Source: Polyangiaceae bacterium (GTDB lineage: Bacteria > Myxococcota_A > Polyangia > Polyangiales > Polyangiaceae). From it: DNA of 64,000 nucleotides. Positions within the stretch are counted from its first letter, which is position 1, and each line of letters begins with the position of its first letter. A program made the translations under genes and the position numbers. The notes under the pieces are model-generated. The model was not told the DNA's origin. It did no database searches and worked only from the letters and a program-made list of their open reading frames with translations. The stretch spans positions 1 to 64,000 of the forward strand of contig JADLEQ010000059.1 in assembly GCA_020846005.1 (NCBI GenBank). Direction: 5' to 3'. Shown here piece after piece: positions 1-64,000 of the stretch.

Positions 1-135
1 GACGCGAAGCCCGCCGACGCGAAGCCCGCCGACGCGAAGCCCGCCGACGCGAAGCCCGCCGACGCGAAGCCCGCCGACGCGAAGCCCGCCGACGCGAAGC
101 CCGCCGACGCGAAGCCCGCCGACGCGAAGCCCGCC
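1..135. repeat. 15-bp perfect tandem repeat, 9 copies visible
   Basis: Nine identical copies of the 15-base unit gacgcgaagcccgcc run from the left edge, so the array extends upstream by an unknown amount. The unit is in frame with the gene that contains it and encodes Asp-Ala-Lys-Pro-Ala. Being a multiple of three, copy-number change would lengthen or shorten the protein without a frameshift. The lack of any silent difference between copies suggests recent expansion or ongoing homogenisation. Confidence 0.95.
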
Positions 136-798
136 GACGCGCCGCCGCCTCCGCCTGCGGAGAAGAAGTCCGCCGATACTGGACCCGTCGACGGCTCGAC
201 GCACGCGGTTCGCCTGCGGGATCTCGAGCAGCGCATCAACGAGCTGAAGGAGCAGATCCGGCGCAGCCACACCCGCCTGAGCCTCCTCAGCGACACCATC
301 CTCTCGGGCGGCGTGGGCGGCGCGCGCGCCGAGGTCCGCTTCGTCAACGAGCTGTCCACGGCCTTCCGCCTGACGCGCGCGCTGTTCGTTCTGGACGGCG
401 CGGTCCAGTACAACAAGCAGGACGACACGGGGACGCTGGCGACCCAGCGGGAGATCCCGATCTACTCGGGCGCGATCACCCCTGGCGATCACGTACTGCA
501 GGTGCTCCTCAAGCTCCGCGGCCACGGCTACGGCGTGTTCTCGTACCTGCGCGGCTACCACTTCGAGGTGAAGTCGAGCCACTCGTTCACGGCCGCCGAA
601 GGCAAGACGACCCAGGTCGATGCCGTCGCCTGGGAGAAGGGCGGGGTCACGACCCCGCTCGAGCAGCGCCCGGCGATCCGGTACTCCGAGCGCGTGCGCG
701 CGGGGACGCAGGCGGGGTCTGGTCCCTCCGCCCCGGCGCCCAGCGGGAAGCAGCCCGGCGTCTCCGGGGGCTTCTCGGTTGGGACCGGGGGGAAGTGA
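1..798 (+). CDS. Repeat-rich envelope protein of a Glt-like cluster (5' end cut off)
   Basis: The frame is open from base 1 to the stop at 798, so the N-terminus lies outside the window. Visible order: a DAKPA pentapeptide repeat (residues 1-45), a Pro-rich stretch, a short heptad-like helix (about 72-100, containing LEQRINELKEQI), a beta-rich globular domain (about 105-210) and a low-complexity Gly/Ser/Pro tail. The globular part resembles proteins often labelled dihydrolipoamide acetyltransferase in myxobacterial genomes, a label that reflects only the Ala/Pro-rich repeat; I see no lipoyl or acyltransferase motif. The stop overlaps the next start (TGATG), indicating co-translation with the TPR genes. 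A periplasm-spanning structural role in a gliding or envelope complex is inference. Confidence 0.7.
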   Translation, partial: DAKPADAKPADAKPADAKPADAKPADAKPADAKPADAKPADAKPADAPPPPPAEKKSADTGPVDGSTHAVRLRDLEQRINELKEQIRRSHTRLSLLSDTILSGGVGGARAEVRFVNELSTAFRLTRALFVLDGAVQYNKQDDTGTLATQREIPIYSGAITPGDHVLQVLLKLRGHGYGVFSYLRGYHFEVKSSHSFTAAEGKTTQVDAVAWEKGGVTTPLEQRPAIRYSERVRAGTQAGSGPSAPAPSGKQPGVSGGFSVGTGGK

Positions 799-3158
799 TG
801 GGGCGGCACCGGCTCCTGGCCGGGGCGCTCGCGACGGCCACCTGGCTCGCGCCGGCGCTCGCCAGCGCGCTCTCGGCGAGCGACGCGCAGACGCGCGCGG
901 CGACCAGCCTCAAACAGGTCGAGGGTGAGCTCGGCCAGATCGGCGCTGCGGCGGCGAAGGCCGCCCAGCGCCAGCGGACGCCCGCGTCCCGGGTGGCGGA
1001 CGCCGAGCTGCTCGTCGGGATCAAGGACTGGGACCGGGCGATCGATCTGCTGAGCCAGGTGATCGAGCTCCACCGCCAGGGGAAGGCCTCCGTTGCAGCG
1101 CACGCGGACGCGTCGTTCCTGCTCGGTGAGGCGTACTTCAAGAGCGGCCAGCTGCTCTCGGCGGAGCTCCACTTCCGCGAGATCCTCGACAAGGGCGCGA
1201 CCGTCCCGTACGACCGCTTCGCGGGCCGCTCCCTCGGCCGCCTCGTCGACATCGCGATCCAGACGGGCCGGCTCGACGGCCTCGACGACTTGGTCGCGCG
1301 CGCGGCCCGGCTCTCCGGCGCCGATCCCACTGGCTCGCTCCCCTACGCTCGCGCGAAGGCCTACTTCGCCAAGAGGGACCTCGCCGCGGCGAAGAGCGCC
1401 ATCGCCTCCGTGCCGTCGAGCTCCGCGTGGGCGATTCAGGCTCAGTACCTCCTCGGCGTGATCCTCGTGCGGGAGGCAGCGCCAGCTCCCGGCGGCGACG
1501 GCGCCGGCCAGCCCACCCGCTACGCTGCCGCGGTCGAGCAGTTCCGGCGCGTCACGCGCATGAGCGCCCCGACCGCCCAGCAGCGCCACGTCGTCGATCT
1601 CGCGTGGATGGCGGTGGGGCGCCTGTTCTACGAGTCGGACCAATTCTTGGACGCCTCCGAGGCCTACAGCCACGTCGATCGCACGTCGCCCGAGCTCGGC
1701 CACATGCTCTACGAGCTCGCGTGGGTGTACGTCCGCCTCGGCGACTACCAGCGCGCCCAGCGCTCCCTCGAGGTCCTGTCCGCGACCGATCCGGACAGCC
1801 GTGAGATCGCCGACGGCACGCTGCTCCGCGCGGATCTGATGCTCCGCTCGGGCCAGTTCGCCGAGGCGCTCGCGCTCTACGAGAGCGTGCGGAGCCGCTT
1901 CGAGCCGATCCGCGAGCAGGTGGCGACGTTCCTCGCCACGAGCACCGATCCGGCCGTGTACTACGATCTGCTCGTCGACGAGAGCGCGAAGGAGGGCTCG
2001 GAGAAGGCGCTGCCGCCGCTCGCGCTGCGGTGGGCTCGCGAGGAGGCCGAGGACAGCCGAGCCTTCGCGGTGATCGACGACGTCGCCCGGGCTCGGGATC
2101 TCGTGCGCCGCTCCCGGCGCCTCGTGGTGAAGCTCGAGGGCGTGCTCAGCGGGGGGGGGCGCGTCCGCGCGTTCCCCGAGCTCCAGGCCTCGCTCGAGGC
2201 GGCCCTCGCGCTCGCGAACCGCGTCGCGCTGGCGCGCATGGCGCTCGCGCAGGGGATGGACGACGTGGGCTCCGCGTCGCCCGGCGGCGAGCTCGGCCGC
2301 GTCCGCGCCGAGCGGAGGAGCCTGATGAAGCGACTCGCGATGGCCCCCGCCTCCGACGGAGACTTCCGCCGCCGCGAGTCACAGGGCGAGAAGCAGTGGA
2401 ACCGCGTCTCCCAGCAGGTGCAGCGGATGTCCCTCGAGGCCGATCGGCTGCAGGCGTTGATCAACGCGCTCGAGCGGGTGATGCGCGACGCGGACAAGCA
2501 TGGCGTCACTCGAGACCCGGAGAGCCGGCGCCGGTTCCGCGCCGAGATCGACGACAACAAGCGCCTCCTCGAGGGGTTCCGTTCCCGTATCAACGAGCTG
2601 CGCGATCGCATCGATCTGGGTCGCTCTCAGGTCGGCTTCGGCGATCAACGCTACGTCGACGACGACCGCATCCGCGCGCGCTTCCGTCAGCTCTTCGCTC
2701 GCGAGGTCGAGCTCGTCGCGGGCGGCGGGGACGGCGGGAGCGCGGCCGAGTACGCTCGCGCCATCCGCCCGCTCCTTGCGCGCGCGGACTCCCTCGAGGC
2801 TCGCCTCGAGGGCACGGCGACCGAGCTCCAGCGGACGGCGAAGCAGCGCGGCGAGAAGCTCCTCGCGGACGTGGCGCGCGAGTCGTCCGCGATCGAGGAC
2901 TACGCCTCGAAGCTGGAAGCCATGGATCTAGAGGCCCGCAGCGCGGTCGGCGAGGTCGCGATGCGCAACCTCGCCCTCGTCCGGGATCGACTGAAGGGCG
3001 TCGTGCTCCGCGCCGACGTGGGCATCGTCCAGCAGGCGTGGGAGGTGCGCGAGACCCAGCGCATCCGAGTCCGGAATCTTCAGCGTGAACGCGCGCGCGA
3101 GGAGCTCCGTCTCAATGACGAGCTCCGCGAGGTCCTCGACGACGCGGAGGTCCAGTGA
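798..3158 (+). CDS. Secreted TPR and coiled-coil protein (GltC-like)
   Basis: The protein has about 786 residues. An N-terminal signal peptide (hydrophobic LLAGALATATWLAPALA) predicts export to the periplasm. Residues about 65-370 are helical TPR-type repeats (for example DWDRAIDLLSQVIELH, FLLGEAYFKSGQLLSAELHF, MLYELAWVYVRLGDYQRAQ). About 520-620 and 690-780 are charged, heptad-like coiled coils. No enzymatic motif is seen. The ATG at 798 overlaps the upstream stop; a GTG at 795 is an alternative. Size, architecture and position beside gltD/gltE-like genes resemble GltC of the Myxococcus gliding machinery, but TPR proteins are hard to assign by eye, so the symbol is withheld. It overlaps the next gene by 4 nt. 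Confidence 0.75.
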   Translation: MGRHRLLAGALATATWLAPALASALSASDAQTRAATSLKQVEGELGQIGAAAAKAAQRQRTPASRVADAELLVGIKDWDRAIDLLSQVIELHRQGKASVAAHADASFLLGEAYFKSGQLLSAELHFREILDKGATVPYDRFAGRSLGRLVDIAIQTGRLDGLDDLVARAARLSGADPTGSLPYARAKAYFAKRDLAAAKSAIASVPSSSAWAIQAQYLLGVILVREAAPAPGGDGAGQPTRYAAAVEQFRRVTRMSAPTAQQRHVVDLAWMAVGRLFYESDQFLDASEAYSHVDRTSPELGHMLYELAWVYVRLGDYQRAQRSLEVLSATDPDSREIADGTLLRADLMLRSGQFAEALALYESVRSRFEPIREQVATFLATSTDPAVYYDLLVDESAKEGSEKALPPLALRWAREEAEDSRAFAVIDDVARARDLVRRSRRLVVKLEGVLSGGGRVRAFPELQASLEAALALANRVALARMALAQGMDDVGSASPGGELGRVRAERRSLMKRLAMAPASDGDFRRRESQGEKQWNRVSQQVQRMSLEADRLQALINALERVMRDADKHGVTRDPESRRRFRAEIDDNKRLLEGFRSRINELRDRIDLGRSQVGFGDQRYVDDDRIRARFRQLFAREVELVAGGGDGGSAAEYARAIRPLLARADSLEARLEGTATELQRTAKQRGEKLLADVARESSAIEDYASKLEAMDLEARSAVGEVAMRNLALVRDRLKGVVLRADVGIVQQAWEVRETQRIRVRNLQRERAREELRLNDELREVLDDAEVQ

Positions 3159-6100
3159 GCATGCCGTCGCCCTACCACCGCCGTTGGCTCTCCGCCCCGT
3201 GGGGCAAGGTGTCCGTCGCTGCGGTCGCCGCCGCGCTCGCGGCGCCGGCCGTCGCCCAGCCCGGTCCCGGCGCCGCGGCCTCGGCCGCGGCGAGCTCGGC
3301 GAGCCCGCCCGCCTCCCCGCCGCCGGCGCCGCCGGCGCCGCCGACCCCGGCGACGCCCGTCCGCCGAGGCGCCCCGCCTCCGCCGGCACCCAGCCCGGCG
3401 CAGCAACGCGCCTTCGAGGAGCTCCAGCGTGAGGCCGCAGAGTACGAGCGCGGCGCGAAGGATTTCCGCAACATGCTCACGACGATCGTGCGCCACCACT
3501 ACGAGGACCGTCGCCGGCGCGTCCTCACGGCGCTCGATCGCGAGCTCGACACGGAGAAGAAGTCGCTCGACGAGGCGAGGGACGAGGCGATCCGCCGGCT
3601 CGAGGCGTTCGTTGAGCGATACTCCGGCGCGAACGCGGACCCCGACGCGACGCCGGACGCCATGTTCCGTCTCGCCGCCCTCTACGAGGAGCGCGCGAGG
3701 ACGCGCAGCGATCAGGACGTCGGCGACGCGCTGAAGCCCGCCATCCGCCTCTACCGGCGCATCCTCGCTGACTTCCCCGAGTACAAGGAGGCGGCCGCCG
3801 TCCACTACTACCTGGGGCACGCGTACACCGACGCGGGGCGCATCGAGGAGGGGCAGCAGGCGTGGCGCGCGCTCGTCTGCTCGAACCGCTACCGGGTGAA
3901 GGCCGATCCGACGGCGGACGACAAGATCGTCCTCGAGCCGCAGCCGCAGGACCACGACACGAAGTTCTGGGACGACTGGTATGCCTCGAACCCGATCCCG
4001 CTCGATCAGGCGCCGAAGACGAAGCCCCGGCGGCCGGCGGCGAAGCCGAAGCCGGGCGCCAAGCCCGCGGGCCTGCTCGAGGAGGAGCTCGTCTACGTCC
4101 CGCCCTACTCGACGGAGTGCAAGCCCATCCCCCAGGACACCACCCCGGGCGAGGATCCGAGGTACCTGGCCGAGATCTGGTGGCAGCTCGGCAATTTCCA
4201 CTTCGACCAGCTCGATCCGAAGGGTGGCCCCTACAATCTGAACCGCGCCGCGACGGCCTTCGATCTCTCGCTCCAGTACAAGAAGGAGCCCGTCTACTCG
4301 GTCGCCCTCTACAAGCAGGCGTGGACGTTCTTCAAACAGCAGCGCTACCGGACGAGTATCGACTGGTTCGTCAAGCTGCTCCACCACACCGACGAGATCG
4401 AGAAGAAGACCGGCGATCCCGGCGCGGACTTCCGCCAAGAGGCGTACACGTACATCGCCGGGTCGCTCACCTACGTGGATCTCGAGGGCCCGCCCCCGAG
4501 TGATCCGTACATCCCGCGGAACGACGTGCTCGACACCGAGACCGATCCGCTCGTGGCCGAGCAGAAGATGGCGGTCGCGATCGAGCGCGTGCAGGATCCC
4601 AAGTACGTCCCCCAGCCCGATCCCGCCTGCACGCAGACGAGCAAGGACTGCGCGCCGAAGTGGACGGTCGAGATCTACAAATCGCTCGCGCAGGAGTTCA
4701 TCGAGATCACGCAGAACCGGAACGCGATCGCGATGCTCGAGCTCACGATCCAGAGGTTCCCGCTCGATCGCGACGCGCCGGTGATGCAGAACAAGATCGC
4801 CGAGCTGTACGATCAGCTCTCCCGGCTCGCCCCGGAGGGCTCCTCGGCCAAGGCGGAGTACGCCGAGCGCGCGCTGGCCGCGCGGACGAAGCTGTCGGCC
4901 TACGTCGGCGTGACCCCGTGGACAGACGCCAACAAGGACGACCCCGAGGCGCTGGAGACGGCCGAGAACCTCGCGAAGAACGGCCTGAAGCGCGCCGCGG
5001 CGGACCACACGAACTACGCTCGCTCGTTCTATGACCGCGCGACGCAGCTGAGCGATTCGGGCCAACAGAAGGCGTGGATCGAGAAGGCCATCGCGGAGTA
5101 CCGCCTGGCGGCCACCGCGTGGGCGGCGTACCTCGCCCGCGACGAGGCGTCCCCGGACGCCTACGAGAGCCGCTACTGGCTCGCCGACGCGCACTACTGG
5201 ATCGTGGTGCTCCAGGTGACGATCGAGCGGTCGCCGACGCAAGGCGAGGTCGACATCGCGCGGCAGACGTCCGCGGCCGTCCGAGACTCCAACGAGGACG
5301 ACAAGTACCAGGTGAACGCCGGCGTCTACCTGGTGAAGATCGCCGAGCAGGTGCTCGAGGACGAGTACCGCAAGTTCGCCCGCTCCGAGGGCCGCGAGGG
5401 CATCGAGCGGCGCGAGGAGGTCAAGCTCGAAGGGGAGGGCGACGCGCGGAAGGTCGTCGTCGACACCGTCCCGGCGCCCGTGATGGCGACCATCCAGGCT
5501 CGCGACGAGTACGCGGTCCGCATTCCCCCTGAGCGTGATCCCTACAAGAACGGGATGCTCTACCAGTTTCAGGCGGGCGACTACTTCTTCGTCTACGGCC
5601 AGTTCGCCGAGGCGAAGAAGCGGCTCCAGCCGCTCTACGAGCAGTACTGCGGCGTGAACGAGTGGGGGTACAAGGCCTGGGACAAGCTGTTCAGCATCGC
5701 CGCCTTCGAGAAGGATCTCGAGGGGGGGCGGAAGCTGCAGCAGGGGAAGTCCTGCGCCGTCAACGAGGAGGACAAGGCGAAGGAGGGAGCGCGCCGCAAG
5801 GTGCTCGCCGAAGGCCTCGCCTACGAGGACGCGCGCAAGCTCTACGACGAGGCCGAGAAGATGCAGCCCGGCCCCGAGCGGGACAAGAAGTGGCGCGAGG
5901 CGGCCGCCCTCTACAAGGCCGCGCTCGAGCTCGCGCCGTCGAACGAGGGCGCCCCTGAGGCCGCCATGAACGGCGCGTTCGCGTACAAGCAGGTCGGCGA
6001 GTACGACAAAGCGATCGAGATGTACGAGCTCTTCATCGCGAAGTACGGCAGTGACAAGCTGATCTTCGGGCTGAAGAACGGGGACCCCAAGGCGAACCCG

Positions 6101-7369
6101 CCCGTCGCCGCGGATCCGAAGAAGTACGAGACGCGCGTCAAGTACCTCCAGGACGCGTACACCGCCCTCGCCGACGCCTACATCCTGTTCTTCAACTACC
6201 CGAAGGCCGCGGAGACCTTCGAGAAGATCAGCGGGATCGAGCACTTCTCGGAGGCGCAGCGCCGTGAGGCGGCGAAGCAGGCCCTCACCCTCTACGCCAG
6301 CATGGGGGATGATGCCGGCGTCGAGCGTGCCCGCAAGCGCTTCCGCGATCTCGGCGCGTCGCCCAAGGAGATGGCGGAGGCGGACTTCATCATCGCCGAC
6401 GGCGTGCGGAAGAAGTGGGACGAGCTGTCGCCGGACACCGGCGCCAACCAGCGCGCGCGGCGCGACGCCGGGGACGCCATGGCGCGGTACTACGGCGCGA
6501 ACAAGGGCAAGCCGGAGTCCGCCCAGTACGTCGTGCAGGCCGCGTACTGGGTCGCCAAGACGAAGAAGGCGAGCAACGCCAACGACACCGTGAAGTGGTG
6601 GCAGAACACCATCGCCGCCTTCGAGGCCTACAAGCGGACCGCGCCGCAGAAGGAGGGTCGCTCGTCCGCCCTGGGGTCGCCGGAGGCGGCGATGGGCGCG
6701 GAGGCGGACTTCACGCTCGTCGACGACGAACTCAAGAAGAAGTGGGACTACGAGTCGGGCTTCCACCGCTACAAGGGCGACCCCGTCCAGGTGATCCAGA
6801 AGTACCGGGCCGAGGCGCAGGAGGCGAAGAAGTGGGACGCGCGGCTGCAACAGATCGTGGACGCCTACGGGTCGCCGGAGTGGGCCATCGCGGCCTTCTC
6901 GCGCCAGGGGTCGGTGTGGGACTCGCTCCGCACGGGCCTGTACAACACGCGCGCGCCGGCGTTGAAGCTGGTCCCGGACGACCTCGAGAAGAAGCTGCGC
7001 AAGGCAGAGGAGACGGGTGACGACGAGCTGCTGGCGAAGGTGGACGCCATCCGCATCAGTATCCAGACGAAGTGGCGCGACGAGCGTGACAAGGAGCTCA
7101 ACGCGGCAGACGAGCTGATCGTCGATCGCTACGGCAAGTCGATCGTCCTCTCCCGACGCTACAACGTCACGAGCCCGGCGGTGGCGCACGCCATCCGGCG
7201 CCTCGCCTTCCTGACGGACGTGGTCGGCGAGGCCAAGATGAAGGGCTACGCGAGCGCGGTGAAGGATCTCAACTACACGGAGGGCATGTTCCTCCGGATG
7301 CGGCCTGGACAGGTCGTCCACCCCGAGTCGAAGGGCCACCCGGCGCCGCTGCCGGCGGCGGTTCAGTGA
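3155..7369 (+). CDS. gltD: Very large exported TPR protein, GltD/AgmU-like
   Basis: This 1404-residue protein has a signal peptide (VSVAAVAAALAAPAVAQ) followed by an Ala/Pro-rich linker to about residue 85, then helical repeats with TPR character throughout (for example AMFRLAALYEERARTR, AAVHYYLGHAYTDAGRIEEG, GAFAYKQVGEYDKAIEMYELF). No catalytic motif is visible. GTG at 3155 overlaps the upstream stop; ATG at 3161 is an equally good start. In Myxococcus xanthus a large periplasmic TPR protein (GltD/AgmU) is encoded immediately before the TPR lipoprotein GltE (AglT); size, export and neighbour match that order, which is why I use the symbol. Expected location: periplasm, as a scaffold linking inner- and outer-membrane parts of the gliding complex. 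The family call rests mainly on context. Confidence 0.65.
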   Translation: MSMPSPYHRRWLSAPWGKVSVAAVAAALAAPAVAQPGPGAAASAAASSASPPASPPPAPPAPPTPATPVRRGAPPPPAPSPAQQRAFEELQREAAEYERGAKDFRNMLTTIVRHHYEDRRRRVLTALDRELDTEKKSLDEARDEAIRRLEAFVERYSGANADPDATPDAMFRLAALYEERARTRSDQDVGDALKPAIRLYRRILADFPEYKEAAAVHYYLGHAYTDAGRIEEGQQAWRALVCSNRYRVKADPTADDKIVLEPQPQDHDTKFWDDWYASNPIPLDQAPKTKPRRPAAKPKPGAKPAGLLEEELVYVPPYSTECKPIPQDTTPGEDPRYLAEIWWQLGNFHFDQLDPKGGPYNLNRAATAFDLSLQYKKEPVYSVALYKQAWTFFKQQRYRTSIDWFVKLLHHTDEIEKKTGDPGADFRQEAYTYIAGSLTYVDLEGPPPSDPYIPRNDVLDTETDPLVAEQKMAVAIERVQDPKYVPQPDPACTQTSKDCAPKWTVEIYKSLAQEFIEITQNRNAIAMLELTIQRFPLDRDAPVMQNKIAELYDQLSRLAPEGSSAKAEYAERALAARTKLSAYVGVTPWTDANKDDPEALETAENLAKNGLKRAAADHTNYARSFYDRATQLSDSGQQKAWIEKAIAEYRLAATAWAAYLARDEASPDAYESRYWLADAHYWIVVLQVTIERSPTQGEVDIARQTSAAVRDSNEDDKYQVNAGVYLVKIAEQVLEDEYRKFARSEGREGIERREEVKLEGEGDARKVVVDTVPAPVMATIQARDEYAVRIPPERDPYKNGMLYQFQAGDYFFVYGQFAEAKKRLQPLYEQYCGVNEWGYKAWDKLFSIAAFEKDLEGGRKLQQGKSCAVNEEDKAKEGARRKVLAEGLAYEDARKLYDEAEKMQPGPERDKKWREAAALYKAALELAPSNEGAPEAAMNGAFAYKQVGEYDKAIEMYELFIAKYGSDKLIFGLKNGDPKANPPVAADPKKYETRVKYLQDAYTALADAYILFFNYPKAAETFEKISGIEHFSEAQRREAAKQALTLYASMGDDAGVERARKRFRDLGASPKEMAEADFIIADGVRKKWDELSPDTGANQRARRDAGDAMARYYGANKGKPESAQYVVQAAYWVAKTKKASNANDTVKWWQNTIAAFEAYKRTAPQKEGRSSALGSPEAAMGAEADFTLVDDELKKKWDYESGFHRYKGDPVQVIQKYRAEAQEAKKWDARLQQIVDAYGSPEWAIAAFSRQGSVWDSLRTGLYNTRAPALKLVPDDLEKKLRKAEETGDDELLAKVDAIRISIQTKWRDERDKELNAADELIVDRYGKSIVLSRRYNVTSPAVAHAIRRLAFLTDVVGEAKMKGYASAVKDLNYTEGMFLRMRPGQVVHPESKGHPAPLPAAVQ

Positions 7370-7386
7370 GGGCGAGGAGCATGCGC

Positions 7387-8829
7387 ATGTCGAGACTCCT
7401 GGCGAAGCTTCGAGCGACCGCGATCGGCCCGGTGGGTGTGGGCTGCCTCGCGCTGGCCGCCGTAGCGTGCGGTGGTGACAAGACGGGCGGCCCCGGCCCG
7501 AGGGCGCCGACCGGCGGCCAGATGGACGCGCCGAAGGTCGGCGGGGACGCTGTCACCGCGCCCGGCACCCAGCAGCAGACGGCGGTCGCGGACACGCCCT
7601 CGAGCGGTGAGGCTGCCACCGATCGGCCGGCGATGAGCGGCGCCGCGCGGGAGGCGTACCAGGCCGGGATGGCCGCGTTCCAGTCCGGCGATCTCGACGG
7701 TGCGCAGGTCCAGTTCGCCAAGGCGTCGGCGGCGGACTCGAACGCGTACCAGGCGAGCTACTCGCTGGGCGTGGTGCGGGAGCGCCTGGGCGACACGGCG
7801 GGCGCGCTCGCAGCCTATCGGAAGGCGACGGCCGTCGTCCCGGACTACGAGCCCGCGATCGTGGCCTACGGCGTCTTGCTGGCACGGTCCGGCAAGGTCC
7901 AGGACGCGGAGTCCTACCTGCTGGAGCTCGAGGGGAAGTTCCCGAAGAGCGCCGCCATCACCGCGGGCCTCGCCGAGGTGAAGAGCATGCAGGGCCTCTC
8001 GGGTGACGCGCAGCGCCTGGCGCAGACTGCGCTCAAGAAGAACCCGAACTTCAAGCCCGCGATGATCGTGATCGCGCGCGACCACTACCGCGCGCGGCGG
8101 CTCGACGCGGCGCTCTTCGCGTTGAAGGGCATCCTCGACGGCTTCGGCCCCGAGAACCCGCCGCGCGACGCCGACAACGCCGACGCGCGCCTGCTCCGCG
8201 GCATCATCTACAAGGAGCGGGGCGCGAGGAAGGCCGCGATGGAGGAGCTCCAGCGCGCGGCCGAGCTGCGGCCGGATCTCGTCGAGGCGAAGGTCCAGGT
8301 GGCGGTGTACAAGCTCGAGGCGGGCAACGCCGCGGAAGCCGTGCAGCTCCTCGAGGGCGCGCTCAAGTACGACCGCACCCATGTCATCGCGCGGTTGAGC
8401 CTCGGGGACGGCTACCGGCTGCTCGGGCGCGCGCCCGACGCGTTGAAGGAGTTCGAGTGGGTGCTCTCCAAGGAGCCGTCCCTCGCGCAGGTCCACTACA
8501 ACCTGGGGCTGCTCTACCTCTCGGCGGAGACGATCGGGGGGTTGAACAAGCTCCAGACGGTCGAGAAGGCGCTCGCGGAATTCGAGAAGTACAAGCAGAT
8601 GAAGCCCCGCTCGACGGGGCCCGACGACACCGACGAGCTCATCAACCGGGCGAAGGCGAAGAAGGGCCAGATCGAGGCGGAAGAGGCCGAGAAGAACGCC
8701 CCGCCCCCGCCGCCGCCAGAGCCCCCGCCCGCCGAGGCGCCGCCCGCCGAGGGCGGCGGCAAGCCGCCCGCCGAGGGCGGCGGCGCACCCCCGGCCGAGG
8801 GCGGCGACCAGCCGCCGGCCGGCGGCTGA
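7387..8829 (+). CDS. gltE: TPR lipoprotein, GltE/AglT-like
   Basis: ATG 7387 is preferred over GTG 7366 and ATG 7381 because GAGGAG at 7374-7379 then lies 7 nt upstream. The 480-residue product begins with a lipoprotein signal ending LAAVAC-GG, then carries TPR units between about residues 80 and 420 (AYQAGMAAFQSGDLDGAQVQF, ASYSLGVVRERLGDTAGALAAY, QVHYNLGLLYLSAE). The C-terminus is a Pro/Glu/Gly-rich tail with PPAEGGG repeats. This matches the TPR lipoprotein GltE of the Myxococcus gliding complex in architecture and in position (after gltD-like, before a small gltF-like gene). An outer-membrane-anchored adaptor role is inferred from the family. Confidence 0.7.
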   Translation: MSRLLAKLRATAIGPVGVGCLALAAVACGGDKTGGPGPRAPTGGQMDAPKVGGDAVTAPGTQQQTAVADTPSSGEAATDRPAMSGAAREAYQAGMAAFQSGDLDGAQVQFAKASAADSNAYQASYSLGVVRERLGDTAGALAAYRKATAVVPDYEPAIVAYGVLLARSGKVQDAESYLLELEGKFPKSAAITAGLAEVKSMQGLSGDAQRLAQTALKKNPNFKPAMIVIARDHYRARRLDAALFALKGILDGFGPENPPRDADNADARLLRGIIYKERGARKAAMEELQRAAELRPDLVEAKVQVAVYKLEAGNAAEAVQLLEGALKYDRTHVIARLSLGDGYRLLGRAPDALKEFEWVLSKEPSLAQVHYNLGLLYLSAETIGGLNKLQTVEKALAEFEKYKQMKPRSTGPDDTDELINRAKAKKGQIEAEEAEKNAPPPPPPEPPPAEAPPAEGGGKPPAEGGGAPPAEGGDQPPAGG

Positions 8830-8896
8830 CGTGGCGGGCGTGACGGAGCGTTCGGTGGTAGTGCGGACCCAGAGTGCGAACCGAGGAGCCACGGCG

Positions 8897-9142
8897 ATGA
8901 AGGTCTCGAGAGCCGCTTGGATGGTGTGCGTGGCGATCGGCGTCGCCGCGATGGCCCCGGCCGCGCATGCGCAGAAGAAGGGCCGCGTGGTGACCATCAG
9001 CGAGGTGACCATCGTAGGCCGGGTGCAGAAGCCCATCGCGGCGGTCGACATCAACCGCCTGGAGCCGAAGCTCACGCTGACCGAGCTCAAGCAGCCCTTC
9101 CTCGAGCGGATCGAGAAGGCGCTCTACAGCGATCCGTTCTGA
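8897..9142 (+). CDS. Small secreted protein in the gltF position
   Basis: This 81-residue protein has a clear signal peptide (VCVAIGVAAMAPAAHA, cleavage before QKK) and a short mature part with the pattern VTISEVTIVGRVQKPIAA, ending in a helix and DPF. ATG 8897 is chosen because GGAG about 8885-8888 precedes it and it puts the signal peptide at the N-terminus; the in-frame upstream ORF start at 8831 would add about 22 unlikely residues. In Myxococcus gltF sits between gltE and gltG; this gene occupies the same place, but the sequence alone does not identify it. Likely periplasmic. Confidence 0.7.
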   Translation: MKVSRAAWMVCVAIGVAAMAPAAHAQKKGRVVTISEVTIVGRVQKPIAAVDINRLEPKLTLTELKQPFLERIEKALYSDPF

Positions 9143-9179
9143 GGGCGCGCCGCGCTCGCGGCGGCAGGTCGGAGCCACG

Positions 9180-9824
9180 ATGCTCGGGGCAGCGGTCTCG
9201 GTGGTGCTGGCCGGTGCGGCAGCGGGCTGGGCGGTCGAGCGGGGGCGTCGGGGTCGCCGTGAGCTCCGGGGCGACGTGGAGCGCGTGCGCGCGCGCGCGT
9301 GCCGGCCGGCCGCCGAGGTGCTGGACCTGGCCTCGGACCCAGGGCTGGGCGTGGGCGTGGCGGCGTGCCTGCGGGCGATCGCAGCGGCGGAGACCCCCGA
9401 CGCGCGGCGCGCGGCGGTGGCCGAGTCCAGGTGCGATCTTCGCCTCGCGCTCGACGGCCTGGTGGGCGTCCCGCGCGCCATGGCGCGCGTAGCGCTCTTG
9501 GGTGGGGGGGCGCTCGCGCTGGTGGAGGCGGCGCCGGTGGTCTCGGTGGGCGCTCCGGAGCCGGCGGCGCTCGGGTCCGCTGGGGTCGCGCTGCTGGCGG
9601 TTCTGGTCGCGGGCGGCCTGTGCCTCGAGCTCGCCCGGAGGGGCGCTTCGTACCGGGCCGACCGCGCGCGGGCGATCGAGCGTCTGCTCGCGCTGTTCGA
9701 GGCGGGGTGGACCGGGCAAGCCGGTGCAGGTAGTCTCTCGGGCGCCGCGAACCTTTCCCAGGGCTCGCTGTCGAATCGACGCCCGGCCGCACTACGCCCG
9801 GGCGCCGACGGAGAAACCACATGA
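9180..9824 (+). CDS. Membrane protein with ExbB/MotA-like topology
   Basis: The 214-residue protein has one N-terminal hydrophobic helix (LGAAVSVVLAGAAAGWAV), a charged stretch of about 95 residues, then two closely spaced hydrophobic helices (about 103-125 and 132-152) and a charged C-terminal tail. One helix, a cytoplasmic domain and a two-helix hairpin is the layout of ExbB/TolQ/MotA motor subunits such as AglR, which powers the Glt machinery. I do not see the conserved Thr/Pro signature of those proteins, so this is a topological resemblance only. The 3' end overlaps the GltG-like gene by 4 nt (ATGA). Confidence 0.7.
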   Translation: MLGAAVSVVLAGAAAGWAVERGRRGRRELRGDVERVRARACRPAAEVLDLASDPGLGVGVAACLRAIAAAETPDARRAAVAESRCDLRLALDGLVGVPRAMARVALLGGGALALVEAAPVVSVGAPEPAALGSAGVALLAVLVAGGLCLELARRGASYRADRARAIERLLALFEAGWTGQAGAGSLSGAANLSQGSLSNRRPAALRPGADGETT

Positions 9825-11257
9825 CGCAGCAACCCGCTCCGCAGACCCCCGCGCCCGGTGCCCGCCCCGGACAGATGACCGCCGTCATGCGGGCGGTGGC
9901 CGCGACCGGCCCCAAGGTGCTGCGCATCGGCGTGGTGCAGGGCGGTCGCGTGAGCGAAGAGCGCATCATCAAGCAGCGCACGCACGTGACGGTCGGTCCG
10001 AACGAGAAGAGCATGTTCGTGATCGCGTCGCAGAACGTGCCGCCGTCGTTCCGGCTCTTCGAGATGGTGGGGAACGAGTACTGGCTGAACTTCCTCGACG
10101 GCATGGCGGGGCGCCTCGCGCTCCCCACCGGGATCAGCGATCTCGCAGTGTTGAAGGGGCAGGCGCGCCGATCGCCTCAGGGCGCCTACCAGGTGCGCCT
10201 CAGCGAGGACTCGCGCGGCAAGGTGGTGATCGGGGACGTGACGTTCCTCTTCCAGTTCGTCGCGCCGCCGCCCATCCAGCCGCGCCCGCAGCTCCCCGTG
10301 TCCGTGACGCGTGGCGCGAGCGACATCGACTGGGGCACGACGATGATCGCGGCGTTCTGCTTCCTCCTGCACTTCATGGGGATCGGCGCGATCTACTCGG
10401 ACTGGCTCGACCCCATCATCGACGACGAGGTCAGCGTCGCGGGGCTGGTGGCGTCCGTGCAGGCGCTCCCCGCGCCGCCGCCCCTCGAGACCGAGAAGGA
10501 GACGACCGAGGTCGATCCGAACGCCGCCAAGGCCGACGCCAAGGACGACAAGCCGGCGGCGAAGGCGAGCGGAGGTCCCCAGGGCGCGGGCGGTTCCAAG
10601 GGCCCGGCGGGCGGCCTGAGCGAGACGAAGCGCGCCGCGATCGCGGCCGAGCTCGACACGCTCGAGATGGCGGCGATCGGCGCCATGTCGAGCCAGGGCG
10701 CGGCTACCGCGGGCGTGCTCCGCGGCGGCGAGGTCGCGACGGGGACGCTCGACGCGGCGGCGGCTTCCGGCGCGGGTGTCTCGGCCGGCGGTGATCTGCG
10801 GCTCGGCGGCGGTGGCGGCGCCATCCGTCCAGGCGAGGCGGGAGGCGGCGCGGGCCTCGGCCAGCTCGGCGCGGCGGGCAAGACGGACGGCACCGGCGGC
10901 ACCGGCGAGGTGAAGAAGGTCGAGGGCCCGAAGGGCTCCGCGGCCGTCGGCGGCGCGGCCGTGAGCGGCGGAAACATCAGCAACGCGGCGCGCGTCGTCG
11001 CCGGCATGCGCGCGGCCTTCCGCGCCTGCTACCAGCGCGGGCTGAACGAGAACCCCGACTCCGCGGGGAGCATCCGCCTGAGCATCCGGGTCGGACCTGG
11101 CGGCGAGGTGCAGAGCGTGTCCGCGTCTCCGAGCGGTAACCTGCCCGGCTCTGTGGTCGGCTGCGTGCGCGGTCGAGCTCAGGCGGCGAGCTTCGACCCA
11201 CCCGAGGGCGGCGCGGGTGCCACGGTGGTCGTTCCGGTCACCTTCGTGAAGCAGTGA
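9821..11257 (+). CDS. gltG: GltG/PglI-like inner-membrane protein with AgmX/PglI C-terminal domain
   Basis: The protein has 478 residues. Residues about 30-155 form a beta-rich cytoplasmic domain with FHA-like spacing (RIGVVQGGRVSEERIIKQ; VTVGPNEKSMFVI). One transmembrane helix follows at about 168-190 (TTMIAAFCFLLHFMGIGAIY), then a long Ala/Gly/Lys-rich periplasmic linker (195-385). The C-terminal about 90 residues (FRACYQRGLNENPDSAG, a GPGGEVQSV strand, paired Cys, ending PVTFVKQ) match the TonB-like AgmX/PglI C-terminal domain. This architecture is typical of GltG, proposed to span the periplasm and contact outer-membrane Glt proteins during gliding. It is the last gene of the cluster before an intergenic hairpin. 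Confidence 0.75.
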   Translation: MTQQPAPQTPAPGARPGQMTAVMRAVAATGPKVLRIGVVQGGRVSEERIIKQRTHVTVGPNEKSMFVIASQNVPPSFRLFEMVGNEYWLNFLDGMAGRLALPTGISDLAVLKGQARRSPQGAYQVRLSEDSRGKVVIGDVTFLFQFVAPPPIQPRPQLPVSVTRGASDIDWGTTMIAAFCFLLHFMGIGAIYSDWLDPIIDDEVSVAGLVASVQALPAPPPLETEKETTEVDPNAAKADAKDDKPAAKASGGPQGAGGSKGPAGGLSETKRAAIAAELDTLEMAAIGAMSSQGAATAGVLRGGEVATGTLDAAAASGAGVSAGGDLRLGGGGGAIRPGEAGGGAGLGQLGAAGKTDGTGGTGEVKKVEGPKGSAAVGGAAVSGGNISNAARVVAGMRAAFRACYQRGLNENPDSAGSIRLSIRVGPGGEVQSVSASPSGNLPGSVVGCVRGRAQAASFDPPEGGAGATVVVPVTFVKQ

Positions 11258-11318
11258 GGCCGCGACGCAGATCGACTCGCGCGCCGTGCGGGTCCGGGGC
11301 GGCGTGAGCCTCCGTGCC

Positions 11319-11342
11319 GGGGCCGGGCGAGAGCCCGGCCCC
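11319..11342 (+). terminator. Candidate terminator hairpin after the Glt-like cluster
   Basis: A perfect 10-bp stem (GGGGCCGGGC / GCCCGGCCCC) closes on a GAGA tetraloop of the stable GNRA type. It begins 61 nt after the gltG-like stop. There is no U-run after it, so it would be a non-canonical intrinsic terminator or an RNA 3'-end stabiliser. Confidence 0.5.
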
Positions 11343-11539
11343 GCTCGTCTGATCCAGTGCAGGTGAACACGCCCGGCTCGCCGGCCCTTGCGGCTCACGG
11401 TCCGGATCGTGCGCGTGCGTCCGAGGGGCTCAGCGGCGGGGCGCGGGGCCGCGCTGGGGTGAACGCCCGATCCGCCTGGGGCAACGTATCGAGCCGATGA
11501 GCAGCCTCGCCCTGGGAGCATCCGGCCGAGCGCGGCGCG

Positions 11540-11568
11540 TTGACACGGTGCGGCTCGCGTTGCTATGG
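11540..11568 (+). promoter_or_regulatory. Sigma-70-like promoter
   Basis: TTGACA (11540-11545), a 17-nt spacer and CTATGG (11563-11568) lie upstream of the ATG at 11617. The -35 is a perfect consensus, unusual in DNA this GC-rich. The predicted 5' leader is about 40 nt. Confidence 0.5.
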
Positions 11569-11616
11569 ACGACGCCGTTCGCCGATGCCGAAAGTTCTTC
11601 GGGAGGGCCTTAGCTG

Positions 11617-12210
11617 ATGCGCGTGAAATCGAGGCGGTGGAGTGCGGGTGCCGCGGTGGCCGTGCTGAGCGTGCTCGGAGCCGCGGGCGCGCAGACGAGC
11701 AACGTGCCCGCGCCGCCCGTGGTGGCCGGGCAGCGGCAGGTTGAACTGTCGCTGGGCGAGATGGTCACCGAGGCGAAGAAGGGCTACGCGGAGATGCAGA
11801 CGGGCCGCGAGAGCGTGCGGCGCATGCTGCAGGAGGCGCGCGCCGCGAAGGACAAGCCGCGCGAGTTCTGCCTTGAGGACACCTTGAACCGGATCGACAT
11901 GGCGATGCGGTCCGCGAACGAGCGCCTCGAAGCTCTGGTGGGCATGCAGAACGCGGGCGCCGCGGCCGAGTCAGCGAGCAACAAGTCGCGCGCTCGGCAG
12001 GATTTCCTCGTGTTCGACTCCCAGCGCGCGAACGTGACCGACGCGCTGAGCGACGCGAAGCAGTGCATCGGCGAGGACGCCGTGTCCGACGAGGGCACCT
12101 CGGTCACCATGGACATCGATTCAGACGTCACTGACGTGGACCCCTCGGCGGACGGCGAGGAGCCCTTCGATGTCTCCGTGCCCCCGACCCTGAAGAGCGA
12201 GACGCAGTAG
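11617..12210 (+). CDS. Secreted helical protein, function unknown
   Basis: The 197-residue product has a signal peptide (AAVAVLSVLGAAGAQT). The mature part is helical (LSLGEMVTEAKKGYAEMQTGRESVRRMLQEA) and holds two widely spaced Cys (EFCLEDTL and AKQCIGED) that could form a disulfide. The C-terminus is acidic (DIDSDVTDVDPSADGEEPFDV). I do not recognise the family. It lies 22 nt before the beta-barrel gene and shares its promoter, so a periplasmic accessory role in polysaccharide export is a context-based guess. Confidence 0.7.
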   Translation: MRVKSRRWSAGAAVAVLSVLGAAGAQTSNVPAPPVVAGQRQVELSLGEMVTEAKKGYAEMQTGRESVRRMLQEARAAKDKPREFCLEDTLNRIDMAMRSANERLEALVGMQNAGAAAESASNKSRARQDFLVFDSQRANVTDALSDAKQCIGEDAVSDEGTSVTMDIDSDVTDVDPSADGEEPFDVSVPPTLKSETQ

Positions 12211-12232
12211 CTCTTCGAGCCCAGCGGAGTCG

Positions 12233-13588
12233 ATGCGAATGAAGAAGCGACACGCGGTCGCAGCCGCCCTGGCTGCCACGGCCCTGAGCGGCACAGCGCT
12301 CGGTCAGGGCCAGCCCTGGCTGTCCGACCGCCGAATGGGGCAGGGAGCGGGCGTCCGCGCGGGCGACATCGAGATCCACCCCGGCATCGCCGGCGAGGTC
12401 GGCTACGACTCGAACTACTTCAAGCGCGCCGGGACGGACTCGGAGCCGGTGTACTCCGCGGCCAGGATCCGCGTGACGCCGCACCTCAACCTGAGCACGC
12501 TCTCCGGGCCGCGCGTCGAGGGCGCGACGCCGAGCAACGTGCAGTTCGAGACGGGCGTGTTCGCCGTCTACAACGAGATCATCCCGATGAACTCCGGGGA
12601 TTTCGAGGGAAAGGACCAGCGCCGGCTGGACCTCGGGGCGAACCTGAAGCTCACCATCGCGCCGCAGAGCAAGGTGGGCGGGGACTTGTACGGCGACTTC
12701 GCCCGGGTCGGTGAGCCGTCGGACACGCCGGACCCTGAGTTCGCGTACGACCGGAGCGCGCTCCGCGCGGGCGCCGGCGTCACGTGGCGGCCGGGCGGCG
12801 GCCTCTTCGAGTGGAGGCTCGGCTACGAGTTCCTCTACAATTTCTTCGCTCGGGAGAACTTCCAGGACTTCGACAACACGACCCACGCGGCGAAGACCCG
12901 TGGGCGGTTCCGCTTCCTGCCGCGCACCGCGATCTTCTACGACGCGACCTTCGGCGTCCTGAGCTACCGCGCGGGGAGCCCCGCGAACGGCGGCGAATTC
13001 GTCAACAGCCGGCTCGGCCTCAAGGGCCTGGTGACGAACCGCTTCGCGTTCATGGTGTCCGGCGGCTGGGCGTCGAGCTTCTACGAGGCGCAGGTCGGCC
13101 CGATCCAGGACTACGACAGCTTCACGGCGCAGACGGAGGTCCGGTACTTCCTGATCCCGCAGGCCGAGCTAGACGACGGCTCGGCGACGGTCGGCCTCTC
13201 GTCGATCGCCGCGGGCTACACGCGGTCGTTCGCCAACGGCTACCTCGGCAACTATTTCGGTCGGGATCGCGGCTACGCCGAGTTCGCGTACTTCGTGGGT
13301 GGGATCTTCGCGCTCACGCTCCAGGGCGGGTACTCCAACTACTCGTACCCGGACAGCTACCGCGGCAACGGGGCCGTCCTCCAGCCGGCGTTCAACCAGG
13401 GCCGGGCGGACGCGACGATCTTCGGCGAATATCGCCTGACGGACGGGGTCGGCATCTTCACGACGTTCCGCTACAACGCCGTCCTCACGAAGACGGTCAT
13501 CCTCGCGGATCCGGCGGTGCCCGCGTCGGCTGACGATCTCTCGTACAGTCGGCTCGAGGCGTACCTAGGGCTTCGCTGGTTCCTCTGA
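12233..13588 (+). CDS. Outer-membrane beta-barrel protein, probable polysaccharide-export porin
   Basis: The 451-residue protein has a signal peptide (AAALAATALSGTALGQ) and many alternating amphipathic strands rich in Tyr, Phe and Gly (EVGYDSNYFKRAG, GWASSFYEAQVGP, LGNYFGRDRGYAEFAYFVGG, TTFRYNAV). It ends in a C-terminal strand with aromatic residues (LGLRWFL), the usual outer-membrane assembly signal. ATG 12239 is an alternative start with better spacing to GGAG at 12226-12229. The next gene is a short OPX lipoprotein; in Myxococcus such OPX proteins lacking their own barrel helix work with separate Wzp beta-barrels, and this gene fits that role. Family assignment is by architecture and context. 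Confidence 0.8.
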   Translation: MRMKKRHAVAAALAATALSGTALGQGQPWLSDRRMGQGAGVRAGDIEIHPGIAGEVGYDSNYFKRAGTDSEPVYSAARIRVTPHLNLSTLSGPRVEGATPSNVQFETGVFAVYNEIIPMNSGDFEGKDQRRLDLGANLKLTIAPQSKVGGDLYGDFARVGEPSDTPDPEFAYDRSALRAGAGVTWRPGGGLFEWRLGYEFLYNFFARENFQDFDNTTHAAKTRGRFRFLPRTAIFYDATFGVLSYRAGSPANGGEFVNSRLGLKGLVTNRFAFMVSGGWASSFYEAQVGPIQDYDSFTAQTEVRYFLIPQAELDDGSATVGLSSIAAGYTRSFANGYLGNYFGRDRGYAEFAYFVGGIFALTLQGGYSNYSYPDSYRGNGAVLQPAFNQGRADATIFGEYRLTDGVGIFTTFRYNAVLTKTVILADPAVPASADDLSYSRLEAYLGLRWFL

Positions 13589-13652
13589 CCGGCCGCACCC
13601 CCCGGCGCCGGTCCGCGAACTCGCCGACCGCGGCCCGCAACCAAGGGCGTAG

Positions 13653-14294
13653 ATGTCACGCGATCCGGTCCCGCTCGACGCGGCGCGCGCTCGGCGACGC
13701 TGGCTCCTCGAGGCCGCGTCGCTCGCCGGCGGGCTGATCCTCCTCGGCGCCTGCGGCGCCGCGGCCGACAATTCGCGCGCGGTCCTCCCGGCGCCCGTCG
13801 AGAGCACCACCGTCGGTCCGGGCGACATCTTCCAGATGGAGATCGTGGGTGAGAAGGACCTGCCACGCGAGTACCAGGTCGCGTCCGACGGCACGGTGGA
13901 CATCCCGTACGTGGGGCGGCTGAAGGTCGAGGGGCTCGAGCCGCAGGAGATCGCCGCGCTCGTGCGGACCAAGCTCCAGCAGGGGGAGATCCTGAGCTCG
14001 CCGAGCGTGATCGTGGCGGTCAAGGAGTACAACTCCAAGCGCGTCACGGTGCTCGGCCAGGTGTCGAAGCCGGGCAGCTTCCCGTTCACCACCGGGATGA
14101 CGCTCATCCTCGCGCTGAGCCAGGCGGGGGGCCTCACCGCCATCGCGCACACCGGTCGCGTCAACCTCACGCGCCGCACCAAGCAGGGAACGAAGACCGT
14201 GCTCCTCGACGTGGGCGCCATCAACGACGGCCGATCGCCGGACATCGCGCTGCAGGCCGGCGATCGGATCTACGTGCACGAGCGCGTCTTCTAG
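13653..14294 (+). CDS. Short polysaccharide-export (OPX/Wza-family) lipoprotein
   Basis: The 213-residue protein has a lipoprotein signal ending LLGAC (Cys34). A polysaccharide-export domain covers about 48-125 (VGPGDIFQMEIVGEKDLPREY; DGTVDIPYVGRLKVEGL) and one SLBB domain about 128-205 (KRVTVLGQVSKPGSFPF; ILALSQAGGLT; LQAGDRIYVHE). The protein stops immediately after SLBB, so it lacks the C-terminal amphipathic helix with which E. coli Wza crosses the outer membrane. OPX proteins of this reduced class are thought to need a partner barrel; the preceding gene encodes one. No Wzx/Wzy/Wzc genes or polysaccharide glycosyltransferase operon adjoin it here. Confidence 0.88.
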   Translation: MSRDPVPLDAARARRRWLLEAASLAGGLILLGACGAAADNSRAVLPAPVESTTVGPGDIFQMEIVGEKDLPREYQVASDGTVDIPYVGRLKVEGLEPQEIAALVRTKLQQGEILSSPSVIVAVKEYNSKRVTVLGQVSKPGSFPFTTGMTLILALSQAGGLTAIAHTGRVNLTRRTKQGTKTVLLDVGAINDGRSPDIALQAGDRIYVHERVF

Positions 14295-14371
14295 CGGTCC
14301 GGTCTGCCCGCGCGGCCGGCAGCTTCCTCACGCTGGCGCAACCTCCCGGCTGCGCCGGCCGCCGCCGGCCC

Positions 14372-15343
14372 TCACTCGGCGTGGACGGTCACCACGAGAG
14401 TCGCGCGGGCGCGCGGCGCGCCGGGCGCAAACGCCCCGCCGCCGCCGAGCGGGAGGCCCGTGCCGCCGGAGAGGTGCAGCGAGACGGCGCTGGCGGGGCG
14501 GGACCCGACGCCGAGCGACCACTCGCCGGGGATCACGGCGTCGCCGCGCGGCTGCGTCGCGAGCACCGGCGCGGCCCACGCGTCGAGCGTGAGGGACAGC
14601 GCGTCGCGCGCGGCCAGCCGCAAGCGGCTCCCGACGTGCGCGACTAGCTGATCGTCGAGGATGGCGTCCGCCAGCCGGACCCGAGGACGGAACCTCGCGT
14701 CCACCGCACCCACCAGCTCCCAGGCGCCGCTCCGCCAGCCGCCCGCGGCGCCGGGAGCGACGACTGCGCTCCGCTCGCCCGCCAGGGCCTCCTCGTCGCC
14801 GAGCGGTGTCACGACGACGAGGCGAGCCGTCGCCGCGGCCCTCGAACGATCATCGCCCAGCACCTGAGCGGCGAGGCCGATCCGCGGGTCTCGCACCGCG
14901 GTGGGTGCGAGCGGCGCGGGGCGTGAGCTCACCGCCGCGTCGCTCCCTGCGCCGGACTGCCAGAGGACCACCGGCGCCGCGAGCTCGAGCGCGACGCCCG
15001 CGCCGATCCCCAGCCCGAGCAGCCACGTCAGATCGAGCGCGTGGTCGACGAGGTGGAGCTCGCGGCCGTCCGGGTCGGGCGCCGGCGCGACGAGCACGAT
15101 CGGGCGCGACATCCAGCCGAGCGCGAGCCCTGCGGTCGCGGCGCCGCCCGGTGGCGTGCGTGCGGCGCCCACGATCGAGGCGCCCTGGCGGCCCGGCGCC
15201 AGCCACGCCGACTGCGCGTCGAGGCACGGCGCCGCGCCGCGCTCCCCGCAGGCGCCGGCAGGGGAGGTGACCGCCAGCGAGGCCGCGACGGCGAGCGCTG
15301 CCCATGGCACCCGGGAGCGGTCGCGCGGCACGGCGGGGAGCAT
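14372..15343 (-). CDS. Outer-membrane barrel protein related to N-terminal domains of myxobacterial OmpA proteins
   Basis: The 323-residue protein is started at the ATG at 15343 because it places a signal peptide (ALAVAASLAVTSPAGA) at the N-terminus; an upstream in-frame start (15421) adds Arg/Pro-rich sequence that looks non-coding. The mature part begins with a Cys pair and DAQSAWLAPGRQG, followed by strands such as LGLGIGAGVALELAAPVVLWQSG and a Gly-rich C-terminus. The pattern recalls the barrel domain that precedes thrombospondin repeats and OmpA domains in many Myxococcota proteins; here it stands alone with no peptidoglycan-binding domain. It is convergent with the OPX gene and divergent from maf. 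Confidence 0.7.
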   Translation of the reverse strand: MLPAVPRDRSRVPWAALAVAASLAVTSPAGACGERGAAPCLDAQSAWLAPGRQGASIVGAARTPPGGAATAGLALGWMSRPIVLVAPAPDPDGRELHLVDHALDLTWLLGLGIGAGVALELAAPVVLWQSGAGSDAAVSSRPAPLAPTAVRDPRIGLAAQVLGDDRSRAAATARLVVVTPLGDEEALAGERSAVVAPGAAGGWRSGAWELVGAVDARFRPRVRLADAILDDQLVAHVGSRLRLAARDALSLTLDAWAAPVLATQPRGDAVIPGEWSLGVGSRPASAVSLHLSGGTGLPLGGGGAFAPGAPRARATLVVTVHAE

Positions 15344-15432
15344 ACCCGCCGCGCGGCCTCGCGCCGCGCTCGCGTCGGCTCGGGCGTGCCCAGGGGGCGA
15401 GGGCCGGGCGGCGTGGTACACGGCGGGGCGAA

Positions 15433-16041
15433 ATGGACGTGATCAGCGCGGCGAGGCCGCTCCTCCTCGGATCGGCGTCCCCGAGGCGCCGGGCGCTCCT
15501 CGAGGGGCTCGGCATCCCCCATCGGGTGCGCGCGCCGGAGGTCCCCGAGGACGTCGAGCCCGGCGAGCTCCCCGAGCCGTACCTCGTCCGGATCGTGAAC
15601 GCGAAGCTCGAGCGCGCGTGCGAGCTCGCTCCGGCCGAGTCGGCGTGCGTGCTGGTCGCCGACACGACGGTCGTTCTCGGTGAGCGCATCCTCGGCAAGC
15701 CGTCCGGGCGGCCCGAGGCGCTCGAGCTGCTGCGGGAGCTGGCGGGGCGCACCCACCGGGTGCTCACGCGGTACGCCGTGGGTGGGCGAGGCGACGCGGA
15801 GGCGCGCTTCGCGCGCACCGTGGAGACCCTCGTCTCGATCCGGGCGGCGTCGTCGGACGAGCTCGAGCGGTACGCGGCGAGCGGCGAGGGGCTCGACAAG
15901 GCGGGCGCCTACGCCGCCCAGGGGCTCGGCGCGTTCTTGGTGGAGCGGGTCGAGGGCTCCTACACGAACGTGGTCGGCCTCCCCGTGTGCGAGCTGGTCG
16001 TCGACCTCCGCGCCGCAGGGCTGCTCGCGAGCTTCCCGTGA
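15433..16041 (+). CDS. maf: Maf family nucleoside triphosphate pyrophosphatase
   Basis: The 202-residue protein begins with the Maf signature LLLGSASPRRRALLEGLGI (residues about 9-27) and contains VLVADTTVVLGERILGKP and GEGLDKAGAYAAQGLGAFLVE, conserved blocks around the active site. Maf enzymes hydrolyse non-canonical or dTTP/UTP-type nucleotides to monophosphates in the cytoplasm and have been linked to septation arrest. ATG 15433 gives the conserved N-terminus; the longer in-frame ORF start at 15304 is not supported. It overlaps the next gene by 4 nt (GTGA). Confidence 0.93.
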   Translation: MDVISAARPLLLGSASPRRRALLEGLGIPHRVRAPEVPEDVEPGELPEPYLVRIVNAKLERACELAPAESACVLVADTTVVLGERILGKPSGRPEALELLRELAGRTHRVLTRYAVGGRGDAEARFARTVETLVSIRAASSDELERYAASGEGLDKAGAYAAQGLGAFLVERVEGSYTNVVGLPVCELVVDLRAAGLLASFP

Positions 16042-17528
16042 CCTCCGTCGCCGCGCACCATGATCCGAGGGCGGAGCGCGCGCTACGCGGCGCGCGGGGC
16101 GACGAAGCGGTGCTCGGCGCGATCGCGGCGCTCGTCCGGGTCGCGGTGATCCTGTGGGCTGCCCCGCGCTTCCCGCCTGCGGACGACGGCAAGTACTACC
16201 ACGTGATCGCGAGCCGGATCGCTGAGGGGAACGGCTACACGTGGCTGTGGCCCGACGGCGCCGTCACCTTCGCTGCGCACTACCCGGTTGGGTATCCAGC
16301 GCTGCTCGGCGGGGCCTACGCGCTCCTCGGCGCGCACCCCGGCGTCGCGATGGCGCTCCACGTACCGCTCGCGGTGCTCGGAACGCTGGCGGTGCGGCGG
16401 GTGGCGGCGAGCGCGTTCGACCGGCGCGGAGCGTTCGTCGCAGGCGGCGTGTTCGCGCTCCACCCGGCGCTCGTGGCGCACGCGCCGGCCCTGATGACGG
16501 AGTCGGTCAGCGCGGCGCTGCTCGCGGTGGCGGCGGCCGCGGCGCTGGCGCTGCGGGGCTCGTCGCGTGGGGTCGCGTGGGGCGTCGTGGGGCTGCTGCT
16601 CGGAGCGACCGCGATGATCCGGCCGCAGCTGCTCCTGGTCGCGCCGGCGATCGGCGCGCTCACGGCGCCGTCGGGCGTCGCGCTGCGGCGCGTGTTCGCC
16701 GGCGCCGGCGTCGTCACCGCGATCGCGGTCGCGGCGTGCGTACCGTGGACGCTCCGCAACTGCCAGCGCATGGGTGCGTGCGCGTTCGTCAGCGCGAACG
16801 GCGGGTGGAACCTCTACATCGGGACGGCGCGGGACGGCCGGGGGACGTGGGTCCCGCTGGAGTCGATCGGCGTGCCGGCGGAGTGCCGCGAGGTCCACGG
16901 CGAGGCAGCGAAAGACTCCTGCTTCGGCGCGGCCGGGCTGCGGAGGATCCGTGCGGATCCAGCCGGGTGGCTCGCGCTCGCCCCGGCCAAGCTCGGCGCC
17001 ACGTTCGACGGCGCGGTCGCCGCCGCGAGCTACCTCCACGCCTCGAACCCGATCGCGTTCCCGGGCGCGGCGCGGGATCGGCTCGGGGCCGCAGAGGTGA
17101 CGGCCCAGCGGCTGACGCTGCTCGCGGCGCTCCTGGCGCTCGCCCGGGCGCCCGGGCCGCGCCGCCGCGCGCGCTGGGCCGTGGCCCTCGGGGCGGCGCC
17201 GTTTGCGCTGACGCCCCTCGCGTGGCCGGCGTGGCTCGGGGTCCCGCTGGGGGCCGCGCTGCTCGGCCGGGGGCTGGCGCGACATCCCCCGGCGCTGCTC
17301 GCCGCGGCGAGCGTCGTGGCGATCGCCGCAACGCACGTCGTCTTCTTTGGGGCGGGGCGGTACGCGCTGCCGGCGCTGGCCGGGCTGGCCGCGCTCGCCG
17401 GCGGAGCGCTCGGCGGGCGGTCGCCCCTGCGCGAGTGGGCCTCGGTGGGCGCATCGCCAGGCGCGGGCGAGGCGCGCGAGTCGCGCGCCCCGGGCGGGGC
17501 GAGCGAGCCGCCCGCTCCAGCGTTTTGA
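16038..17528 (+). CDS. Multi-spanning glycosyltransferase-like membrane protein (GT39/ArnT-type)
   Basis: The GTG start at 16038 overlaps the maf stop. The 496-residue product has about 10-12 hydrophobic helices. Near the N-terminus FPPADDGKYYHVIASRIAEGNGY carries the Asp-rich first-loop motif of GT39/PMT/ArnT-like polyprenyl-phosphate-dependent glycosyltransferases, and GYPALLGGAY is a typical following motif. A lumenal segment with Cys (NCQRMGACAF; CREVHGEAAKDSCF) lies mid-protein. It probably transfers a sugar from a lipid carrier on the periplasmic face; donor and acceptor are unknown. The last about 40 residues are low-complexity. Confidence 0.75.
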   Translation: MTSVAAHHDPRAERALRGARGDEAVLGAIAALVRVAVILWAAPRFPPADDGKYYHVIASRIAEGNGYTWLWPDGAVTFAAHYPVGYPALLGGAYALLGAHPGVAMALHVPLAVLGTLAVRRVAASAFDRRGAFVAGGVFALHPALVAHAPALMTESVSAALLAVAAAAALALRGSSRGVAWGVVGLLLGATAMIRPQLLLVAPAIGALTAPSGVALRRVFAGAGVVTAIAVAACVPWTLRNCQRMGACAFVSANGGWNLYIGTARDGRGTWVPLESIGVPAECREVHGEAAKDSCFGAAGLRRIRADPAGWLALAPAKLGATFDGAVAAASYLHASNPIAFPGAARDRLGAAEVTAQRLTLLAALLALARAPGPRRRARWAVALGAAPFALTPLAWPAWLGVPLGAALLGRGLARHPPALLAAASVVAIAATHVVFFGAGRYALPALAGLAALAGGALGGRSPLREWASVGASPGAGEARESRAPGGASEPPAPAF

Positions 17529-17554
17529 CACCGGCGCCCGCCTCGCGGGATACT
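17525..17554 (+). promoter_or_regulatory. Sigma-70-like promoter
   Basis: TTGACA (17525-17530) overlaps the TGA stop of the upstream gene; after an 18-nt spacer comes GATACT (17549-17554). The predicted leader of about 28 nt contains GAGGAG shortly before the ATG at 17589, so this gene is leadered, unlike several others in the window. Confidence 0.5.
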
Positions 17555-17588
17555 CGGGGCCCGCGTCCAGAACCGAGGAGCCCGGACC

Positions 17589-17852
17589 ATGCCGCTGATC
17601 GAGACGGAAGAAGCCGCCCGCCGGCTCGCGCGCGCCATCGCCAGCGATCTCTCCCTCTACAACGAGGAGAAGATCGTGCGAGGCATCGAGTCGGACACCC
17701 TCTTCGAGGAGATCAGCGAGGAGATCGAGGAGGGGCGGGCCCTCTACAAGAGCCGGGTCTCCCCAGACCTCTACCAGCGGAACTACTACGACCGCGCTGT
17801 CGTAGACATCCTGGTCCGCTCCAAGGGGCACCTGAAGAGCAAGCTCTGGTAG
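17589..17852 (+). CDS. Small conserved acidic helical protein, function unknown
   Basis: The 87-residue protein has no signal peptide or membrane segment. The sequence is helical and acidic in the middle (LFEEISEEIEEGRALYKS) with a basic C-terminus (SKGHLKSKLW). A strong promoter and a good Shine-Dalgarno sequence precede it, implying real expression. I do not recognise a characterised family. It lies 56 nt before rluD. Confidence 0.75.
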   Translation: MPLIETEEAARRLARAIASDLSLYNEEKIVRGIESDTLFEEISEEIEEGRALYKSRVSPDLYQRNYYDRAVVDILVRSKGHLKSKLW

Positions 17853-17908
17853 CCCGGAGCAGCGAGGGCGCGGGGGGGGCGCAGCCGGCGGAGCCGACGG
17901 ATCCGCTC

Positions 17909-18859
17909 GTGCTGGTCGTGGAGGCCGGCCGGGCCCCCGAGCGCGTCGATCGCGCCGTGGCCGAGCGCCTCGGTGAGGTGTCACGCGCGACCGTGCAGCG
18001 CTGGATCGGCGAGGCGCGCGTGACGGTGAACGGCGCGGCGTGCCGCGCTCGGGATCCAGTGGCGCCCGGAGATCGGATCGAGGTGCGCCCCGGCCCGCGC
18101 CCGGCGAGCGCCGCGAGGCCGGAGCCGGAGCTCGAGGTCCCCGTGGTGTTCGAGGACGAGCACCTCCTGGTCGTCGACAAGCCCGCGGGCATGGTCGTCC
18201 ACCCCGCCCGCGGCCACGCCAGCGGGACGCTCGTGAACGGGTTGCTGGCGCGGCCCGGCTTCGAGCGCGCTGGCGCCGATCCCGGGGATCCAGAGGGCGC
18301 CCTCCGACCTGGGATCGTGCACCGCATCGACAAGGACACGAGCGGGCTGCTCATGGTCGCCAAGGACGAGCGCACTCGCGAGGGGCTGAAGGCGCTCCTC
18401 GCGGCGCACGAGATCGAGCGGGCGTACCTCGCGCTGACGGTCGGAGTGCCCCGGCAGGCCACGATCCGGACGCTCCACGCCCGCGATCCGCGGTCTCGGC
18501 TGCGCTTCACCTCACGCACCGAGCGCGGGCGCGAGGCGGTGACGCACGTCGAGGTGCTGGAGGTGCTCGCAGCGGGTCGCGCCGCGCTCGTACGATGCCG
18601 GCTCGAGACGGGGCGGACCCACCAGATCCGCGTCCACCTCACCGAGCGCGCCGGCACCCCGCTGCTCGGCGATCGGCTCTACTCGCGGGGCCCGATCTCC
18701 GCGCCGCTCGTGCCGGCGGCGGCGGCGCTGGGGCGTCAGGCGCTGCACGCCGCGGTGCTCGGCTTCCGCCACCCGGTGACGGGCGTCGCGTTGCGCTTCG
18801 AGTCGCCGGTCCCCGCGGACTTCGCGCTCGCGGCGAGCACGCTCCGCGCGCTCGCCTGA
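17909..18859 (+). CDS. rluD: RluD-family 23S rRNA pseudouridine synthase
   Basis: The GTG at 17909 gives a 316-residue protein beginning just before the S4 RNA-binding domain (RVDRAVAERLGEVSRATVQRW to about residue 70). The catalytic domain follows: VVFEDEHLLVVDKPAGMVVHP, then the active-site motif HRIDKDTSGLLMVAK with the catalytic Asp, and ETGRTHQIRVHL. RluD converts specific uridines of helix 69 in 23S rRNA to pseudouridine. No canonical start exists further upstream that is not inside the preceding gene, although sequence between the two genes stays open. Confidence 0.9.
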   Translation: MLVVEAGRAPERVDRAVAERLGEVSRATVQRWIGEARVTVNGAACRARDPVAPGDRIEVRPGPRPASAARPEPELEVPVVFEDEHLLVVDKPAGMVVHPARGHASGTLVNGLLARPGFERAGADPGDPEGALRPGIVHRIDKDTSGLLMVAKDERTREGLKALLAAHEIERAYLALTVGVPRQATIRTLHARDPRSRLRFTSRTERGREAVTHVEVLEVLAAGRAALVRCRLETGRTHQIRVHLTERAGTPLLGDRLYSRGPISAPLVPAAAALGRQALHAAVLGFRHPVTGVALRFESPVPADFALAASTLRALA

Positions 18860-18884
18860 TCGCCGGCGAGTCGCGCGCGGCGCC

Positions 18885-19862
18885 TCACGCCGGCGTCGGC
18901 GCCTCGGGCGAGCCGCGGAGGAGATGAGGGAACCGGACGCGGAGGACGCCGAGCGCGGCGAAGCCGACGATCACCGCCCACCAGAGCGTCGCGAAGCGGA
19001 TCAGGATCATGGCGGCCGTGGCCGGCGCGGCGGGGACCCCGCCGAGCCGGACGAGCTGCTCCTGGATCATCGCCTCGGCCACCCCCAGCCCGCCCGGCAC
19101 CGGCACGATGGCGCCCGCGAGCGTCGCCGTCGCGTAGAAGAACATCGCCAGCGGGATCGGGGATGGCGTGCCGAAGCCCTCGAGCAGCAGCGCTAGCGCG
19201 AGGCCCTCGCCGCCCCACCCGAGGACGGAGAGCAGCGTCGGGTAGAGCAGCGCCGCCGGGCTCGCGAGGATCCGCATCGAGTCGAAGGCCTCACGGAGCC
19301 GAGGCGCGAGCGCCGCCGCCCGCCCGCTCCGGCGCTCGAGGCGCGCGATCAACCACTCGCCCGGGGCCCGCCAGACGATCACGGTCATCCCCGCGACGAC
19401 GCAGGCGGTGCCGGCCGCGGCCCAGCCGAGGCCGCCCTGGAAGCCGACGCTCCCTACGACGATCAGCGCGATCACGCCGATCACGTCGGTGAGGCGCTCG
19501 GCGACGACGATCGGCGCGGTGCGCGCCACGGGGACGCCGTGCGTCTCGGCCAGCACCGCGCTCTTGAAGACTTCGCCGACCTTTCCGGGGGTGATCGTGA
19601 GCACGAACCCGGAGAGGAAGACCAGCGCGCTGTCGAGCTTCGGCACGTGCCGGACCTCGAGCCGCCCGAGGTAATACTCCCATTTCAACCAGCGCAGCAC
19701 GTAGTTGAGCGTGGCGAGCCCGAGCGCCGCGGCGAACGCGCTCCAACGGAAGCTCGCGAGCGACCCGCCGATGGCGCGGTGACCCGTGTACGCGACGAAG
19801 GCGCCGTAGACGGCCACGCCGACCAGCAGGGCGAGGAGGAATCGTCGGAGGTGGCGCTGCAC
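18885..19862 (-). CDS. Flippase-like (LPG synthase TM-region, UPF0104) membrane protein
   Basis: The 325-residue protein has about 7-8 hydrophobic helices. Signature segments of the UPF0104/AglD2 family are present: LKWEYYLGRL, FVLTITPGKVGEVFKSAVL (the TPGxxGE motif), VVAERLTDVIGV and IVPVPGGLGVAEAMI. Members are the membrane half of lysyl-phosphatidylglycerol synthases or stand-alone lipid/glycolipid transporters. There is no C-terminal aminoacyl-transferase domain, so a lipid flippase-like role is more likely than amino-acylation. Confidence 0.87.
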   Translation of the reverse strand: MQRHLRRFLLALLVGVAVYGAFVAYTGHRAIGGSLASFRWSAFAAALGLATLNYVLRWLKWEYYLGRLEVRHVPKLDSALVFLSGFVLTITPGKVGEVFKSAVLAETHGVPVARTAPIVVAERLTDVIGVIALIVVGSVGFQGGLGWAAAGTACVVAGMTVIVWRAPGEWLIARLERRSGRAAALAPRLREAFDSMRILASPAALLYPTLLSVLGWGGEGLALALLLEGFGTPSPIPLAMFFYATATLAGAIVPVPGGLGVAEAMIQEQLVRLGGVPAAPATAAMILIRFATLWWAVIVGFAALGVLRVRFPHLLRGSPEAPTPA

Positions 19863-19890
19863 GGGGGTGGCTCGCTCCTCGTGATCGGGG

Positions 19891-20088
19891 CTAGGGCCGG
19901 CTGGTCCGGCGGAGGCGCGCCATCCACGCCGCCGCCGCGACGCTCACGCCGATGCCGAGCGCCGCGATCGCCCAACTCGGCGCCGCCCACACGCCGCGGG
20001 CGGGCCCCTCCGGCGGCCGGTCGACGGCCAGCGTGGGCGCGGCGCCGCTCGCGGTGCTGGCCGACGCGGCGCCCGGACGATCGTTCAT
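19891..20088 (-). CDS. Small single-helix membrane protein
   Basis: A 65-residue ORF starts at the ATG at 20088. The first about 35 residues are Ala/Pro-rich; one clear transmembrane helix follows (SWAIAALGIGVSVAAAAWMA) with a basic tail (RLRRTSRP), placing the C-terminus in the cytoplasm. It lies 28 nt upstream of, and on the same strand as, the flippase-like gene, which suggests a short operon. No family is recognised. A real gene is likely but not certain, given the short length and high GC. Confidence 0.5.
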   Translation of the reverse strand: MNDRPGAASASTASGAAPTLAVDRPPEGPARGVWAAPSWAIAALGIGVSVAAAAWMARLRRTSRP

Positions 20089-20174
20089 CGGCCCCGGCCT
20101 TAGCCGCTCGGGCGCCTCTCGGCAACGCCCGGGCCCGCGCTGGGCGGGGCGTTTGGCGGCCGGGCGGGCTGGTG

Positions 20175-20180
20175 TACGCT
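20175..20180 (+). promoter_or_regulatory. -10 box for a probably leaderless moxR transcript
   Basis: TACGCT lies 9 nt before the GTG at 20190; TTTGGC at 20152-20157 is a plausible -35 with a 17-nt spacer. The distance predicts transcription starting at or next to the start codon. Confidence 0.4.
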
Positions 20181-20189
20181 GCGCCGCCC

Positions 20190-21194
20190 GTGCCGCCCGT
20201 GCCGCCTGGAGACTCCGAGCTGCTGGAGCGAGCCGCCCACGCTTGCGGCCGGCTGCGCGCCTCCGTCGCGGAGGTGGTCGTGGGTCAAGAGGCGGTGGTC
20301 GACGCGCTCCTCGTGACGCTCCTCGCGCGCGGGCACGCGCTCCTCGTCGGCGTCCCGGGCCTCGCGAAGACGCTCCTCGTCTCGAGCGTCGCCCACTCAC
20401 TCGGGCTGTCGTTCGGGCGGGTCCAGTTCACGCCGGATCTGCTCCCCGCCGACATCACGGGGACCGACGTGCTCGAGGAGCTCGAGGGGAGCGGCGGGAC
20501 ACGCCGGGAGGTGAAGTTCCTCGCAGGACCGATCTTCGTCAACCTGGTCCTCGCGGACGAGATCAACCGCACGCCACCGAAGACCCAGGCGGCGCTGCTG
20601 GAGGCGATGCAGGAGCGCCACGTCACCGTGGGGGGCACCACCCACGCGCTGCCCGACCCGTTCCAGGTATTCGCGACGCGGAACCCGATCGAACAGGAGG
20701 GGACCTACCCGCTCCCTGAGGCGCAGCTCGACCGCTTCCTGCTCGAGGTGCACGTCGGATACCCCTCCCTGGAGGAGGAGCGGGAGATCGCCCGCCGCAC
20801 CACGTCCGGCCCCCCGCCCACGCTGGAGCCGATCGTCGGGATCGAGGACGTGCGGGCGCTCGGCGCGCTGGTGCCGCGGGTGCCCGTCACGGCGGAGGGG
20901 ATCGAGCTCGCCGTCGCGCTCGCGCGCGCCTCACGCCCCGAGTCCGCCGACGCCCCGCCCGAGGTGAAGAAGTACGTCCGCTTCGGGGCTGGCCCCCGCG
21001 GCACGCAGGCCTTGGTGCTCGCCGCGAAGGCGCGCGCGGTCGTCCGGGGTGAGGCCGCAGCGGACGTGGAGGACGTGCTCGCGCTCCTCGTGCCGGCGCT
21101 CCGCCATCGCCTCGTCCTCGGTTACCGGGCCGAGGCGGACGCCGTGCGCGACGAGCACGTCCTGGCCGCGATCCGCAGGCAGCTCCGAGTCTGA
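20190..21194 (+). CDS. MoxR-family AAA+ ATPase
   Basis: The 334-residue protein has a Walker A variant GVPGLAKT (about residues 55-62), Walker B with LADEINRTPPKTQAALLEAMQE, and the sensor/arginine-finger region ATRNPIEQEGTYPLPEAQLDRF, all diagnostic of MoxR ATPases. These act as chaperones for assembly of protein complexes and usually neighbour a DUF58/VWA-domain gene; none is present here. GTG at 20190 is chosen from promoter position; GTG 20172 and 20199 are alternatives. The next gene on this strand encodes an ACP, so a functional link is possible but unproven. Confidence 0.9.
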   Translation: MPPVPPGDSELLERAAHACGRLRASVAEVVVGQEAVVDALLVTLLARGHALLVGVPGLAKTLLVSSVAHSLGLSFGRVQFTPDLLPADITGTDVLEELEGSGGTRREVKFLAGPIFVNLVLADEINRTPPKTQAALLEAMQERHVTVGGTTHALPDPFQVFATRNPIEQEGTYPLPEAQLDRFLLEVHVGYPSLEEEREIARRTTSGPPPTLEPIVGIEDVRALGALVPRVPVTAEGIELAVALARASRPESADAPPEVKKYVRFGAGPRGTQALVLAAKARAVVRGEAAADVEDVLALLVPALRHRLVLGYRAEADAVRDEHVLAAIRRQLRV

Positions 21195-21227
21195 GCGGGC
21201 CGGTTGGGCCAGCGACGAGCCGGGCGG

Positions 21228-21256
21228 TTTGCCCGAGCCCGACTCGGACGTATGCT
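21228..21256 (+). promoter_or_regulatory. Promoter for the ACP/ketosynthase operon, probably leaderless
   Basis: TTTGCC (21228-21233), a 17-nt spacer and TATGCT (21251-21256) precede the ATG at 21268 by 11 nt. No Shine-Dalgarno sequence is visible. Transcription would start within a few bases of the ATG. Confidence 0.5.
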
Positions 21257-21267
21257 GCTCGCCCGCG

Positions 21268-21528
21268 ATGGATCGCGCCCGCCTCCTCGACGAGCTCCGC
21301 ACGCTGATCGTGGAGGAACTCGAGCTGCGCGACGTGGCGCCCGCCGACCTCGCGGAGGATGCCCCCCTCTTCGGGGGTGAGCTGGCGCTCGACTCACTCG
21401 ACGCCCTGCAGCTCGTCGTCGCGGTGGAGGAGCGCTGGGGCGTCCGCATCCCCGAGGGGGACGAGGCGCGCGAGATCCTCCGCTCGCTCCGGACGCTGTC
21501 CGAGTTCGTCGCGGCGCAGAGCCCGTGA
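21268..21528 (+). CDS. Acyl carrier protein
   Basis: The 86-residue acidic helical protein carries the 4'-phosphopantetheine site ALDSLDALQLVVAVEE (Ser at about residue 43 in the DSLD motif). It carries acyl intermediates as thioesters. It is encoded directly before two ketosynthase-family genes with stop/start overlap (TGATG), so it is probably their dedicated partner rather than the housekeeping fatty-acid ACP. Two acidic residues before the Ser region (LAEDAPLF) agree with a typical helix II docking surface. Confidence 0.88.
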   Translation: MDRARLLDELRTLIVEELELRDVAPADLAEDAPLFGGELALDSLDALQLVVAVEERWGVRIPEGDEAREILRSLRTLSEFVAAQSP

Positions 21529-23627
21529 TGTCGGGCCGGCGCGTCGCCGTCACGGGCGTCGGCGCGATCACCGCGCTCGGCGGAACGGCCACCGAGACGT
21601 TTCGCGCCCTGGTCGAGGGGCGGCGCGGGATCGGACCGGTGCGCTGGCGTGAGGGTGGCGACCATCGGACGCGCGTGGCGGCCGAGGTCGCCGCGGTGCC
21701 GGACGGGGGGGGGCTCGGCCCGGCGCCTCGCTCGCGCTGCGAGCGTCTGGCGATCGCGGCGGCCCGTGAGGCCGTGGCGGTCTCCGGCGTGTCCCCCGGC
21801 GGCGTCGGGGGGGTCGTCGTGGGGACGACCACCGGCGGTATGCGCGAGGCCGAGCGGGCCCTCGCCCGCCTGGCGCGCGGCGACGCCCCGCCGGATCTCG
21901 GCGAGGCGCTGCTCGGCTACCCGCTCTCCGCGACGGCCGAGGCGGTCGCTCGCGCGGTCGCGCCCGGGGCCGTGGCGCGCACCGTCACGAGCGCGTGCAG
22001 CAGCGCGGCCGCCGCGATCGCGCTGGGCTCGGCTGCCATCGAGCGCGGCCTGGTGCGCGCGGTCCTCGTGGGCGGGGTCGACGCCCTCTGCCACCTCACG
22101 TGGGTGGGCTTCGACGCGCTCGGCGCGCTCGATCCAGAGGGCTGCCGGCCGTTCGATCGCCGGCGCGCGGGGCTCTCGATCGGGGAGGGCGCCGCGTTCC
22201 TCGTCCTGGAGCGTGAGGCGGACGCGGCGGCGCGCGGCGCGCGGGTGTGGGCGTGGCTCGCGGGCTGGGCGCTCGGGGCGGAGGCGTTCCACCCGACGCA
22301 GCCCGAGCCGTCCGGCGCGCGGCCCGCCGCCGCGGTGCGCGCCGCGCTCGAGCGCGCCGGCCTCGCCCCGAGCGCGATCGACTGGGTGAACGCGCACGGC
22401 ACGGGCACCCCGCAGAACGACGCCATGGAGGCCGCGGCCCTGCGTCTCGCGCTCGGGGAAGCCGCGGCGACCGTCCGCGTGTCGTCCTGCAAGGGCCAGC
22501 TCGGGCACACGCTCGGGGCCGCGGGCGCCGTGGCAGCGGTGGTCAGCGTCCTCGCGCTGGTCGAGCGGTGGCTCCCCGCTACGGGGGGCCTCACGGAGCC
22601 CGACCCGGCGCTCGGGCTCCGCCACGTCGCGCCGCCAGCGGAGCGGGTGGACGCGCGCGTGGTGCTGAGCACGTCCTTCGGCGTCGGGGGCGCCGTCGCC
22701 GCGCGGCTGTTCGAGCACGCGGAGGCGCCGCCGCGCGCGTCGGCGGCGGGCGGCGGCCCCGCGCCCGCGACGCTCTGCGTGACGGCGGCCGTCGCGTCGG
22801 CGCGTGACGGGGGCGCCGCCCGGCGCGCGCTCGAGCCTCGGCGGACGCGCCGGTTCGACGGCGCGTCCATGGCGCTCACCGCCGTCTGCGCCGACGCGCT
22901 CGCCACGGCGGGGGTCGCGGCGCGGGGCGTGGGGCTCGTCGCGGGCAACGGCCTCGGCGCGCTCGGGCGCGCGGCGGCGTTCCTCGCCCGCGTCGACCAG
23001 AGCGGGCCGCGGTTCGCGCCACCCGCCGAGTTCCCTCAGATCGTGCCCTTCGCGACGGTGGGCAACGCGTCGATCTACCTCGGGCTGGAGGGGCCCGTGG
23101 TTGGCGTCGCCGACCTGGAGACGAGCGCCGAGGCCGCGCTGGCGGTCGTGGCCGCCTGGATCGACGATGAGACCCCATTCCTCTGCGGGGCCTACGACGT
23201 CGTCGACGCCTTCACGGAGCGCCTCTTCGGCGGTGACCCGCCAGAGGCGCCTCCCACCGCCGCCGCCGCGGTCCTCCTCGTCGAGACGCCGGCCGGCGCA
23301 GCGCGCCGGGGTGCCCATGTGCTCGCCCGGCTGGAGCCGCTCGACGCCCGGCCGCTGCCCGCGGCTCGCGCGTGGCTGGCCGCGACGGCGCCGGCGGGTG
23401 CGGTGGTGGTCGGCACGGGCGGCGCCGAGCTCGCGGCGCTCCTCGCGGAGAGCCCGTGGGCCGCGGTGCCGCGCACGGTGGCGGGGAGCGACGGCGGTCC
23501 CCACCGCGCGCCCGGCACGCTGGCGCTCGTACGGGCGGTGGAGCTCGTGGAGGCGGGGGCGCGTGAGGTCGTCGCGCTCGCGCTGGCTCGGGGGCAAGTG
23601 CACTTGACCCGCGTGAGCGCGCCGTGA
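21528..23627 (+). CDS. Fused double ketosynthase: active KS plus Cys-less KS-like domain
   Basis: The 699-residue protein starts at ATG 21528, overlapping the ACP stop (GTG 21525 is an alternative). Residues 1 to about 400 are a FabF-type beta-ketoacyl synthase with the full triad: Cys in VTSACSSAAAA, His in NAHGTGTPQND and His in KGQLGHTLGAAG. Residues about 420-690 look like the N-terminal half of a second KS (RRTRRFDGASMALTAVCADAL, EFPQIVPFATVGNASIYLGLEGP), but its nucleophile position reads VADLETSAEAA with no Cys. This resembles a KS fused to a decayed KS or chain-length-factor domain. Reaction: condensation of acyl and malonyl units on the adjacent ACP; product unknown. No AT, KR or DH domain is present. 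Confidence 0.8.
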   Translation: MSGRRVAVTGVGAITALGGTATETFRALVEGRRGIGPVRWREGGDHRTRVAAEVAAVPDGGGLGPAPRSRCERLAIAAAREAVAVSGVSPGGVGGVVVGTTTGGMREAERALARLARGDAPPDLGEALLGYPLSATAEAVARAVAPGAVARTVTSACSSAAAAIALGSAAIERGLVRAVLVGGVDALCHLTWVGFDALGALDPEGCRPFDRRRAGLSIGEGAAFLVLEREADAAARGARVWAWLAGWALGAEAFHPTQPEPSGARPAAAVRAALERAGLAPSAIDWVNAHGTGTPQNDAMEAAALRLALGEAAATVRVSSCKGQLGHTLGAAGAVAAVVSVLALVERWLPATGGLTEPDPALGLRHVAPPAERVDARVVLSTSFGVGGAVAARLFEHAEAPPRASAAGGGPAPATLCVTAAVASARDGGAARRALEPRRTRRFDGASMALTAVCADALATAGVAARGVGLVAGNGLGALGRAAAFLARVDQSGPRFAPPAEFPQIVPFATVGNASIYLGLEGPVVGVADLETSAEAALAVVAAWIDDETPFLCGAYDVVDAFTERLFGGDPPEAPPTAAAAVLLVETPAGAARRGAHVLARLEPLDARPLPAARAWLAATAPAGAVVVGTGGAELAALLAESPWAAVPRTVAGSDGGPHRAPGTLALVRAVELVEAGAREVVALALARGQVHLTRVSAP

Positions 23628-25504
23628 GGGTCGAGGTGATCGCCGCGGGCGCGATCTCCGCGCTCGGGGTGGGGCGCGCGAGCCTCGTGCCGTGGCGGAT
23701 CGGCGAGGCTGCGCTCACCGCCGTGCGCGAGGATTCGGAGCTCGCGGCGGAGGGTCTGGTGCGCGCGCGCTGCGCGCGCGCGCCGCTCGGGCCGGCGTCG
23801 CGCGATCGAGCCGCCGAGCTGCTCGGGTCGGCGCTGTCGGAGGTCGCGGGCGAGCTCGACGCCGTGCTCCCGCGCTGGCGCGGCCTCCGGGTCGGCGTCG
23901 CCCTGGGCAGCTCGAGCGGCGGGCTGCGCTCGCTCGTGGCGCTCCTCGACGCGCGCGCCGCCGGCCGTGACGTCCCTCGGGACGCGGCGCTGGGGGCGCC
24001 CTATTTCGGCCCGCTCGACGTCGTGGGCGGGGCGCTCGGGCTCGCGCCGGAGGTCGCTGTGCTCGTGCTGGGCGCCTGCGCGTCGTCGGCGCTCGCCATC
24101 GGGCTCGGGCGGTGCTGGGTCGCAGCCGGGCACGTCGACGTGGCGCTCGCTGGGGGCTTCGACGCGGTCGGCGGCTTCGTGGCAGGCGGGTTCGAGGCGC
24201 TCGGCGTCGTGACCGGCGCCGCGCCGGCGCCGTTTCGAGTGCGACGGGACGGGCTCGCGCTCGGGGAGGGGGCGGGGGTAGTGGCGCTGGCGCGAGACGG
24301 GCTCTCGGCCGCGCCGTGTCTCGGCGTGGTGAGCGGGTTCGGGGCGTCCGCGGACGCGGGCCACCCGACCGCGCCCGATTCGAGCGGCGCGGGGCTCGCG
24401 CTGGCCGCGCGGCAGGCGCTCGCCGACGCGCGGACGGAGACGAACCGGCTTCAGCTCATCAGCGCGCACGGCACCGGGACGATCCTGAACGATGCCGCCG
24501 AGCTTCGCGCGCTCCAGCGCCTCGGCGCGCTCGCGGCCGGCGGCGCGCGCGTGCACGCCGCGAAGGGCGAGCTCGGTCACACGCTGGGGGCGGCGGGGGT
24601 CCTCGAGACGATCGCGGCGCTCGAGGCGGGGCGACGCGGCCTGGCGCCGCCCAGCGCGGGCTGCGGCGAGGTGGAGCCCGCGCTCGGCTCGCTCCTGCTC
24701 GAGCGCGCGGAGCGGAGGGCGCGCGGGCCCGTCCTCAAGCTGGCCGCGGCGTTCGGCGGGGCCAACGCGGCGCTCGTGCTCGACGGCCCGCAGGAGGAGG
24801 CCGCGCGACCGCCGCGCGCGGTCGGTGTCGTGGCCGTCGGGCGCGACATCCACGATCCGCTCGAGATCCGGCAGGCGCACGGTCGGCTGGACTCGGCGCG
24901 GGCGGCGCGGCTCGAGCTCCCGCTGGCGCTCGCCGTCGCGGCGACGATGCGCCTCGCGGAGCACCAGTCGATCGCGGCCTCGCCGCGTGTCGGCGTCGTC
25001 GTCGGGACGGCGACGGCGACGCTCGAGCTCGACGCGCGCTACGCGGAGCGGTACCGGGGGCGCGGGCCGCGTCACGCCGATCCGCGGCGCTTCCCCGCCA
25101 CGTCGCCGAACCTCGCGCCGGGCCTGTGTGCCGCCGCGCTCGGGTGTCGCGGTCCCGCCCTCGCCGTGGGGGCCGGCCTGGCGGCGCCCCTCGAGGCGCT
25201 CCTCGTCGCGCTCGACCTCGCCGCGGCCGGCGTCGCCGACGCGTTCGTCGTGGTCGCGCTCGAGGAGTGGGGAGCGGTGAGCCAGCAGGCGTGGGCCGCC
25301 CGCGGGTGGGCCGAGCTCCCGACCCGCGCGACCGCGGTCCTGGTCGAGGCCGGGGCGGGGAGGGCGCTCCGCCGTGAGCCGCTCGCCGAGGCGCTGCGCG
25401 TCGCCGCCTCGGGAGCTCCGGGCGCCCCGATCCGTGGGGGGGGCGACCTGCTGAGGGAGGGGATCCGCGTCGCGTCGCTTGCCGGGGGCCCCGGGTTCCC
25501 GTAG
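23624..25504 (+). CDS. Second fused double ketosynthase
   Basis: The GTG start overlaps the upstream stop by 4 nt. The 626-residue product again has a KS-like first half with Cys in LGACASSALAIGL, His in SAHGTGTILND and His in KGELGHTLGAAG, and a second half (from about residue 410; HDPLEIRQAHGRLDSARAAR, RFPATSPNLAPGLCAAALGCRGP) in which the nucleophile region reads AVGAGLAAPLEA with no Cys. The N-terminal half is more divergent than its neighbour (shortened start, unusual loop regions) but keeps all three catalytic residues. The paired organisation suggests a KS heterodimer working with the ACP. The start of the protein is short for a KS, lacking some of the usual first strand. Confidence 0.75.
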   Translation: MRVEVIAAGAISALGVGRASLVPWRIGEAALTAVREDSELAAEGLVRARCARAPLGPASRDRAAELLGSALSEVAGELDAVLPRWRGLRVGVALGSSSGGLRSLVALLDARAAGRDVPRDAALGAPYFGPLDVVGGALGLAPEVAVLVLGACASSALAIGLGRCWVAAGHVDVALAGGFDAVGGFVAGGFEALGVVTGAAPAPFRVRRDGLALGEGAGVVALARDGLSAAPCLGVVSGFGASADAGHPTAPDSSGAGLALAARQALADARTETNRLQLISAHGTGTILNDAAELRALQRLGALAAGGARVHAAKGELGHTLGAAGVLETIAALEAGRRGLAPPSAGCGEVEPALGSLLLERAERRARGPVLKLAAAFGGANAALVLDGPQEEAARPPRAVGVVAVGRDIHDPLEIRQAHGRLDSARAARLELPLALAVAATMRLAEHQSIAASPRVGVVVGTATATLELDARYAERYRGRGPRHADPRRFPATSPNLAPGLCAAALGCRGPALAVGAGLAAPLEALLVALDLAAAGVADAFVVVALEEWGAVSQQAWAARGWAELPTRATAVLVEAGAGRALRREPLAEALRVAASGAPGAPIRGGGDLLREGIRVASLAGGPGFP

Positions 25505-25543
25505 GTTGCGCGGAATCGCCCTGGCCACTCGGGCGTTGAAGCG

Positions 25544-26017
25544 ATGTCCGTGCGTCACGCCCTCCCCCTCCTCCTCGCCGTCGCCGCGCTCGGTTGCGCA
25601 CGCGAGGCCATCCCGAACACGGACGTGGAGGACACCGCGGAGAACCGCCGGGTCATCCAATTCTGCGAGGAGTACCGCCGCGCGGTGGAACGGAAGAACG
25701 TCGCCCTCCTGCTCCGGCTGGCGCACCCGCGCTACTACGAGGACGGTGGCAACTCGGACGCCGCGGACGATCTCGACTATGCCGGGCTCGAGGCGTACCT
25801 GCGAGAGAAGTTCCGGGCGACGAAGGCCATCCGGTACGAGATCCGATACCGGCGCGTGGGCGCGGGCCGGCGAGACGTGATCCACGTCGATTACACCTAC
25901 AGCGCGAGCTACAAGCTGCCGACGGAGAAGGGCGACGTGTGGCGTCGCGTCGTCGCCGACAACCGCCTCGAGATCGTGCCGGCGGGAGACGGCTTCCGCA
26001 TCTTGTCCGGCATGTGA
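25544..26017 (+). CDS. Lipoprotein with NTF2-like fold
   Basis: The 157-residue protein has a lipoprotein signal (LPLLLAVAALGC, Cys near residue 19). The mature part (ENRRVIQFCEEYRRAVERKNVALLLRLAHPRYYED ... VIHVDYTYSASYKL ... LEIVPAGDGFRILSGM, quoted in pieces) has the helix-then-curved-sheet pattern of NTF2/SnoaL-like domains. Such domains bind small hydrophobic ligands or act as accessory folds. It follows the ketosynthase operon by 39 nt; TAGGTT at 25502-25507 may be an internal -10 box. Function unknown. Confidence 0.72.
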   Translation: MSVRHALPLLLAVAALGCAREAIPNTDVEDTAENRRVIQFCEEYRRAVERKNVALLLRLAHPRYYEDGGNSDAADDLDYAGLEAYLREKFRATKAIRYEIRYRRVGAGRRDVIHVDYTYSASYKLPTEKGDVWRRVVADNRLEIVPAGDGFRILSGM

Positions 26018-26069
26018 CCCACGGCGCGGCGCGCTTGCCCCGGCCCGGCGCTCGTGAGAAGGTTGGGGG

Positions 26070-26993
26070 ATGCAGGCACGTCCGCGAGTAGCGTTCGTCG
26101 GTACGGGCGGCGCAGCGCGGGGGATCGCCCACCTCGGCGTGCTGAAGGCGTGCGAGGAGCTCGGCGTCGTTCCGGACATCTTCGTGGGCACCAGCGCCGG
26201 GGCCCTCATCGCGGCCACCTACGGCCAGGGGGTGCCCCTCGACGTGCTGCTCGACGCCTACCGGCTGCCGTGGAAGCGGCGGCACGGCGGCCCCCGCTTC
26301 CACCTGGGGACGTTCTTCGGCCCTCCGGCCGCGGCCGATCTGGGGCGCCCCGGCTATCTGGCGTCGGGTGCGTTCTCCGCGGACCGCCTCGAGCGGCACC
26401 TGCGCGAGCAGCTCCCGACGAACGACTTCCGCCGCGTGTCGACGCAGCTCGTCGTCACGGCCGTGGACATCGATCGCGCGGAGCGCGTCGTGTTCGGTCG
26501 CGGCTGGGACGACCGCACGCCGATCAGCCAGGCGGTCGCGGCGTCGTGCTGTGTGCCCGGCCTCATGCGCCCGTACCGAATCGGGGATCGGTACTTCGTC
26601 GATGGCGAGATCGCGCGCACCCTGTCGGCCGATCTCGCGATCGAGTGCGGGGCCGAGGTGATCATCGTGTCGAACGTGTACCGGCCGGCGGTCGCGCGGC
26701 ACGGCGAGGCCAGCCTCGCGCGCCGTGGCCCGTTCGGGATCCTCACCCAGGCACTCAATGTGCTCATGACGGAGAAGGAGCGCCGGGGGATCGACCTGTA
26801 CGCTCGCACGCACCCCCGCGTCCGCTTCATCGACGTGGCCCCCGATCTCGGGAGGTTCTCGTATCTCGATCGCTTCCGCGCGCGTCCGCTCGTGATGCGC
26901 GGCTACCGAGCGGGGCTCCGCGCGCTCGCCGCAGCGAAGCAACAGGGCGTCTTCGATCGTCCGGGGCGCTGGGGCGCCGACCGCGCGAACTAG
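26070..26993 (+). CDS. Patatin-like phospholipase
   Basis: The 307-residue cytoplasmic protein has the patatin motifs in order: the oxyanion glycine loop GTGGAARGIAHLGVLK (residues about 11-26), the nucleophile elbow GTSAG (Ser about 44) and the catalytic Asp in YFVDGEIARTLS (DGE instead of the common DGG). Patatins use a Ser-Asp dyad to hydrolyse acyl esters of lipids. No signal peptide is seen. Position after the ACP/KS genes and a lipoprotein suggests, without proof, a role in lipid turnover related to that pathway. Confidence 0.9.
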   Translation: MQARPRVAFVGTGGAARGIAHLGVLKACEELGVVPDIFVGTSAGALIAATYGQGVPLDVLLDAYRLPWKRRHGGPRFHLGTFFGPPAAADLGRPGYLASGAFSADRLERHLREQLPTNDFRRVSTQLVVTAVDIDRAERVVFGRGWDDRTPISQAVAASCCVPGLMRPYRIGDRYFVDGEIARTLSADLAIECGAEVIIVSNVYRPAVARHGEASLARRGPFGILTQALNVLMTEKERRGIDLYARTHPRVRFIDVAPDLGRFSYLDRFRARPLVMRGYRAGLRALAAAKQQGVFDRPGRWGADRAN

Positions 26994-27021
26994 CGCGCGC
27001 CGCGCCGCGGGCGGGGCGGGC

Positions 27022-27807
27022 TCAGCGGACGACGACCGCGCACGTCTCGCCGTCGAGCGTGCGGGAGAGCTTTGGGTCGGTCGGGTGCGTGGCGAGCCAC
27101 ACCGCGCGGCCGAGCTTCTCGTTCCAGGCGTAGATGAACGAGAGCTCGTCGCCCGCCGGCATCCCCGAGGCGACCGCGCGGCGCCACGCTTCGTCCAAGT
27201 TGCAGTTGGGTTCGTGGACGCTTCGCGCGCCGGCGGGGCCCGTGCCCTCGCGCTCCGTCATCTGCCCGCCCGTGCCCGAGAAGGCGAGGACGAGCCGCTC
27301 GGCGCCGACCTTGGCGCCTGCGGCGGCCGTCCCGGTGCGCTTGCCGAACGCGAGCTCGAGCGTCCCGCCCGGGGTGAGCTTGGCGTCCTTCACGCCGCGC
27401 GCCTCCAGCGTCACGAGCGCGGACTCCGCCGACCACCGCGAGGCGCGCGAGACGCCGCGGGCGATCGAGTCGAGCGCGTCGAGCGCCACGGCGCCCGAGG
27501 GTACGAGGGCGAGCGCGGCGGAGCCGGTGGGACGCGCGGAACCCGCGGCCGGCTGGCTGGAGCCGCGGAGATGGACCGCCGCGCCCACCCCGAGCGCGAC
27601 CAGCACCATCGCGCCCGCGGCGACGGGCACCACGGGGAACGACCGCCGCGGGCGCCCGCCCACGCGAGCGGCGGCGACCCCGGGGGCGAGGCTCGGCTTC
27701 GCCGCGACCAGCACCGGCGGGAGCTCCGCGCCACAGGATGGGCAGCGACCCCCGTAGGAGGACACGACCGTCTGGCACGCCGGGCAGGAGAGCACCGTGT
27801 CGTTCAT
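27022..27807 (-). CDS. Zinc-ribbon membrane protein, function unknown
   Basis: The 261-residue protein begins with a zinc ribbon (CPACQTVV about residues 8-15 and CPSCGAEL about 22-29), then a linker, one transmembrane helix (VVPVAAGAMVLVALGVGAAV, about 56-76) and an extracytoplasmic domain with two Cys (about 225 and 256) that could form a disulfide. N-terminal zinc ribbon plus single helix is a common Myxococcota layout. It overlaps the upstream lipoprotein gene by 4 nt (ATGA), so the two are co-translated and possibly partners. Confidence 0.75.
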   Translation of the reverse strand: MNDTVLSCPACQTVVSSYGGRCPSCGAELPPVLVAAKPSLAPGVAAARVGGRPRRSFPVVPVAAGAMVLVALGVGAAVHLRGSSQPAAGSARPTGSAALALVPSGAVALDALDSIARGVSRASRWSAESALVTLEARGVKDAKLTPGGTLELAFGKRTGTAAAGAKVGAERLVLAFSGTGGQMTEREGTGPAGARSVHEPNCNLDEAWRRAVASGMPAGDELSFIYAWNEKLGRAVWLATHPTDPKLSRTLDGETCAVVVR

Positions 27808-28409
27808 GGCAGGTCGAAATCCTCCTCCACCTGCGCGATCTTGTAGCCCGATCCCTCGACCTCGAGCAAGAGCACGACCGCGGGACCGAACAGCCGCACT
27901 CCGCCGTCGGTCGCCGCAGGCGGGTCGATCTCGACGCGGACTCGCCGCGCCCCGTCGCCCGGCGACGGGGGCGGCGCGAGCGTGGTGCGCGCGCGCCGGA
28001 CCGCGTCTGCGTAGCGCACGCCGGAGTAGTCCAGCCGGGCGAAGCGCGCCTGGTACGCGCTGACGAGCTCACGCCTCCCGCCGCGCGAGGTGCGCGCGCT
28101 CGCGCCGGGCCGGGCCAGCCGCTCGAGCGCGGCGGGCGACTCCGCCCGTACGGCCTCGAAGAACGCCCGGACCACCGCGCGGATCGCGTCAGGCGCTGGG
28201 GGCTCGAGCAACGTGACGACGACCGCGCCCGAGGCGGCGCGATCCTGGGCGGGCGGGCGCCAGAGGGCGGCGTCAGCCGCGGCCGCCGGGCGCGCCGCGC
28301 CCGCGGGCGCAGCCGCGGGCGCGGCGGCGGCGCACCCCGTGGCGAACAGGACGCCCAGCGCCAGGCGGGGGCCGCTGAGGGCCCGGAGCCAACCGTCGAG
28401 GCTCGCCAC
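27804..28409 (-). CDS. Lipoprotein with NTF2-like character
   Basis: The GTG start at 28409 gives a 201-residue product with a lipoprotein signal ending LFATGC, an Ala-rich linker to about residue 50, then a domain (IRAVVRAFFEAVRAESPAAL ... LVSAYQARFARLDYSG ... VVLLLEVEGSGYKIAQ, in pieces) that has the helix-sheet order of NTF2-like proteins. No catalytic residues are recognised. It is encoded just before the zinc-ribbon gene and shares its transcription unit. Confidence 0.7.
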   Translation of the reverse strand: MASLDGWLRALSGPRLALGVLFATGCAAAAPAAAPAGAARPAAAADAALWRPPAQDRAASGAVVVTLLEPPAPDAIRAVVRAFFEAVRAESPAALERLARPGASARTSRGGRRELVSAYQARFARLDYSGVRYADAVRRARTTLAPPPSPGDGARRVRVEIDPPAATDGGVRLFGPAVVLLLEVEGSGYKIAQVEEDFDLP

Positions 28410-28439
28410 GGTGGATCGCGGTGGGGGGCGCGCCGGCTC

Positions 28440-29273
28440 TCAGAGCGGCTCGACCTCCGGCGGGAGCGAGCGGCGCAGGGTGAGCAGGCTGCGGGCGGTG
28501 AGCGGGGTCCACCGCGGCGGAAGCGGCGCGGAGATCCCGCACGCGACGAGCGAGAAGTGGGTCGACTCGATCCCCGGGATCCGCGTCCGCTCGGCGCCCA
28601 CGCCGGAGAGGACCTCCTCGGCGTCGTTGCGCCCCGAGAGGACACGGTACGCGGCGCGATCGCTCCGGTGGAGCGCGATCACGACCTCACCGTTGCTCAC
28701 GAGCGCGTCTCCCGTGTTCTGGCTCTGTCCCTCCTCGGCGCTCAGCCGATCCACGAGCGCTACGCTCGCGCGCAAGGCGCCGCGGATCCGCTCCGGCTCC
28801 ACGCCTCCGTCGCTCAACATGCCGGCGTCATGGAGGAACGAGAGGAACAAGTAGAAGAAGAGCTCGGTGTCCGTCTCCCCGCGGACGTTCCGGCTGAGGA
28901 ACGCGGGCATCGAGTCGAGCAGGCGCGGCCGCAGCCGATCGAAGCCCTGGATGGTGCCGGTCGCCGCGAAGAGCCACGAGCGATACCGGAACGGGTGGGT
29001 GTTCTCGGTGCGGAGGCCGCCCACGCTGGCGTGACGCACGTGCCCGAGGAGCACGTCGGTGCGGATGTCCGCCGCGGCCTCCGACAGATCCACGACCTCG
29101 CGCTCGTCGAGCGGACGCCGGCGAAGCAGCACCTCTCCCGCCTGATGGAACCCGATCCCCCAGCCCAGCGGCTGCGCACCGACGCGCCGCTCGCGCAGCA
29201 CCTCGCGCTCGAACGCCAGGATCGGCGCGCCGAGATCTGGGCGGTTGCCGATGATGCCGACCATGCGGGCCAT
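28440..29273 (-). CDS. Class II glutamine amidotransferase homologue lacking the N-terminal Cys
   Basis: The 277-residue protein resembles the YafJ/Dug3-type class II amidotransferase fold: N-terminal MVGIIGN strand, RVGAQPLGWGIGF, LLGHVRHASVGG, ENTHPFRYRSWLFAATGTIQGF and GETDTELFFYLFL. In active members the second residue is the nucleophilic Cys (Met-Cys). Here the corresponding start reads Met-Ala-Arg-Met-Val-Gly, and no alternative in-frame start (29288, 29264) supplies a Cys. It therefore probably lacks glutaminase activity, though the downstream fold is intact. ATG 29273 is chosen by alignment with the family N-terminus. Confidence 0.75.
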   Translation of the reverse strand: MARMVGIIGNRPDLGAPILAFEREVLRERRVGAQPLGWGIGFHQAGEVLLRRRPLDEREVVDLSEAAADIRTDVLLGHVRHASVGGLRTENTHPFRYRSWLFAATGTIQGFDRLRPRLLDSMPAFLSRNVRGETDTELFFYLFLSFLHDAGMLSDGGVEPERIRGALRASVALVDRLSAEEGQSQNTGDALVSNGEVVIALHRSDRAAYRVLSGRNDAEEVLSGVGAERTRIPGIESTHFSLVACGISAPLPPRWTPLTARSLLTLRRSLPPEVEPL

Positions 29274-29350
29274 GACTCCCACAAGCATGAGTCGGACGCG
29301 GGAGGATGCAAAGCCCGCGTGACGCCGGCCGGCCCGGGGGCCACGAAACG

Positions 29351-30667
29351 CTACGGTGCGAGGCGATTCAGCATGCGCGGGAACGGGATCGTCTCGCGAA
29401 CATGGGGCAGGCCGCAGAGCCAGGCGACCGTGCGCTCGACGCCCAGGCCGAAGCCCGCGTGCGGGAAGCTCCCGTACCGGCGGAGGTCCAGGTACCAGTC
29501 GAACGCCGCGCGTGGCAGGTGGTGCGCGTCGATCCGCGCCTCCAGCGCCGCCAGATCGTCCTCGCGCTGCCCGCCGCCGATGATCTCGCCGTAGCCCTCC
29601 GGCGCCAGCACGTCCATGCACAGCGCGAGCTCGGGCGCAGTCGGATCGCGCTTCATGTAGAACGCCTTCGCCTCCGACGGGTAGCGGTGGACGATCACCG
29701 GGCGGTCGAACCGCTGGCTCACGAGCGTCTCCTCGTCGGCGCCCAGATCGTCGCCGAACTTCGCGTCGTGCCCCGCCTCCCGCAGCACGTCGATCGCCTG
29801 CCGGTACGAGATGCGTGGGAACGGCCCCTGCACGCGCTCGAGCGGCGCGAGGTCGCGCTCGAGCAACGCGAGCTCCGTGCGCCGAGCGTCGAGGACGCGC
29901 GCCACGATCGCGCACAAGAGATCCTCCGCGAGCTGCATGTCCCCGTCGAGATCGAGGAACGCCACCTCGGGCTCCACCATCCAGAACTCCGCCAGGTGAC
30001 GCCGGGTCTTGCTCTTCTCTGCGCGGAAGGTAGGGCCGAAGCAGTACACCTTGCCGAGCGCGGCGGCGGCGGCCTCCATGTAGAGCTGCCCGGACTGGGT
30101 CAGGTACGCGGTGTCGCCGTGGTACTCCGTCTCGAAGAGCGTGCTCGTGCCCTCGCACGCGTTCGGGGTGAAGATCGGGGCGTCGACCAGCGTGAACCCG
30201 CGTGTGTCGAAGAAGTCGCGGATCGCGCGCACGATGGAGTGGCGGACTCCGAGGATCGCGTGCTGGCGCCGGCTGCGGAGCCACAGGTGCCGGTGATCCA
30301 TCAGGAAGTCGGTGCCGTGCTCCTTCGGCGAGATCGGGTACTCCACCGACGGCGCCGTGACGCGAAGGCTCGTCACGCCGAGCTCGACCTCGCTCGCGCG
30401 GCGCGGGTGCGCTCGGACTTCGCCCTCCACCTCGAGCGCGCTCTCCTGCGTCACCTCGGCGGCTGCCTGCCACGTCGCGTCCGGCACGTCGGCCTGCGCG
30501 ACGGTGCACTGCACGACGCCGGTGCCATCGCGGACCTCGAGGAAGGCGAGCTTCTTGCTGCCCCGCTTGTTGTAGAGCCAGCCGGTGAGCCGGACTCGCT
30601 CACCGACGAGGCCGGCGAGCTTCGAGATTTCCACGCGGGGGAGCGGGGTGGGGGCGGGGACATCCAT
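29351..30667 (-). CDS. asnS: Asparaginyl-tRNA synthetase
   Basis: The 438-residue class IIb synthetase starts at ATG 30667. An N-terminal OB-fold anticodon-binding domain ([20 protein letters not shown], residues about 25-45) precedes the catalytic core with motif 2 region [21 protein letters not shown] and motif 3 [16 protein letters not shown]. The motif 2 sequence FWMVEPE and the absence of the aspartyl-specific insertion indicate AsnRS rather than AspRS. It charges tRNA-Asn directly, implying the cell need not rely on transamidation for Asn-tRNA. A weak -10 (TATTCG) sits 8 nt before the start. Confidence 0.93.
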
Positions 30668-30675
30668 GGCGGAGG

Positions 30676-30681
30676 CGAATA
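30676..30681 (-). promoter_or_regulatory. Candidate -10 box for asnS
   Basis: On the minus strand TATTCG ends 8 nt before the asnS ATG at 30667. The last base departs from TANNNT. The divergent PDZ gene has its own box at 30704-30709, so the 52-bp intergenic region would hold two back-to-back leaderless-type promoters. Confidence 0.3.
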
Positions 30682-30703
30682 GCTCCATCCCGGGCCACCG
30701 TGG

Positions 30704-30709
30704 TAGCGT
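30704..30709 (+). promoter_or_regulatory. Candidate -10 box, leaderless type
   Basis: TAGCGT lies 10 nt before the ATG at 30720; no Shine-Dalgarno sequence is visible in the gap, which is C/T-rich. Confidence 0.35.
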
Positions 30710-30719
30710 CCGCCTTCCC

Positions 30720-31553
30720 ATGAGGAGGACCCTCCGAGAAGTGAGCGCCCGGGCGCTCGGGGCGCTGATCGCGCTGGGCGCGGGCTCCGTGCTGGCTGGC
30801 AGCGCCTGCACCGCCGTCTACCCTGAGCTGCTCACGCCCGTTCGCCCGCCGCCGCCGGGCGCCGCGTTCGACCCCGGTCCGCCGCCCGATCTCGTGTACC
30901 TGGCGGTAGAGTCGGCCGAGATCCCGGAGCGTACCCGCGACGGTCGGAGCTGGGATCGCGTCGGCGGGGCCCTCCCCGATCCGTTCATCATCGTCTTCGT
31001 GGACGACAAGGAGCTCTTCCGCACCCCGACGGAGCCGGACACGCTGAACCCGACCTGGCCGTCGCAGAAGCGGCGCAACTACCGCATCGATCCGGAGGCG
31101 GAGGTCCGCGTGGAGATGTGGGACGCGAACACCATCACCAGCCGGCCGATCTGTGTCCAGCGCCTCCGCAACCTCCCCCGTCGCCTCGACGACGAGGCGC
31201 GCCTCCTCGTCTGCGGGAGCGGCGCACGGATCCGGCTGGTCGCCGCGCCTGCGCGTGCGCGCTGGGGGATCGGGCTCTACTACGAGCTGCGCTCCGAGCA
31301 GGTCGTGGTGTCGCGCGTGATCCGGGAGTCGCCCGCCGCTCGCGAGGAGCTCGCGCGTGGCGATCGGATCCTCCAGCTCCAGGGCAAGGACGTAAAGACG
31401 CTCTCGGCCGACGAGATCCGCACGCTGGTCAACATGAACGCGCGCGGCGGGCTCGAGCTCCGCGTGCGGTCCGCGGACGGCCGCGAGCGCACCATCCAGC
31501 TGAAGGACGGCCCGATGTACCCCGCTGCGGACGAGGCCGTCCCCGTCGAGTGA
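30720..31553 (+). CDS. PDZ-domain lipoprotein with a C2-like segment
   Basis: The 277-residue product has a lipoprotein signal ending LAGSAC. Residues about 60-150 ([45 protein letters not shown]) follow the C2-domain pattern of strands around a TLNPxW motif. A PDZ domain covers about 175-260 ([38 protein letters not shown]). There is no protease domain. The protein probably sits on a membrane outer face and binds protein C-termini; the C2 resemblance is by eye. ATG 30720 is supported by the promoter position and signal peptide. Confidence 0.8.
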
Positions 31554-31581
31554 CGCTCGGCGCTGCGCGCCGGCGTCGCGC

Positions 31582-31610
31582 TTGACACCGGGGTGCGCTG
31601 GCGCGACACC
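31582..31610 (+). promoter_or_regulatory. Candidate promoter for ygfZ
   Basis: A perfect TTGACA (31582-31587), a 17-nt spacer and a poor -10 (GACACC, 31605-31610) end 7 nt before the GTG at 31618. The -35 begins with TTG and could be mistaken for an upstream start codon. Confidence 0.35.
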
Positions 31611-31617
31611 CCATCGC

Positions 31618-32529
31618 GTGACCGCCGAGGCCGATCCGCGCGGAGTGACCCGCGACCTCTTGCGCTGCGTCCGGCGCTCCGATCTCGGTACCCTCGTCGT
31701 CGAGGGGGCCGATCGAGTCGGTTGGCTGAACGGCGTCGTCACGTGCGACGTGCGGGAAGTGGCGCCAGGCCGCGGCGCGTGGGGCCTGGCGCTGACGAAG
31801 CAGGGGAAGATCCTGACGGACGTGGTCGTCGTCGCCTCCAGGTCGTCCCTGCTGCTCGGCGTCGCGGTGGGATCCGCCGCGACGTTGGCCGCCCACCTCG
31901 AGGGCCTCATCGTGATGGAGGACGCCACCGTGCGCGACGCCTCGGGTGAGTTCGCGTGGTGGAGCCTGCACGGGGCGGGCGCCCCGGCGGTCGCCGCCGC
32001 GGCGGGACCCACCGCCGGGGCGGGGTCGGTCCCTTGGACGTCGCTCGGCGACGCGGTGGTCGTCGCCTCGACGGAGGACGCCGCGACCGTCGAGGCGGCG
32101 CTGCTCGAGGCGGGCGCCGCGCTCGCCGTCGACGACGAGTGGGACCAGCTCCGCGTGGCGGAGCAGCTCCCGCGCTTCGGGCGGGACTACACCGCGGCGG
32201 AGAACGCGCATGACGCCTCCCTCGAGCACCGGGCCGTGAGCTGGACGAAGGGCTGCTACCTCGGCCAGGAGGTCGTGTGCATGCAGGACATGCGGGGCCG
32301 CGCGAGGCGCCGCGTCGTCGGCCTGGCGGCCGCGGCCGAGTCCGCGAGCGCCGTCGTGCCCGGGGCGCCGCTCTTCGGCGCGGGCGGCGCCGAGGTGGGG
32401 GCGATCACCTCCGTCACCCGGCCGTCCGCGGGCGTCGTCCTGGCGATCGGCCACGTGCAGGCCGCGCTCGCCGAGCCGGGCACCGTGCTCACGGCGGGCG
32501 GCGCCGAGGTCCGCGTCCGCCCGCGCTGA
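31618..32529 (+). CDS. ygfZ: YgfZ/GcvT-family folate-binding Fe-S maintenance protein
   Basis: The 303-residue protein starts at GTG 31618. It has the GcvT-like fold and the YgfZ signature KGCYLGQEVVCMQDMRG (residues about 218-234), plus N-terminal blocks RVGWLNGVVTCDV and LALTKQGKILTDVVV. YgfZ/IBA57 proteins bind tetrahydrofolate and help maintain certain iron-sulfur enzymes such as MiaB-type radical SAM proteins. The conserved Cys of the signature is present. It is not linked to a glycine-cleavage cluster. Confidence 0.9.
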   Translation: MTAEADPRGVTRDLLRCVRRSDLGTLVVEGADRVGWLNGVVTCDVREVAPGRGAWGLALTKQGKILTDVVVVASRSSLLLGVAVGSAATLAAHLEGLIVMEDATVRDASGEFAWWSLHGAGAPAVAAAAGPTAGAGSVPWTSLGDAVVVASTEDAATVEAALLEAGAALAVDDEWDQLRVAEQLPRFGRDYTAAENAHDASLEHRAVSWTKGCYLGQEVVCMQDMRGRARRRVVGLAAAAESASAVVPGAPLFGAGGAEVGAITSVTRPSAGVVLAIGHVQAALAEPGTVLTAGGAEVRVRPR

Positions 32530-32601
32530 GGGCAGGTCGTCCCCTGCGGCGGGCGACAGCGCGTTCGCGGGCGATCCGATGAACGCCTCGCCGCGCGAGT
32601 G

Positions 32602-32607
32602 TATGCT
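32602..32607 (+). promoter_or_regulatory. -10 box for a probably leaderless cysM transcript
   Basis: TATGCT ends 6 nt before the first of four GTG codons (32614). No convincing -35 is visible. The spacing suggests initiation at or near the first GTG. Confidence 0.4.
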
Positions 32608-32610
32608 GCG

Positions 32611-32646
32611 ACCGTGACGACCGTGACGACCGTGACGACCGTGACG
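32611..32646. repeat. 9-bp tandem repeat across the cysM start codon, 4 copies
   Basis: Four perfect copies of accgtgacg. Each supplies an in-frame GTG (32614, 32623, 32632, 32641), so translation could begin at any of them, giving N-termini of repeated Val-Thr-Thr. Loss or gain of a unit keeps the frame. Confidence 0.9.
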
Positions 32647-33567
32647 AGACTGACGCAGAGCGGCCTGACGGTCGCAGACGACGTGACGGGGCTCATCGGG
32701 AGGACACCGATGGTCCGCCTCGGGCGCGTGGCGTCGCCCGGTGCCGGGCGCGTGTGGGCGAAGCTCGAATTTCGCAACCCCGCGGCCAGCGTGAAGGACC
32801 GGCCAGCGCTCGCGATGGTCCTCGCCGCCGAGCAGGCCGGGCAGATCGGGCCGGGCGCCACGCTCGTCGAGGCGACGAGCGGCAACACCGGGATCAGCCT
32901 GGCGATGATCGCTGCGCAGCGCGGCTACCGATGCGTGCTCGTGATGCCCGAGGACATGAGCCTCGAGCGACGCTACGTGCTGCGGGCCTACGGGGCCGAG
33001 ATCGTCCTCACCCCCGCGACGGAGGGCATGGCCGGCGCGGTCGAGCGCGCTCGCTCGCTGCTGCGCGAGACGCCCGGCGCGGTGATGGCCAGCCAGTTCG
33101 ACAACCCCGCCAACCCGACGGCGCACGAGGAGTCGACGGGGCGCGAGCTCCTCGAGCAGCTCGATGGCGACGTCGCGGCGTTCGTCGCGGGCGTCGGCAC
33201 GGGGGGTACCCTCACCGGGGTGGCGCGCGTGCTGCGTCGAGCGCTGGGCGAGCGCGTCCAGATCGTCGCCGTGGAGCCCGCCGCGAGCGCCGTGCTCTCG
33301 GGCGGCGAGCCGGGCCTGCACGGGATCCAGGGGATCGGCGCCGGCTTCGTCCCGGGGATCCTCGACCGGTCGCTGATCGATCGCGTGGTGACGGTCACCG
33401 ACGTGGCCGCGGAGCGGATGGCGCGCCGCCTCGCGCGCGAGGAGGGCCTGTTGGTCGGGCCGTCTTCCGGCGCGAACGCCCACGCCGCGTGCGACGTCGC
33501 CGCCGGCCTCGCCGGCGGCAACGTCGTCACGGTGCTCTGCGACTCCGGCGAGCGCTACCTCTTCTGA
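32614..33567 (+). CDS. cysM: Cysteine synthase (CysM type)
   Basis: The product has up to 317 residues. PLP-binding Lys is in NPAASVKDRPA (about residue 60), followed by ATSGNTGISLAMIAA, GTGGTLTGVARVL (phosphate loop) and GPSSGANAHAA. It forms cysteine from O-acetylserine, or O-phosphoserine/thiosulfate in some CysM enzymes, and sulfide. The PSVKDR region with Arg and the absence of a long insertion favour CysM over CysK or cystathionine synthase. The exact start is ambiguous because of a 9-bp repeat containing four GTG codons. Confidence 0.9.
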   Translation: MTTVTTVTTVTRLTQSGLTVADDVTGLIGRTPMVRLGRVASPGAGRVWAKLEFRNPAASVKDRPALAMVLAAEQAGQIGPGATLVEATSGNTGISLAMIAAQRGYRCVLVMPEDMSLERRYVLRAYGAEIVLTPATEGMAGAVERARSLLRETPGAVMASQFDNPANPTAHEESTGRELLEQLDGDVAAFVAGVGTGGTLTGVARVLRRALGERVQIVAVEPAASAVLSGGEPGLHGIQGIGAGFVPGILDRSLIDRVVTVTDVAAERMARRLAREEGLLVGPSSGANAHAACDVAAGLAGGNVVTVLCDSGERYLF

Positions 33568-33620
33568 GCTCGGGCCGGGGATCGATCACGCGCCGGGCGA
33601 GGACTCCACCCGTTGCCAGC

Positions 33621-34340
33621 TCAGGGTGCGGCTGGTGTCGAGGTGAACTTCGACGTGCGGCGGTGGCGGAGGGTGACCGAGCTCTCGGGGTCGAGGGCGG
33701 GATCCGCGCTCCCCGACCGGTTGCGCGTGATCTCGAGGTCGATGTCGCAGGTCTCGTCCTTCGAGCTCTCCGGGGCGTCCAGCGCGCCGGCCGGGATGGT
33801 GAAGCTCCCGGTGTCGCCCGGGATGTCGTGCGTGTAGAGGAAGATGCAGGAGCCGTTGGCCTCGATCCGCATGTCGTCGCTCGTCCCCGACGGCGACCAC
33901 TCCACGACGACGTCGGCGTCGCGCGCGAAGGAGCTCGTGGCGAACGCCGTGAGCGAGAACGGCGCCGGGAGCGTCCCGCTGCTGTTCGGCGCCGGGTCGT
34001 CATCCTCGCGCTGCAGATCCACCTTGAACGGCGTGTCCGCCGCCCCGGTCGCGAAGGACGTCTGGTAGACGCCCGTGCTCTCGGCGCCCATCTCCTTCGT
34101 CTCGGTTCCGCCCGTCGCGAAGAGGGCGTCGCCGTCGCTCAGATCGACGTACGTGTTGCTCTCGTCCCCGCCGGCGCGGAGGACGGCCTTCACCGTCGAC
34201 GAGCTCTCGCTGGACGCCGTCACCGTCATCGTGAGCGCGATGCCGGCCGTCCGGAGGTTCTTGGAGTCGATCGTCTCTTTGCAGCCCGCGGCGCCCACGC
34301 CGAGGACCCCGACCACCGTCAATGCAAGCCTGAAGTTCAT
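33621..34340 (-). CDS. Lipoprotein, probable beta-sandwich, function unknown
   Basis: The 239-residue protein starts at ATG 34340, with a GGAG Shine-Dalgarno sequence, and has a lipoprotein signal ending GVGAAGC. The mature part is strand-rich with many Ser, Thr and Asp residues (IALTMTVTASSESSSTVKAVL; ADVVVEWSPSGTSDDMRIEA). Two Cys around residues 185 and 212 could pair. It is convergent with cysM and lies upstream of nothing obvious on its own strand. No family is recognised. Confidence 0.7.
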   Translation of the reverse strand: MNFRLALTVVGVLGVGAAGCKETIDSKNLRTAGIALTMTVTASSESSSTVKAVLRAGGDESNTYVDLSDGDALFATGGTETKEMGAESTGVYQTSFATGAADTPFKVDLQREDDDPAPNSSGTLPAPFSLTAFATSSFARDADVVVEWSPSGTSDDMRIEANGSCIFLYTHDIPGDTGSFTIPAGALDAPESSKDETCDIDLEITRNRSGSADPALDPESSVTLRHRRTSKFTSTPAAP

Positions 34341-34442
34341 GTCGCGCTCTCCGTAGGGGGACACCTGAGCATGCCCTGGTCCCTTCGACGAGGCGAGCGC
34401 GCCACGGATTCAGCGCCCGCGGCGACCGAAATAGCCATGGGA

Positions 34443-35855
34443 TTACGAGGGCTTGGAGCTTCTCGGCGCGGTCTCCGGATCGACCACCGGCACCTGGCTC
34501 CGCGGGGCAGCCCCGTACTCGAGGAGCTTGTACTGCACCTTGCGCACGCTGATGCCCAGCACGTCGGCTGCGCGGCTCGTCGATCCGCCCTGGGCCTCAA
34601 GCGTCTTCAAGATCGCGTACTTCTCGATCTCGGCCATGGTCGCGCCGGGGATCTGCGGCGCGCCGGCGCCGCCGGTCGCCGAGAGGTTCGGCGGCAGGTG
34701 CGCCGCCTCGACCACCGCGCCCTCCGCCAGCACGACCGCGCGCTCCACCACGTTCTCGAGCTCCCGGACGTTCCCCGGCCACGGGTGCCGGACGAGCCGC
34801 TCGAGCGCCTCGTCCGAGAAGCTCGCCACCGCCTTGCCGTTCTCCTCCGCGAAGTGCCGCAGGAAATGCGCCGCGAGCAGCGGGATGTCCGACGCGCGCT
34901 CGCGGAGCGCCGGCATCCGCACCTCGATCACGTGCAGGCGGTAGTAGAGATCCTCGCGGAACTGGCCCCGCGCCACCAGCTCCCGCAGATCCCGGTGCGT
35001 GGCGGCGATCACCCGGACGTCGACCCGGATCGTCTGGTTGCCCCCGACTCGCTCGAACTCCCGCTCTTGCAGCACGCGGAGCAGCTTCACCTGCACCGAG
35101 GGCGCGATCTCCCCGATCTCGTCCAGGAAGAGCGTGCCGCCGTTCGCCAGCTCGAACCGCCCCTCGCGCCGCCGCTCCGCGCCGGTGTACGCGCCGCGTT
35201 CGTGCCCGAAGAGCTCGCTCTCGAGCAGGTTCTCCGCGAGCGCGGCGCAGTGGAGCTTCACGAACGGACCGCGCCCGCGCGGCGACCGCTGGTGGATCGC
35301 GGCCGCGACGAGCTCCTTGCCCGTCCCCGACTCGCCGGAGAGCAGCACCGTGGCGCGGCTCGGCGCGACCTGCACGATGCTCTTGAAGACCTGCTGCATC
35401 CCGGGAGAGGTCCCGATGATGTTGTCGAAGCGGTAGCGTTCCTCGACGCGACTCCGCAGCTCCTGGGTCTCGCGCCGGAGCCGGCGGCGCTCGAGCGCGC
35501 GCTCCAGCACGAGGAGGAGCTCGTCGGTGTTGAGCGGCTTCGTGAGGTACTCCGAGGCGCCCTGCCGCATCGCGGCGATCGCCGTCTCGACCGCGCCGAA
35601 CGCCGTCATCACGACCACCGGGATCTCGGTGTCCTGCGCCCGCACCTTGCCGAGGAGCTCGATCCCGTCCATCCCCGGCATCTTGAGGTCCGTCAGCACG
35701 AGGTCCGGCGCGAAATCGTCGAACTTGCCCAGCGCCTTGAAGCCGTCCGCGGCGGTCGCCACGTCGTAGCCCTCGAGCTCCAGGATCTCGGCGAGCGCGT
35801 TGCGCGCGTTCGCCTCGTCGTCGACCACCAGGACTCGGCCGCGCTTCGTCGCCAT
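34443..35855 (-). CDS. NtrC-family sigma-54-dependent response regulator
   Basis: The 470-residue protein has three parts. The receiver domain (residues 1-120) has phospho-acceptor Asp in [13 protein letters not shown] and Lys in YLTKPL. The AAA+ domain (about 145-375) has Walker A GESGTGKE, the sigma-54 contact loop as GAYTGA (a common variant of GAFTGA) and Walker [11 protein letters not shown]. The C-terminal Fis-type helix-turn-helix reads [22 protein letters not shown]. It activates sigma-54 promoters after phosphorylation. ATG 35855 fits a CATAAT box 9 nt upstream; ATG 35873 would lie upstream of that box. Two sigma-54-type promoters lie about 5 kb away at 40672 and 40882, and the nearest histidine kinase is at 38238-39737. 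Confidence 0.95.
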
Positions 35856-35864
35856 GCGGGCCTC

Positions 35865-35870
35865 ATTATG
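35865..35870 (-). promoter_or_regulatory. -10 box for the NtrC-family regulator, leaderless type
   Basis: On the minus strand CATAAT, near-consensus TATAAT, ends 9 nt before the ATG at 35855. This argues against the upstream ATG at 35873. Confidence 0.4.
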
Positions 35871-36035
35871 CATCAGGCGTGCCTCCGGGAGAATTTGCGC
35901 GCCCGCGCACCCGATGCGCCGCCGGGAATTCACGCCCACGCGAGGCTTGCGGGGGAGACGGACGCCGGCGCAATCCCGGCGCCGGTCAGGCAAGGCGCGG
36001 GCCGGCGCGCCGCCCGGCGGCCACGCGGCCGCGGC

Positions 36036-38132
36036 TCACTGAGCGCAGCGCACGCCGACCGAGAAGTTGTCGAATCGCGCCGTCGTCACCGAGTCGCAGA
36101 GGCCGGTGCAGCCGCCCTGGAGGTACGGCCCGGCGTAGTCGAGCGGCAGGTTGACCCACGTCGAGTCGTTGCCGGTGCCGGTGAACGAGTACGTCCCGGT
36201 GGCAGGATCGCTGAAGCTGCTCGTGCCGTCGCTCCTGGACTCGAGCCGCCACTGGTGCGTGACGGCGTTGTAGGTCACCCGCACGCTGAAGTACCGGGTC
36301 ACCGTGTTGCTGCCCGACGCTACGATGTTCGTCAGCGTCCCGTTGCGCAGGCCGCTCTCGAAGCGCACGAGGCGGACGGCGCCTGAGCTCCCGCCCAGGA
36401 CGACCGCGTAGCCCTTGCCGGTCGCGCTGGGCGAGCAGGTGCTGGCCGAGGCGGCGGCGCCGTTTGGCAGATCCATGGCCAGGATCCACGCCAGGCCGAC
36501 GGTGCCGTAGTTTTGGCTCGAGGACGAGCTGCAGCTGAAGCCGCCGCTGGTCGTGTCCGGGTCGTCGCGGCGCATGTTGAAGCTCCACACGACCTCCTCG
36601 CCGGCGTTCGCCGCCAGCGTCGAGTCGTACACGCCGGTGTCGTAGTGCGCGCCCGCGCCGCCCGCCTTCACGTACGCGAAGCCCTGCCCGTGGCCGGTCG
36701 ACGTGCTCGGTTGGTTGGTGATCTCGAGCCGCCCGCCGCTGTAGCGCACGGCGTAGTACGAGGAAGTGTACACGCTCCACGGCCCGCCGCCGAGCAGCGC
36801 GCCGGAGCCGGTCGTCCACGAGGTCGAGCTCGGGCTCGAGAAGTCCGCCGAGAAGGCCGAGACGAGCGTCGGGGAGCAGGCGACGCACGTCCCGCCTGAG
36901 CAGCTCCCGCCAGCGCAGGGAGTGTCCGTGTAGTTCGCGAACGTGCACGTCCCGCCGGTGCACGTGCCCGGCGCCGCGTAGGTTCGGACGGTCGTGGCGT
37001 TGGCGCAGCTCGGGGGCGGCGCTGTGGCGCAGCTCACGCCGCTGCACGGGTCGGGGATGCACGCGCCAGCGCTGCAGGCGTAGCTGCAGGCCGTGTCGCT
37101 CGACGGGAACGTGCAGGAGCCGGCCGCGCAGGTGCCGGGCGCGGCGAACGTGCGGAGCCTGGTGGCGTCGACGCAGACCGAGGCCGGCGCCGCCGTGCAG
37201 CTCACGCCCGCGCACGGATCGGTGACGCAGGCTCCCGCGCTGCACCCGAGCGGGCACGTCGAGTCCTGCCAGGTGTACGTGCAGGCGCCCCCCGAGCACG
37301 ACCCGGGGGACAGGAACGTCCGCAGGTTGACCCCGTCGAGGCAGGTGGCCGCCGGCGGGGCGCTGCAGGCGACCCCCGCGCACGGGTCACCGCTGCAGAC
37401 GCCGCTCGCGCAGCCGAACCCGCAGGTCGTGTCGCTCGGGGTGTACGTGCAGCCGCCGCCGCTGCACACCCCACCGCCGAAGGTCCGCCGTGTCGAGGCG
37501 TCGACGCAATACGAAGCCGGCGGCGTGGTGCAGGAGACCCCGAGGCACGGATCTCCGTTGCAGGTACCGCCCGCGCAGCCGTTGGGGCACGCGGTGTCCT
37601 GGGACGAATAGGAGCACGTCCCGCTCAGGCACGTCCCCGGGGAGGTCCAGCTCCGCCGAGTCGACGCGTCCGCGCAGGTTGCGGCCGGCGGCGAGGTGCA
37701 GCTCACGCCCGCGCACGGATCCCCCACGCACCCACCGCTCGCGCACCCGTTCGGACACGTCACGTCACTGGGCGTGTAGATGCACGCGCCGCCGCTGCAG
37801 CTCCCCGGGCTCGCCCAGGAGCGCAGCGTCGTGGCGTCCACGCACGCCGGCCCCGGCGCGGACCCGCACGTTACCCCGGCGCACGCGTCCCCACCCCCGC
37901 TCCCCCCCGCGCTCCCTCCTGCCCCCGCGCTCCCTCCCGCTCCCGCGCTCCCTCCCGCGCCCGCGCCCCCGCCCGCGCCCGCCCCCGCCCCCGCGCTCGC
38001 CCCCGCCCCCGCGCTCGCCCCCGCCCCCGCGCTCGCCCCCGCCCCCGCGCTCCCGCCGACCCGCAACACCTCCTCGCTCTGCGCACACGCCGCGCTGACC
38101 AGACCGGCGCTCAGCAGGAACATTCGTCGCAT
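36036..38132 (-). CDS. Large Cys-rich repeat lipoprotein with a C-terminal beta-sandwich-like domain
   Basis: The 698-residue protein starts at ATG 38132 with a lipoprotein signal (LLSAGLVSAAC). A Gly/Ala/Ser linker follows to about residue 80, then six repeats of about 56 residues (about 82-415). Each has roughly eight Cys in a fixed order: DPCxGVxC, a central C, PGxC, GxC, then CxxGC and GxC. The C-terminal about 270 residues (FSADFSSPSSTSW; GGRLEITNQPSTS; YFSVRVTYNAVTHQWRLES; ARFDNFSVGVRC) look like a jelly-roll/lectin-type sandwich. Likely a rigid, disulfide-braced stalk holding a binding domain on the cell surface. It lies between the NtrC-type regulator and the globin-coupled kinase, though a link is not evident. 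Confidence 0.8.
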   Translation of the reverse strand: MRRMFLLSAGLVSAACAQSEEVLRVGGSAGAGASAGAGASAGAGASAGAGAGAGGGAGAGGSAGAGGSAGAGGSAGGSGGGDACAGVTCGSAPGPACVDATTLRSWASPGSCSGGACIYTPSDVTCPNGCASGGCVGDPCAGVSCTSPPAATCADASTRRSWTSPGTCLSGTCSYSSQDTACPNGCAGGTCNGDPCLGVSCTTPPASYCVDASTRRTFGGGVCSGGGCTYTPSDTTCGFGCASGVCSGDPCAGVACSAPPAATCLDGVNLRTFLSPGSCSGGACTYTWQDSTCPLGCSAGACVTDPCAGVSCTAAPASVCVDATRLRTFAAPGTCAAGSCTFPSSDTACSYACSAGACIPDPCSGVSCATAPPPSCANATTVRTYAAPGTCTGGTCTFANYTDTPCAGGSCSGGTCVACSPTLVSAFSADFSSPSSTSWTTGSGALLGGGPWSVYTSSYYAVRYSGGRLEITNQPSTSTGHGQGFAYVKAGGAGAHYDTGVYDSTLAANAGEEVVWSFNMRRDDPDTTSGGFSCSSSSSQNYGTVGLAWILAMDLPNGAAASASTCSPSATGKGYAVVLGGSSGAVRLVRFESGLRNGTLTNIVASGSNTVTRYFSVRVTYNAVTHQWRLESRSDGTSSFSDPATGTYSFTGTGNDSTWVNLPLDYAGPYLQGGCTGLCDSVTTARFDNFSVGVRCAQ
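36885..37890 (-). repeat. Six diverged ~56-residue Cys-rich coding repeats
   Basis: The repeats are internal to the lipoprotein gene. Each starts with Asp-Pro/Ala-Cys-x-Gly-Val-x-Cys and includes an Asp-Ala-x-x-Arg block, a PGxC and a CxxGC. They have diverged at DNA level, unlike the perfect repeats at the window start, so they are old. Boundaries are approximate. Confidence 0.75.
37975..38055. repeat. Low-complexity tandem repeat encoding a Gly/Ala/Ser linker
   Basis: Repeated 18-base units of the type gcccccgcccccgcgctc encode Gly-Ala-Ser-Ala-Gly-Ala on the minus strand, within the linker just after the lipidated Cys of the repeat lipoprotein. The repeat is nearly pure G+C and likely to be length-variable. 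Confidence 0.75.
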
Positions 38133-38237
38133 CGCAGCCTCGGGGGAACGCGGGGACCGGCGCGACCCAGCGGTTCGCGCCGGCCAGCCGACCCGGATGC
38201 CTAGCACGGGGTGCCAGCTCGCCCCAGCCGCGCGCGG

Positions 38238-39737
38238 TCAGCCGGACGTGCCGGCCTGCTCCGCCCCCGCAGGCGGCCGATCCGTCGAGGCGGGGAGCAC
38301 GACTGTGAAGCACGTCCGCCCCGGCCTCGAGCTCGCGCCGACGCTCCCGCCGTGCTCGCTGACGATGCGGTGGACGAGCGCGAGCCCGAGCCCGGTGCCA
38401 GCGGGCTTGGTGGTGTAGAAGGCGTCGAACACGGGCGCGTCCTCCGCGAAGCCGACGCCCGTGTCCTCGACCTCCAGGTGGACGTTGCCGTCCGCGTCCG
38501 GGCCGGCAGACCGCAGCGTCAGGATGCCGCCCTCCGGCATCGCCTCGATCCCGTTGTGCGCGAGCGCGACCAGCACCTGGACCAGGCGCCCCGGCTCGGC
38601 GTCCACCGTCCCCGCGTCGCCGAGCCGCTCCACGCGCACCTCGACGCCGGCCGCCGCCGCCGCCGGGCGGATCGCCTGGACGGCAAGATCGAGCGCCTCG
38701 CCGACGGCGACCCGAGCGAGCGCCAGCGGGCGCGGCTGCGCGAACGCGAGGAAGTCCCTGACGAGGGCGTCGATGCGCTCGAGCTCCGCGGCCACGCGGT
38801 CGACCGTCGGCAGCAGCGCCGCAGGCTCGGGGTCGCCCCGGTTCAACTTGCGGCGCAGCACCTGGAGCTGGAGCGACGCGGAGTTCAGCGGGTTCCGCAC
38901 CTCGTGCGCGAGGCCGGCCGCGAGCGTCCCGACCGCGGCGAGCCGCTCCGCGCGAGAGCTCCTGCGCTGCAGCGCCTTCTCCTCCGTGACATCGACCCCG
39001 ATCGCGTACGTGACCCCATCGGGACCGGGCGGGCCGCACTCCCAGCGGACGATCCGGTGCCCGCCCCCGGCGACCGGGAGCGCGCGATCCCCCTGGCAGC
39101 GGATCAGATCACGGCCCGGCTGGCCCACCATCTCCTCCCGCGAGCGGCCCGTGACGCGCTCGAGCAGGCCGTTCCACAGGGTGATGTGGCCGCCCGCGTC
39201 GAGCGCCAGCACGAACGCGGGGACGAACTCTGCGACCTCGCGCCGCTCGGAGTCGCGGATGCGGGCGAGCAGGTGCTCGCGGTAGCTATCCATCAACACG
39301 GCGAGCGACGCGTCCAGGATCTGGTGCACGGCGGCGAGCGTCGCGGCCCGACGCTCGGGGGCGACCCGGGCGTCGACCAGCGACACCAGGCCCGCGCGCA
39401 GGCGGCTCACCGCGGCGGGGAGAAGCTCCTGGGGGAGCCCCACGCGCACGTGCGTGTCGCCGGTGCGCGCGTAGGACCGCGCCCACGCGGAGTCTTGCGG
39501 CCCGAGGAGCAGGGAGTCGAGCCAGCGCGCGAGCGCCCCGTGCATCCGCGTGAGCTGCGCTTCCCCGCCCGTCACGACCGCGCGCGCCGGATCGTGCGCG
39601 AGGACGGTCGCCTGGAAGTCGTCCACGAGCTCGCCGAGCGCGTCGCCCGCGACGGCGTGCAGCTCGCGCAGGCGCTCGGACGCGCTCGCATCGAACCCGA
39701 CGTACGCGAGCAGGGCCGCGAAGCGCCGGTCGTCCAT
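38238..39737 (-). CDS. Globin-coupled sensor histidine kinase
   Basis: The 499-residue protein starts at ATG 39737. Residues 1-160 look like a protoglobin sensor domain: FAALLAYVGFDASASERLRELH, then YARTGDTHVRVGLPQELLPAAV, where His of the HVRVGLP motif is the expected proximal heme ligand. A PAS-like domain follows (about 175-280, AFVLALDAGGHITLWNG). HisKA has the H-box LAAGLAHEVRNPLNSASL; the ATPase part has HNGIEAMPEGG, VEDTGVGFAED and GTGLGLALVHRI. A soluble kinase responding to O2, NO or CO through heme is expected. It is the last gene of an apparent CBS-USP-kinase operon (4 nt after the USP stop) and may phosphorylate the NtrC-type regulator at 34443. Confidence 0.88.
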   Translation of the reverse strand: MDDRRFAALLAYVGFDASASERLRELHAVAGDALGELVDDFQATVLAHDPARAVVTGGEAQLTRMHGALARWLDSLLLGPQDSAWARSYARTGDTHVRVGLPQELLPAAVSRLRAGLVSLVDARVAPERRAATLAAVHQILDASLAVLMDSYREHLLARIRDSERREVAEFVPAFVLALDAGGHITLWNGLLERVTGRSREEMVGQPGRDLIRCQGDRALPVAGGGHRIVRWECGPPGPDGVTYAIGVDVTEEKALQRRSSRAERLAAVGTLAAGLAHEVRNPLNSASLQLQVLRRKLNRGDPEPAALLPTVDRVAAELERIDALVRDFLAFAQPRPLALARVAVGEALDLAVQAIRPAAAAAGVEVRVERLGDAGTVDAEPGRLVQVLVALAHNGIEAMPEGGILTLRSAGPDADGNVHLEVEDTGVGFAEDAPVFDAFYTTKPAGTGLGLALVHRIVSEHGGSVGASSRPGRTCFTVVLPASTDRPPAGAEQAGTSG

Positions 39738-39741
39738 CGGC

Positions 39742-40206
39742 TCAGCCGCCGCCCTCGGCCCGGATGATGAGGACCGGCGTGCGGCTGGCGCGCACGATCT
39801 TCTCCGCGACGCTGCCCAGGAACAGCCGCGCGAGGCCGGTGCGACCGTGCGTCCCGACGACGACGAGTCCATATCCCCCTTCCTCCGCGAGTCGGACCAC
39901 CGTCTCGGACGGGTCGCCCTGCTCGGCCCGCCCGTGGTGGAGCTTCAGGCCGGCGCCCTCCGCCTCCTTCAGCAGGTTGCCGATCGCGAGGTCGGCGCGC
40001 GCGCGTGTGTGTGCCAGCAGCGTCTCCGTGTCCGTCCCGGCAGACGCCACGACGAGATCCGGCGCGACGAACGCCGGCATCTCCCACACGTGCACGACGT
40101 CGACCGTCGCGCCGAGCTTGCTGCCGAGCTCACACGCGGCGCGGAGCGCGAGCTGCGAACACTCCGAGAAGTCGGTCGCGACGAGGATGGATTCAATCTG
40201 CTTCAT
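39742..40206 (-). CDS. Universal stress protein (UspA family)
   Basis: The 154-residue protein starts at ATG 40206 with a GGAG before it. N-terminal SILVATDFSECSQLAL and C-terminal VVVGTHGRTGLARLFLGSVAEKIVR contain the ATP-binding G-x2-G-x9-G(S/T) motif of nucleotide-binding USPs. It probably dimerises and responds to stress or energy limitation. It is encoded 31 nt after the CBS gene and 4 nt before the kinase gene. Confidence 0.92.
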   Translation of the reverse strand: MKQIESILVATDFSECSQLALRAACELGSKLGATVDVVHVWEMPAFVAPDLVVASAGTDTETLLAHTRARADLAIGNLLKEAEGAGLKLHHGRAEQGDPSETVVRLAEEGGYGLVVVGTHGRTGLARLFLGSVAEKIVRASRTPVLIIRAEGGG

Positions 40207-40237
40207 CTGGTGGCTCCTGGTCCGGGGGGAGGTGCGC

Positions 40238-40660
40238 TCACGCGGCCGGGGCGCCCTCGCGGGCGGGGGCGAGAGCATCGGCGAGAGCGGCGAGCGCGTC
40301 CACCGTCGTGAACACGCCGACCACGCGCGCGCCCTGCGCGACGATGGCCGAGCCGAGCTTCCGATCGCGCATGGTCGCGATCACCACGCCGAGCGGCACG
40401 TCGGGCGCGACGACGTACGGATCCGGCGTCATCGCGTCGTCCACCGTGACGCGCCGCTTGTCGACGCCCGGCAGCGTCTCGACGAGCGCCAGATCCCGCT
40501 CCGTGAGCACCCCGACGAGGCGACCCCCGTGCAGCACCGGCAGGTGCCGGATCCCGTAGAGGCGCATCATCTCGTGGGCCACGGTGAGCGGCTGCTCGGT
40601 GCCGATCGAGTGGGGCGACTCCGACATGTAGGCGGAGATGGTGGTTTGGGCGGACAGCAT
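40238..40660 (-). CDS. Two-CBS-domain protein
   Basis: The 140-residue protein has two CBS motifs: about 8-65 (MSESPHSIGTEQPLTVAHEMM; GIRHLPVLHGGRLVGVLTERDL) and about 75-130 (VDDAMTPDPYVVAPDVPLGVVI; SAIVAQGARVVGVFTTVDAL). CBS pairs bind adenine nucleotides and sense energy charge. ATG 40660 lies 13 nt after the -12 element of a sigma-54-type promoter, so the transcript would have almost no leader; ATG 40627 is an alternative giving a 34-nt leader. First gene of the CBS-USP-kinase unit. Confidence 0.88.
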   Translation of the reverse strand: MLSAQTTISAYMSESPHSIGTEQPLTVAHEMMRLYGIRHLPVLHGGRLVGVLTERDLALVETLPGVDKRRVTVDDAMTPDPYVVAPDVPLGVVIATMRDRKLGSAIVAQGARVVGVFTTVDALAALADALAPAREGAPAA

Positions 40661-40671
40661 GCCCACCCTCA

Positions 40672-40687
40672 CGCAAGGGACGTACCA
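40672..40687 (-). promoter_or_regulatory. Sigma-54-type promoter for the CBS-USP-kinase operon
   Basis: On the minus strand TGGTACG, four bases, TTGCG matches the -24/-12 consensus TGGCACG-N4-TTGCW at nearly every position, with correct spacing of GG and GC. The -12 C is at 40673; the CBS start codon begins 13 nt further on. Confidence 0.65.
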
Positions 40688-40744
40688 GGTCGACACGGCG
40701 CGCGCTCCGCCGCCGAGCGGGCCCGAACGCGCAGAATCCGCGCT

Positions 40745-40756
40745 CGACCTGGGTCG
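40745..40756. promoter_or_regulatory. Palindrome, candidate enhancer-binding site
   Basis: CGACC-TG-GGTCG is an inverted repeat about 60 bp from the minus-strand and 126 bp from the plus-strand sigma-54 promoter, within the usual range for an NtrC-type activator. Binding is inference. Confidence 0.3.
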
Positions 40757-40881
40757 GCCGCGCACCGCGGGCGGGGACCCGAGCGCGCCTCGGCGCGGCC
40801 CGGGGCGCGCGCCCGTGGCCCCGCGCCCGTGCGACGGACGCCCGCCTCGAAGTCGTGGCGATCCGTTCACACGGCCGCCGC

Positions 40882-40897
40882 TGGCACGGGTCTTGGA
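40882..40897 (+). promoter_or_regulatory. Sigma-54-type promoter for the USP-PNPOx-AAA-PfkA operon
   Basis: TGGCACG, four bases, TTGGA: the -24 half is a perfect match; the -12 half has GG in place of GC. The -12 position (40896) is 13 nt before the USP ATG at 40909, the same spacing as in the opposite promoter. Confidence 0.5.
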
Positions 40898-40908
40898 TGA
40901 GGGGCGGC

Positions 40909-41400
40909 ATGTCGCTCTTCCAACGCATCCTCGTGCCCGTGGCGTTCGACGCGAGCACGCCGGCGGCGATCGAGCTGGCGTGTCGCCTCGCGACCGAGCT
41001 CGGCGCCACCGTAGACCTCCTGCACGTGATCGACGTCCCCGAGAGCGCTCGCGCCGACCTCGAGAGCTGGGCCGCGGTGACCGCGTCGCGGGCGTACGCG
41101 AGCGACTATCGCGGTGAGGTCGAGGCCCGCTTGCGGCGTCTCGCCGACGATCTCGCGCCGCGGCTGCCGCGCCCCGCCGCCACGCACGTGCTGGTCGGGG
41201 ACCCGGCGGCCACCATCGTCCACCACGCCCGCGAGCGTCGGCACGACCTCGTGGTGATGGGGGCGCACGGCCGCACGGGCGTGGCGCGCGTCTTCCTCGG
41301 CAGCGTGGCCGAGCGGGTGACCCGCCGCGCGCCCTGCGCCGTGCTCACCGTGCGCGGGGCGGGCGCCGAGGCGGACGCCGGCAGCGAGGCCGCGGCGTGA
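40909..41400 (+). CDS. Universal stress protein (UspA family), second copy
   Basis: The 163-residue protein has RILVPVAFDASTPAAIELA at the N-terminus and VVMGAHGRTGVARVFLGSVAERV with the ATP-binding glycines near the C-terminus. ATG 40909 is chosen from the conserved start and promoter distance; ATG 40897 overlaps the -12 element. It is transcribed divergently from the other USP. Its stop overlaps the next start (GTGA). Confidence 0.92.
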   Translation: MSLFQRILVPVAFDASTPAAIELACRLATELGATVDLLHVIDVPESARADLESWAAVTASRAYASDYRGEVEARLRRLADDLAPRLPRPAATHVLVGDPAATIVHHARERRHDLVVMGAHGRTGVARVFLGSVAERVTRRAPCAVLTVRGAGAEADAGSEAAA

Positions 41401-41861
41401 TCACGCTGGCAGCGCCCGAGGCTGCCGAGCGGCTCCTCCGCGCGCAGCTCGTCGGGCGGATCGGCTGCCACGTGCTCGGCAGGACTCACGTCGCGCTGGT
41501 CCCGTACCTGTACGAGCAGGGCGCGATCCTCCTCTGCGTCGAGCCGGGGCTCGAGCTCCGCATGATGCGACTGAACCCTTCGGTGTGTTTCGAGGTCGAC
41601 GACACCGACACGCTCCCGTGGGCGAGCCTCGCCGTGAGCGCGGAGTTCCGCGAGCTCGCCGGCGCGGAGGCCGAGGACGCCCGCGCCCGCCTCTTCGCGG
41701 AGCTCGGCCGGAGGGTCGAGGAGCGCCACGGCGCCGACTCCGCGCGCGACCACGCGCCGCGCTGGGCGAGGGGGGTCGTCGCCCGGCTCGAGATCGTGCA
41801 ACGTAGGGGGTCGAGCGTCCGGCCGGCGGGCGCTCCAGCCCGCCACGCGAGCGCCGCATGA
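41397..41861 (+). CDS. Pyridoxamine 5'-phosphate oxidase-like flavin-binding protein
   Basis: The 154-residue protein has the split-barrel pattern of the PNPOx-like family: AAERLLRAQLVGRIGCHV, VPYLYEQGAILLCVEPGLELRMMRLNPSVCFEVDD (quoted in part as ILLCVEPG and NPSVCFEVDD), and a C-terminal WARGVVARLEIV. Such proteins bind FMN or F420 and occur in stress regulons with USPs. Biochemical substrate unknown. GTG 41397 overlaps the USP stop; the next gene starts inside its stop. Confidence 0.75.
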   Translation: MITLAAPEAAERLLRAQLVGRIGCHVLGRTHVALVPYLYEQGAILLCVEPGLELRMMRLNPSVCFEVDDTDTLPWASLAVSAEFRELAGAEAEDARARLFAELGRRVEERHGADSARDHAPRWARGVVARLEIVQRRGSSVRPAGAPARHASAA

Positions 41862-42505
41862 TGCCCGCCGCGCGGCCTCCCGAGGAGCGAGAGATGAGCC
41901 CACCGACCAGCGCCATGCCTGTCCAGAAGCGATGCCGTATCGTGGTGACTGGGGGGCCCGGCGGCGGCAAGACCACTGCCGCCGATCTCTTCCGCCGGGA
42001 GCTCGGCGAGCGGATCGTCGTCGTGCCGGAGGCAGCGACCCTGCTCTTCGCCGGCGGCTTCCCCCGCTGCAAGGAGGCGGACGCGGAGCGGTTCGCGCAG
42101 GCCGCGATCCACCACGTACAGAAGAACCTGGAGGACGTGCAGTCTGCGCGGTACCCGGGCCGCGTGCTGCTGTGCGACCGCGGCACGCTGGACGGCGCCG
42201 CCTACTGGCCCGGCGCGCCCGACGACTACTTTCGCCACATGGGCACGACCTTCGATGCGGAGCTCGCGCGGTACGACGCGGTGGTGTTCTTCGAGACGGC
42301 CGCCGCGGGGGACATCTCGATCGAGGGCGGCAACCCCGTGCGGAACGAGTCGCAGGAGGAGGCCCGCGCGCTCGACCGTACGCTGCGGGAGCTCTGGTCG
42401 AGGCACCCGCGGTTCACGCTGGTGCCGCACTCCGCGTCGTTCCTCGCCAAGCTGACGTTCGGCCTGGCCGCCATCCGCGCGGTCGTCGACGGCCACTTCC
42501 GATGA
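41858..42505 (+). CDS. AAA/P-loop ATPase
   Basis: The product has up to 215 residues. Walker A GGPGGGKTTAADL follows RIVVTG; VLLCDRGTLDGAAYWPG is a Walker B-like DRG motif as in AAA_28 / TTD14-type P-loop proteins; VPHSASFLAKL ends the fold. These resemble kinase-like NTPases of unknown substrate. ATG 41858 overlaps the upstream stop (ATGA); ATG 41894 or 41915 would remove a Pro-rich N-terminal stretch and may be the true start. It overlaps pfkA by 4 nt. Confidence 0.78.
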   Translation: MMPAARPPEEREMSPPTSAMPVQKRCRIVVTGGPGGGKTTAADLFRRELGERIVVVPEAATLLFAGGFPRCKEADAERFAQAAIHHVQKNLEDVQSARYPGRVLLCDRGTLDGAAYWPGAPDDYFRHMGTTFDAELARYDAVVFFETAAAGDISIEGGNPVRNESQEEARALDRTLRELWSRHPRFTLVPHSASFLAKLTFGLAAIRAVVDGHFR

Positions 42506-43596
42506 GCCGCGGTCGCGTCGCGGTCTCGACCGGGGGCGGCGACGCGCCCGGGCTCAACGCCGCCCTCCGCGCGGTCACCGTCGCCGCCGTCCGTCGCGGC
42601 TGGGAGGTGATCGGGATCCGGCGCGGGTACGCGGGGCTGCTCGAGCCAGGGGACGCCGGACTCCTCCCGCTCGACCGGGAGACGACGCGGGGGATCGCCC
42701 ACCTCGGTGGCACGATCCTGGGCACGAACAACCGCGGCGATCCCTTCCGGTGGGCGGTCGAGCGTGACGGAGTCCGCGCCGCGGAGGACGCGAGCGGGCG
42801 GCTCGTGTCGCGGTTCCGGGAGCTCGGGCTGCAGGCGCTGGTGACGCTCGGCGGCGACGGCTCGATGCAGATCGCGGCGCGACTGCTCGAGCGCGGCCTG
42901 CCCCGCGCGATCGGGCTGCCGAAGACGATCGACGGCGATCTCCGCGGGACGGAGCGCACGTTCGGCTTCGACACCGCGGTCGCGACGGCGGTCGACGCGC
43001 TCGATCGCCTGCACAGCACCGCGGAGGCGCACGACCGCGTGATGGTCGTGGAGGTGATGGGCCGGTACGCCGGCTGGATCGCGCTCGCCGCGGGGCTGGC
43101 CGGGGGAGCCGACGCGGTGCTCCTGCCGGAGCGCCCGTTCGAGCTCGAGCGGGTGGCCGCGAAGGTGCGCGAGCGCGAGGCCGCCGGGCGGCGCTTCTCG
43201 ATCGTCGTCGTCGCCGAGGGCGCGCGCGAGCGGGAGGGGGCGCTCGCCGTGCGCGCTGGCGCCGACGCGTTCGCCGAGCACCCGCGGCTCGGCGGCATCG
43301 GTGAGCGCGTCGCGGCGGGCCTCGCGGAGCGGACGGCCAAGGAGACGCGTGCGCTCTGCCTGGGTCACCTGTTGCGCGGCGGGAGCCCGGTAGCGAGCGA
43401 TCGGCTGCTCGCGCTCGAGCTCGGGGCGGAGGCGGCCCGCGTGCTCGACGAGACGGACTCGAGTGGCGTGGTCGTGGTCCGCGACGGCAGACCGCGCCTG
43501 GTCCCGTTCGCGGAGTGCACCGGGGGCTTCCGCCCCGTGCCGGAGGACCACCCGTGGATGCTGGCCGCGCGTGGGATGGGGATCAGCCTGGGCTGA
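42502..43596 (+). CDS. pfkA: 6-phosphofructokinase
   Basis: The 364-residue protein starts VAVSTGGGDAPGLNAALR and contains GGDGSMQIA, LPKTIDGDLRGTERTFGFDTA (catalytic Asp in TIDGD) and MGRYAGWIALAAGLAG (substrate-binding MGR). It phosphorylates fructose 6-phosphate. The usual donor-specificity sites are mixed: GGDGS is the ATP-type glycine, while the Lys in PKTID is shared with PPi-dependent and some ATP-dependent long-clade enzymes; ATP is more likely. It is the last gene of the sigma-54-linked stress operon. Confidence 0.92.
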   Translation: MSRGRVAVSTGGGDAPGLNAALRAVTVAAVRRGWEVIGIRRGYAGLLEPGDAGLLPLDRETTRGIAHLGGTILGTNNRGDPFRWAVERDGVRAAEDASGRLVSRFRELGLQALVTLGGDGSMQIAARLLERGLPRAIGLPKTIDGDLRGTERTFGFDTAVATAVDALDRLHSTAEAHDRVMVVEVMGRYAGWIALAAGLAGGADAVLLPERPFELERVAAKVREREAAGRRFSIVVVAEGAREREGALAVRAGADAFAEHPRLGGIGERVAAGLAERTAKETRALCLGHLLRGGSPVASDRLLALELGAEAARVLDETDSSGVVVVRDGRPRLVPFAECTGGFRPVPEDHPWMLAARGMGISLG

Positions 43597-43696
43597 CGGG
43601 AGCATCCAGCCGCCGGGCGTCGCCCCCGCGCGCGGCGCCTTCCGAGCCCGCGGCGCCCGACCCCCGCCGTGAGCGACGCGACCGCCAAGCGCGCGG

Positions 43697-43933
43697 CTAC
43701 CTCGCGGGCCGCATGTGGCGCAGCCGCTCGAGGAGCTCGTCCTTCACCTCCGGGGGTACGGGCTCCGGAGGGAGGGCGCCGACGGCACGCACCGTCGCTC
43801 GAAGCTGACTGACGTACGCACGGCAGTGCTTGCACATGCCGAGGTGCATCCAGAACTCGATGCGCCGCCACGGGCCCATGCGGCCCTCGGCGTACTCGGT
43901 CACGAGCTCAGTCAGCTCCTGGCACGTCAGCAT
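43697..43933 (-). CDS. Zinc-binding anti-sigma factor
   Basis: The 78-residue protein has the ZAS motif His-x3-Cys-x2-Cys in HLGMCKHCRAYV, with an additional N-terminal Cys (MLTCQEL). There is no transmembrane helix, so it would be a soluble, possibly redox-responsive anti-sigma factor. ATG 43933 overlaps the sigma gene's stop by 7 nt (ATGCTGA), the usual tight coupling that balances sigma and anti-sigma. Confidence 0.88.
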   Translation of the reverse strand: MLTCQELTELVTEYAEGRMGPWRRIEFWMHLGMCKHCRAYVSQLRATVRAVGALPPEPVPPEVKDELLERLRHMRPAR

Positions 43934-44586
43934 GGGCTGCCTCCGGCGGCGAGGTGGGCCTCGAGGGCGGCCCTGAGCCTGGATCGGGCACGGTGCAGCA
44001 GCACGCGCTGGTTGGTCTCCGTGATCTCGAGGATGTTACACACCTCGGCGGAGTCCAGACCCTCGATGTCGCGCAGGGTGAGCACGGTGCGCTGCGCCGG
44101 GGCGAGGGACTCCAGCGCCTCCTCCAGGCAGCGGAGCGCCTCGCGGGTCTGCAGGCGGCGCTCGGGCGTGTCGGCGTCCCAGCGCTCCGGCGGCGCGGCC
44201 CAGCCGCCGTCCGGCCGGAACCGCGACGGATCCACGGCCGGCGCGTCCGGCTCGGCGGGATCCGCGAACGCCGAGAACGGCACGCTCCGCTGCTCTCGGG
44301 CGCCGCGGGTCTTCGCCCGGTTGGCCAGGATGCGAAAGAGCCACGTCTTGAACGACGAGCGGCCCTCGAAGCTCCCGAGTCCGTCCAGCACCGCCAGCCA
44401 GGTCTCCTGCACCACCTCCTCGGCCACCGCCCGGCTCCGGACGAAGCCCAGGGCGAACCGCAGGAGCGACCCGTGATGCCGGTCGATCACCTGCGCGAAG
44501 GCCGCCTCGTCCCGCGCCCGCAGGCGCCGGAGCAGCTCGGCCTCGGAGCCGTCGGGGCCGGCGGCGGAGGGGGGCGGATCACTCAC
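43927..44586 (-). CDS. ECF-family RNA polymerase sigma factor
   Basis: The 219-residue protein starts at GTG 44586. Region 2 is HHGSLLRFALGFVRSRAVAEEVVQETWLAVL (in pieces: AEEVVQETWLAVL and FEGRSSFKTWLFRILANRAKT). A linker of about 55 residues is longer than usual. Region 4 has LESLAPAQRTVLTLRDIEGLDSAEVC with helix-turn-helix ETNQRVLLHRARSRL. It directs RNA polymerase to specific stress promoters and is likely held by the adjacent zinc anti-sigma factor. A TTGACG/CATATC promoter lies about 100 nt upstream. Confidence 0.92.
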   Translation of the reverse strand: MSDPPPSAAGPDGSEAELLRRLRARDEAAFAQVIDRHHGSLLRFALGFVRSRAVAEEVVQETWLAVLDGLGSFEGRSSFKTWLFRILANRAKTRGAREQRSVPFSAFADPAEPDAPAVDPSRFRPDGGWAAPPERWDADTPERRLQTREALRCLEEALESLAPAQRTVLTLRDIEGLDSAEVCNILEITETNQRVLLHRARSRLRAALEAHLAAGGSPC

Positions 44587-44686
44587 GGCGTGTCGCGGGG
44601 GTCGGTCCGGGGCGCGCGGGCGATCCGCGGCGCGTGGCCGAGCTGGGCAGGTCGCCCCTCGGGCCACCGTGCCGGTGCAGCGCCGC

Positions 44687-44714
44687 GATATGGCGCGGGT
44701 CCCGCCCGCGTCAA
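44687..44714 (-). promoter_or_regulatory. Candidate housekeeping promoter for the sigma/anti-sigma operon
   Basis: On the minus strand TTGACG (44714-44709), a 16-nt spacer and CATATC (44692-44687). The predicted leader is about 90 nt. An ECF-type GGAAC promoter was not seen, so autoregulation is not evident. The rest of the 253-bp gap to the arsS-like gene (44587-44839) shows nothing else clear. Confidence 0.4.
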
Positions 44715-44839
44715 GCGACGGCCTCGGACCCGCCCCGCGTAACGTCTGGGCGGCTCCGCGGACCCACCCGCATGCAAGACCTCTGCGACCACCCCGCGGC
44801 GGGCCCCTCGCGCGTCGGGCGTCTGCTCCGAGGAGCGCG

Positions 44840-45832
44840 GTGACTCCGGCCCGGACGAACCTGCCGGTCGCGCGAGCCGAGTTCTCCGACGCGCTCGCGG
44901 CTCATGGCCTCGGGGTGCTCGCGCGCGAGCGCGTGCGGACGGTGCAGCTCAATGTCGGTAAGCGGTGCAACCTCGCGTGCCTCCACTGTCACGTGGACGC
45001 TGGGCCGTCGCGCGTGGAGGAGCTCGGCGCCGCCACCGCGGAGCGCGTGCTCGAGCTGCTCGCGGCGAGCCCGTCGGCCGACACCCTCGACCTCACCGGT
45101 GGCGCTCCGGAGGTCAATCCCAATTTCCACAGGCTCGTCGAGGGCGCGCGCCGGCTCGGTCGCCGCGTGATCGACCGGTGTAACCTGACCGTGCTGTTCG
45201 AGCCGGGGCTCGAGGGGCTGCCAGCCTTCCTCGCCGCCCACGAGGTGGAGGTCGTCGCCAGCCTCCCCTGCTACGGGCCGGAGAACGTCGAGCGGCAGCG
45301 CGGCAAGGGGGCGTTCGGCGCCAGCGTGCGGGCGCTCCAGCGCCTGAACGACCTCGGCTACGGGCAGACCGGCTCGCCGCTGGTGCTCCGGCTCGTCTAC
45401 AACCCGCTCGGGTCGTCGCTCCCGCCGCCCCAGCAGGCGCTCGAGGCCGAATACCGGGCGGAGCTGCGCCGGCGCTACGCGATCGAGTTCACCTCGCTCT
45501 CGACGATCACGAACCTGCCCATCGGGCGCTTCGCCCACGCGCTCGAGCGTGACGGTACGCTGCCCGCCTACGAGCAGCTCCTGGTGGAGCGGTTCAATCC
45601 GCGCACGGTGCCCGCGCTGATGTGCCGCTCGATGATCAGCGTCGGCTGGACGGGCGCGCTCCACGACTGCGATTTCCACCAGGTGCTCGAGCTGCCGCTG
45701 GCGGAGGGCCCCCGCTCGATCTGGGAGCTTCGGAGCTTCGAGGAGCTGGCGCGCACCCCGATCCGCGCGGCGGGGCACTGCTTCGGGTGCACGGCTGGAG
45801 CCGGGTCGAGCTGCGGAGGGGCGCTCACATGA
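44840..45832 (+). CDS. arsS: Radical SAM protein, arsenosugar biosynthesis type (ArsS-like)
   Basis: The 330-residue protein starts at GTG 44840 with AGGAG just upstream. The radical SAM cluster motif CNLACLHC (Cys-x3-Cys-x2-Cys) lies at about residues 43-50, followed by LDLTGGAPEVNPNF (GGE-like motif). The C-terminus is Cys-rich (LHDCDFHQ; HCFGCTAGAGSSCGG), as in the ArsS radical SAM/Cys-rich family, which makes the deoxyadenosyl-arsenical precursor of arsenosugars. Three further genes of the arsenosugar type follow with 4-nt overlaps. No arsenite methyltransferase (arsM) gene is present in the window. Confidence 0.85.
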   Translation: MTPARTNLPVARAEFSDALAAHGLGVLARERVRTVQLNVGKRCNLACLHCHVDAGPSRVEELGAATAERVLELLAASPSADTLDLTGGAPEVNPNFHRLVEGARRLGRRVIDRCNLTVLFEPGLEGLPAFLAAHEVEVVASLPCYGPENVERQRGKGAFGASVRALQRLNDLGYGQTGSPLVLRLVYNPLGSSLPPPQQALEAEYRAELRRRYAIEFTSLSTITNLPIGRFAHALERDGTLPAYEQLLVERFNPRTVPALMCRSMISVGWTGALHDCDFHQVLELPLAEGPRSIWELRSFEELARTPIRAAGHCFGCTAGAGSSCGGALT

Positions 45833-46512
45833 GCCGGGCGCAGCTCGCGCTGCCGGTGGGAGAGTGGGCGCTCGAGCTGGTGCAGTGGGCGCAGGCGGCC
45901 GGCGCGGCGGGCATGCTCGGGTTCGCCGGGGCGTACCTCGCCGCGACGGTGTTCCTTCTGCCGGGCTCCGTCCTCACGCTCGGCGCCGGCTTCGCCTACG
46001 GCCCGGCGCTCGGCACGCTCCTGGTCTCGCCCGTGAGCGTGGCCGGGGCGACGATCGCCTTCCTCATCGCTCGGTCCGCGGCGCGCGCGTGGGTGGCGGC
46101 CAGGGTCGCGCGCGACCCGCGCTTCACCGCGCTGGACGCCGCCCTCGGAGATCGCGGGCTGCAGCTCGTGCTGCTGCTCCGGCTGTCGCCGGCGTTCCCC
46201 TTCAACCTGCTGAACTACGCGCTCGGGCTGACGCGGGTGCGGTTCTGCGACTACGTGGTCGGATCGTGGCTGGGGATGCTGCCCGGCACCGCCCTGTTCG
46301 TCTACCTCGGGTCGGTCGCCACCAGCGCGAGCGAGCTCATCGCGGGGCGGCGTCCGGCGGCCGGCCCTGCGGAGGAGGCGTTCTACTGGGGGGGCCTCGC
46401 CGCGACCGTGCTGGTCACCATCCTCATCGGCCGCGCCGCCCGCCGGGAGCTCGAGGCTCGGCTGGCGGCGGCGCGAGCGGGTGAGGCGACCGGTTCGTCG
46501 GGGCCGCGGTGA
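45829..46512 (+). CDS. TVP38/TMEM64 (VTT-domain) membrane protein
   Basis: The 227-residue protein has about 5 hydrophobic helices. The VTT/DedA-like core is LAATVFLLPGSVLTLGAGFAYG (residues about 35-56) and LLLRLSPAFPFNLLNYALGLTRVRF (in pieces LLRLSPAFPFNLLNYALG), with the conserved R-x-SPxxPFxxxN motif. These proteins are proposed lipid scramblases or transporters. Four-nt overlaps on both sides tie it to the ArsS-like and glycosyltransferase genes, suggesting export or membrane handling of the product. Confidence 0.87.
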   Translation: MSRAQLALPVGEWALELVQWAQAAGAAGMLGFAGAYLAATVFLLPGSVLTLGAGFAYGPALGTLLVSPVSVAGATIAFLIARSAARAWVAARVARDPRFTALDAALGDRGLQLVLLLRLSPAFPFNLLNYALGLTRVRFCDYVVGSWLGMLPGTALFVYLGSVATSASELIAGRRPAAGPAEEAFYWGGLAATVLVTILIGRAARRELEARLAAARAGEATGSSGPR

Positions 46513-47234
46513 CGGCGTCGCGGCGGGCGGGTCCGCGGCGCCGGCAGGTGGGCTCGGGCGCCCCGGCGCAGGACACGACGATCTGCCTGTTCGCGAAGCC
46601 GCCCGTCGCCGGGATCGCGAAGACGAGGCTCGCGCCCGCGCTCGGCGCCGCTGGTGCGGCGGAGCTCGCGTTCGCCCTGTTGCAGGACACCTGGGCGGCC
46701 GTGGCGGGCTGCGCGTGGGCTCGCGGGGTCGTCGCCACGCCTGCGCCGGAGCGCTGGGACGTCGACCTGGCCGGGCGCCCCGAGGTGTGGGCGCAGGGGG
46801 AGGGCGACCTCGGCGCTCGTATGGAGCGCGTCGCGCGCCGGGCGCTCACCGAGTCGCGGCGGGTCCTCCTCGTGGGCGCCGACTCGCCGGGGATCCCCGC
46901 CGGGGCGCTGACCGACGCGCGGCGGCGCCTCGGCGCCGCCGACGCGGTGCTCTGCCCGACGCCGGACGGAGGCTTCTGGGCGCTCGGGCTGCGACGGTGC
47001 CCCGAGGGAGCGCTCGCCGAGGTCGAGTGGAGCGCGGCGACCACGCTGCGGGCGACGGAGGCCCGCCTCCAGCGGCTCGAGCTGCGCGTCGATCGTGGCG
47101 TCGCGTGGCTCGACGTCGACGTGCCGGCGGATCTCGCGCTCGCCGCCGCCGCGATCGCGCGCGGGGACGCGCTCGCTCCGGCGACGCGAGCGGCGCTCGA
47201 GCGGGGGCGCGCGCGGGGGTCGCCCTCGCCGTGA
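46509..47234 (+). CDS. Arsenosugar-cluster glycosyltransferase (DUF2064 / TIGR04282-like)
   Basis: The 241-residue protein has a nucleotidyl/glycosyl-transferase fold: ICLFAKPPVAGIAKTRLAPALG near the N-terminus (loop with AKPPxxGxxKTRL), VLLVGADSPGIPAGALTDA and CPTPDGGFWALGLR. This matches the DUF2064/TIGR04282 family often found in arsenosugar loci. GTG 46509 overlaps the VTT gene stop. Donor and acceptor are unknown. A further 4-nt overlap joins it to the next gene. Confidence 0.8.
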   Translation: MTASRRAGPRRRQVGSGAPAQDTTICLFAKPPVAGIAKTRLAPALGAAGAAELAFALLQDTWAAVAGCAWARGVVATPAPERWDVDLAGRPEVWAQGEGDLGARMERVARRALTESRRVLLVGADSPGIPAGALTDARRRLGAADAVLCPTPDGGFWALGLRRCPEGALAEVEWSAATTLRATEARLQRLELRVDRGVAWLDVDVPADLALAAAAIARGDALAPATRAALERGRARGSPSP

Positions 47235-47932
47235 CGGCGCGCGCCGCGATCTCGGTCGTCGTGCCCGTCCTCGACGAGGAGCGGCGCGTCACGGAGCTGC
47301 TCCGTCACCTGGAGGCCGTGCTCCCCGGAGCGGAGCGGATCGTGGTGGACGGCGGCAGCCGCGACGACACCTGCCGGCGCGTCGAGGACGCGGGGGGGGC
47401 GCGCCTCGTGCGCGCGGCGCGAGGCAGGGCGGTACAGCTGAACGCGGGTGCCGCGGTCGCGCGCGGGGACGTGCTGCTGTTCCTCCACGCCGACGTGCGG
47501 CTCCCCGCGGACGCTGGCGAGTGGATGTCCCGCGCGCTCGCCGACCCCGGAGTGGTCGCGGGCGCGTTCCGCACGTGGACCGTGGCGGACGGTCCGTCGC
47601 GGCCGCCGTGGGCGCCGCTGCTCCACCTGGCCGACCTCCGCTCGCGGTACACGCGCCGCCCCTACGGCGACCAGGGGCTGTTCGTGCGCGCGCGCGTGTT
47701 CCATGAGGTGGGAGGGTATCCGAGCCAGGCGCTGATGGAGGACTACGAGCTCTCGCGGCGCCTCGGGCGCGTGGGCAACGTCCGCATCGTGCCCGCGCGC
47801 GTGCAGGTGTCGGGCCGGCGCTTCCTCGCGCGGCCCTGGTTCTTCACAGCGGTCGTGAACCTCTTCCCGGTGCTCTATCGCCTGGGGGTGCCCCCGGAGG
47901 CGCTCGCGAGGCTCTACGCCAACGTCCGCTGA
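47231..47932 (+). CDS. Family 2 glycosyltransferase, arsenosugar-cluster type (TIGR04283-like)
   Basis: The 233-residue GT-A protein has ISVVVPVLDEERRVTELL, IVVDGGSRDDTCRR, LLFLHADVRLPADAGEWM (the DxD-like HAD motif) and YGDQGLFVRARVFHEVGGY, then MEDYELSRRL (catalytic ED). This is the pattern of the TIGR04283 glycosyltransferases that accompany ArsS. It has a C-terminal hydrophobic patch (FFTAVVNLFPVLYRLG). GTG 47231 overlaps the preceding stop. Last gene of the four-gene cluster. Confidence 0.87.
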   Translation: MTARAAISVVVPVLDEERRVTELLRHLEAVLPGAERIVVDGGSRDDTCRRVEDAGGARLVRAARGRAVQLNAGAAVARGDVLLFLHADVRLPADAGEWMSRALADPGVVAGAFRTWTVADGPSRPPWAPLLHLADLRSRYTRRPYGDQGLFVRARVFHEVGGYPSQALMEDYELSRRLGRVGNVRIVPARVQVSGRRFLARPWFFTAVVNLFPVLYRLGVPPEALARLYANVR

Positions 47933-47959
47933 CGACGGCCGGCGCGCGCCCGTCGCCCC

Positions 47960-47975
47960 GGGGGGCGGTCCCCCC
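47960..47975 (+). terminator. Candidate terminator hairpin after the arsenosugar-type operon
   Basis: GGGGGG-CGGT-CCCCCC forms a perfect 6-bp G:C stem with a 4-nt loop, 28 nt after the last stop, followed by only two T residues. It lies 24 nt before the next ATG, so it could instead affect ribosome access to the phosphatase gene. Confidence 0.35.
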
Positions 47976-47999
47976 TTGCCGCGCGCGGCGCCAGGTGCG

Positions 48000-48686
48000 A
48001 TGCAGCGATCGAGGCCGCCCTTGGAGCTCCTGATCGTTCGTCACGGCGAGAGCACCGGCAACGCGGAGGGGCGCATGCAGGGGCGGCAGGACTGGCCCCT
48101 CTCGGAGCGGGGGCGCGAGCAGGCGCGCGGCCTGGGGGAGTTCCTCGGCGCGCGGGGCGTGACGCTCGCTGCCGTCTACTCGTCGCCGCTCTCGCGCGCG
48201 CTCGAGACGGCCCGGATCGTCGCTGCGCGCGCCGGGGCGCCGGAGCCGGTGACGGAGCCGGAGCTCGCCGAGATCGACGCGGGGGGCCTCGAGGGGCTCG
48301 ACCGTGCCGGCATGGAGGAGCGCTTCCCGGAGTTCCTCCGCCGCGACATCACCACGTTGGGGGACTTCGGCGCGTTCGGCGGCGAGGGGTACGAGGCCGT
48401 GCAGGCCCGGATCCAGCGGATGCGCGAGCGGCTCGAGGCGCGGCATCGCGAGGCCGGGGATCGCGTGATGCTCGTCGCGCACGGCGGCATCAACTTCCAG
48501 CTCGTGAAGTCGCTGATCTGCGTCCCCGTCCCGCGGGTGTGCATCCTGCGGTTCGGCAACTGCAGCGCCACGCTCGTCGTGATGCGGGAGCGCCGCGGGA
48601 CGTGGCTCGGGGAGATCGCCTGGCACCTGCCGATCGAGCTCGTGGGGGGCTCGAGCGGCGACGGCACGGCGGCGCTGTTCCGGTGA
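48000..48686 (+). CDS. Histidine phosphatase (phosphoglycerate mutase-like)
   Basis: The 228-residue protein has the catalytic LLIVRHGESTGNAEGRMQG (RHG with nucleophilic His, about residues 12-30), YSSPLSRALETARIV and the second catalytic His in MLVAHGGINFQLV. The acidic proton donor lies in EIDAGGLEGL. It hydrolyses a small phosphoester; the substrate is not predictable. ATG 48000 is preferred over ATG 47976 from the AGGTG before it and family N-termini. It could dephosphorylate a product of the upstream cluster, but it also adjoins an unrelated lipoprotein. Confidence 0.9.
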   Translation: MQRSRPPLELLIVRHGESTGNAEGRMQGRQDWPLSERGREQARGLGEFLGARGVTLAAVYSSPLSRALETARIVAARAGAPEPVTEPELAEIDAGGLEGLDRAGMEERFPEFLRRDITTLGDFGAFGGEGYEAVQARIQRMRERLEARHREAGDRVMLVAHGGINFQLVKSLICVPVPRVCILRFGNCSATLVVMRERRGTWLGEIAWHLPIELVGGSSGDGTAALFR

Positions 48687-48757
48687 GCCGCTCGCCCGGC
48701 GCGCGAGGCGACGTGGCGCGAAACCCGGGGCGCCGGCTGGCCGTACGGGGGAGCGCC

Positions 48758-49699
48758 GTGCGACTCGCGCCTCTCCTGGTCGTCGTGGCGCAGGTCGCGT
48801 GCGCGAGCGACCCGGCCACCGGGGGCGCCCCGCCGTTGTCCGCAGGCGGGGTCGCGGGCGCCTCGGGCGCGGCCGGCGCGTCGGGGTCGGGCGGGGCGGC
48901 CGCGTGCACCCCGGGTCCGGGGGAGACGTGCGTGCGGGAGCTCCGCGGGCGCGTGGTGGACACGAGCGGCGCGCCGGTGGCCGGCGTCTTCGCCAGCGTG
49001 TGCGGGGCCGTCTGTTACGCGCCGCCGCCCGGTGAGGTCACGCCGGCGGACGGCACGTTCGCGTTCCCGGTCGGCGCGCCGCTCAGCCCGTCGGAGTTCT
49101 CGACCCTCGTGCATGGGCGGCCCGTGTGGGCCGGCTTCTATCTCCCGCTGCCCGCCACGCTCACCGCGACGCTCGATCTCGGGGAGCTGCCGGTGGTGGC
49201 GCTTCCCCCGTCCGGGCCGCGCCTCGCGGTGAAGGGCGACGGCGCGCCCGCCCAGCGAGCGGTGTCGGGCGAGCTCACCCTGATCGTCCCGGCGGGCACG
49301 GAGCTCCGCCTCGACGTGGAGGACGCAGCGCTCGGCGCCGCGGGCCAGGAGCTCAAGGTGGCGCGCGTCCCGGCGGCGGCGCTCGGGCGCTTCGTCCCCG
49401 CGGAGCTCGGCGCCGTAGCCGCGTGGGCGATCTCGCCGTTCGAGGCCACCCTGCGCGTCGTGGCGACGGGCGAGCCCGGGCTCGCGCAGGTCGAGCTCGA
49501 GAACGTGACCGCGCTCCCCGCGGGCACCCGCGTCGAGCTGCTCGCCCTGGGCTCGTACCTCTTCCCCGAGTGGGTGCCGCCGGCGACCTGGGCCAGCGTC
49601 GCCGCCGGCGCCGTGTCGGCGGATGGCGCGCGGGTGGAGCTTGACCCGGGGCAGGGGCTGCGCCATCTGACGGCCGTGGCCGTGAAGGTGTCCCCGTGA
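48758..49699 (+). CDS. Lipoprotein with carboxypeptidase-regulatory-like domain
   Basis: The GTG at 48758, 5 nt after a purine-rich GGGGGAG, gives a 313-residue protein with a lipoprotein signal ending AQVAC. After a Gly/Ala linker, CVRELRGRVVDTSGAPVAGVF starts a small beta-sandwich of the carboxypeptidase-regulatory type; two Cys flank a loop (VCGAVCYAPPP). The rest is strand-rich. A longer start at 48683 overlaps the phosphatase stop but would put 25 residues before the signal. Its stop overlaps the start of the UGA-containing redoxin gene (GTGA), so the two are probably co-translated and may form a secreted pair. Confidence 0.75.
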   Translation: MRLAPLLVVVAQVACASDPATGGAPPLSAGGVAGASGAAGASGSGGAAACTPGPGETCVRELRGRVVDTSGAPVAGVFASVCGAVCYAPPPGEVTPADGTFAFPVGAPLSPSEFSTLVHGRPVWAGFYLPLPATLTATLDLGELPVVALPPSGPRLAVKGDGAPAQRAVSGELTLIVPAGTELRLDVEDAALGAAGQELKVARVPAAALGRFVPAELGAVAAWAISPFEATLRVVATGEPGLAQVELENVTALPAGTRVELLALGSYLFPEWVPPATWASVAAGAVSADGARVELDPGQGLRHLTAVAVKVSP

Positions 49700-50394
49700 G
49701 CCGCGTAGCGCCGATTGTGATCGCGTGGGCGCTGGTCGCGAGTGGGTGCGGCGAGTCCGAGTCGGCAGGGCGGGCTGGGGCCCCCGGCGGCACGGCGGGT
49801 CAGGGCGCGGAGGCCGGCGCGGCGGGCGTCAGCGGGGCGTCGGGCGCCGGCGGCGCGTCGGGCGCCGGCGGCGCGGCGGGAGCCTCCAGCGCGTACCCAG
49901 CGGGCCCCTACGGCGCCGCGGTCGGCGACGTGCTCGCCGACTATGCCTTCGCCGGCTACGTGAACCTCGACGGCGCGTCGCTCTCCACGGCGCTGCCTTA
50001 CTCGGATCCGGTCACGTTCGGCCAGCTCCGGCAGTCGGGGAGGAGCCACGCGCTCGTCCACCTCTCGGAGTTCTTTTGACCCGGCTGTCGCAGCGCTGCC
50101 CAGGTCCTGGGAGCCAGTAGCCAGCCAGCGCAAGACTCCGGGGGGCTCGTCGTCGAGGTGCTGCTGAGCGGCGCGCTCGATCCGTGGGTCGACACCTACG
50201 ACCTCTCCGTCACGGCCCTGTCCCCTGCGCCCGGCTCCACCTTCGGCGCCGATCTCGGCGGGCGCGAGTGGGCGTACGTCGTCGAGCTCTCGACGATGCG
50301 CATCGTGTGGAAGGGCTTCGGCTCGTACGGCCCCACCACCAACTCAAGCGCCCTCCAAGGGTTGGTGGAGCTCGAGAAGGCGCTCGCGCCGTGA
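49696..50394 (+). CDS. Probable selenoprotein: lipid-anchored redoxin with Sec-Pro-Gly-Cys active site
   Basis: Read through one in-frame TGA (50077-50079), the frame from GTG 49696 to the stop at 50394 encodes 232 residues. A lipoprotein signal ends LVASGC (Cys18), followed by a Gly/Ala/Ser linker to about residue 68 and a thioredoxin-like domain: VGDVLADYAFAGYVNL, SHALVHLSEFF, then the TGA codon as residue 128, Pro-Gly-Cys131, a helix (RSAAQVLGASS), strand GLVVEVLL, and WAYVVELSTMRIVWKGFG. The TGA sits exactly where the first Cys of a CxxC redox motif belongs. A bulged hairpin with apical GGUC follows at bacterial SECIS distance (50095-50114). Coding character continues unchanged past the TGA with no other lesion, which favours selenocysteine over a pseudogene. 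A stop at 50079 would leave a useless half-domain. SelA/B/C/D are not in the window. Likely role: extracytoplasmic thiol/peroxide redox chemistry. Confidence 0.78.
50095..50114 (+). promoter_or_regulatory. Candidate bacterial SECIS element
   Basis: GCU (50095-50097), bulged G (50098), CCCAG (50099-50103), GUC (50104-50106), CUGGG (50107-50111), AGC (50112-50114): an 8-bp stem with one bulged base on the 5' side and an apical GGUC. In E. coli fdhF the SECIS also has a 5'-side bulge and a GGUC loop. The GGUC begins 23 nt after the TGA, inside the usual 16-37 nt window. The bulged base is G, not U as in fdhF. Confidence 0.65.
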
Positions 50395-50410
50395 GCCCGC
50401 ACCCCGCCCG

Positions 50411-51277
50411 CTAGCTGGCGATCGCCTCGGCCAGCGCGACGAGGCGCCGCGCCTCGGCGACGTGGAGGTTCTCCACGAGCTTGCCGTCGAGCACGGCCAC
50501 GCCCTTGCCCTGGGCCTGCGCCTCCTCGAAGGCCCCGATCACGCGCCGCGCGTGCTCCACCGCCGCCGCCGACGGCGAGAAGACCTCGTTGCAGGGGTCG
50601 ACCTGCTTCGGGTGGATGAGCGTCTTGCCGTCGAAGCCGAGCTCGAGCCCCTGCACGCAGGCTGCCCGGAAGCCCTCGTCGTCGTCGAGCGCCAGGTGCA
50701 CGCCGTCCAGGATCGCGAGCCCGTAGGCCCGCGCCGCCAGCATCGACAGCCCGAGCGAGGTGAGCACCGGCAGGCGCAGCGTGGTGTGCGCAGCGTGTAG
50801 ATCCTTCACCAGATCGCTCGTGCCCATCACGAGGCAGGCGAGGCGCCTCGTCGAGGCGGCGATCTCCTTGACGTTGAGCACGCCGAGCGGCGTCTCGATC
50901 ATGCACCAGAGCGAAGTCTGCGCTGGGGCGCCGCTCGCCTCGAGGAGCCGCTCGAGCGCCACGACCTGGTCCACCGACTCGACCTTCGGGAGAAGCACCG
51001 CGTCCGGTCCGGCCGCCGCCGCCGCGCGAGCGTCGGCCTCGCCCCACGGCGTGTCGAGCGCGTTCACTCGGATGACCAGCTCACGCCGGCCGTAGCCGCC
51101 GGCCTTCACGCTGGCGCACACCGTCTCACGCGCGGCGTCCTTGGCGTCGGGCGCGGTGGCGTCCTCCAGATCGAGGATGATGGCGTCGGCCGGGAGCGTG
51201 CGCGCCTTCTCCTGGGCGCGAGCGTTGGAGCCGGGCATGTAGAGGACGGAGCGGCGGGGGCGGGCGGTCGCGGGCAT
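50411..51277 (-). CDS. HpcH/HpaI aldolase / CitE-family protein, probable malyl-CoA thioesterase (Mcl2-like)
   Basis: The 288-residue TIM-barrel protein starts at ATG 51277, with GAGAGGAG upstream. Motifs: [39 protein letters not shown] (Glu/Asp for Mg), [17 protein letters not shown] and [13 protein letters not shown]. These define the citrate lyase beta / malyl-CoA lyase superfamily. Its smaller size and its position back-to-back with an Mcl1-like gene, near ccr and ecm, make malyl-CoA thioesterase (Mcl2) of the ethylmalonyl-CoA pathway the best guess; CitE-like lyase activity is the alternative. Confidence 0.82.
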
Positions 51278-51359
51278 GGGGACACTCCTCTCGGCGGCGT
51301 CCCTCTCGCCCGTCTCGTCTGGACCGTCAAGGGCGCTGGCGCCCGCCCGGAGATCGCCG

Positions 51360-51365
51360 TAGATG
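51360..51365 (+). promoter_or_regulatory. Candidate -10 box for mcl1, leaderless type
   Basis: TAGATG ends 8 nt before the ATG at 51374, the same spacing seen for ccr and ecm. The last base departs from TANNNT, and no clear -35 is seen. Confidence 0.35.
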
Positions 51366-51373
51366 GGGCGGCC

Positions 51374-52426
51374 ATGAAGCTGCCCCGCGATTTCTTCCGC
51401 CCGCTCGCGATCGGCGCCCCGGAGCCGCTGCGCGAGATCCCGTTTCGCCCGTCGCGCATGATCCACTTCTTCGACCCCTCCAACCCGAAGATGGTCGCGA
51501 AGGTGCCCGAGCTCGCGGGCAAGGCCGACGTGCTCCTCGGCAACCTCGAGGACGGCGTGCAGACGGAGAAGAAGGTCGCCGCTCGTGAGGGGTTGTGCGA
51601 GCTGGCGCGGAGCTTCGTGCCGGGTCAGGCGCAGCTCTGGACTCGGGTGAACGCGCTGAACAGCCCGTGGTTCCTCGATGATCTGCTCCGCCTCGTCGCG
51701 GACGCGGGCGACCAGATCGACGTGATCATGATCCCGAAGGTGGAGGGTCCTTGGGACATCCACTTCGTGGATCAGCTCCTCGCTCAGCTCGAGGCGAAGC
51801 ACGGCCTCCGCCGCCCGCTGCTCCTGCACGCCATCCTGGAGACGGCGAGCGGGGTGAACCACGTCGAGGCGATCTGCGCGGCGAGCCCCCGCATGCAGGG
51901 GATCTCGCTCGGCCCCGCCGATCTGGCCGCCTCTCGCCGAATGAAGACGACGCGGGTCGGTGGCGGGCACCCGGGCTACCTGGTCCGCGCGGATCCCGAC
52001 CCCGCCGACGCCGCGGCGCCCCGCGCCACCGCCCAGCAGGATCTCTGGCACTACACGATCGCCCGCATGGTCGACGCCTGCACCGCCAACGGCATCCTCC
52101 CCTACTACGGCCCGTTCGGGGACATCGCCGATCTCGTCGCGTGCGAGGACCAGTTCCGCAACGCGTTCCTCATGGGCTGCGTCGGCGCGTGGTCGCTCCA
52201 CCCGAACCAGCTCGCCGTCGCGCGGCGCGTCTTCAGCCCGCCCGCAGAGGACGTCACCTGGGCGAAGCGAGTGGTCGCCTCGATGGGCGACGGCTCCGGA
52301 GCCGTGATGCTCGACGGCAAGATGCAGGACGACGCGACCGTGAAGCAGTGCCGGGTCATGCTCGACTACGCCCGAACGATCGCGGAGCGGGATCCGGAGC
52401 TCCGCGCCGCGTACGCGCTGGATTGA
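51374..52426 (+). CDS. mcl1: Malyl-CoA / beta-methylmalyl-CoA lyase
   Basis: The 350-residue protein closely follows the Chloroflexus malyl-CoA lyase as I recall it: [15 protein letters not shown] at the N-terminus, [11 protein letters not shown] (metal-binding Glu/Asp), [53 protein letters not shown] and a C-terminal [13 protein letters not shown]. The enzyme reversibly cleaves malyl-CoA to acetyl-CoA and glyoxylate and methylmalyl-CoA to propionyl-CoA and glyoxylate. With ccr and ecm nearby it fits the ethylmalonyl-CoA pathway for acetyl-CoA assimilation. Divergent from the Mcl2-like gene with 96 bp between. Confidence 0.93.
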
Positions 52427-52479
52427 GCGCCGCCAACGCGCGCGCGGCCCCGTCGCTTCGCTCCGCCGGGCCGCTGCGC

Positions 52480-52485
52480 TACGCT
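52480..52485 (+). promoter_or_regulatory. -10 box, leaderless type
   Basis: TACGCT ends 7 nt before the GTG at 52493; TTCGCT at 52457-52462 is a weak -35 at 17-nt spacing. The gap is C-rich with no Shine-Dalgarno sequence. Confidence 0.4.
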
Positions 52486-52492
52486 CCCGCCC

Positions 52493-53773
52493 GTGGAGTC
52501 CCGCTCCCTGTTCGCGCGGTGGCGGTGGATCGCCCTGGCCGCGGGCGCCCCGCTGGTGGCCGGCGCTGCGCTGGCCGGCCCCGAGCCCGGCGCGCCGCCG
52601 TGGGTGATCCCGCCCGGCCAGGAGGCCCTCGTGCTCGACCTGCTCGGGGGCAAGGACACGCTCCCCGGTGGCTGTTCGCTCGAGTCGGCGAACATCGCCG
52701 CGGCGGAGATCAGCGCCGAGTACACCTGCACGGGAGGGCGCCGGCAGCTCGTCGCGGAGCACCCGTCCGCGCCAGGCGCGGGGGCCGCGCGGGCGGAGGC
52801 GCTGGCGCTGCGCGGCGGTCCGGAACCGCTGCCCCCCGAGGCGATCGCCGCCGTGCTCGCGCGGGTGAAGGCGAGGGGGGGCGCGTTCCGCTGGCAGGCT
52901 CCCGGCGGCGGCGCTGCGTCGGGCGCCACGGCGAGCGCCGCCCCCGCGGTGTCGGCGCCGCCGGCCGCGGCCACGCCGGAGGAGCACGAGTACGCGCGCG
53001 GGCTGGCGCTCTACCGCGACGGGAAGAGCCGCGAGGCGTCCGTGATCTTCGTGGAGCTCGCGCGGAAGAACCCGCGACAGAGGGGCGTCCTCGGGATGGT
53101 GGTCGCGACCCTCGCAGGCAGTCAGCTCTTCGAGCCGGAGGTCCGCGAGCTCCTGGCGACGGCGGACACCGCGCCAGCCGACCTCCTCGCCCAGTTCCGG
53201 GCGGGGGTAGCGGCGCACTACTTCGCCCACGAGGAGGCGTCTTCCGTCGAGGAGAAGCGCGGCTGGTACGAGACGGCGCTACGCTACCTCGATCGAGCCC
53301 GGCCGCTCGATTTCGAGGCGCGCTGGCACATCTACCAGGCGGTCACCAACTTCCGCCTGGGCAACCAGGCGCTCGCCGAGGAGCAGATCGAGCGCGCGGT
53401 CGCCCTCGGCAGCGACGATCCGGACGTGTACTACTGCCGGGCCGAGATCTTCCAGCGCACGAACATCCCCCGCGCGCTCGAGGACATCCGCCGCTACCAG
53501 GAGAAGGTGGCCGAGATCGTCCGCGGGGGCGGGACGACCTCCGCCAGCAAGTCGGCACGCGTCCAGATGATGTACGATCACCTGTCGGCGGTTCAGCGGG
53601 GCGAGGCCGCGCCGCGCGAGATCTTCGATCCGGTGTCCCATGATCCGCTCACCGGGATGCTCCGCAGGATGGTGCGGCGCCCGGTCTGGTTCGCGTACCT
53701 CGCGCTCGCGATCGGGGGAGTCGGGTTCGTCGCCGTCCGGCTCGCGCGTCGCGGCAGGCGCACGCGCCCGTAG
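52493..53773 (+). CDS. TPR protein with N-terminal signal anchor and C-terminal membrane helix
   Basis: The 426-residue protein starts at GTG 52493. An N-terminal hydrophobic segment (IALAAGAPLVAGAALAG) is followed by a globular part with two Cys (GGCSLESA; AEYTCTGG), an Ala/Pro linker near 145-165, TPR repeats (YARGLALYRDGKSREASVIF; IYQAVTNFRLGNQALAEEQIERA; DVYYCRAEIFQRTNIPRALEDI, about 170-350) and a C-terminal transmembrane helix (FAYLALAIGGVGFVAV) with a basic tail. It probably faces the periplasm. Function unknown; 3 nt separate it from the next gene, a membrane glycosyltransferase-like protein. Confidence 0.8.
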   Translation: MESRSLFARWRWIALAAGAPLVAGAALAGPEPGAPPWVIPPGQEALVLDLLGGKDTLPGGCSLESANIAAAEISAEYTCTGGRRQLVAEHPSAPGAGAARAEALALRGGPEPLPPEAIAAVLARVKARGGAFRWQAPGGGAASGATASAAPAVSAPPAAATPEEHEYARGLALYRDGKSREASVIFVELARKNPRQRGVLGMVVATLAGSQLFEPEVRELLATADTAPADLLAQFRAGVAAHYFAHEEASSVEEKRGWYETALRYLDRARPLDFEARWHIYQAVTNFRLGNQALAEEQIERAVALGSDDPDVYYCRAEIFQRTNIPRALEDIRRYQEKVAEIVRGGGTTSASKSARVQMMYDHLSAVQRGEAAPREIFDPVSHDPLTGMLRRMVRRPVWFAYLALAIGGVGFVAVRLARRGRRTRP

Positions 53774-53776
53774 TCG

Positions 53777-55381
53777 ATGTACTCGCCCGAGTGGCTCGAG
53801 TTCACGCTGGCCGGGCTCGCGCTCGCCCTGCTCGGGTTGGCGCTCCCCTCGCTGCTCAGCGCGTACGGCGTCGCGCTCCGCGACTGGAGGGCTGCGGATC
53901 GGGGCTCGCTCGCGCTGTTCCTGGTCGCCCTCGCGCTCGCGGCCGCGCTGCGCTGGCTGGTCTTCCCGCGCTGGCTCGCGATGGTGTTCATCGGGTACCT
54001 GCAGACGCAGCGCGCCATCGACCTGCTGCCGCTCGCGCACTACGGCGCGGGCTCCGCGGCGTACTATCACGCGCTGCTCGGCTGGCTGCCCGCGGATCAC
54101 GCCTCGGTAATGTGGGTCAACTCCGTGACGGGCGTGCTGGCGCTCCCGCTCGCTGCGACGCTCGCCGCACGCGTCGCCGGTTCGCCGCGCGTGGGGGCGT
54201 GGTTCGCGCTGCTGGTGGCTGTGACGCCCATGTTCATCCGCAACGACAACTCGGAGGCGAACAACGTGCCCCTGCTCTGGTGGCTCTGCGGGGGGGGGCT
54301 GCTCGCGTGGGAGCACCGCGAGCGCGCCGAGCGCGCGATCGCGGCGCAGGCGGCCGTGCTGCTCGCGCTGGCCGCCATCTCGCGCCCGGAGGCGCCGCTC
54401 GTCGTCGGCGTGGTGCTCGTCGTGCTCGTCCGCGCGCGCCCAGCCGCAGCGGGCGCGCGGGACCGGTTCGGGCGGGCGCTCGTCGGGCTGGGACTGCTCG
54501 TGTGCGCACCGCACCTGCTCCACGTGGTGCTCGCGGCGGGCGTCGTCGGGACGATGAGCGTGCTCGATCTGCTCCCGAGGTTGGCCAGCGCGGTCACCGT
54601 GCACAACGTGTTCGTCGATCCGCGGCTCTTCCCGGCGGGGAGCGTCCTGCTCGCGATCTTCGCCGCGCGGCGCCAGCGCGCGGCGGCCTGGGCGCTCCTG
54701 TTCGCCGCGGGCTGCGCGCTCGTCTACGTGGTCGACCTCTGCAGGGGCAACATGGCGCGGGTCCTCGTCCCGGCGGCCCTCGTGGTCACGTCCGTCGCCG
54801 CGGTGGGGCTCGAGCGCTGGCTGCGGGAGCGGCCGCGCGCGCGGTGGCCGAGCCTCGGCGCCTTGGCAGTGAGCGTCGGCGTCACCGCCCCGTTCCTCTA
54901 CGCGCCGACGAACGAGCAGGCCGAGGACGACTTCATTCGGGAGGCGCTCGCGCAGCTGCCGCGCGAGGCCAAGGTGTTCGTCCGCCACGGCTACCTCGAC
55001 CTGAACGAGCCGGGCGCCTTGGGCGTCACGCAGCAGCACTTCCCCGACTACCTGCTCGACGCGCGCGCGGGGCCGACCCGCGTGGTGACCCTCGGCGAGT
55101 TCCGCGAGTCGCCGGAGTTCACGGTGCCCGTCTACCTCTACTGGGGCGTCCGCTGTTCGGGGCGCTTCCGCGACGAGGGAACGCCCGCGCCGCGCGGTGG
55201 GCTCGTCCAGCCGGCTTGCGCTGCGGTGGGAGAGCAGTTCCGCCTCGAGCCGGTCGTCGAGCGGCGGGTGCGGAACCGCGGCGACGTCTGGCTCGAGTAC
55301 TACTCCGACCAGCCAGAGCTCCCGCTCGCGCTCTTCCGCGTGTGGCCCCGCGAGCGCGGCGCCGGCTCGCCGGGCGAGTGA
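53777..55381 (+). CDS. Multi-spanning membrane protein, glycosyltransferase-like
   Basis: The 534-residue protein has about 10-12 hydrophobic helices in the first 370 residues and a C-terminal soluble domain (about 375-534; TRVVTLGEFRESPEF, LEYYSDQPELPLALF). The segment FIGYLQTQRAIDLLPLAHYGAG followed by AYYHALLGWL resembles the first lumenal loop of GT39/GT83-type transferases, though the usual paired acidic residues are not clear. It has a pair of Cys in the C-terminal domain. It is most likely a lipid-linked sugar transferase or related protein; substrate unknown. Confidence 0.7.
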   Translation: MYSPEWLEFTLAGLALALLGLALPSLLSAYGVALRDWRAADRGSLALFLVALALAAALRWLVFPRWLAMVFIGYLQTQRAIDLLPLAHYGAGSAAYYHALLGWLPADHASVMWVNSVTGVLALPLAATLAARVAGSPRVGAWFALLVAVTPMFIRNDNSEANNVPLLWWLCGGGLLAWEHRERAERAIAAQAAVLLALAAISRPEAPLVVGVVLVVLVRARPAAAGARDRFGRALVGLGLLVCAPHLLHVVLAAGVVGTMSVLDLLPRLASAVTVHNVFVDPRLFPAGSVLLAIFAARRQRAAAWALLFAAGCALVYVVDLCRGNMARVLVPAALVVTSVAAVGLERWLRERPRARWPSLGALAVSVGVTAPFLYAPTNEQAEDDFIREALAQLPREAKVFVRHGYLDLNEPGALGVTQQHFPDYLLDARAGPTRVVTLGEFRESPEFTVPVYLYWGVRCSGRFRDEGTPAPRGGLVQPACAAVGEQFRLEPVVERRVRNRGDVWLEYYSDQPELPLALFRVWPRERGAGSPGE

Positions 55382-55531
55382 GCGACACGCAGCGGTTGCG
55401 CGGGGGGACGCAGCGGCGCGCGGCGGCCGTCGCCGTGGGGGACGCCCGCTCGTGGCCGCGGCGCTCGGCGCGCGCCCGGCCCCGCCGCCCATCGACATCA
55501 TGCCGCAATGTGTCATATACGTTCGCGCTCG
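55382..55531. other. Intergenic region upstream of ccr with an AT-rich promoter island
   Basis: The region is 150 bp. Bases 55508-55523 form the most AT-rich patch in the neighbourhood, containing CATATA (55514-55519) and TACGTT (55518-55523). TCGACA at 55492-55497 is a possible -35, 16 nt before CATATA. An imperfect inverted repeat ATGTG-T-CATAT overlaps the -10 and could be an operator. The distance to the ATG (55532) is 8 nt from TACGTT. Confidence 0.45.
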
Positions 55532-56773
55532 ATGGCCAAGGATCTCTACGAACTGGGCGAGACGCCGGAGCTCGGCGTCGTTCCTCGGAAGATGCACGCG
55601 CAGGTCATCCGTGCCGAGCGCTTCGGGGAGCCGCGAGACGCGTTCCAGCGCGAGGTGATCGAGGTGCCCGAGGTCGGCCCGCACGACGTCCTCGTGTGGG
55701 TGATGGCCGCGGGCGTGAACTACAACAACGTCTGGGCGGCCCTCGGGATCCCGGTCGACGTGATCAAGGCGCGACAGAGGGCCGGCGAGAAGGAGGCCTT
55801 CCACGTGGGCGGCTCCGACGCGAGCGGCGTCGTGTGGGCCGTGGGCTCCGCGGTCGAGGGGTTGGCCGTGGGCGACCAGGTGGTCGTCCACTGCGGGACC
55901 TGGGATCTGGCGGATCCGCACGTGGTGGCCGGCAAGGATCCGCAGCTCGCGGCGAGCGCGAAGATCTGGGGCTACGAGACGAACTGGGGCAGCTTCGCCC
56001 AGCTCGCGCGCGTGCAGGCGCACCAGTGCGTGCCCAAGCCGACGCACCTCTCGTGGGAGGAGGCCGCCGCGTACATGCTCGTTGGCGCCACCGCGTACCG
56101 TATGCTGCACGGGTGGGAGGGCAACACCCTCCAGGCGGGGGATCCCGTGCTCATCTGGGGCGGCGCGGGCGGGCTCGGCGTGATGGCGATCCAGATCTGC
56201 AAGGCCGCGGGCGCGCTGCCCGTCGCGGTCGTGAGCAGCGACGACAAGACGGACTACTGTAAGAAGCTCGGTGCCGTCGGCGTGATCAACCGCAAGGCCT
56301 TCAACCACTGGGGGATGCTCCCCCACTGGACGGACGACGCCGCCTACGGCGAGTGGCTGAAGGGCGCGCGCGCCTTCGGCCGCGCCTTCTGGGACGCCCT
56401 CGGCGACAAGCGCAACCCGACGATCGTCTTCGAGCACCCCGGCGAGTCGACGATCCCGACGAGCATCTTCGTGTGCGAGACGGGCGGCATGGTCGTCATC
56501 TGCGCCGGCACCACCGGCTACAACGCGACGCTGGACCTCCGCTACCACTGGATGCGGCAGAAGCGCTTCCAGGGCTCGCACTTCGCCAACGACGCCCAGT
56601 CGCGCGGGGTCAACGATCTGGTCACCGCGGGCAAGGTCGATCCGTGCCTGTCGCGCGTGTTCGAGTTCGACGAGACGGGCGCGTGTCACCAGCTCATGCG
56701 CGAGAACCGCCACCCTCACGGGAACATGGCGGTCCTGGTCAACGCGCGCGAGCGCGGGCGGCGGTCGCTCTGA
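55532..56773 (+). CDS. ccr: Crotonyl-CoA carboxylase/reductase
   Basis: The 413-residue medium-chain reductase starts at ATG 55532. Typical Ccr segments: [50 protein letters not shown] (Glu of the CO2-binding pocket in YETNWG), the NADPH fold [16 protein letters not shown], and [12 protein letters not shown] (His and Asn of the CO2/substrate pocket). The enzyme reduces and carboxylates crotonyl-CoA to ethylmalonyl-CoA, the key step of the ethylmalonyl-CoA pathway. Pathway partners mcl1 and ecm flank it, but each appears to have its own promoter. Confidence 0.95.
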
Positions 56774-56816
56774 GCGAGCGCAGGGAGCGTTCGCGCGGCG
56801 CTCGCCGCTGAGGCAG

Positions 56817-59147
56817 TCAGGCCTCCGCGCCCGAGCCGCCCGGCGCCGGGGTGGGGCGCAGCACGAGCGCGCTGCCGTCGTGGTCCACGACGACGTGCCC
56901 GCCGCCGGCGAGCTCGCCGAAGAGCAGCAGATCTCCGAGCTTGCGCTTGAGGTCGTCCTGCAGCAGGCGCCCGAGGGGACGCGCGCCGAAATCCTTGCTG
57001 TAGCCGCGCTCCGCCAGGTCGGCGCGGGCCGCGGGCGTGAGCTCGAGGGTCACGGCGCGGTCCGCGAGCTGGGCGGAGAGCTCGGCCACGAACTTGTCGA
57101 CGATGTGCCCCATCACCGCGGGTGACAGCGGCTCGAAGGCGATGCGGGCGTCGAGCCGGTTGCGGAACTCGGGGCTGAAGGTGTTGCGGAACGCCGTGTC
57201 GTCCCGGCCGCGGGTCTCCCGCTCGCCGAAGCCGACCACTCCGCGCGCGAGGTCTGCCGCCCCGACGTTGCTCGTCATGATCAGCACCACGTGGCGGAAG
57301 TCGCTCTTCTTGCCCTCGTTGTCCGTGAGCGTGCCGTGGTCCATGATCTGCAGGAGCACGTTGAAGACATCCGGGTGCGCCTTCTCGATCTCGTCGAGGA
57401 GGAGCACACAGTGGGGAGTCTTGGCGATGGCCTCGGTGAGGAGGCCGCCCCGATCGTAGCCGACGTAGCCGGGGGGGGCACCGATCAGGCGGCTCACCGT
57501 GTGACGTTCCATGTACTCGCTCATGTCGAACCGCACGAGCTCGACGCCGAGCGTCTTGGCGAGCTGGCGGGCCGCCTCGGTCTTGCCGACGCCCGTCGGT
57601 CCCGTGAAGAGGTAGCTCCCGATGGGCTTCTCCGGCGAGCGGAGCCCTGCGCGAGCCAGCTTCACCGCCGAGACGAGCTCCTCGATCGCGCGATCCTGGC
57701 CGAAGACCACCCGCTTCAGATCGCCCTGGAGCGCGGCGAGCGCGCTCCGGTCGTCGGAGGAGACCTGCTTGGGTGGCACCTGGGCCATGCGGGCTACCAC
57801 GGCCTCCACGCGCGCGACCCCCACGACGGCGCCCTCCGCGTCCTCGAGCTTGGCGTCCGCGCCCGCCTCGTCGAGCAGGTCGATCGCCTTGTCTGGGAGC
57901 TTGCGATCGCGCAGGTACTTGTCCGCGAGCGCCACGCAGGCGTCGACGGCGGCCTCTTCGTAGCGGACGCCGTGGAACTCCTCGTACTTCGGCAGCAGCC
58001 CGCGCAGGATGAGGCGTGTCTCCGCGAGCGTCGGCTCCAGCACCTCGATCTTCTGGAAACGGCGCGCCAGCGCGCGGTCGCGCTCCAGGTGCCTCCGGAA
58101 CTCCTCGAACGTCGTGGCGCCGATGCAGCGGAGCTTGCCGCTCGCGAGCCCGGGCTTGAAGAGGTTGGCGGCGTCCATGCTCCCCCCGCTGGTCGAGCCC
58201 GCGCCGACCACGGTGTGGAGCTCGTCGATGAAGAGGAGGCTGCCGGGCTGGGTCTCCAGCTCCTTCAGCACCGCCTTGATGCGGTCCTCGAAGTCGCCGC
58301 GGAAGCGAGTCCCCGCGACCAGAGCGCCCATGTCGAGCGACCAGATGGACGCGCCCTCCAGCGGCTTCGGCACCTTGCCCGCCACGATGGCGGCCGCCAG
58401 GCCCTCTACGATCGCCGTCTTCCCCACGCCCGAGTCGCCGACGAGGAGTGGGTTGTTCTTTCGGCGGCGGGCCAGGACCTGGATGGCGCGTTGGAGCTCC
58501 TTCTCGCGGCCGACGAGCGGCTCGACCGCGCCCTGCCGGGCCCGCTCGTTGAGATCCTCCGCGTAGCGGGCGAGGGCGCTCTGCTTGCCCTGCTTGCCCT
58601 GCTTGCCGCCTCCGCCGGGTCGCGCGGGCTCGTCCTCTTCGTCCTCCTCGCCCTCGACTCCGTCCGCGTCCGCGGTGCGCGGGCCATCGAGGCCCTGTGC
58701 CTCCGCCTCGCCGCGCCGGGGCGCCCCGTGCGAGAGGTAGGTGACCACGTCCAGGCGCGTGACGCCGCCCTCGGTGAGCACGCGGACGGACGGCGAGTCG
58801 AGCTCCGAGAACAGCGCGACCAGGAGGTTGAAGCCGTGGACCTCCTCCTTGCCGGAGGACTGCACGTGGATCGCTGCGCGCTGGACGACCCGGTGGAAGC
58901 CGCGCGACGGCCGCGGATCGACGTCTTCGTCCTCGGGGGCGGCCGTCATCTCGTCGTCGAACACGGCCTCGAGTGCCTTGCGCAGCGCGTTGGGCTTGCC
59001 GCCGCACTTCGTCACGACCCGAGCGGTCGCGGCGTCGAGCAGGAGGGCGTAGAGCAGGTGCTCCACCGTCACCAGGTCGTGCCGGCGGCGCGCGGCCTCG
59101 GCGTGGGCCACCTCGAACGCGATCTCGACCTCGGTGCTGAGCTTCAC
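56817..59147 (-). CDS. clpA: ATP-dependent Clp protease ATP-binding subunit ClpA
   Basis: The 776-residue protein has a ClpA-type N domain (STEVEIAFEVAHAEAARRRH), a variable acidic/Gly-Lys-Gln linker (about 160-195; EGEEDEEDEPARPGGGG and KQGKQGKQ), D1 AAA+ (Walker A GDSGVGKTA, Walker B LLFIDELH) and D2 AAA+ (GPTGVGKTE, LLLDEIEKAHPDVFNVLLQ). There is no coiled-coil M domain, which separates it from ClpB/ClpC. It unfolds substrates for ClpP. It overlaps clpS by 4 nt; clpP is not in the window. The charged linker is longer than in E. coli ClpA. Confidence 0.95.
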   Translation of the reverse strand: MKLSTEVEIAFEVAHAEAARRRHDLVTVEHLLYALLLDAATARVVTKCGGKPNALRKALEAVFDDEMTAAPEDEDVDPRPSRGFHRVVQRAAIHVQSSGKEEVHGFNLLVALFSELDSPSVRVLTEGGVTRLDVVTYLSHGAPRRGEAEAQGLDGPRTADADGVEGEEDEEDEPARPGGGGKQGKQGKQSALARYAEDLNERARQGAVEPLVGREKELQRAIQVLARRRKNNPLLVGDSGVGKTAIVEGLAAAIVAGKVPKPLEGASIWSLDMGALVAGTRFRGDFEDRIKAVLKELETQPGSLLFIDELHTVVGAGSTSGGSMDAANLFKPGLASGKLRCIGATTFEEFRRHLERDRALARRFQKIEVLEPTLAETRLILRGLLPKYEEFHGVRYEEAAVDACVALADKYLRDRKLPDKAIDLLDEAGADAKLEDAEGAVVGVARVEAVVARMAQVPPKQVSSDDRSALAALQGDLKRVVFGQDRAIEELVSAVKLARAGLRSPEKPIGSYLFTGPTGVGKTEAARQLAKTLGVELVRFDMSEYMERHTVSRLIGAPPGYVGYDRGGLLTEAIAKTPHCVLLLDEIEKAHPDVFNVLLQIMDHGTLTDNEGKKSDFRHVVLIMTSNVGAADLARGVVGFGERETRGRDDTAFRNTFSPEFRNRLDARIAFEPLSPAVMGHIVDKFVAELSAQLADRAVTLELTPAARADLAERGYSKDFGARPLGRLLQDDLKRKLGDLLLFGELAGGGHVVVDHDGSALVLRPTPAPGGSGAEA

Positions 59148-59500
59148 GACTCGCTCTCCTCATCGTCCTCGGCCGGCTCGGCCGTCGCCCGGAGCGGGTG
59201 GCCGTGCTCGCGCGCGTAGTCCATCGTCTGCTCCGCCTTCGTCTCGGCCACGTCGCGGGTGTACACGCCGACCACCCCGTACCCCTTCCGATGCACGCTC
59301 AGCATGATGTGCGTGGCCTCGGCCTCGCTCTTGTGAAAGAGCTTCTGCAGGACGTGCACCACGAACTCCATCGTCGTGTAGTCGTCGTTGTGCAAGATCA
59401 CGTGGTAGCGGCGCGGGCGAACCGTCCGTGGCCGGAGGTCGACCGCGACGTCGCCTGCGTCATCGGGGGCGCCGGGGCGCGGGGGCGTGGAGCCGGCCAT
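59144..59500 (-). CDS. clpS: ClpS adaptor of the N-end rule
   Basis: The 118-residue protein has the core YHVILHNDDYTTMEFVVHVLQ (residues about 32-52) with the Asn-Asp-Asp pocket binding the N-degron alpha-amine, plus MLSVHRKGYGVVGVYTRDVAETK. N- and C-terminal tails are acidic or disordered. It delivers proteins with destabilising N-termini to ClpA. ATG 59500 is taken; GTG 59506 would add two residues. Its start faces ecm divergently. Confidence 0.95.
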   Translation of the reverse strand: MAGSTPPRPGAPDDAGDVAVDLRPRTVRPRRYHVILHNDDYTTMEFVVHVLQKLFHKSEAEATHIMLSVHRKGYGVVGVYTRDVAETKAEQTMDYAREHGHPLRATAEPAEDDEESES

Positions 59501-59608
59501 GGACACGGAGAAGCATGGACACCGCCGGGGCTCGTGTCGAGACGCGTCCGGGCGCTCGGCCCTCCGCGCGCGCGCCGGCGCGGGCCTCGACGCGCGCGGC
59601 CGCGCGGC

Positions 59609-59614
59609 TAACCT
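59609..59614 (+). promoter_or_regulatory. -10 box for ecm, leaderless type
   Basis: TAACCT ends exactly 8 nt before the GTG at 59623, whose following codons match the known N-terminus of ethylmalonyl-CoA mutases. A poor -35 (TCGACG, 59587-59592) is 16 nt upstream. Confidence 0.45.
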
Positions 59615-59622
59615 TCCGCCTC

Positions 59623-61596
59623 GTGGCCCCCCGTGAAGCCCCCTGGTTGATGCGCACGTACTCGGGGCACAGCTCCCCGAGGCGCTCGAACGAGCTCTAT
59701 CGGCAGAACCTCGCCCGCGGGCAGACGGGCCTCTCCGTCGCCTTCGACCTGCCGACGCAGACCGGCTACGACGCCGATCATCCGCTCGCGCGCGGCGAGG
59801 TGGGGCGGACGGGCGTCCCGGTGTCGCACCTGGGCGACCTCCGGACGCTGCTCGACGGCATCGATCTTGGCGGGATGAATACCTCGATGACGATCAACGC
59901 GACCGCCGCCTGGCTGCTCGCGCTCTACGTCGCCCTCGCGGACGAGCGCGGGACCCCGCGGTCTGCGCTGCGTGGCACCACGCAGAACGACATCGTCAAG
60001 GAGTACCTCTCGCGCGGGACCTACGTGTTCCCGCCCCGCCCGAGCCTGGCGCTCACCGCGGACGTGGTGCTCTTCTGCGTGCGCGAGGTGCCGGAGTGGA
60101 ACCCGGTCAACGTCTGCAGCTACCACCTCCAGGAGGCGGGGGCGACGCCGGAGCAGGAGGTGGCCTACGCCCTCGGAACGGCGATCGCGCTGCTCGACGC
60201 CGTCCGCGAGCGTGGCATCGCGGAGGCGGAGCTCGCGCGCGTCTTCGGGCGGCTGTCGTTCTTCCTGAACTCGAGCGTGCGCTTCGTGGACGAGATCTGC
60301 AAGCAGCGCGCCTTCGCCGAGCTGTGGGATCGGCTGGGGCGCGAGCGCTACGGCGTCGCGGATCCGAAGCTCCGGCGGTTCCGGTTCGGCGTGCAGGTGA
60401 ACTCCCTCGGGCTGACGGAGGCGCAGCCGGAGAACAACGTGGTGCGCATCGTGCTCGAGATGCTCGGGGTGACGCTGAGCCAGCGGGCGCGCGCGCGCGC
60501 CATCCAGCTCCCCGCCTGGAACGAGGCGCTCGGCCTGCCGCGCCCGTGGGATCAGCAGTGGAGCCTCCGGGCCCAGCAGATCCTCGCCTACGAGACGGAC
60601 CTCCTCGAGTACCCCGATCTCTTCGACGGCAACCCCGCGATCGAGCGGCGGACGCGGGAGCTGGGGGAGGCCGCGTGGGCGGAGGTCGAGGCGGTGTCGT
60701 CCCGCGGTGGGATGATCGAGGCGGTCGAGAGCGGCTACGTGAAGGAGCGGCTGGTCGTGAGCCACGCGGCCCGCGTCGCCCGCATCGAGTCGGGCGAGCA
60801 GGTCGTGGTGGGGGTCAACCGGTGGGCGGAGACGGCGCCGAGCCCGCTGCTCGCCGAGGGCGGCGCGGGGGCGATCCTGGCGATCGATCCGGCGGCGGAG
60901 CGGGCGCAGCTCGAGGAGCTCGCCGCGTTTCGCGGGAGACGCGACGCGGGGCGGGTCGCCGCGGGGCTCGAGGCCCTGGAGCGCGCGGCGCGGGCCGGGA
61001 CGGGCGTGATGGAGGCGAGCATCGAGTGCGCCCGCGCGGGCGTGACCACCGGCGAGTGGTCGGACGTGCTGCGGAGCGTGCACGGCGAGTACCGCGCGCC
61101 GACCGGGCTCGCGGGCGCGCGCACGCCCGAGGTCGCGTTGACGCGCCTGCAGGGCGTGCGCGAGCGGGTCGCCGCGCTGGCGGAGCGGCTCGGTCGCCGG
61201 CCGAAGCTGCTCGTCGGGAAGCCCGGGCTCGACGGCCACTCGAACGGTGCCGAGCAAATCGCGCTCCGCGCGCGCGACGCCGGCTTCGAGGTCGTGTACG
61301 AGGGGATCCGAGTGACGCCGCGGGAGCTCGCCCGCGCCGCGGCGGACGAGGGCGTGCACCTCGTCGGGCTCAGTGTGCTGAGCGGCGCGCACCTCGCGCT
61401 GGTCGGCGAGACGCTCCGTGAGCTCGCCGACCGAGGCGTGGGGGGCGTGCCGGTCGTGGTGGGCGGAATCATCCCGGACGCGGACGCCACCGAGCTCCTG
61501 CAAATGGGCGTCCGCGCGGTGTACACCCCGAAGGACTTCGACCTGTCCCGCATCGTCGAGGAGTTGGTCGGGTGGGTGGAGCGCGCGGCGGAGTGA
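59623..61596 (+). CDS. ecm: Ethylmalonyl-CoA mutase (B12-dependent)
   Basis: The GTG at 59623 gives a 657-residue protein starting APREAPWLMRTYSGHSS, aligned with Rhodobacter Ecm. The upstream in-frame stretch from 59515 is Arg/Ala-rich and looks untranslated. The TIM-barrel part has YRQNLARGQTGLSVAFDLPT, GGMNTSMTINATAAWLLALY, WNPVNVCSYHLQEAG and LPAWNEALGLPRPWDQQW. The C-terminal B12 domain has D537-x-H539-x-x-G542 in GLDGHSNG, where His539 ligates cobalt. These blocks fit Ecm rather than methylmalonyl-CoA mutase. It isomerises ethylmalonyl-CoA to methylsuccinyl-CoA. It overlaps meaB by 4 nt. Confidence 0.93.
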   Translation: MAPREAPWLMRTYSGHSSPRRSNELYRQNLARGQTGLSVAFDLPTQTGYDADHPLARGEVGRTGVPVSHLGDLRTLLDGIDLGGMNTSMTINATAAWLLALYVALADERGTPRSALRGTTQNDIVKEYLSRGTYVFPPRPSLALTADVVLFCVREVPEWNPVNVCSYHLQEAGATPEQEVAYALGTAIALLDAVRERGIAEAELARVFGRLSFFLNSSVRFVDEICKQRAFAELWDRLGRERYGVADPKLRRFRFGVQVNSLGLTEAQPENNVVRIVLEMLGVTLSQRARARAIQLPAWNEALGLPRPWDQQWSLRAQQILAYETDLLEYPDLFDGNPAIERRTRELGEAAWAEVEAVSSRGGMIEAVESGYVKERLVVSHAARVARIESGEQVVVGVNRWAETAPSPLLAEGGAGAILAIDPAAERAQLEELAAFRGRRDAGRVAAGLEALERAARAGTGVMEASIECARAGVTTGEWSDVLRSVHGEYRAPTGLAGARTPEVALTRLQGVRERVAALAERLGRRPKLLVGKPGLDGHSNGAEQIALRARDAGFEVVYEGIRVTPRELARAAADEGVHLVGLSVLSGAHLALVGETLRELADRGVGGVPVVVGGIIPDADATELLQMGVRAVYTPKDFDLSRIVEELVGWVERAAE

Positions 61597-62573
61597 GCGC
61601 GCCCGGCGATCCCGAGGCGCTCGCCGCGGCGGCGCTGCGCCGGGCGCCGGCGGGGATCGCGCGCGCCATCTCGCTGGTCGAGGACCGCAGGCCCGAGGCG
61701 CGCCCGGCCGTCTGGCGGCTGCTGAGGCGGCTCGCGGCCGAGGGCCGCGGCGCGAGCTGCCACCGGGTCGGGCTCACCGGCCCGCCGGGGGTGGGGAAGA
61801 GCACGCTCGCCTCGGCCATGGTCGGCGAGCTCCGCCGGAGAGGGCGGGTGGTCGGCGTGCTCGCGGTCGATCCGTCGAGCCCGCGATCGGGCGGGGCGCT
61901 GCTCGGTGATCGCGCCCGGATCGCGCTCGACCCGGGCGATGACGCGGTCTTCGTGCGCTCGATGGCCGCGGGCGGCGACCTCGGCGGGCTGTCGCGGGCG
62001 GCGGGCTCGGCGGTCGAGGTGCTCTCGGCCGTGCACGACGTGGTGCTCGTCGAGACGACGGGCGTCGGCCAGAGCGAGACGGACGTGGAGCACGTCACGG
62101 ACACCGTGATCGTCGCCATCCAGCCCGCGAGCGGAGACGTGCTGCAGTTCCTCAAGGCCGGGCTCCTCGAGGTCCCAGACGTGCTGGTCGTGAACAAGGC
62201 GGACCTCGGCGCCCCGGCGGAGCGCGCCCTGGCGGAGCTGCGGAGCGCCCTCGGCACTCTGGACGCCGGCGCGGGGCGCGCCGGCTCGCCGCCCGTGCTC
62301 GCCACGAGCGGCGCCACGGCGCGCGGCGTCCCGGAGCTGGTGGACGCCTGCGACCAGCGGTTCGCGGCGCTGGTGGCCGACGGCTCGCTGCTCGCGCGGC
62401 GACGTCGCGCGAGCGCCGCGTGGGCCTACGGGCTCCTGCGCACGCTCTGGGGGGAGCGCGGCGTCGAGCGGGCGGGCGGGCGCGCGGCGCTCGTGGGCCG
62501 GCTCGAGGCCGCGATCGACCGGGGTGCGCCGGCCGTGGAGGCCGTGTACGCAGAGGGCAGCCGCCTCGAGTAG
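61593..62573 (+). CDS. meaB: MeaB-family G3E GTPase, mutase chaperone
   Basis: The 326-residue protein starts at GTG 61593 inside the ecm stop. Motifs: Walker A GPPGVGKST (residues about 60-68), VDPSSPRSGGALLGDRARI (switch I region), VETTGVGQSETDVEH (switch II) and VVNKADL (NKxD). MeaB/ArgK GTPases protect and reload B12-dependent acyl-CoA mutases. Direct translational coupling to ecm suggests it serves that enzyme. Length fits the family. Confidence 0.94.
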   Translation: MSAPGDPEALAAAALRRAPAGIARAISLVEDRRPEARPAVWRLLRRLAAEGRGASCHRVGLTGPPGVGKSTLASAMVGELRRRGRVVGVLAVDPSSPRSGGALLGDRARIALDPGDDAVFVRSMAAGGDLGGLSRAAGSAVEVLSAVHDVVLVETTGVGQSETDVEHVTDTVIVAIQPASGDVLQFLKAGLLEVPDVLVVNKADLGAPAERALAELRSALGTLDAGAGRAGSPPVLATSGATARGVPELVDACDQRFAALVADGSLLARRRRASAAWAYGLLRTLWGERGVERAGGRAALVGRLEAAIDRGAPAVEAVYAEGSRLE

Positions 62574-62618
62574 CCGCGCGGTCGCGCCTCCGCCCCGGGG
62601 CCGGGCGAGGCGCGGGCG

Positions 62619-62759
62619 TCAGGTCGCCGTCTTGGCGTGTTCCTTCGGCTTCGCGACCTCGGCGTTCTCGCGCTCGCGCTCGAGCTGCCACTGGAGGTTC
62701 TTCTTCGCGCGGCGGAGCCGCTGCTTGCGGCGCGCCACCGGATCCTGCGGGGTACCCAT
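62619..62759 (-). CDS. Very small basic protein, function unknown
   Basis: The 46-residue ORF from ATG 62759 is strongly basic and helical (VARRKQRLRRAKKNLQWQLERE), then charged (KPKEHAKTAT). It has no membrane helix. The composition suggests binding to nucleic acid or the ribosome. Upstream in-frame extension to 62873 looks non-coding and would overlap the divergent MYND gene. The lack of low-complexity Ala/Gly/Pro, unlike random GC-rich ORFs, supports it as a real gene. Confidence 0.55.
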   Translation of the reverse strand: MGTPQDPVARRKQRLRRAKKNLQWQLERERENAEVAKPKEHAKTAT

Positions 62760-62803
62760 GGTGGCGCGCGGCATAGCAGAGCGACGGCGCCCCGTCACGC
62801 GGG

Positions 62804-62809
62804 TACGCT
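62804..62809 (+). promoter_or_regulatory. -10 box, leaderless type
   Basis: TACGCT ends 8 nt before the ATG at 62818. No convincing -35 and no Shine-Dalgarno sequence in the gap. Confidence 0.4.
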
Positions 62810-62817
62810 CGCCGGCG

Positions 62818-63780
62818 ATGGACCTGCTCGCGTACCCGGCCCAGGTGGCGGAGCTCGAGGCGATCCAGCGCATCCTGGGGGCTCGGCCCGCGCCGCCCCC
62901 GCCGCTCGCGCCGCTGGGTCCGCCGGGGGCCGGGCGCTGCGTCGTCTGCCGGGCCGAGCGGGCGCGGCCCTGCTCGGCCTGCGGAGCGGTCGCTTACTGC
63001 GGCCCCGAGCACCACGCGCGCGACGCCCGCTGGCACGCGCCGGCCTGCGAGGCGCTCCGGCGCGCCGAGGAGGACGGCGCGCACTGCCGCTCCGACCCCC
63101 CACGGGGTGAGCCGCCGCCCGCGGTGGCCCAGGCGGGCTCGCCGCTCGGCGGGTGGGTCGACCGCCTCGGCCGACCGCCGGACCCGGGCGCCCCGGCCGA
63201 CCGGCGGTCGACCCGCTGGCTGTCTCGGCCGCTCACCGTCGTCTCGCTCGCCGAGCGGCTCGGCTGGTGGCGCCCCGGCGCCGCGACGTTCCGCGTCCAC
63301 GTGGCGGGCGCGACCCCGTACGAGCTCGAGCAGGTGCCCGCCTGGCGCGAGCTCACGGAGCGCTGGCCCGAGACGCGCGTCCACCTCACGTGGATCGGCC
63401 CGGAGCTCGTCGGGTGGACCGCGCCGCAGGGCCCGGAGCGGCTGGCCGTGTCCGTTCGTGGGGGCCTCTACGATCCGGCGCTCGTGGCCGACCTCGGCGC
63501 ACCGGACGCCGTCGTCGCCTTCGACGCCGGCCTCGTCCGATACCCCTCCTGGGAGAGGACGGTGCGGGCCGTCCTAGCGGCCCGGGCGCCGCTCGTCGTG
63601 ACGAGCTACAGCCCGTGGGAGCTGGCCCTCGAGGCGCGCCTGCTCGCGGCGTCCGGCGGCCGGCACCTCGTCCCGCCCGGGCCCAACCCGTTCGCGTCGC
63701 TGGCCCCGCTCCGATCGTCGACGATCGCGAACGCGGTGCGCTACGAGAACGGGTGGCTGGCGGCGGTTCAGGGGGGGTAG
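62818..63780 (+). CDS. MYND-type zinc-finger protein with MSS51-like C-terminal domain
   Basis: The 320-residue protein starts at ATG 62818. A MYND finger occupies about residues 42-80: CVVCRAERARPCSACGAVAYC followed by H-x3-H and C (in pieces CVVC, CSAC, YCGPEHH, DARWHAPAC), with the usual Cys-x2-Cys, Cys-x2-Cys, Tyr-Cys, His, Cys order. The C-terminal about 180 residues (LTVVSLAERLGW; FRVHVAGATPYEL; VHLTWIGPELVG; PLVVTSYSPWEL; NPFASLAPLRS) resemble the domain found after MYND in MSS51-type eukaryotic proteins. MYND domains mediate protein binding and are mainly eukaryotic. Function in this bacterium unknown. Confidence 0.8.
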   Translation: MDLLAYPAQVAELEAIQRILGARPAPPPPLAPLGPPGAGRCVVCRAERARPCSACGAVAYCGPEHHARDARWHAPACEALRRAEEDGAHCRSDPPRGEPPPAVAQAGSPLGGWVDRLGRPPDPGAPADRRSTRWLSRPLTVVSLAERLGWWRPGAATFRVHVAGATPYELEQVPAWRELTERWPETRVHLTWIGPELVGWTAPQGPERLAVSVRGGLYDPALVADLGAPDAVVAFDAGLVRYPSWERTVRAVLAARAPLVVTSYSPWELALEARLLAASGGRHLVPPGPNPFASLAPLRSSTIANAVRYENGWLAAVQGG

Positions 63781-63792
63781 CGCGCCGCCGGC

Positions 63793-64000
63793 CTAGACCG
63801 TCCAGGTCTCGCCCGTCTCGAAGAGCTGCTGGAGCGACAGCTTGCCGGACTTCGCGGCGGCGGCCTCGTGCTGGGCCGCCAGGGCGGCGTCGTACGTCTG
63901 GCGCTCGACGGCGTGGAGCACGCCCGTCGCCACCGGGAACTCCGGGAACGGCATGTGCGCGAGCAGCATGGCGAGCGGCGCGTTCGTCTCGTCGTGGACC
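63793..64000 (-). CDS. 2-oxoacid:ferredoxin oxidoreductase beta subunit, C-terminal fragment
   Basis: The minus-strand frame enters from the right edge and ends at the TAG at 63793-63795. The 68 visible residues include VHDETNAPLAMLLAHMPFPEFPVATGVL and a C-terminal FETGETWTV (quoted separately), the typical end of thiamine-diphosphate-dependent 2-oxoacid:ferredoxin oxidoreductase beta subunits (KorB/PorB family). This enzyme couples 2-oxoacid decarboxylation to ferredoxin reduction. Most of the gene lies outside the window, so the substrate class (2-oxoglutarate or other) cannot be set. Confidence 0.72.
   Translation of the reverse strand, partial: VHDETNAPLAMLLAHMPFPEFPVATGVLHAVERQTYDAALAAQHEAAAAKSGKLSLQQLFETGETWTV

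Follow-up and report, generated by a model that had tools for sequence, protein, structure and literature searches.

An in-frame UGA very likely read as selenocysteine in a probably lipid-anchored, thioredoxin-fold protein of myxobacteria

The window (the whole 64,000-nucleotide stretch of Polyangiaceae bacterium contig JADLEQ010000059.1 analysed here) raises the question of whether a TGA codon in the middle of a redoxin-like frame ends the protein or is read as selenocysteine (Sec). The frame, at 49696-50394, contains exactly one internal TGA (50077-50079, codon 128), where a standard ORF caller terminates the gene (at 50079), and continues to a terminal TGA at 50392-50394; the active-site context is LVHLSEFF-U-PGC. 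Re-reading the frame bears out the original prediction on two points, namely that a lone TGA at 50077 falls on the first Cys of a CxxC motif (SEFF-U-PGC) and that the frame is unbroken past it as far as its own stop. The N-terminus is a short hydrophobic leader ending in ASGC, with the lipobox judged by eye; leaders of relatives also end in Cys, and judging from this motif the protein is probably lipid-anchored. The gene and its parts are as follows.

49696-50394, plus strand: predicted selenoprotein gene, encoding a probably lipid-anchored UxxC thioredoxin-fold protein of 232 aa; GTG start, TGA stop
49696-49749, plus strand: predicted signal peptide and lipobox (MSRVAPIVIAWALVASGC), with the candidate lipidated Cys at 49747-49749; from the motif and similar relatives
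49750-49893, plus strand: Gly/Ala/Ser-rich low-complexity linker; linkers of relatives are G/S- or D/A-rich
49894-50391, plus strand: folded domain, starting at YPAGPYG and running to the C-terminus, with a predicted thioredoxin fold; from AlphaFold2 and Foldseek/VIA matches
50077-50079, plus strand: UGA codon very likely read as selenocysteine, first position of UPGC; the TGA/Cys column of the family
50086-50088, plus strand: second (resolving) Cys of UPGC, invariant in the family alignment
50095-50114, plus strand: putative bSECIS hairpin with an apical GGUC and a bulged G; from the sequence and a family-level test

When homologues were aligned and the active-site column was inspected for Cys or TGA, TGA was found in 40 distinct genes and TGC or TGT in 25 (duplicates removed), with no other codon present. 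The Sec motifs of the family include UPGC, UPAC, UGSC, USAC, USSC, UTSC, UGGC, UGNC and UGKC. A phylum search of 284 genomes finds relatives in 17 besides the host, the strong ones mostly carrying just one TGA, and a search of GTDB contigs adds further relatives, every one in myxobacterial or 'Deltaproteobacteria' records; by profile search the wider family is present in 129 of the 184 genomes of the host's order, among the matches listed. A sequencing or assembly error at 50077, with TGC or TGT as the real codon, is conceivable in principle as a single-base change in a draft genome of 119 contigs, but is so very unlikely as to be negligible because this codon is also TGA in relatives from more than 20 other genomes, which come from other species and were assembled independently.

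A pseudogene or true stop at 50077, from which only a truncated lipoprotein lacking redox function would be made, agrees with the end assigned by the standard ORF caller and with a hairpin that is not significant alone (see below). Against it stand the 40 distinct genes from more than 20 genomes with TGA at this codon, always in the active-site Cys column, and the conservation of the part after the TGA, which is as strong as that of the part before: identity to near relatives is about equal on either side of the UGA (for L036, 45% before and 50% after), unlike what a pseudogene or a true stop would give. We regard it as highly improbable. Readthrough with Sec at this codon, as we prefer to interpret the locus, places the gene in a family with a mixed history, since a quick tree requires six Sec/Cys changes, at least three of them forced by well-supported branches. 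Among individual members, L046 (UGKC) is closely related to L044 and L045 (CGKC), and the Cys-form L044 still has the hairpin in the expected position, which fits a recent switch between Sec and Cys. The draft genome G236 has 18 family-profile matches listed, six with an in-frame TGA, located on several contigs, which constitutes a lineage-specific expansion.

The host genome (5.7 Mb in 119 contigs, 99% complete) was searched for the Sec machinery, and all components score over cut-off: selA (467 bits) and selD (325 bits) exceed their curated cut-offs, selB has 247 bits against a cut-off of 242, and a tRNA-Sec with a UCA anticodon has 67.2 bits against a gathering score of 47. This complete set also speaks against a pseudogene. 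The host selD (L010 1531, G000:C19) itself contains a UGA (SSGGUAAK) followed by a strong hairpin, and the host thus encodes one more selenoprotein, from an established family. Within the order, selA is found in 21 of 23 genomes with TGA members versus 34 of 161 others, among the matches listed (Fisher 6e-11); the two TGA-member genomes without selA in the assembly are both drafts and each has a tRNA-Sec over cut-off, and selA and/or tRNA-Sec is present in all 23 order genomes with a TGA member listed. Outside the host's order, G153 has a TGA member together with selA and tRNA-Sec.

The same data bear on a changed code, in which UGA would stand for some other amino acid, for instance Trp. Nothing beyond the open frame favours this, and it is barely credible given that TGA also stops the Sec gene (50392-50394), its upstream partner and the ArsS gene of the window, that the residue of homologues at the column is Cys and not Trp, and that the host genome encodes tRNA-Sec with selA, selB and selD. 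We consider it nearly certain, on comparative sequence grounds, that UGA 50077 is read as Sec.

The ArsS gene is part of an arsenosugar-type cluster at 44669-47932 of the window, comprising an ArsS radical SAM protein, a VTT-domain protein and a TIGR04283 glycosyltransferase (207 bits). In some other organisms ArsS contains Sec; the window ArsS, which matches TIGR04167 'radical SAM (seleno)protein ArsS' with 407 bits, is the Cys form (SSCGGAL), and Sec and Cys choices therefore differ within one window.

The bulged hairpin that had been predicted at 50095-50114, with an apical GGUC starting 23 nt past the TGA, is found exactly there. It is composed of GCU (50095-50097), the bulged G (50098), CCCAG (50099-50103), GUC (50104-50106), CUGGG (50107-50111) and AGC (50112-50114); the GUC loop is 24 nt from the UGA and the energy is -10.8 kcal/mol. 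These values fall within the bSECIS rules of a 2026 selenoprotein catalogue (loop of 3-9 nt, stem of 4-16 bp, a G among the first two loop bases, a distance of 16-37 nt to the UGA, MFE <= -7.5; PMC13188914). The energy is reached in 106 of 300 synonymous shuffles, which is not significant or exceptional for a GC-rich gene, so this hairpin is no evidence alone and its weight comes only from the family. Qualifying hairpins, by the same rules but with the spacing narrowed to 20-25 nt and E <= -7.5, occur in 37 of the 40 TGA genes versus 5 of the 25 Cys genes. The TGA genes fold better than their synonymous-codon shuffles (Wilcoxon p 3e-12), and the Cys genes show no such excess (0.58). Because the member genes are related, these p-values and the Fisher value above overstate the independent evidence. 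An earlier hairpin test with no fixed position split TGA and Cys genes less clearly. The stems lie in three registers and two-sided changes keep the pairing, as in the host gene's subclade, where positions 22/30 after the UGA have switched from C-G to G-C; pairing holds in 94% of the cells of the 25-sequence register and in 25-43% when that register is slid. The apical-loop Arg codon is CGU or CGG in 28/29 TGA genes versus 102/350 in the family at large. An Rfam scan of the window gives no match, the Rfam library being no test for bSECIS elements. Of the three independent signals that the original prediction had counted, position and continuity stand, while the hairpin is weak by itself and that tally was somewhat overstated.

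Modelling with AlphaFold2 from a 38-row alignment yields a thioredoxin fold (pLDDT 95.0, pTM 0.91) in which Sec, residue 69 of the model, stands directly before helix 70-82. In a PDB profile search with the family ResA comes first (4nmu, 3.8e-9), Foldseek with the model returns ResA (prob 1.00), CcmG and Bcp, and VIA-align gives a Z of 15.2 to ResA with an rmsd of 2.3 over 135 residues. The complete redoxin fold that had been proposed is thus recovered with the family profile and in the AlphaFold2 model, but not from the lone sequence, which no Pfam or NCBIfam redoxin model matches; the family alignment is needed. Among 38 family members the commonest Pfam match is AhpC-TSA (19/38), and Redoxin matches 5/38. 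By alignment, the cis-Pro position is occupied by Glu or Asp in 36 of the 40 Sec members (Glu in the host protein) and by Pro in none, and it is Pro in 12 of the 25 Cys members, both host Cys paralogues included. As the cis-Pro is absent, we term the protein TlpA/ResA-like and not a TlpA/ResA member. A thioredoxin-fold envelope redox protein is very probably what the gene encodes.

Whether such a protein would reduce disulfides or peroxides is a finer distinction. A peroxiredoxin-like or AhpE-like Sec peroxidase, with Sec as peroxidatic and the motif's second Cys as resolving residue, is consistent with VIA-align Z values of 14-15 to the peroxiredoxins Bcp, AhpE and AhpC, which are similar to that for ResA, with the prevalence of AhpC-TSA among the Pfam matches, and with the lack of the cis-Pro in 40/40 Sec members. 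However, the family motif is UxxC/CxxC and the peroxiredoxin motif PxxxTxxC/U is absent from the protein, whose active site is VHLSEFFUPGC, and the best PDB sequence-profile matches are thiol-disulfide oxidoreductases of the ResA type; we view a peroxidase as unlikely. A disulfide reductase is the assignment towards which we lean, the reductase direction being taken from these resemblances.

The gene immediately upstream offers a candidate substrate.

48758-49699, plus strand: partner gene, encoding a predicted lipoprotein of an undescribed family with a conserved CGxxC; the start codon is guessed within a frame open from 48539

The CGxxC of the window copy is CGAVC at 49001-49015. The partner and Sec genes overlap by 4 nt (GTGA), and a possible Shine-Dalgarno sequence, AAGG, precedes the Sec start. 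Of the 40 Sec members, 18 have a partner homologue immediately upstream, and several Cys members have one nearby; in the neighbourhoods of the 40 Sec members, none was found for the USAC/UGSC subclades. All 28 partners covering the region have the CGxxC (CGxxxC in one), and 6/28 have a CarboxypepD_reg-like part. The partner model has a confident fold (pLDDT 93.4), and its structure matches to teneurin, pilins and CnaB have low TM-scores that indicate no function; the window copy has no Pfam match and searches gave no informative full-length match. For the partner, a copper site resembling that of Sco, made up of CxxxC and the HGRP His, was considered and dropped, as this His is missing in several partners. 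Further upstream of the pair, at 47976-48686 of the window, is a histidine phosphatase gene (PF00300, 9e-47), whose place is kept only in the close subclade (L032, L033, L035).

Taken as a whole, we hold it highly probable that the locus encodes a Sec-containing envelope lipoprotein with a thioredoxin fold, most likely a ResA/TlpA-like reductase, with Sec insertion and lipidation deduced from the genes and motifs described above. SelB and Sec-tRNA(UCA), guided by the hairpin ~23 nt downstream, would insert Sec at UGA 50077, and the protein would then be exported and lipid-anchored. The UPGC pair would carry out thiol/selenol-disulfide exchange, most likely as a ResA/TlpA-like reductase, and its client may be the CGxxC lipoprotein encoded just upstream, whose gene is probably translationally coupled to the Sec gene. 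We propose this neighbour as a redox client only tentatively, from the gene pairing and the cysteines. A broader and equally tentative idea is that redoxin and CGxxC lipoprotein might act together on the myxobacterial envelope as a dedicated, Sec-dependent pair of redox proteins, in which the redoxin, with an acidic residue in place of the cis-proline, would specifically reduce, or exchange metal with, the neighbour's CGxxC, in a redoxin family that has duplicated to as many as six Sec copies within a single genome and undergone several Sec/Cys switches.

The selenoprotein family added by this locus comes from Myxococcota, whose name is absent from two reviews of prokaryotic selenoproteins, and is easily missed since ordinary gene callers end such genes at the UGA. 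Its many Sec/Cys pairs and its cis-proline loss provide a natural series for asking what retains Sec at a site of disulfide exchange, and the conserved CGxxC neighbour is a concrete candidate client.

The original prediction of a probable new selenoprotein agrees with what is catalogued: none of the NCBIfam selenoprotein models matches the Sec protein, and the 119 families of the 2026 catalogue include no obvious match to it and none described as a myxobacterial lipoprotein, the comparison being by description (PMC13188914). Neither 'lipoprotein' nor 'myxo' occurs in the main text of that paper, and the family is not described in titles or abstracts of the open-access literature on selenoproteins in myxobacteria, Myxococcota, Sorangium and Anaeromyxobacter. 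NCBIfam family NF041054 (ResA-like WAxxUGC motif-containing protein) is likewise a ResA-like selenoprotein family and weakly matches 1/38 members (E 5e-4), but has its Sec in a UGC motif; the Sec protein has UxxC and no NF041054 match. Two host Cys paralogues (G000:C28:132821-133384 and 136865-137371) belong to the same wider family (profile E-values 4e-29 and 1.5e-30) and differ in their CGYC and CLAC sites, in keeping the cis-Pro and in falling within the Cys clade of the tree; no partner gene was found beside them. Their contig also carries selB, at a distance of ~11-15 kb (G000:C28:120411-137371).

With ResA, TlpA and CcmG (DsbE) the Sec protein shares a thioredoxin fold, a predicted membrane anchor on the envelope side and an xxC-type active site. 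It differs from them in having Sec for the first Cys, in lacking the Trp before the motif and in possessing an extra YPAGPYG element, and its Sec relatives have Glu/Asp (36/40) and never Pro at the cis-Pro position. Several of the 119 catalogued families are UxxC thioredoxin-fold proteins, listed in Table 1 as 'Redoxin family protein' (PF08534), 'Prx-like thiol:disulfide oxidoreductase' (PF00578) and 'Thiol-disulfide isomerase-like protein' (cd02966) (PMC13188914), so this kind of selenoprotein is already known. The Sec protein has the same combination of thioredoxin fold and UxxC, and was set beside these entries, 'Redoxin family protein' included, by description. As far as compared by description and with the NCBIfam models, it is probably a new myxobacterial variant among the UxxC thioredoxin-fold selenoproteins.
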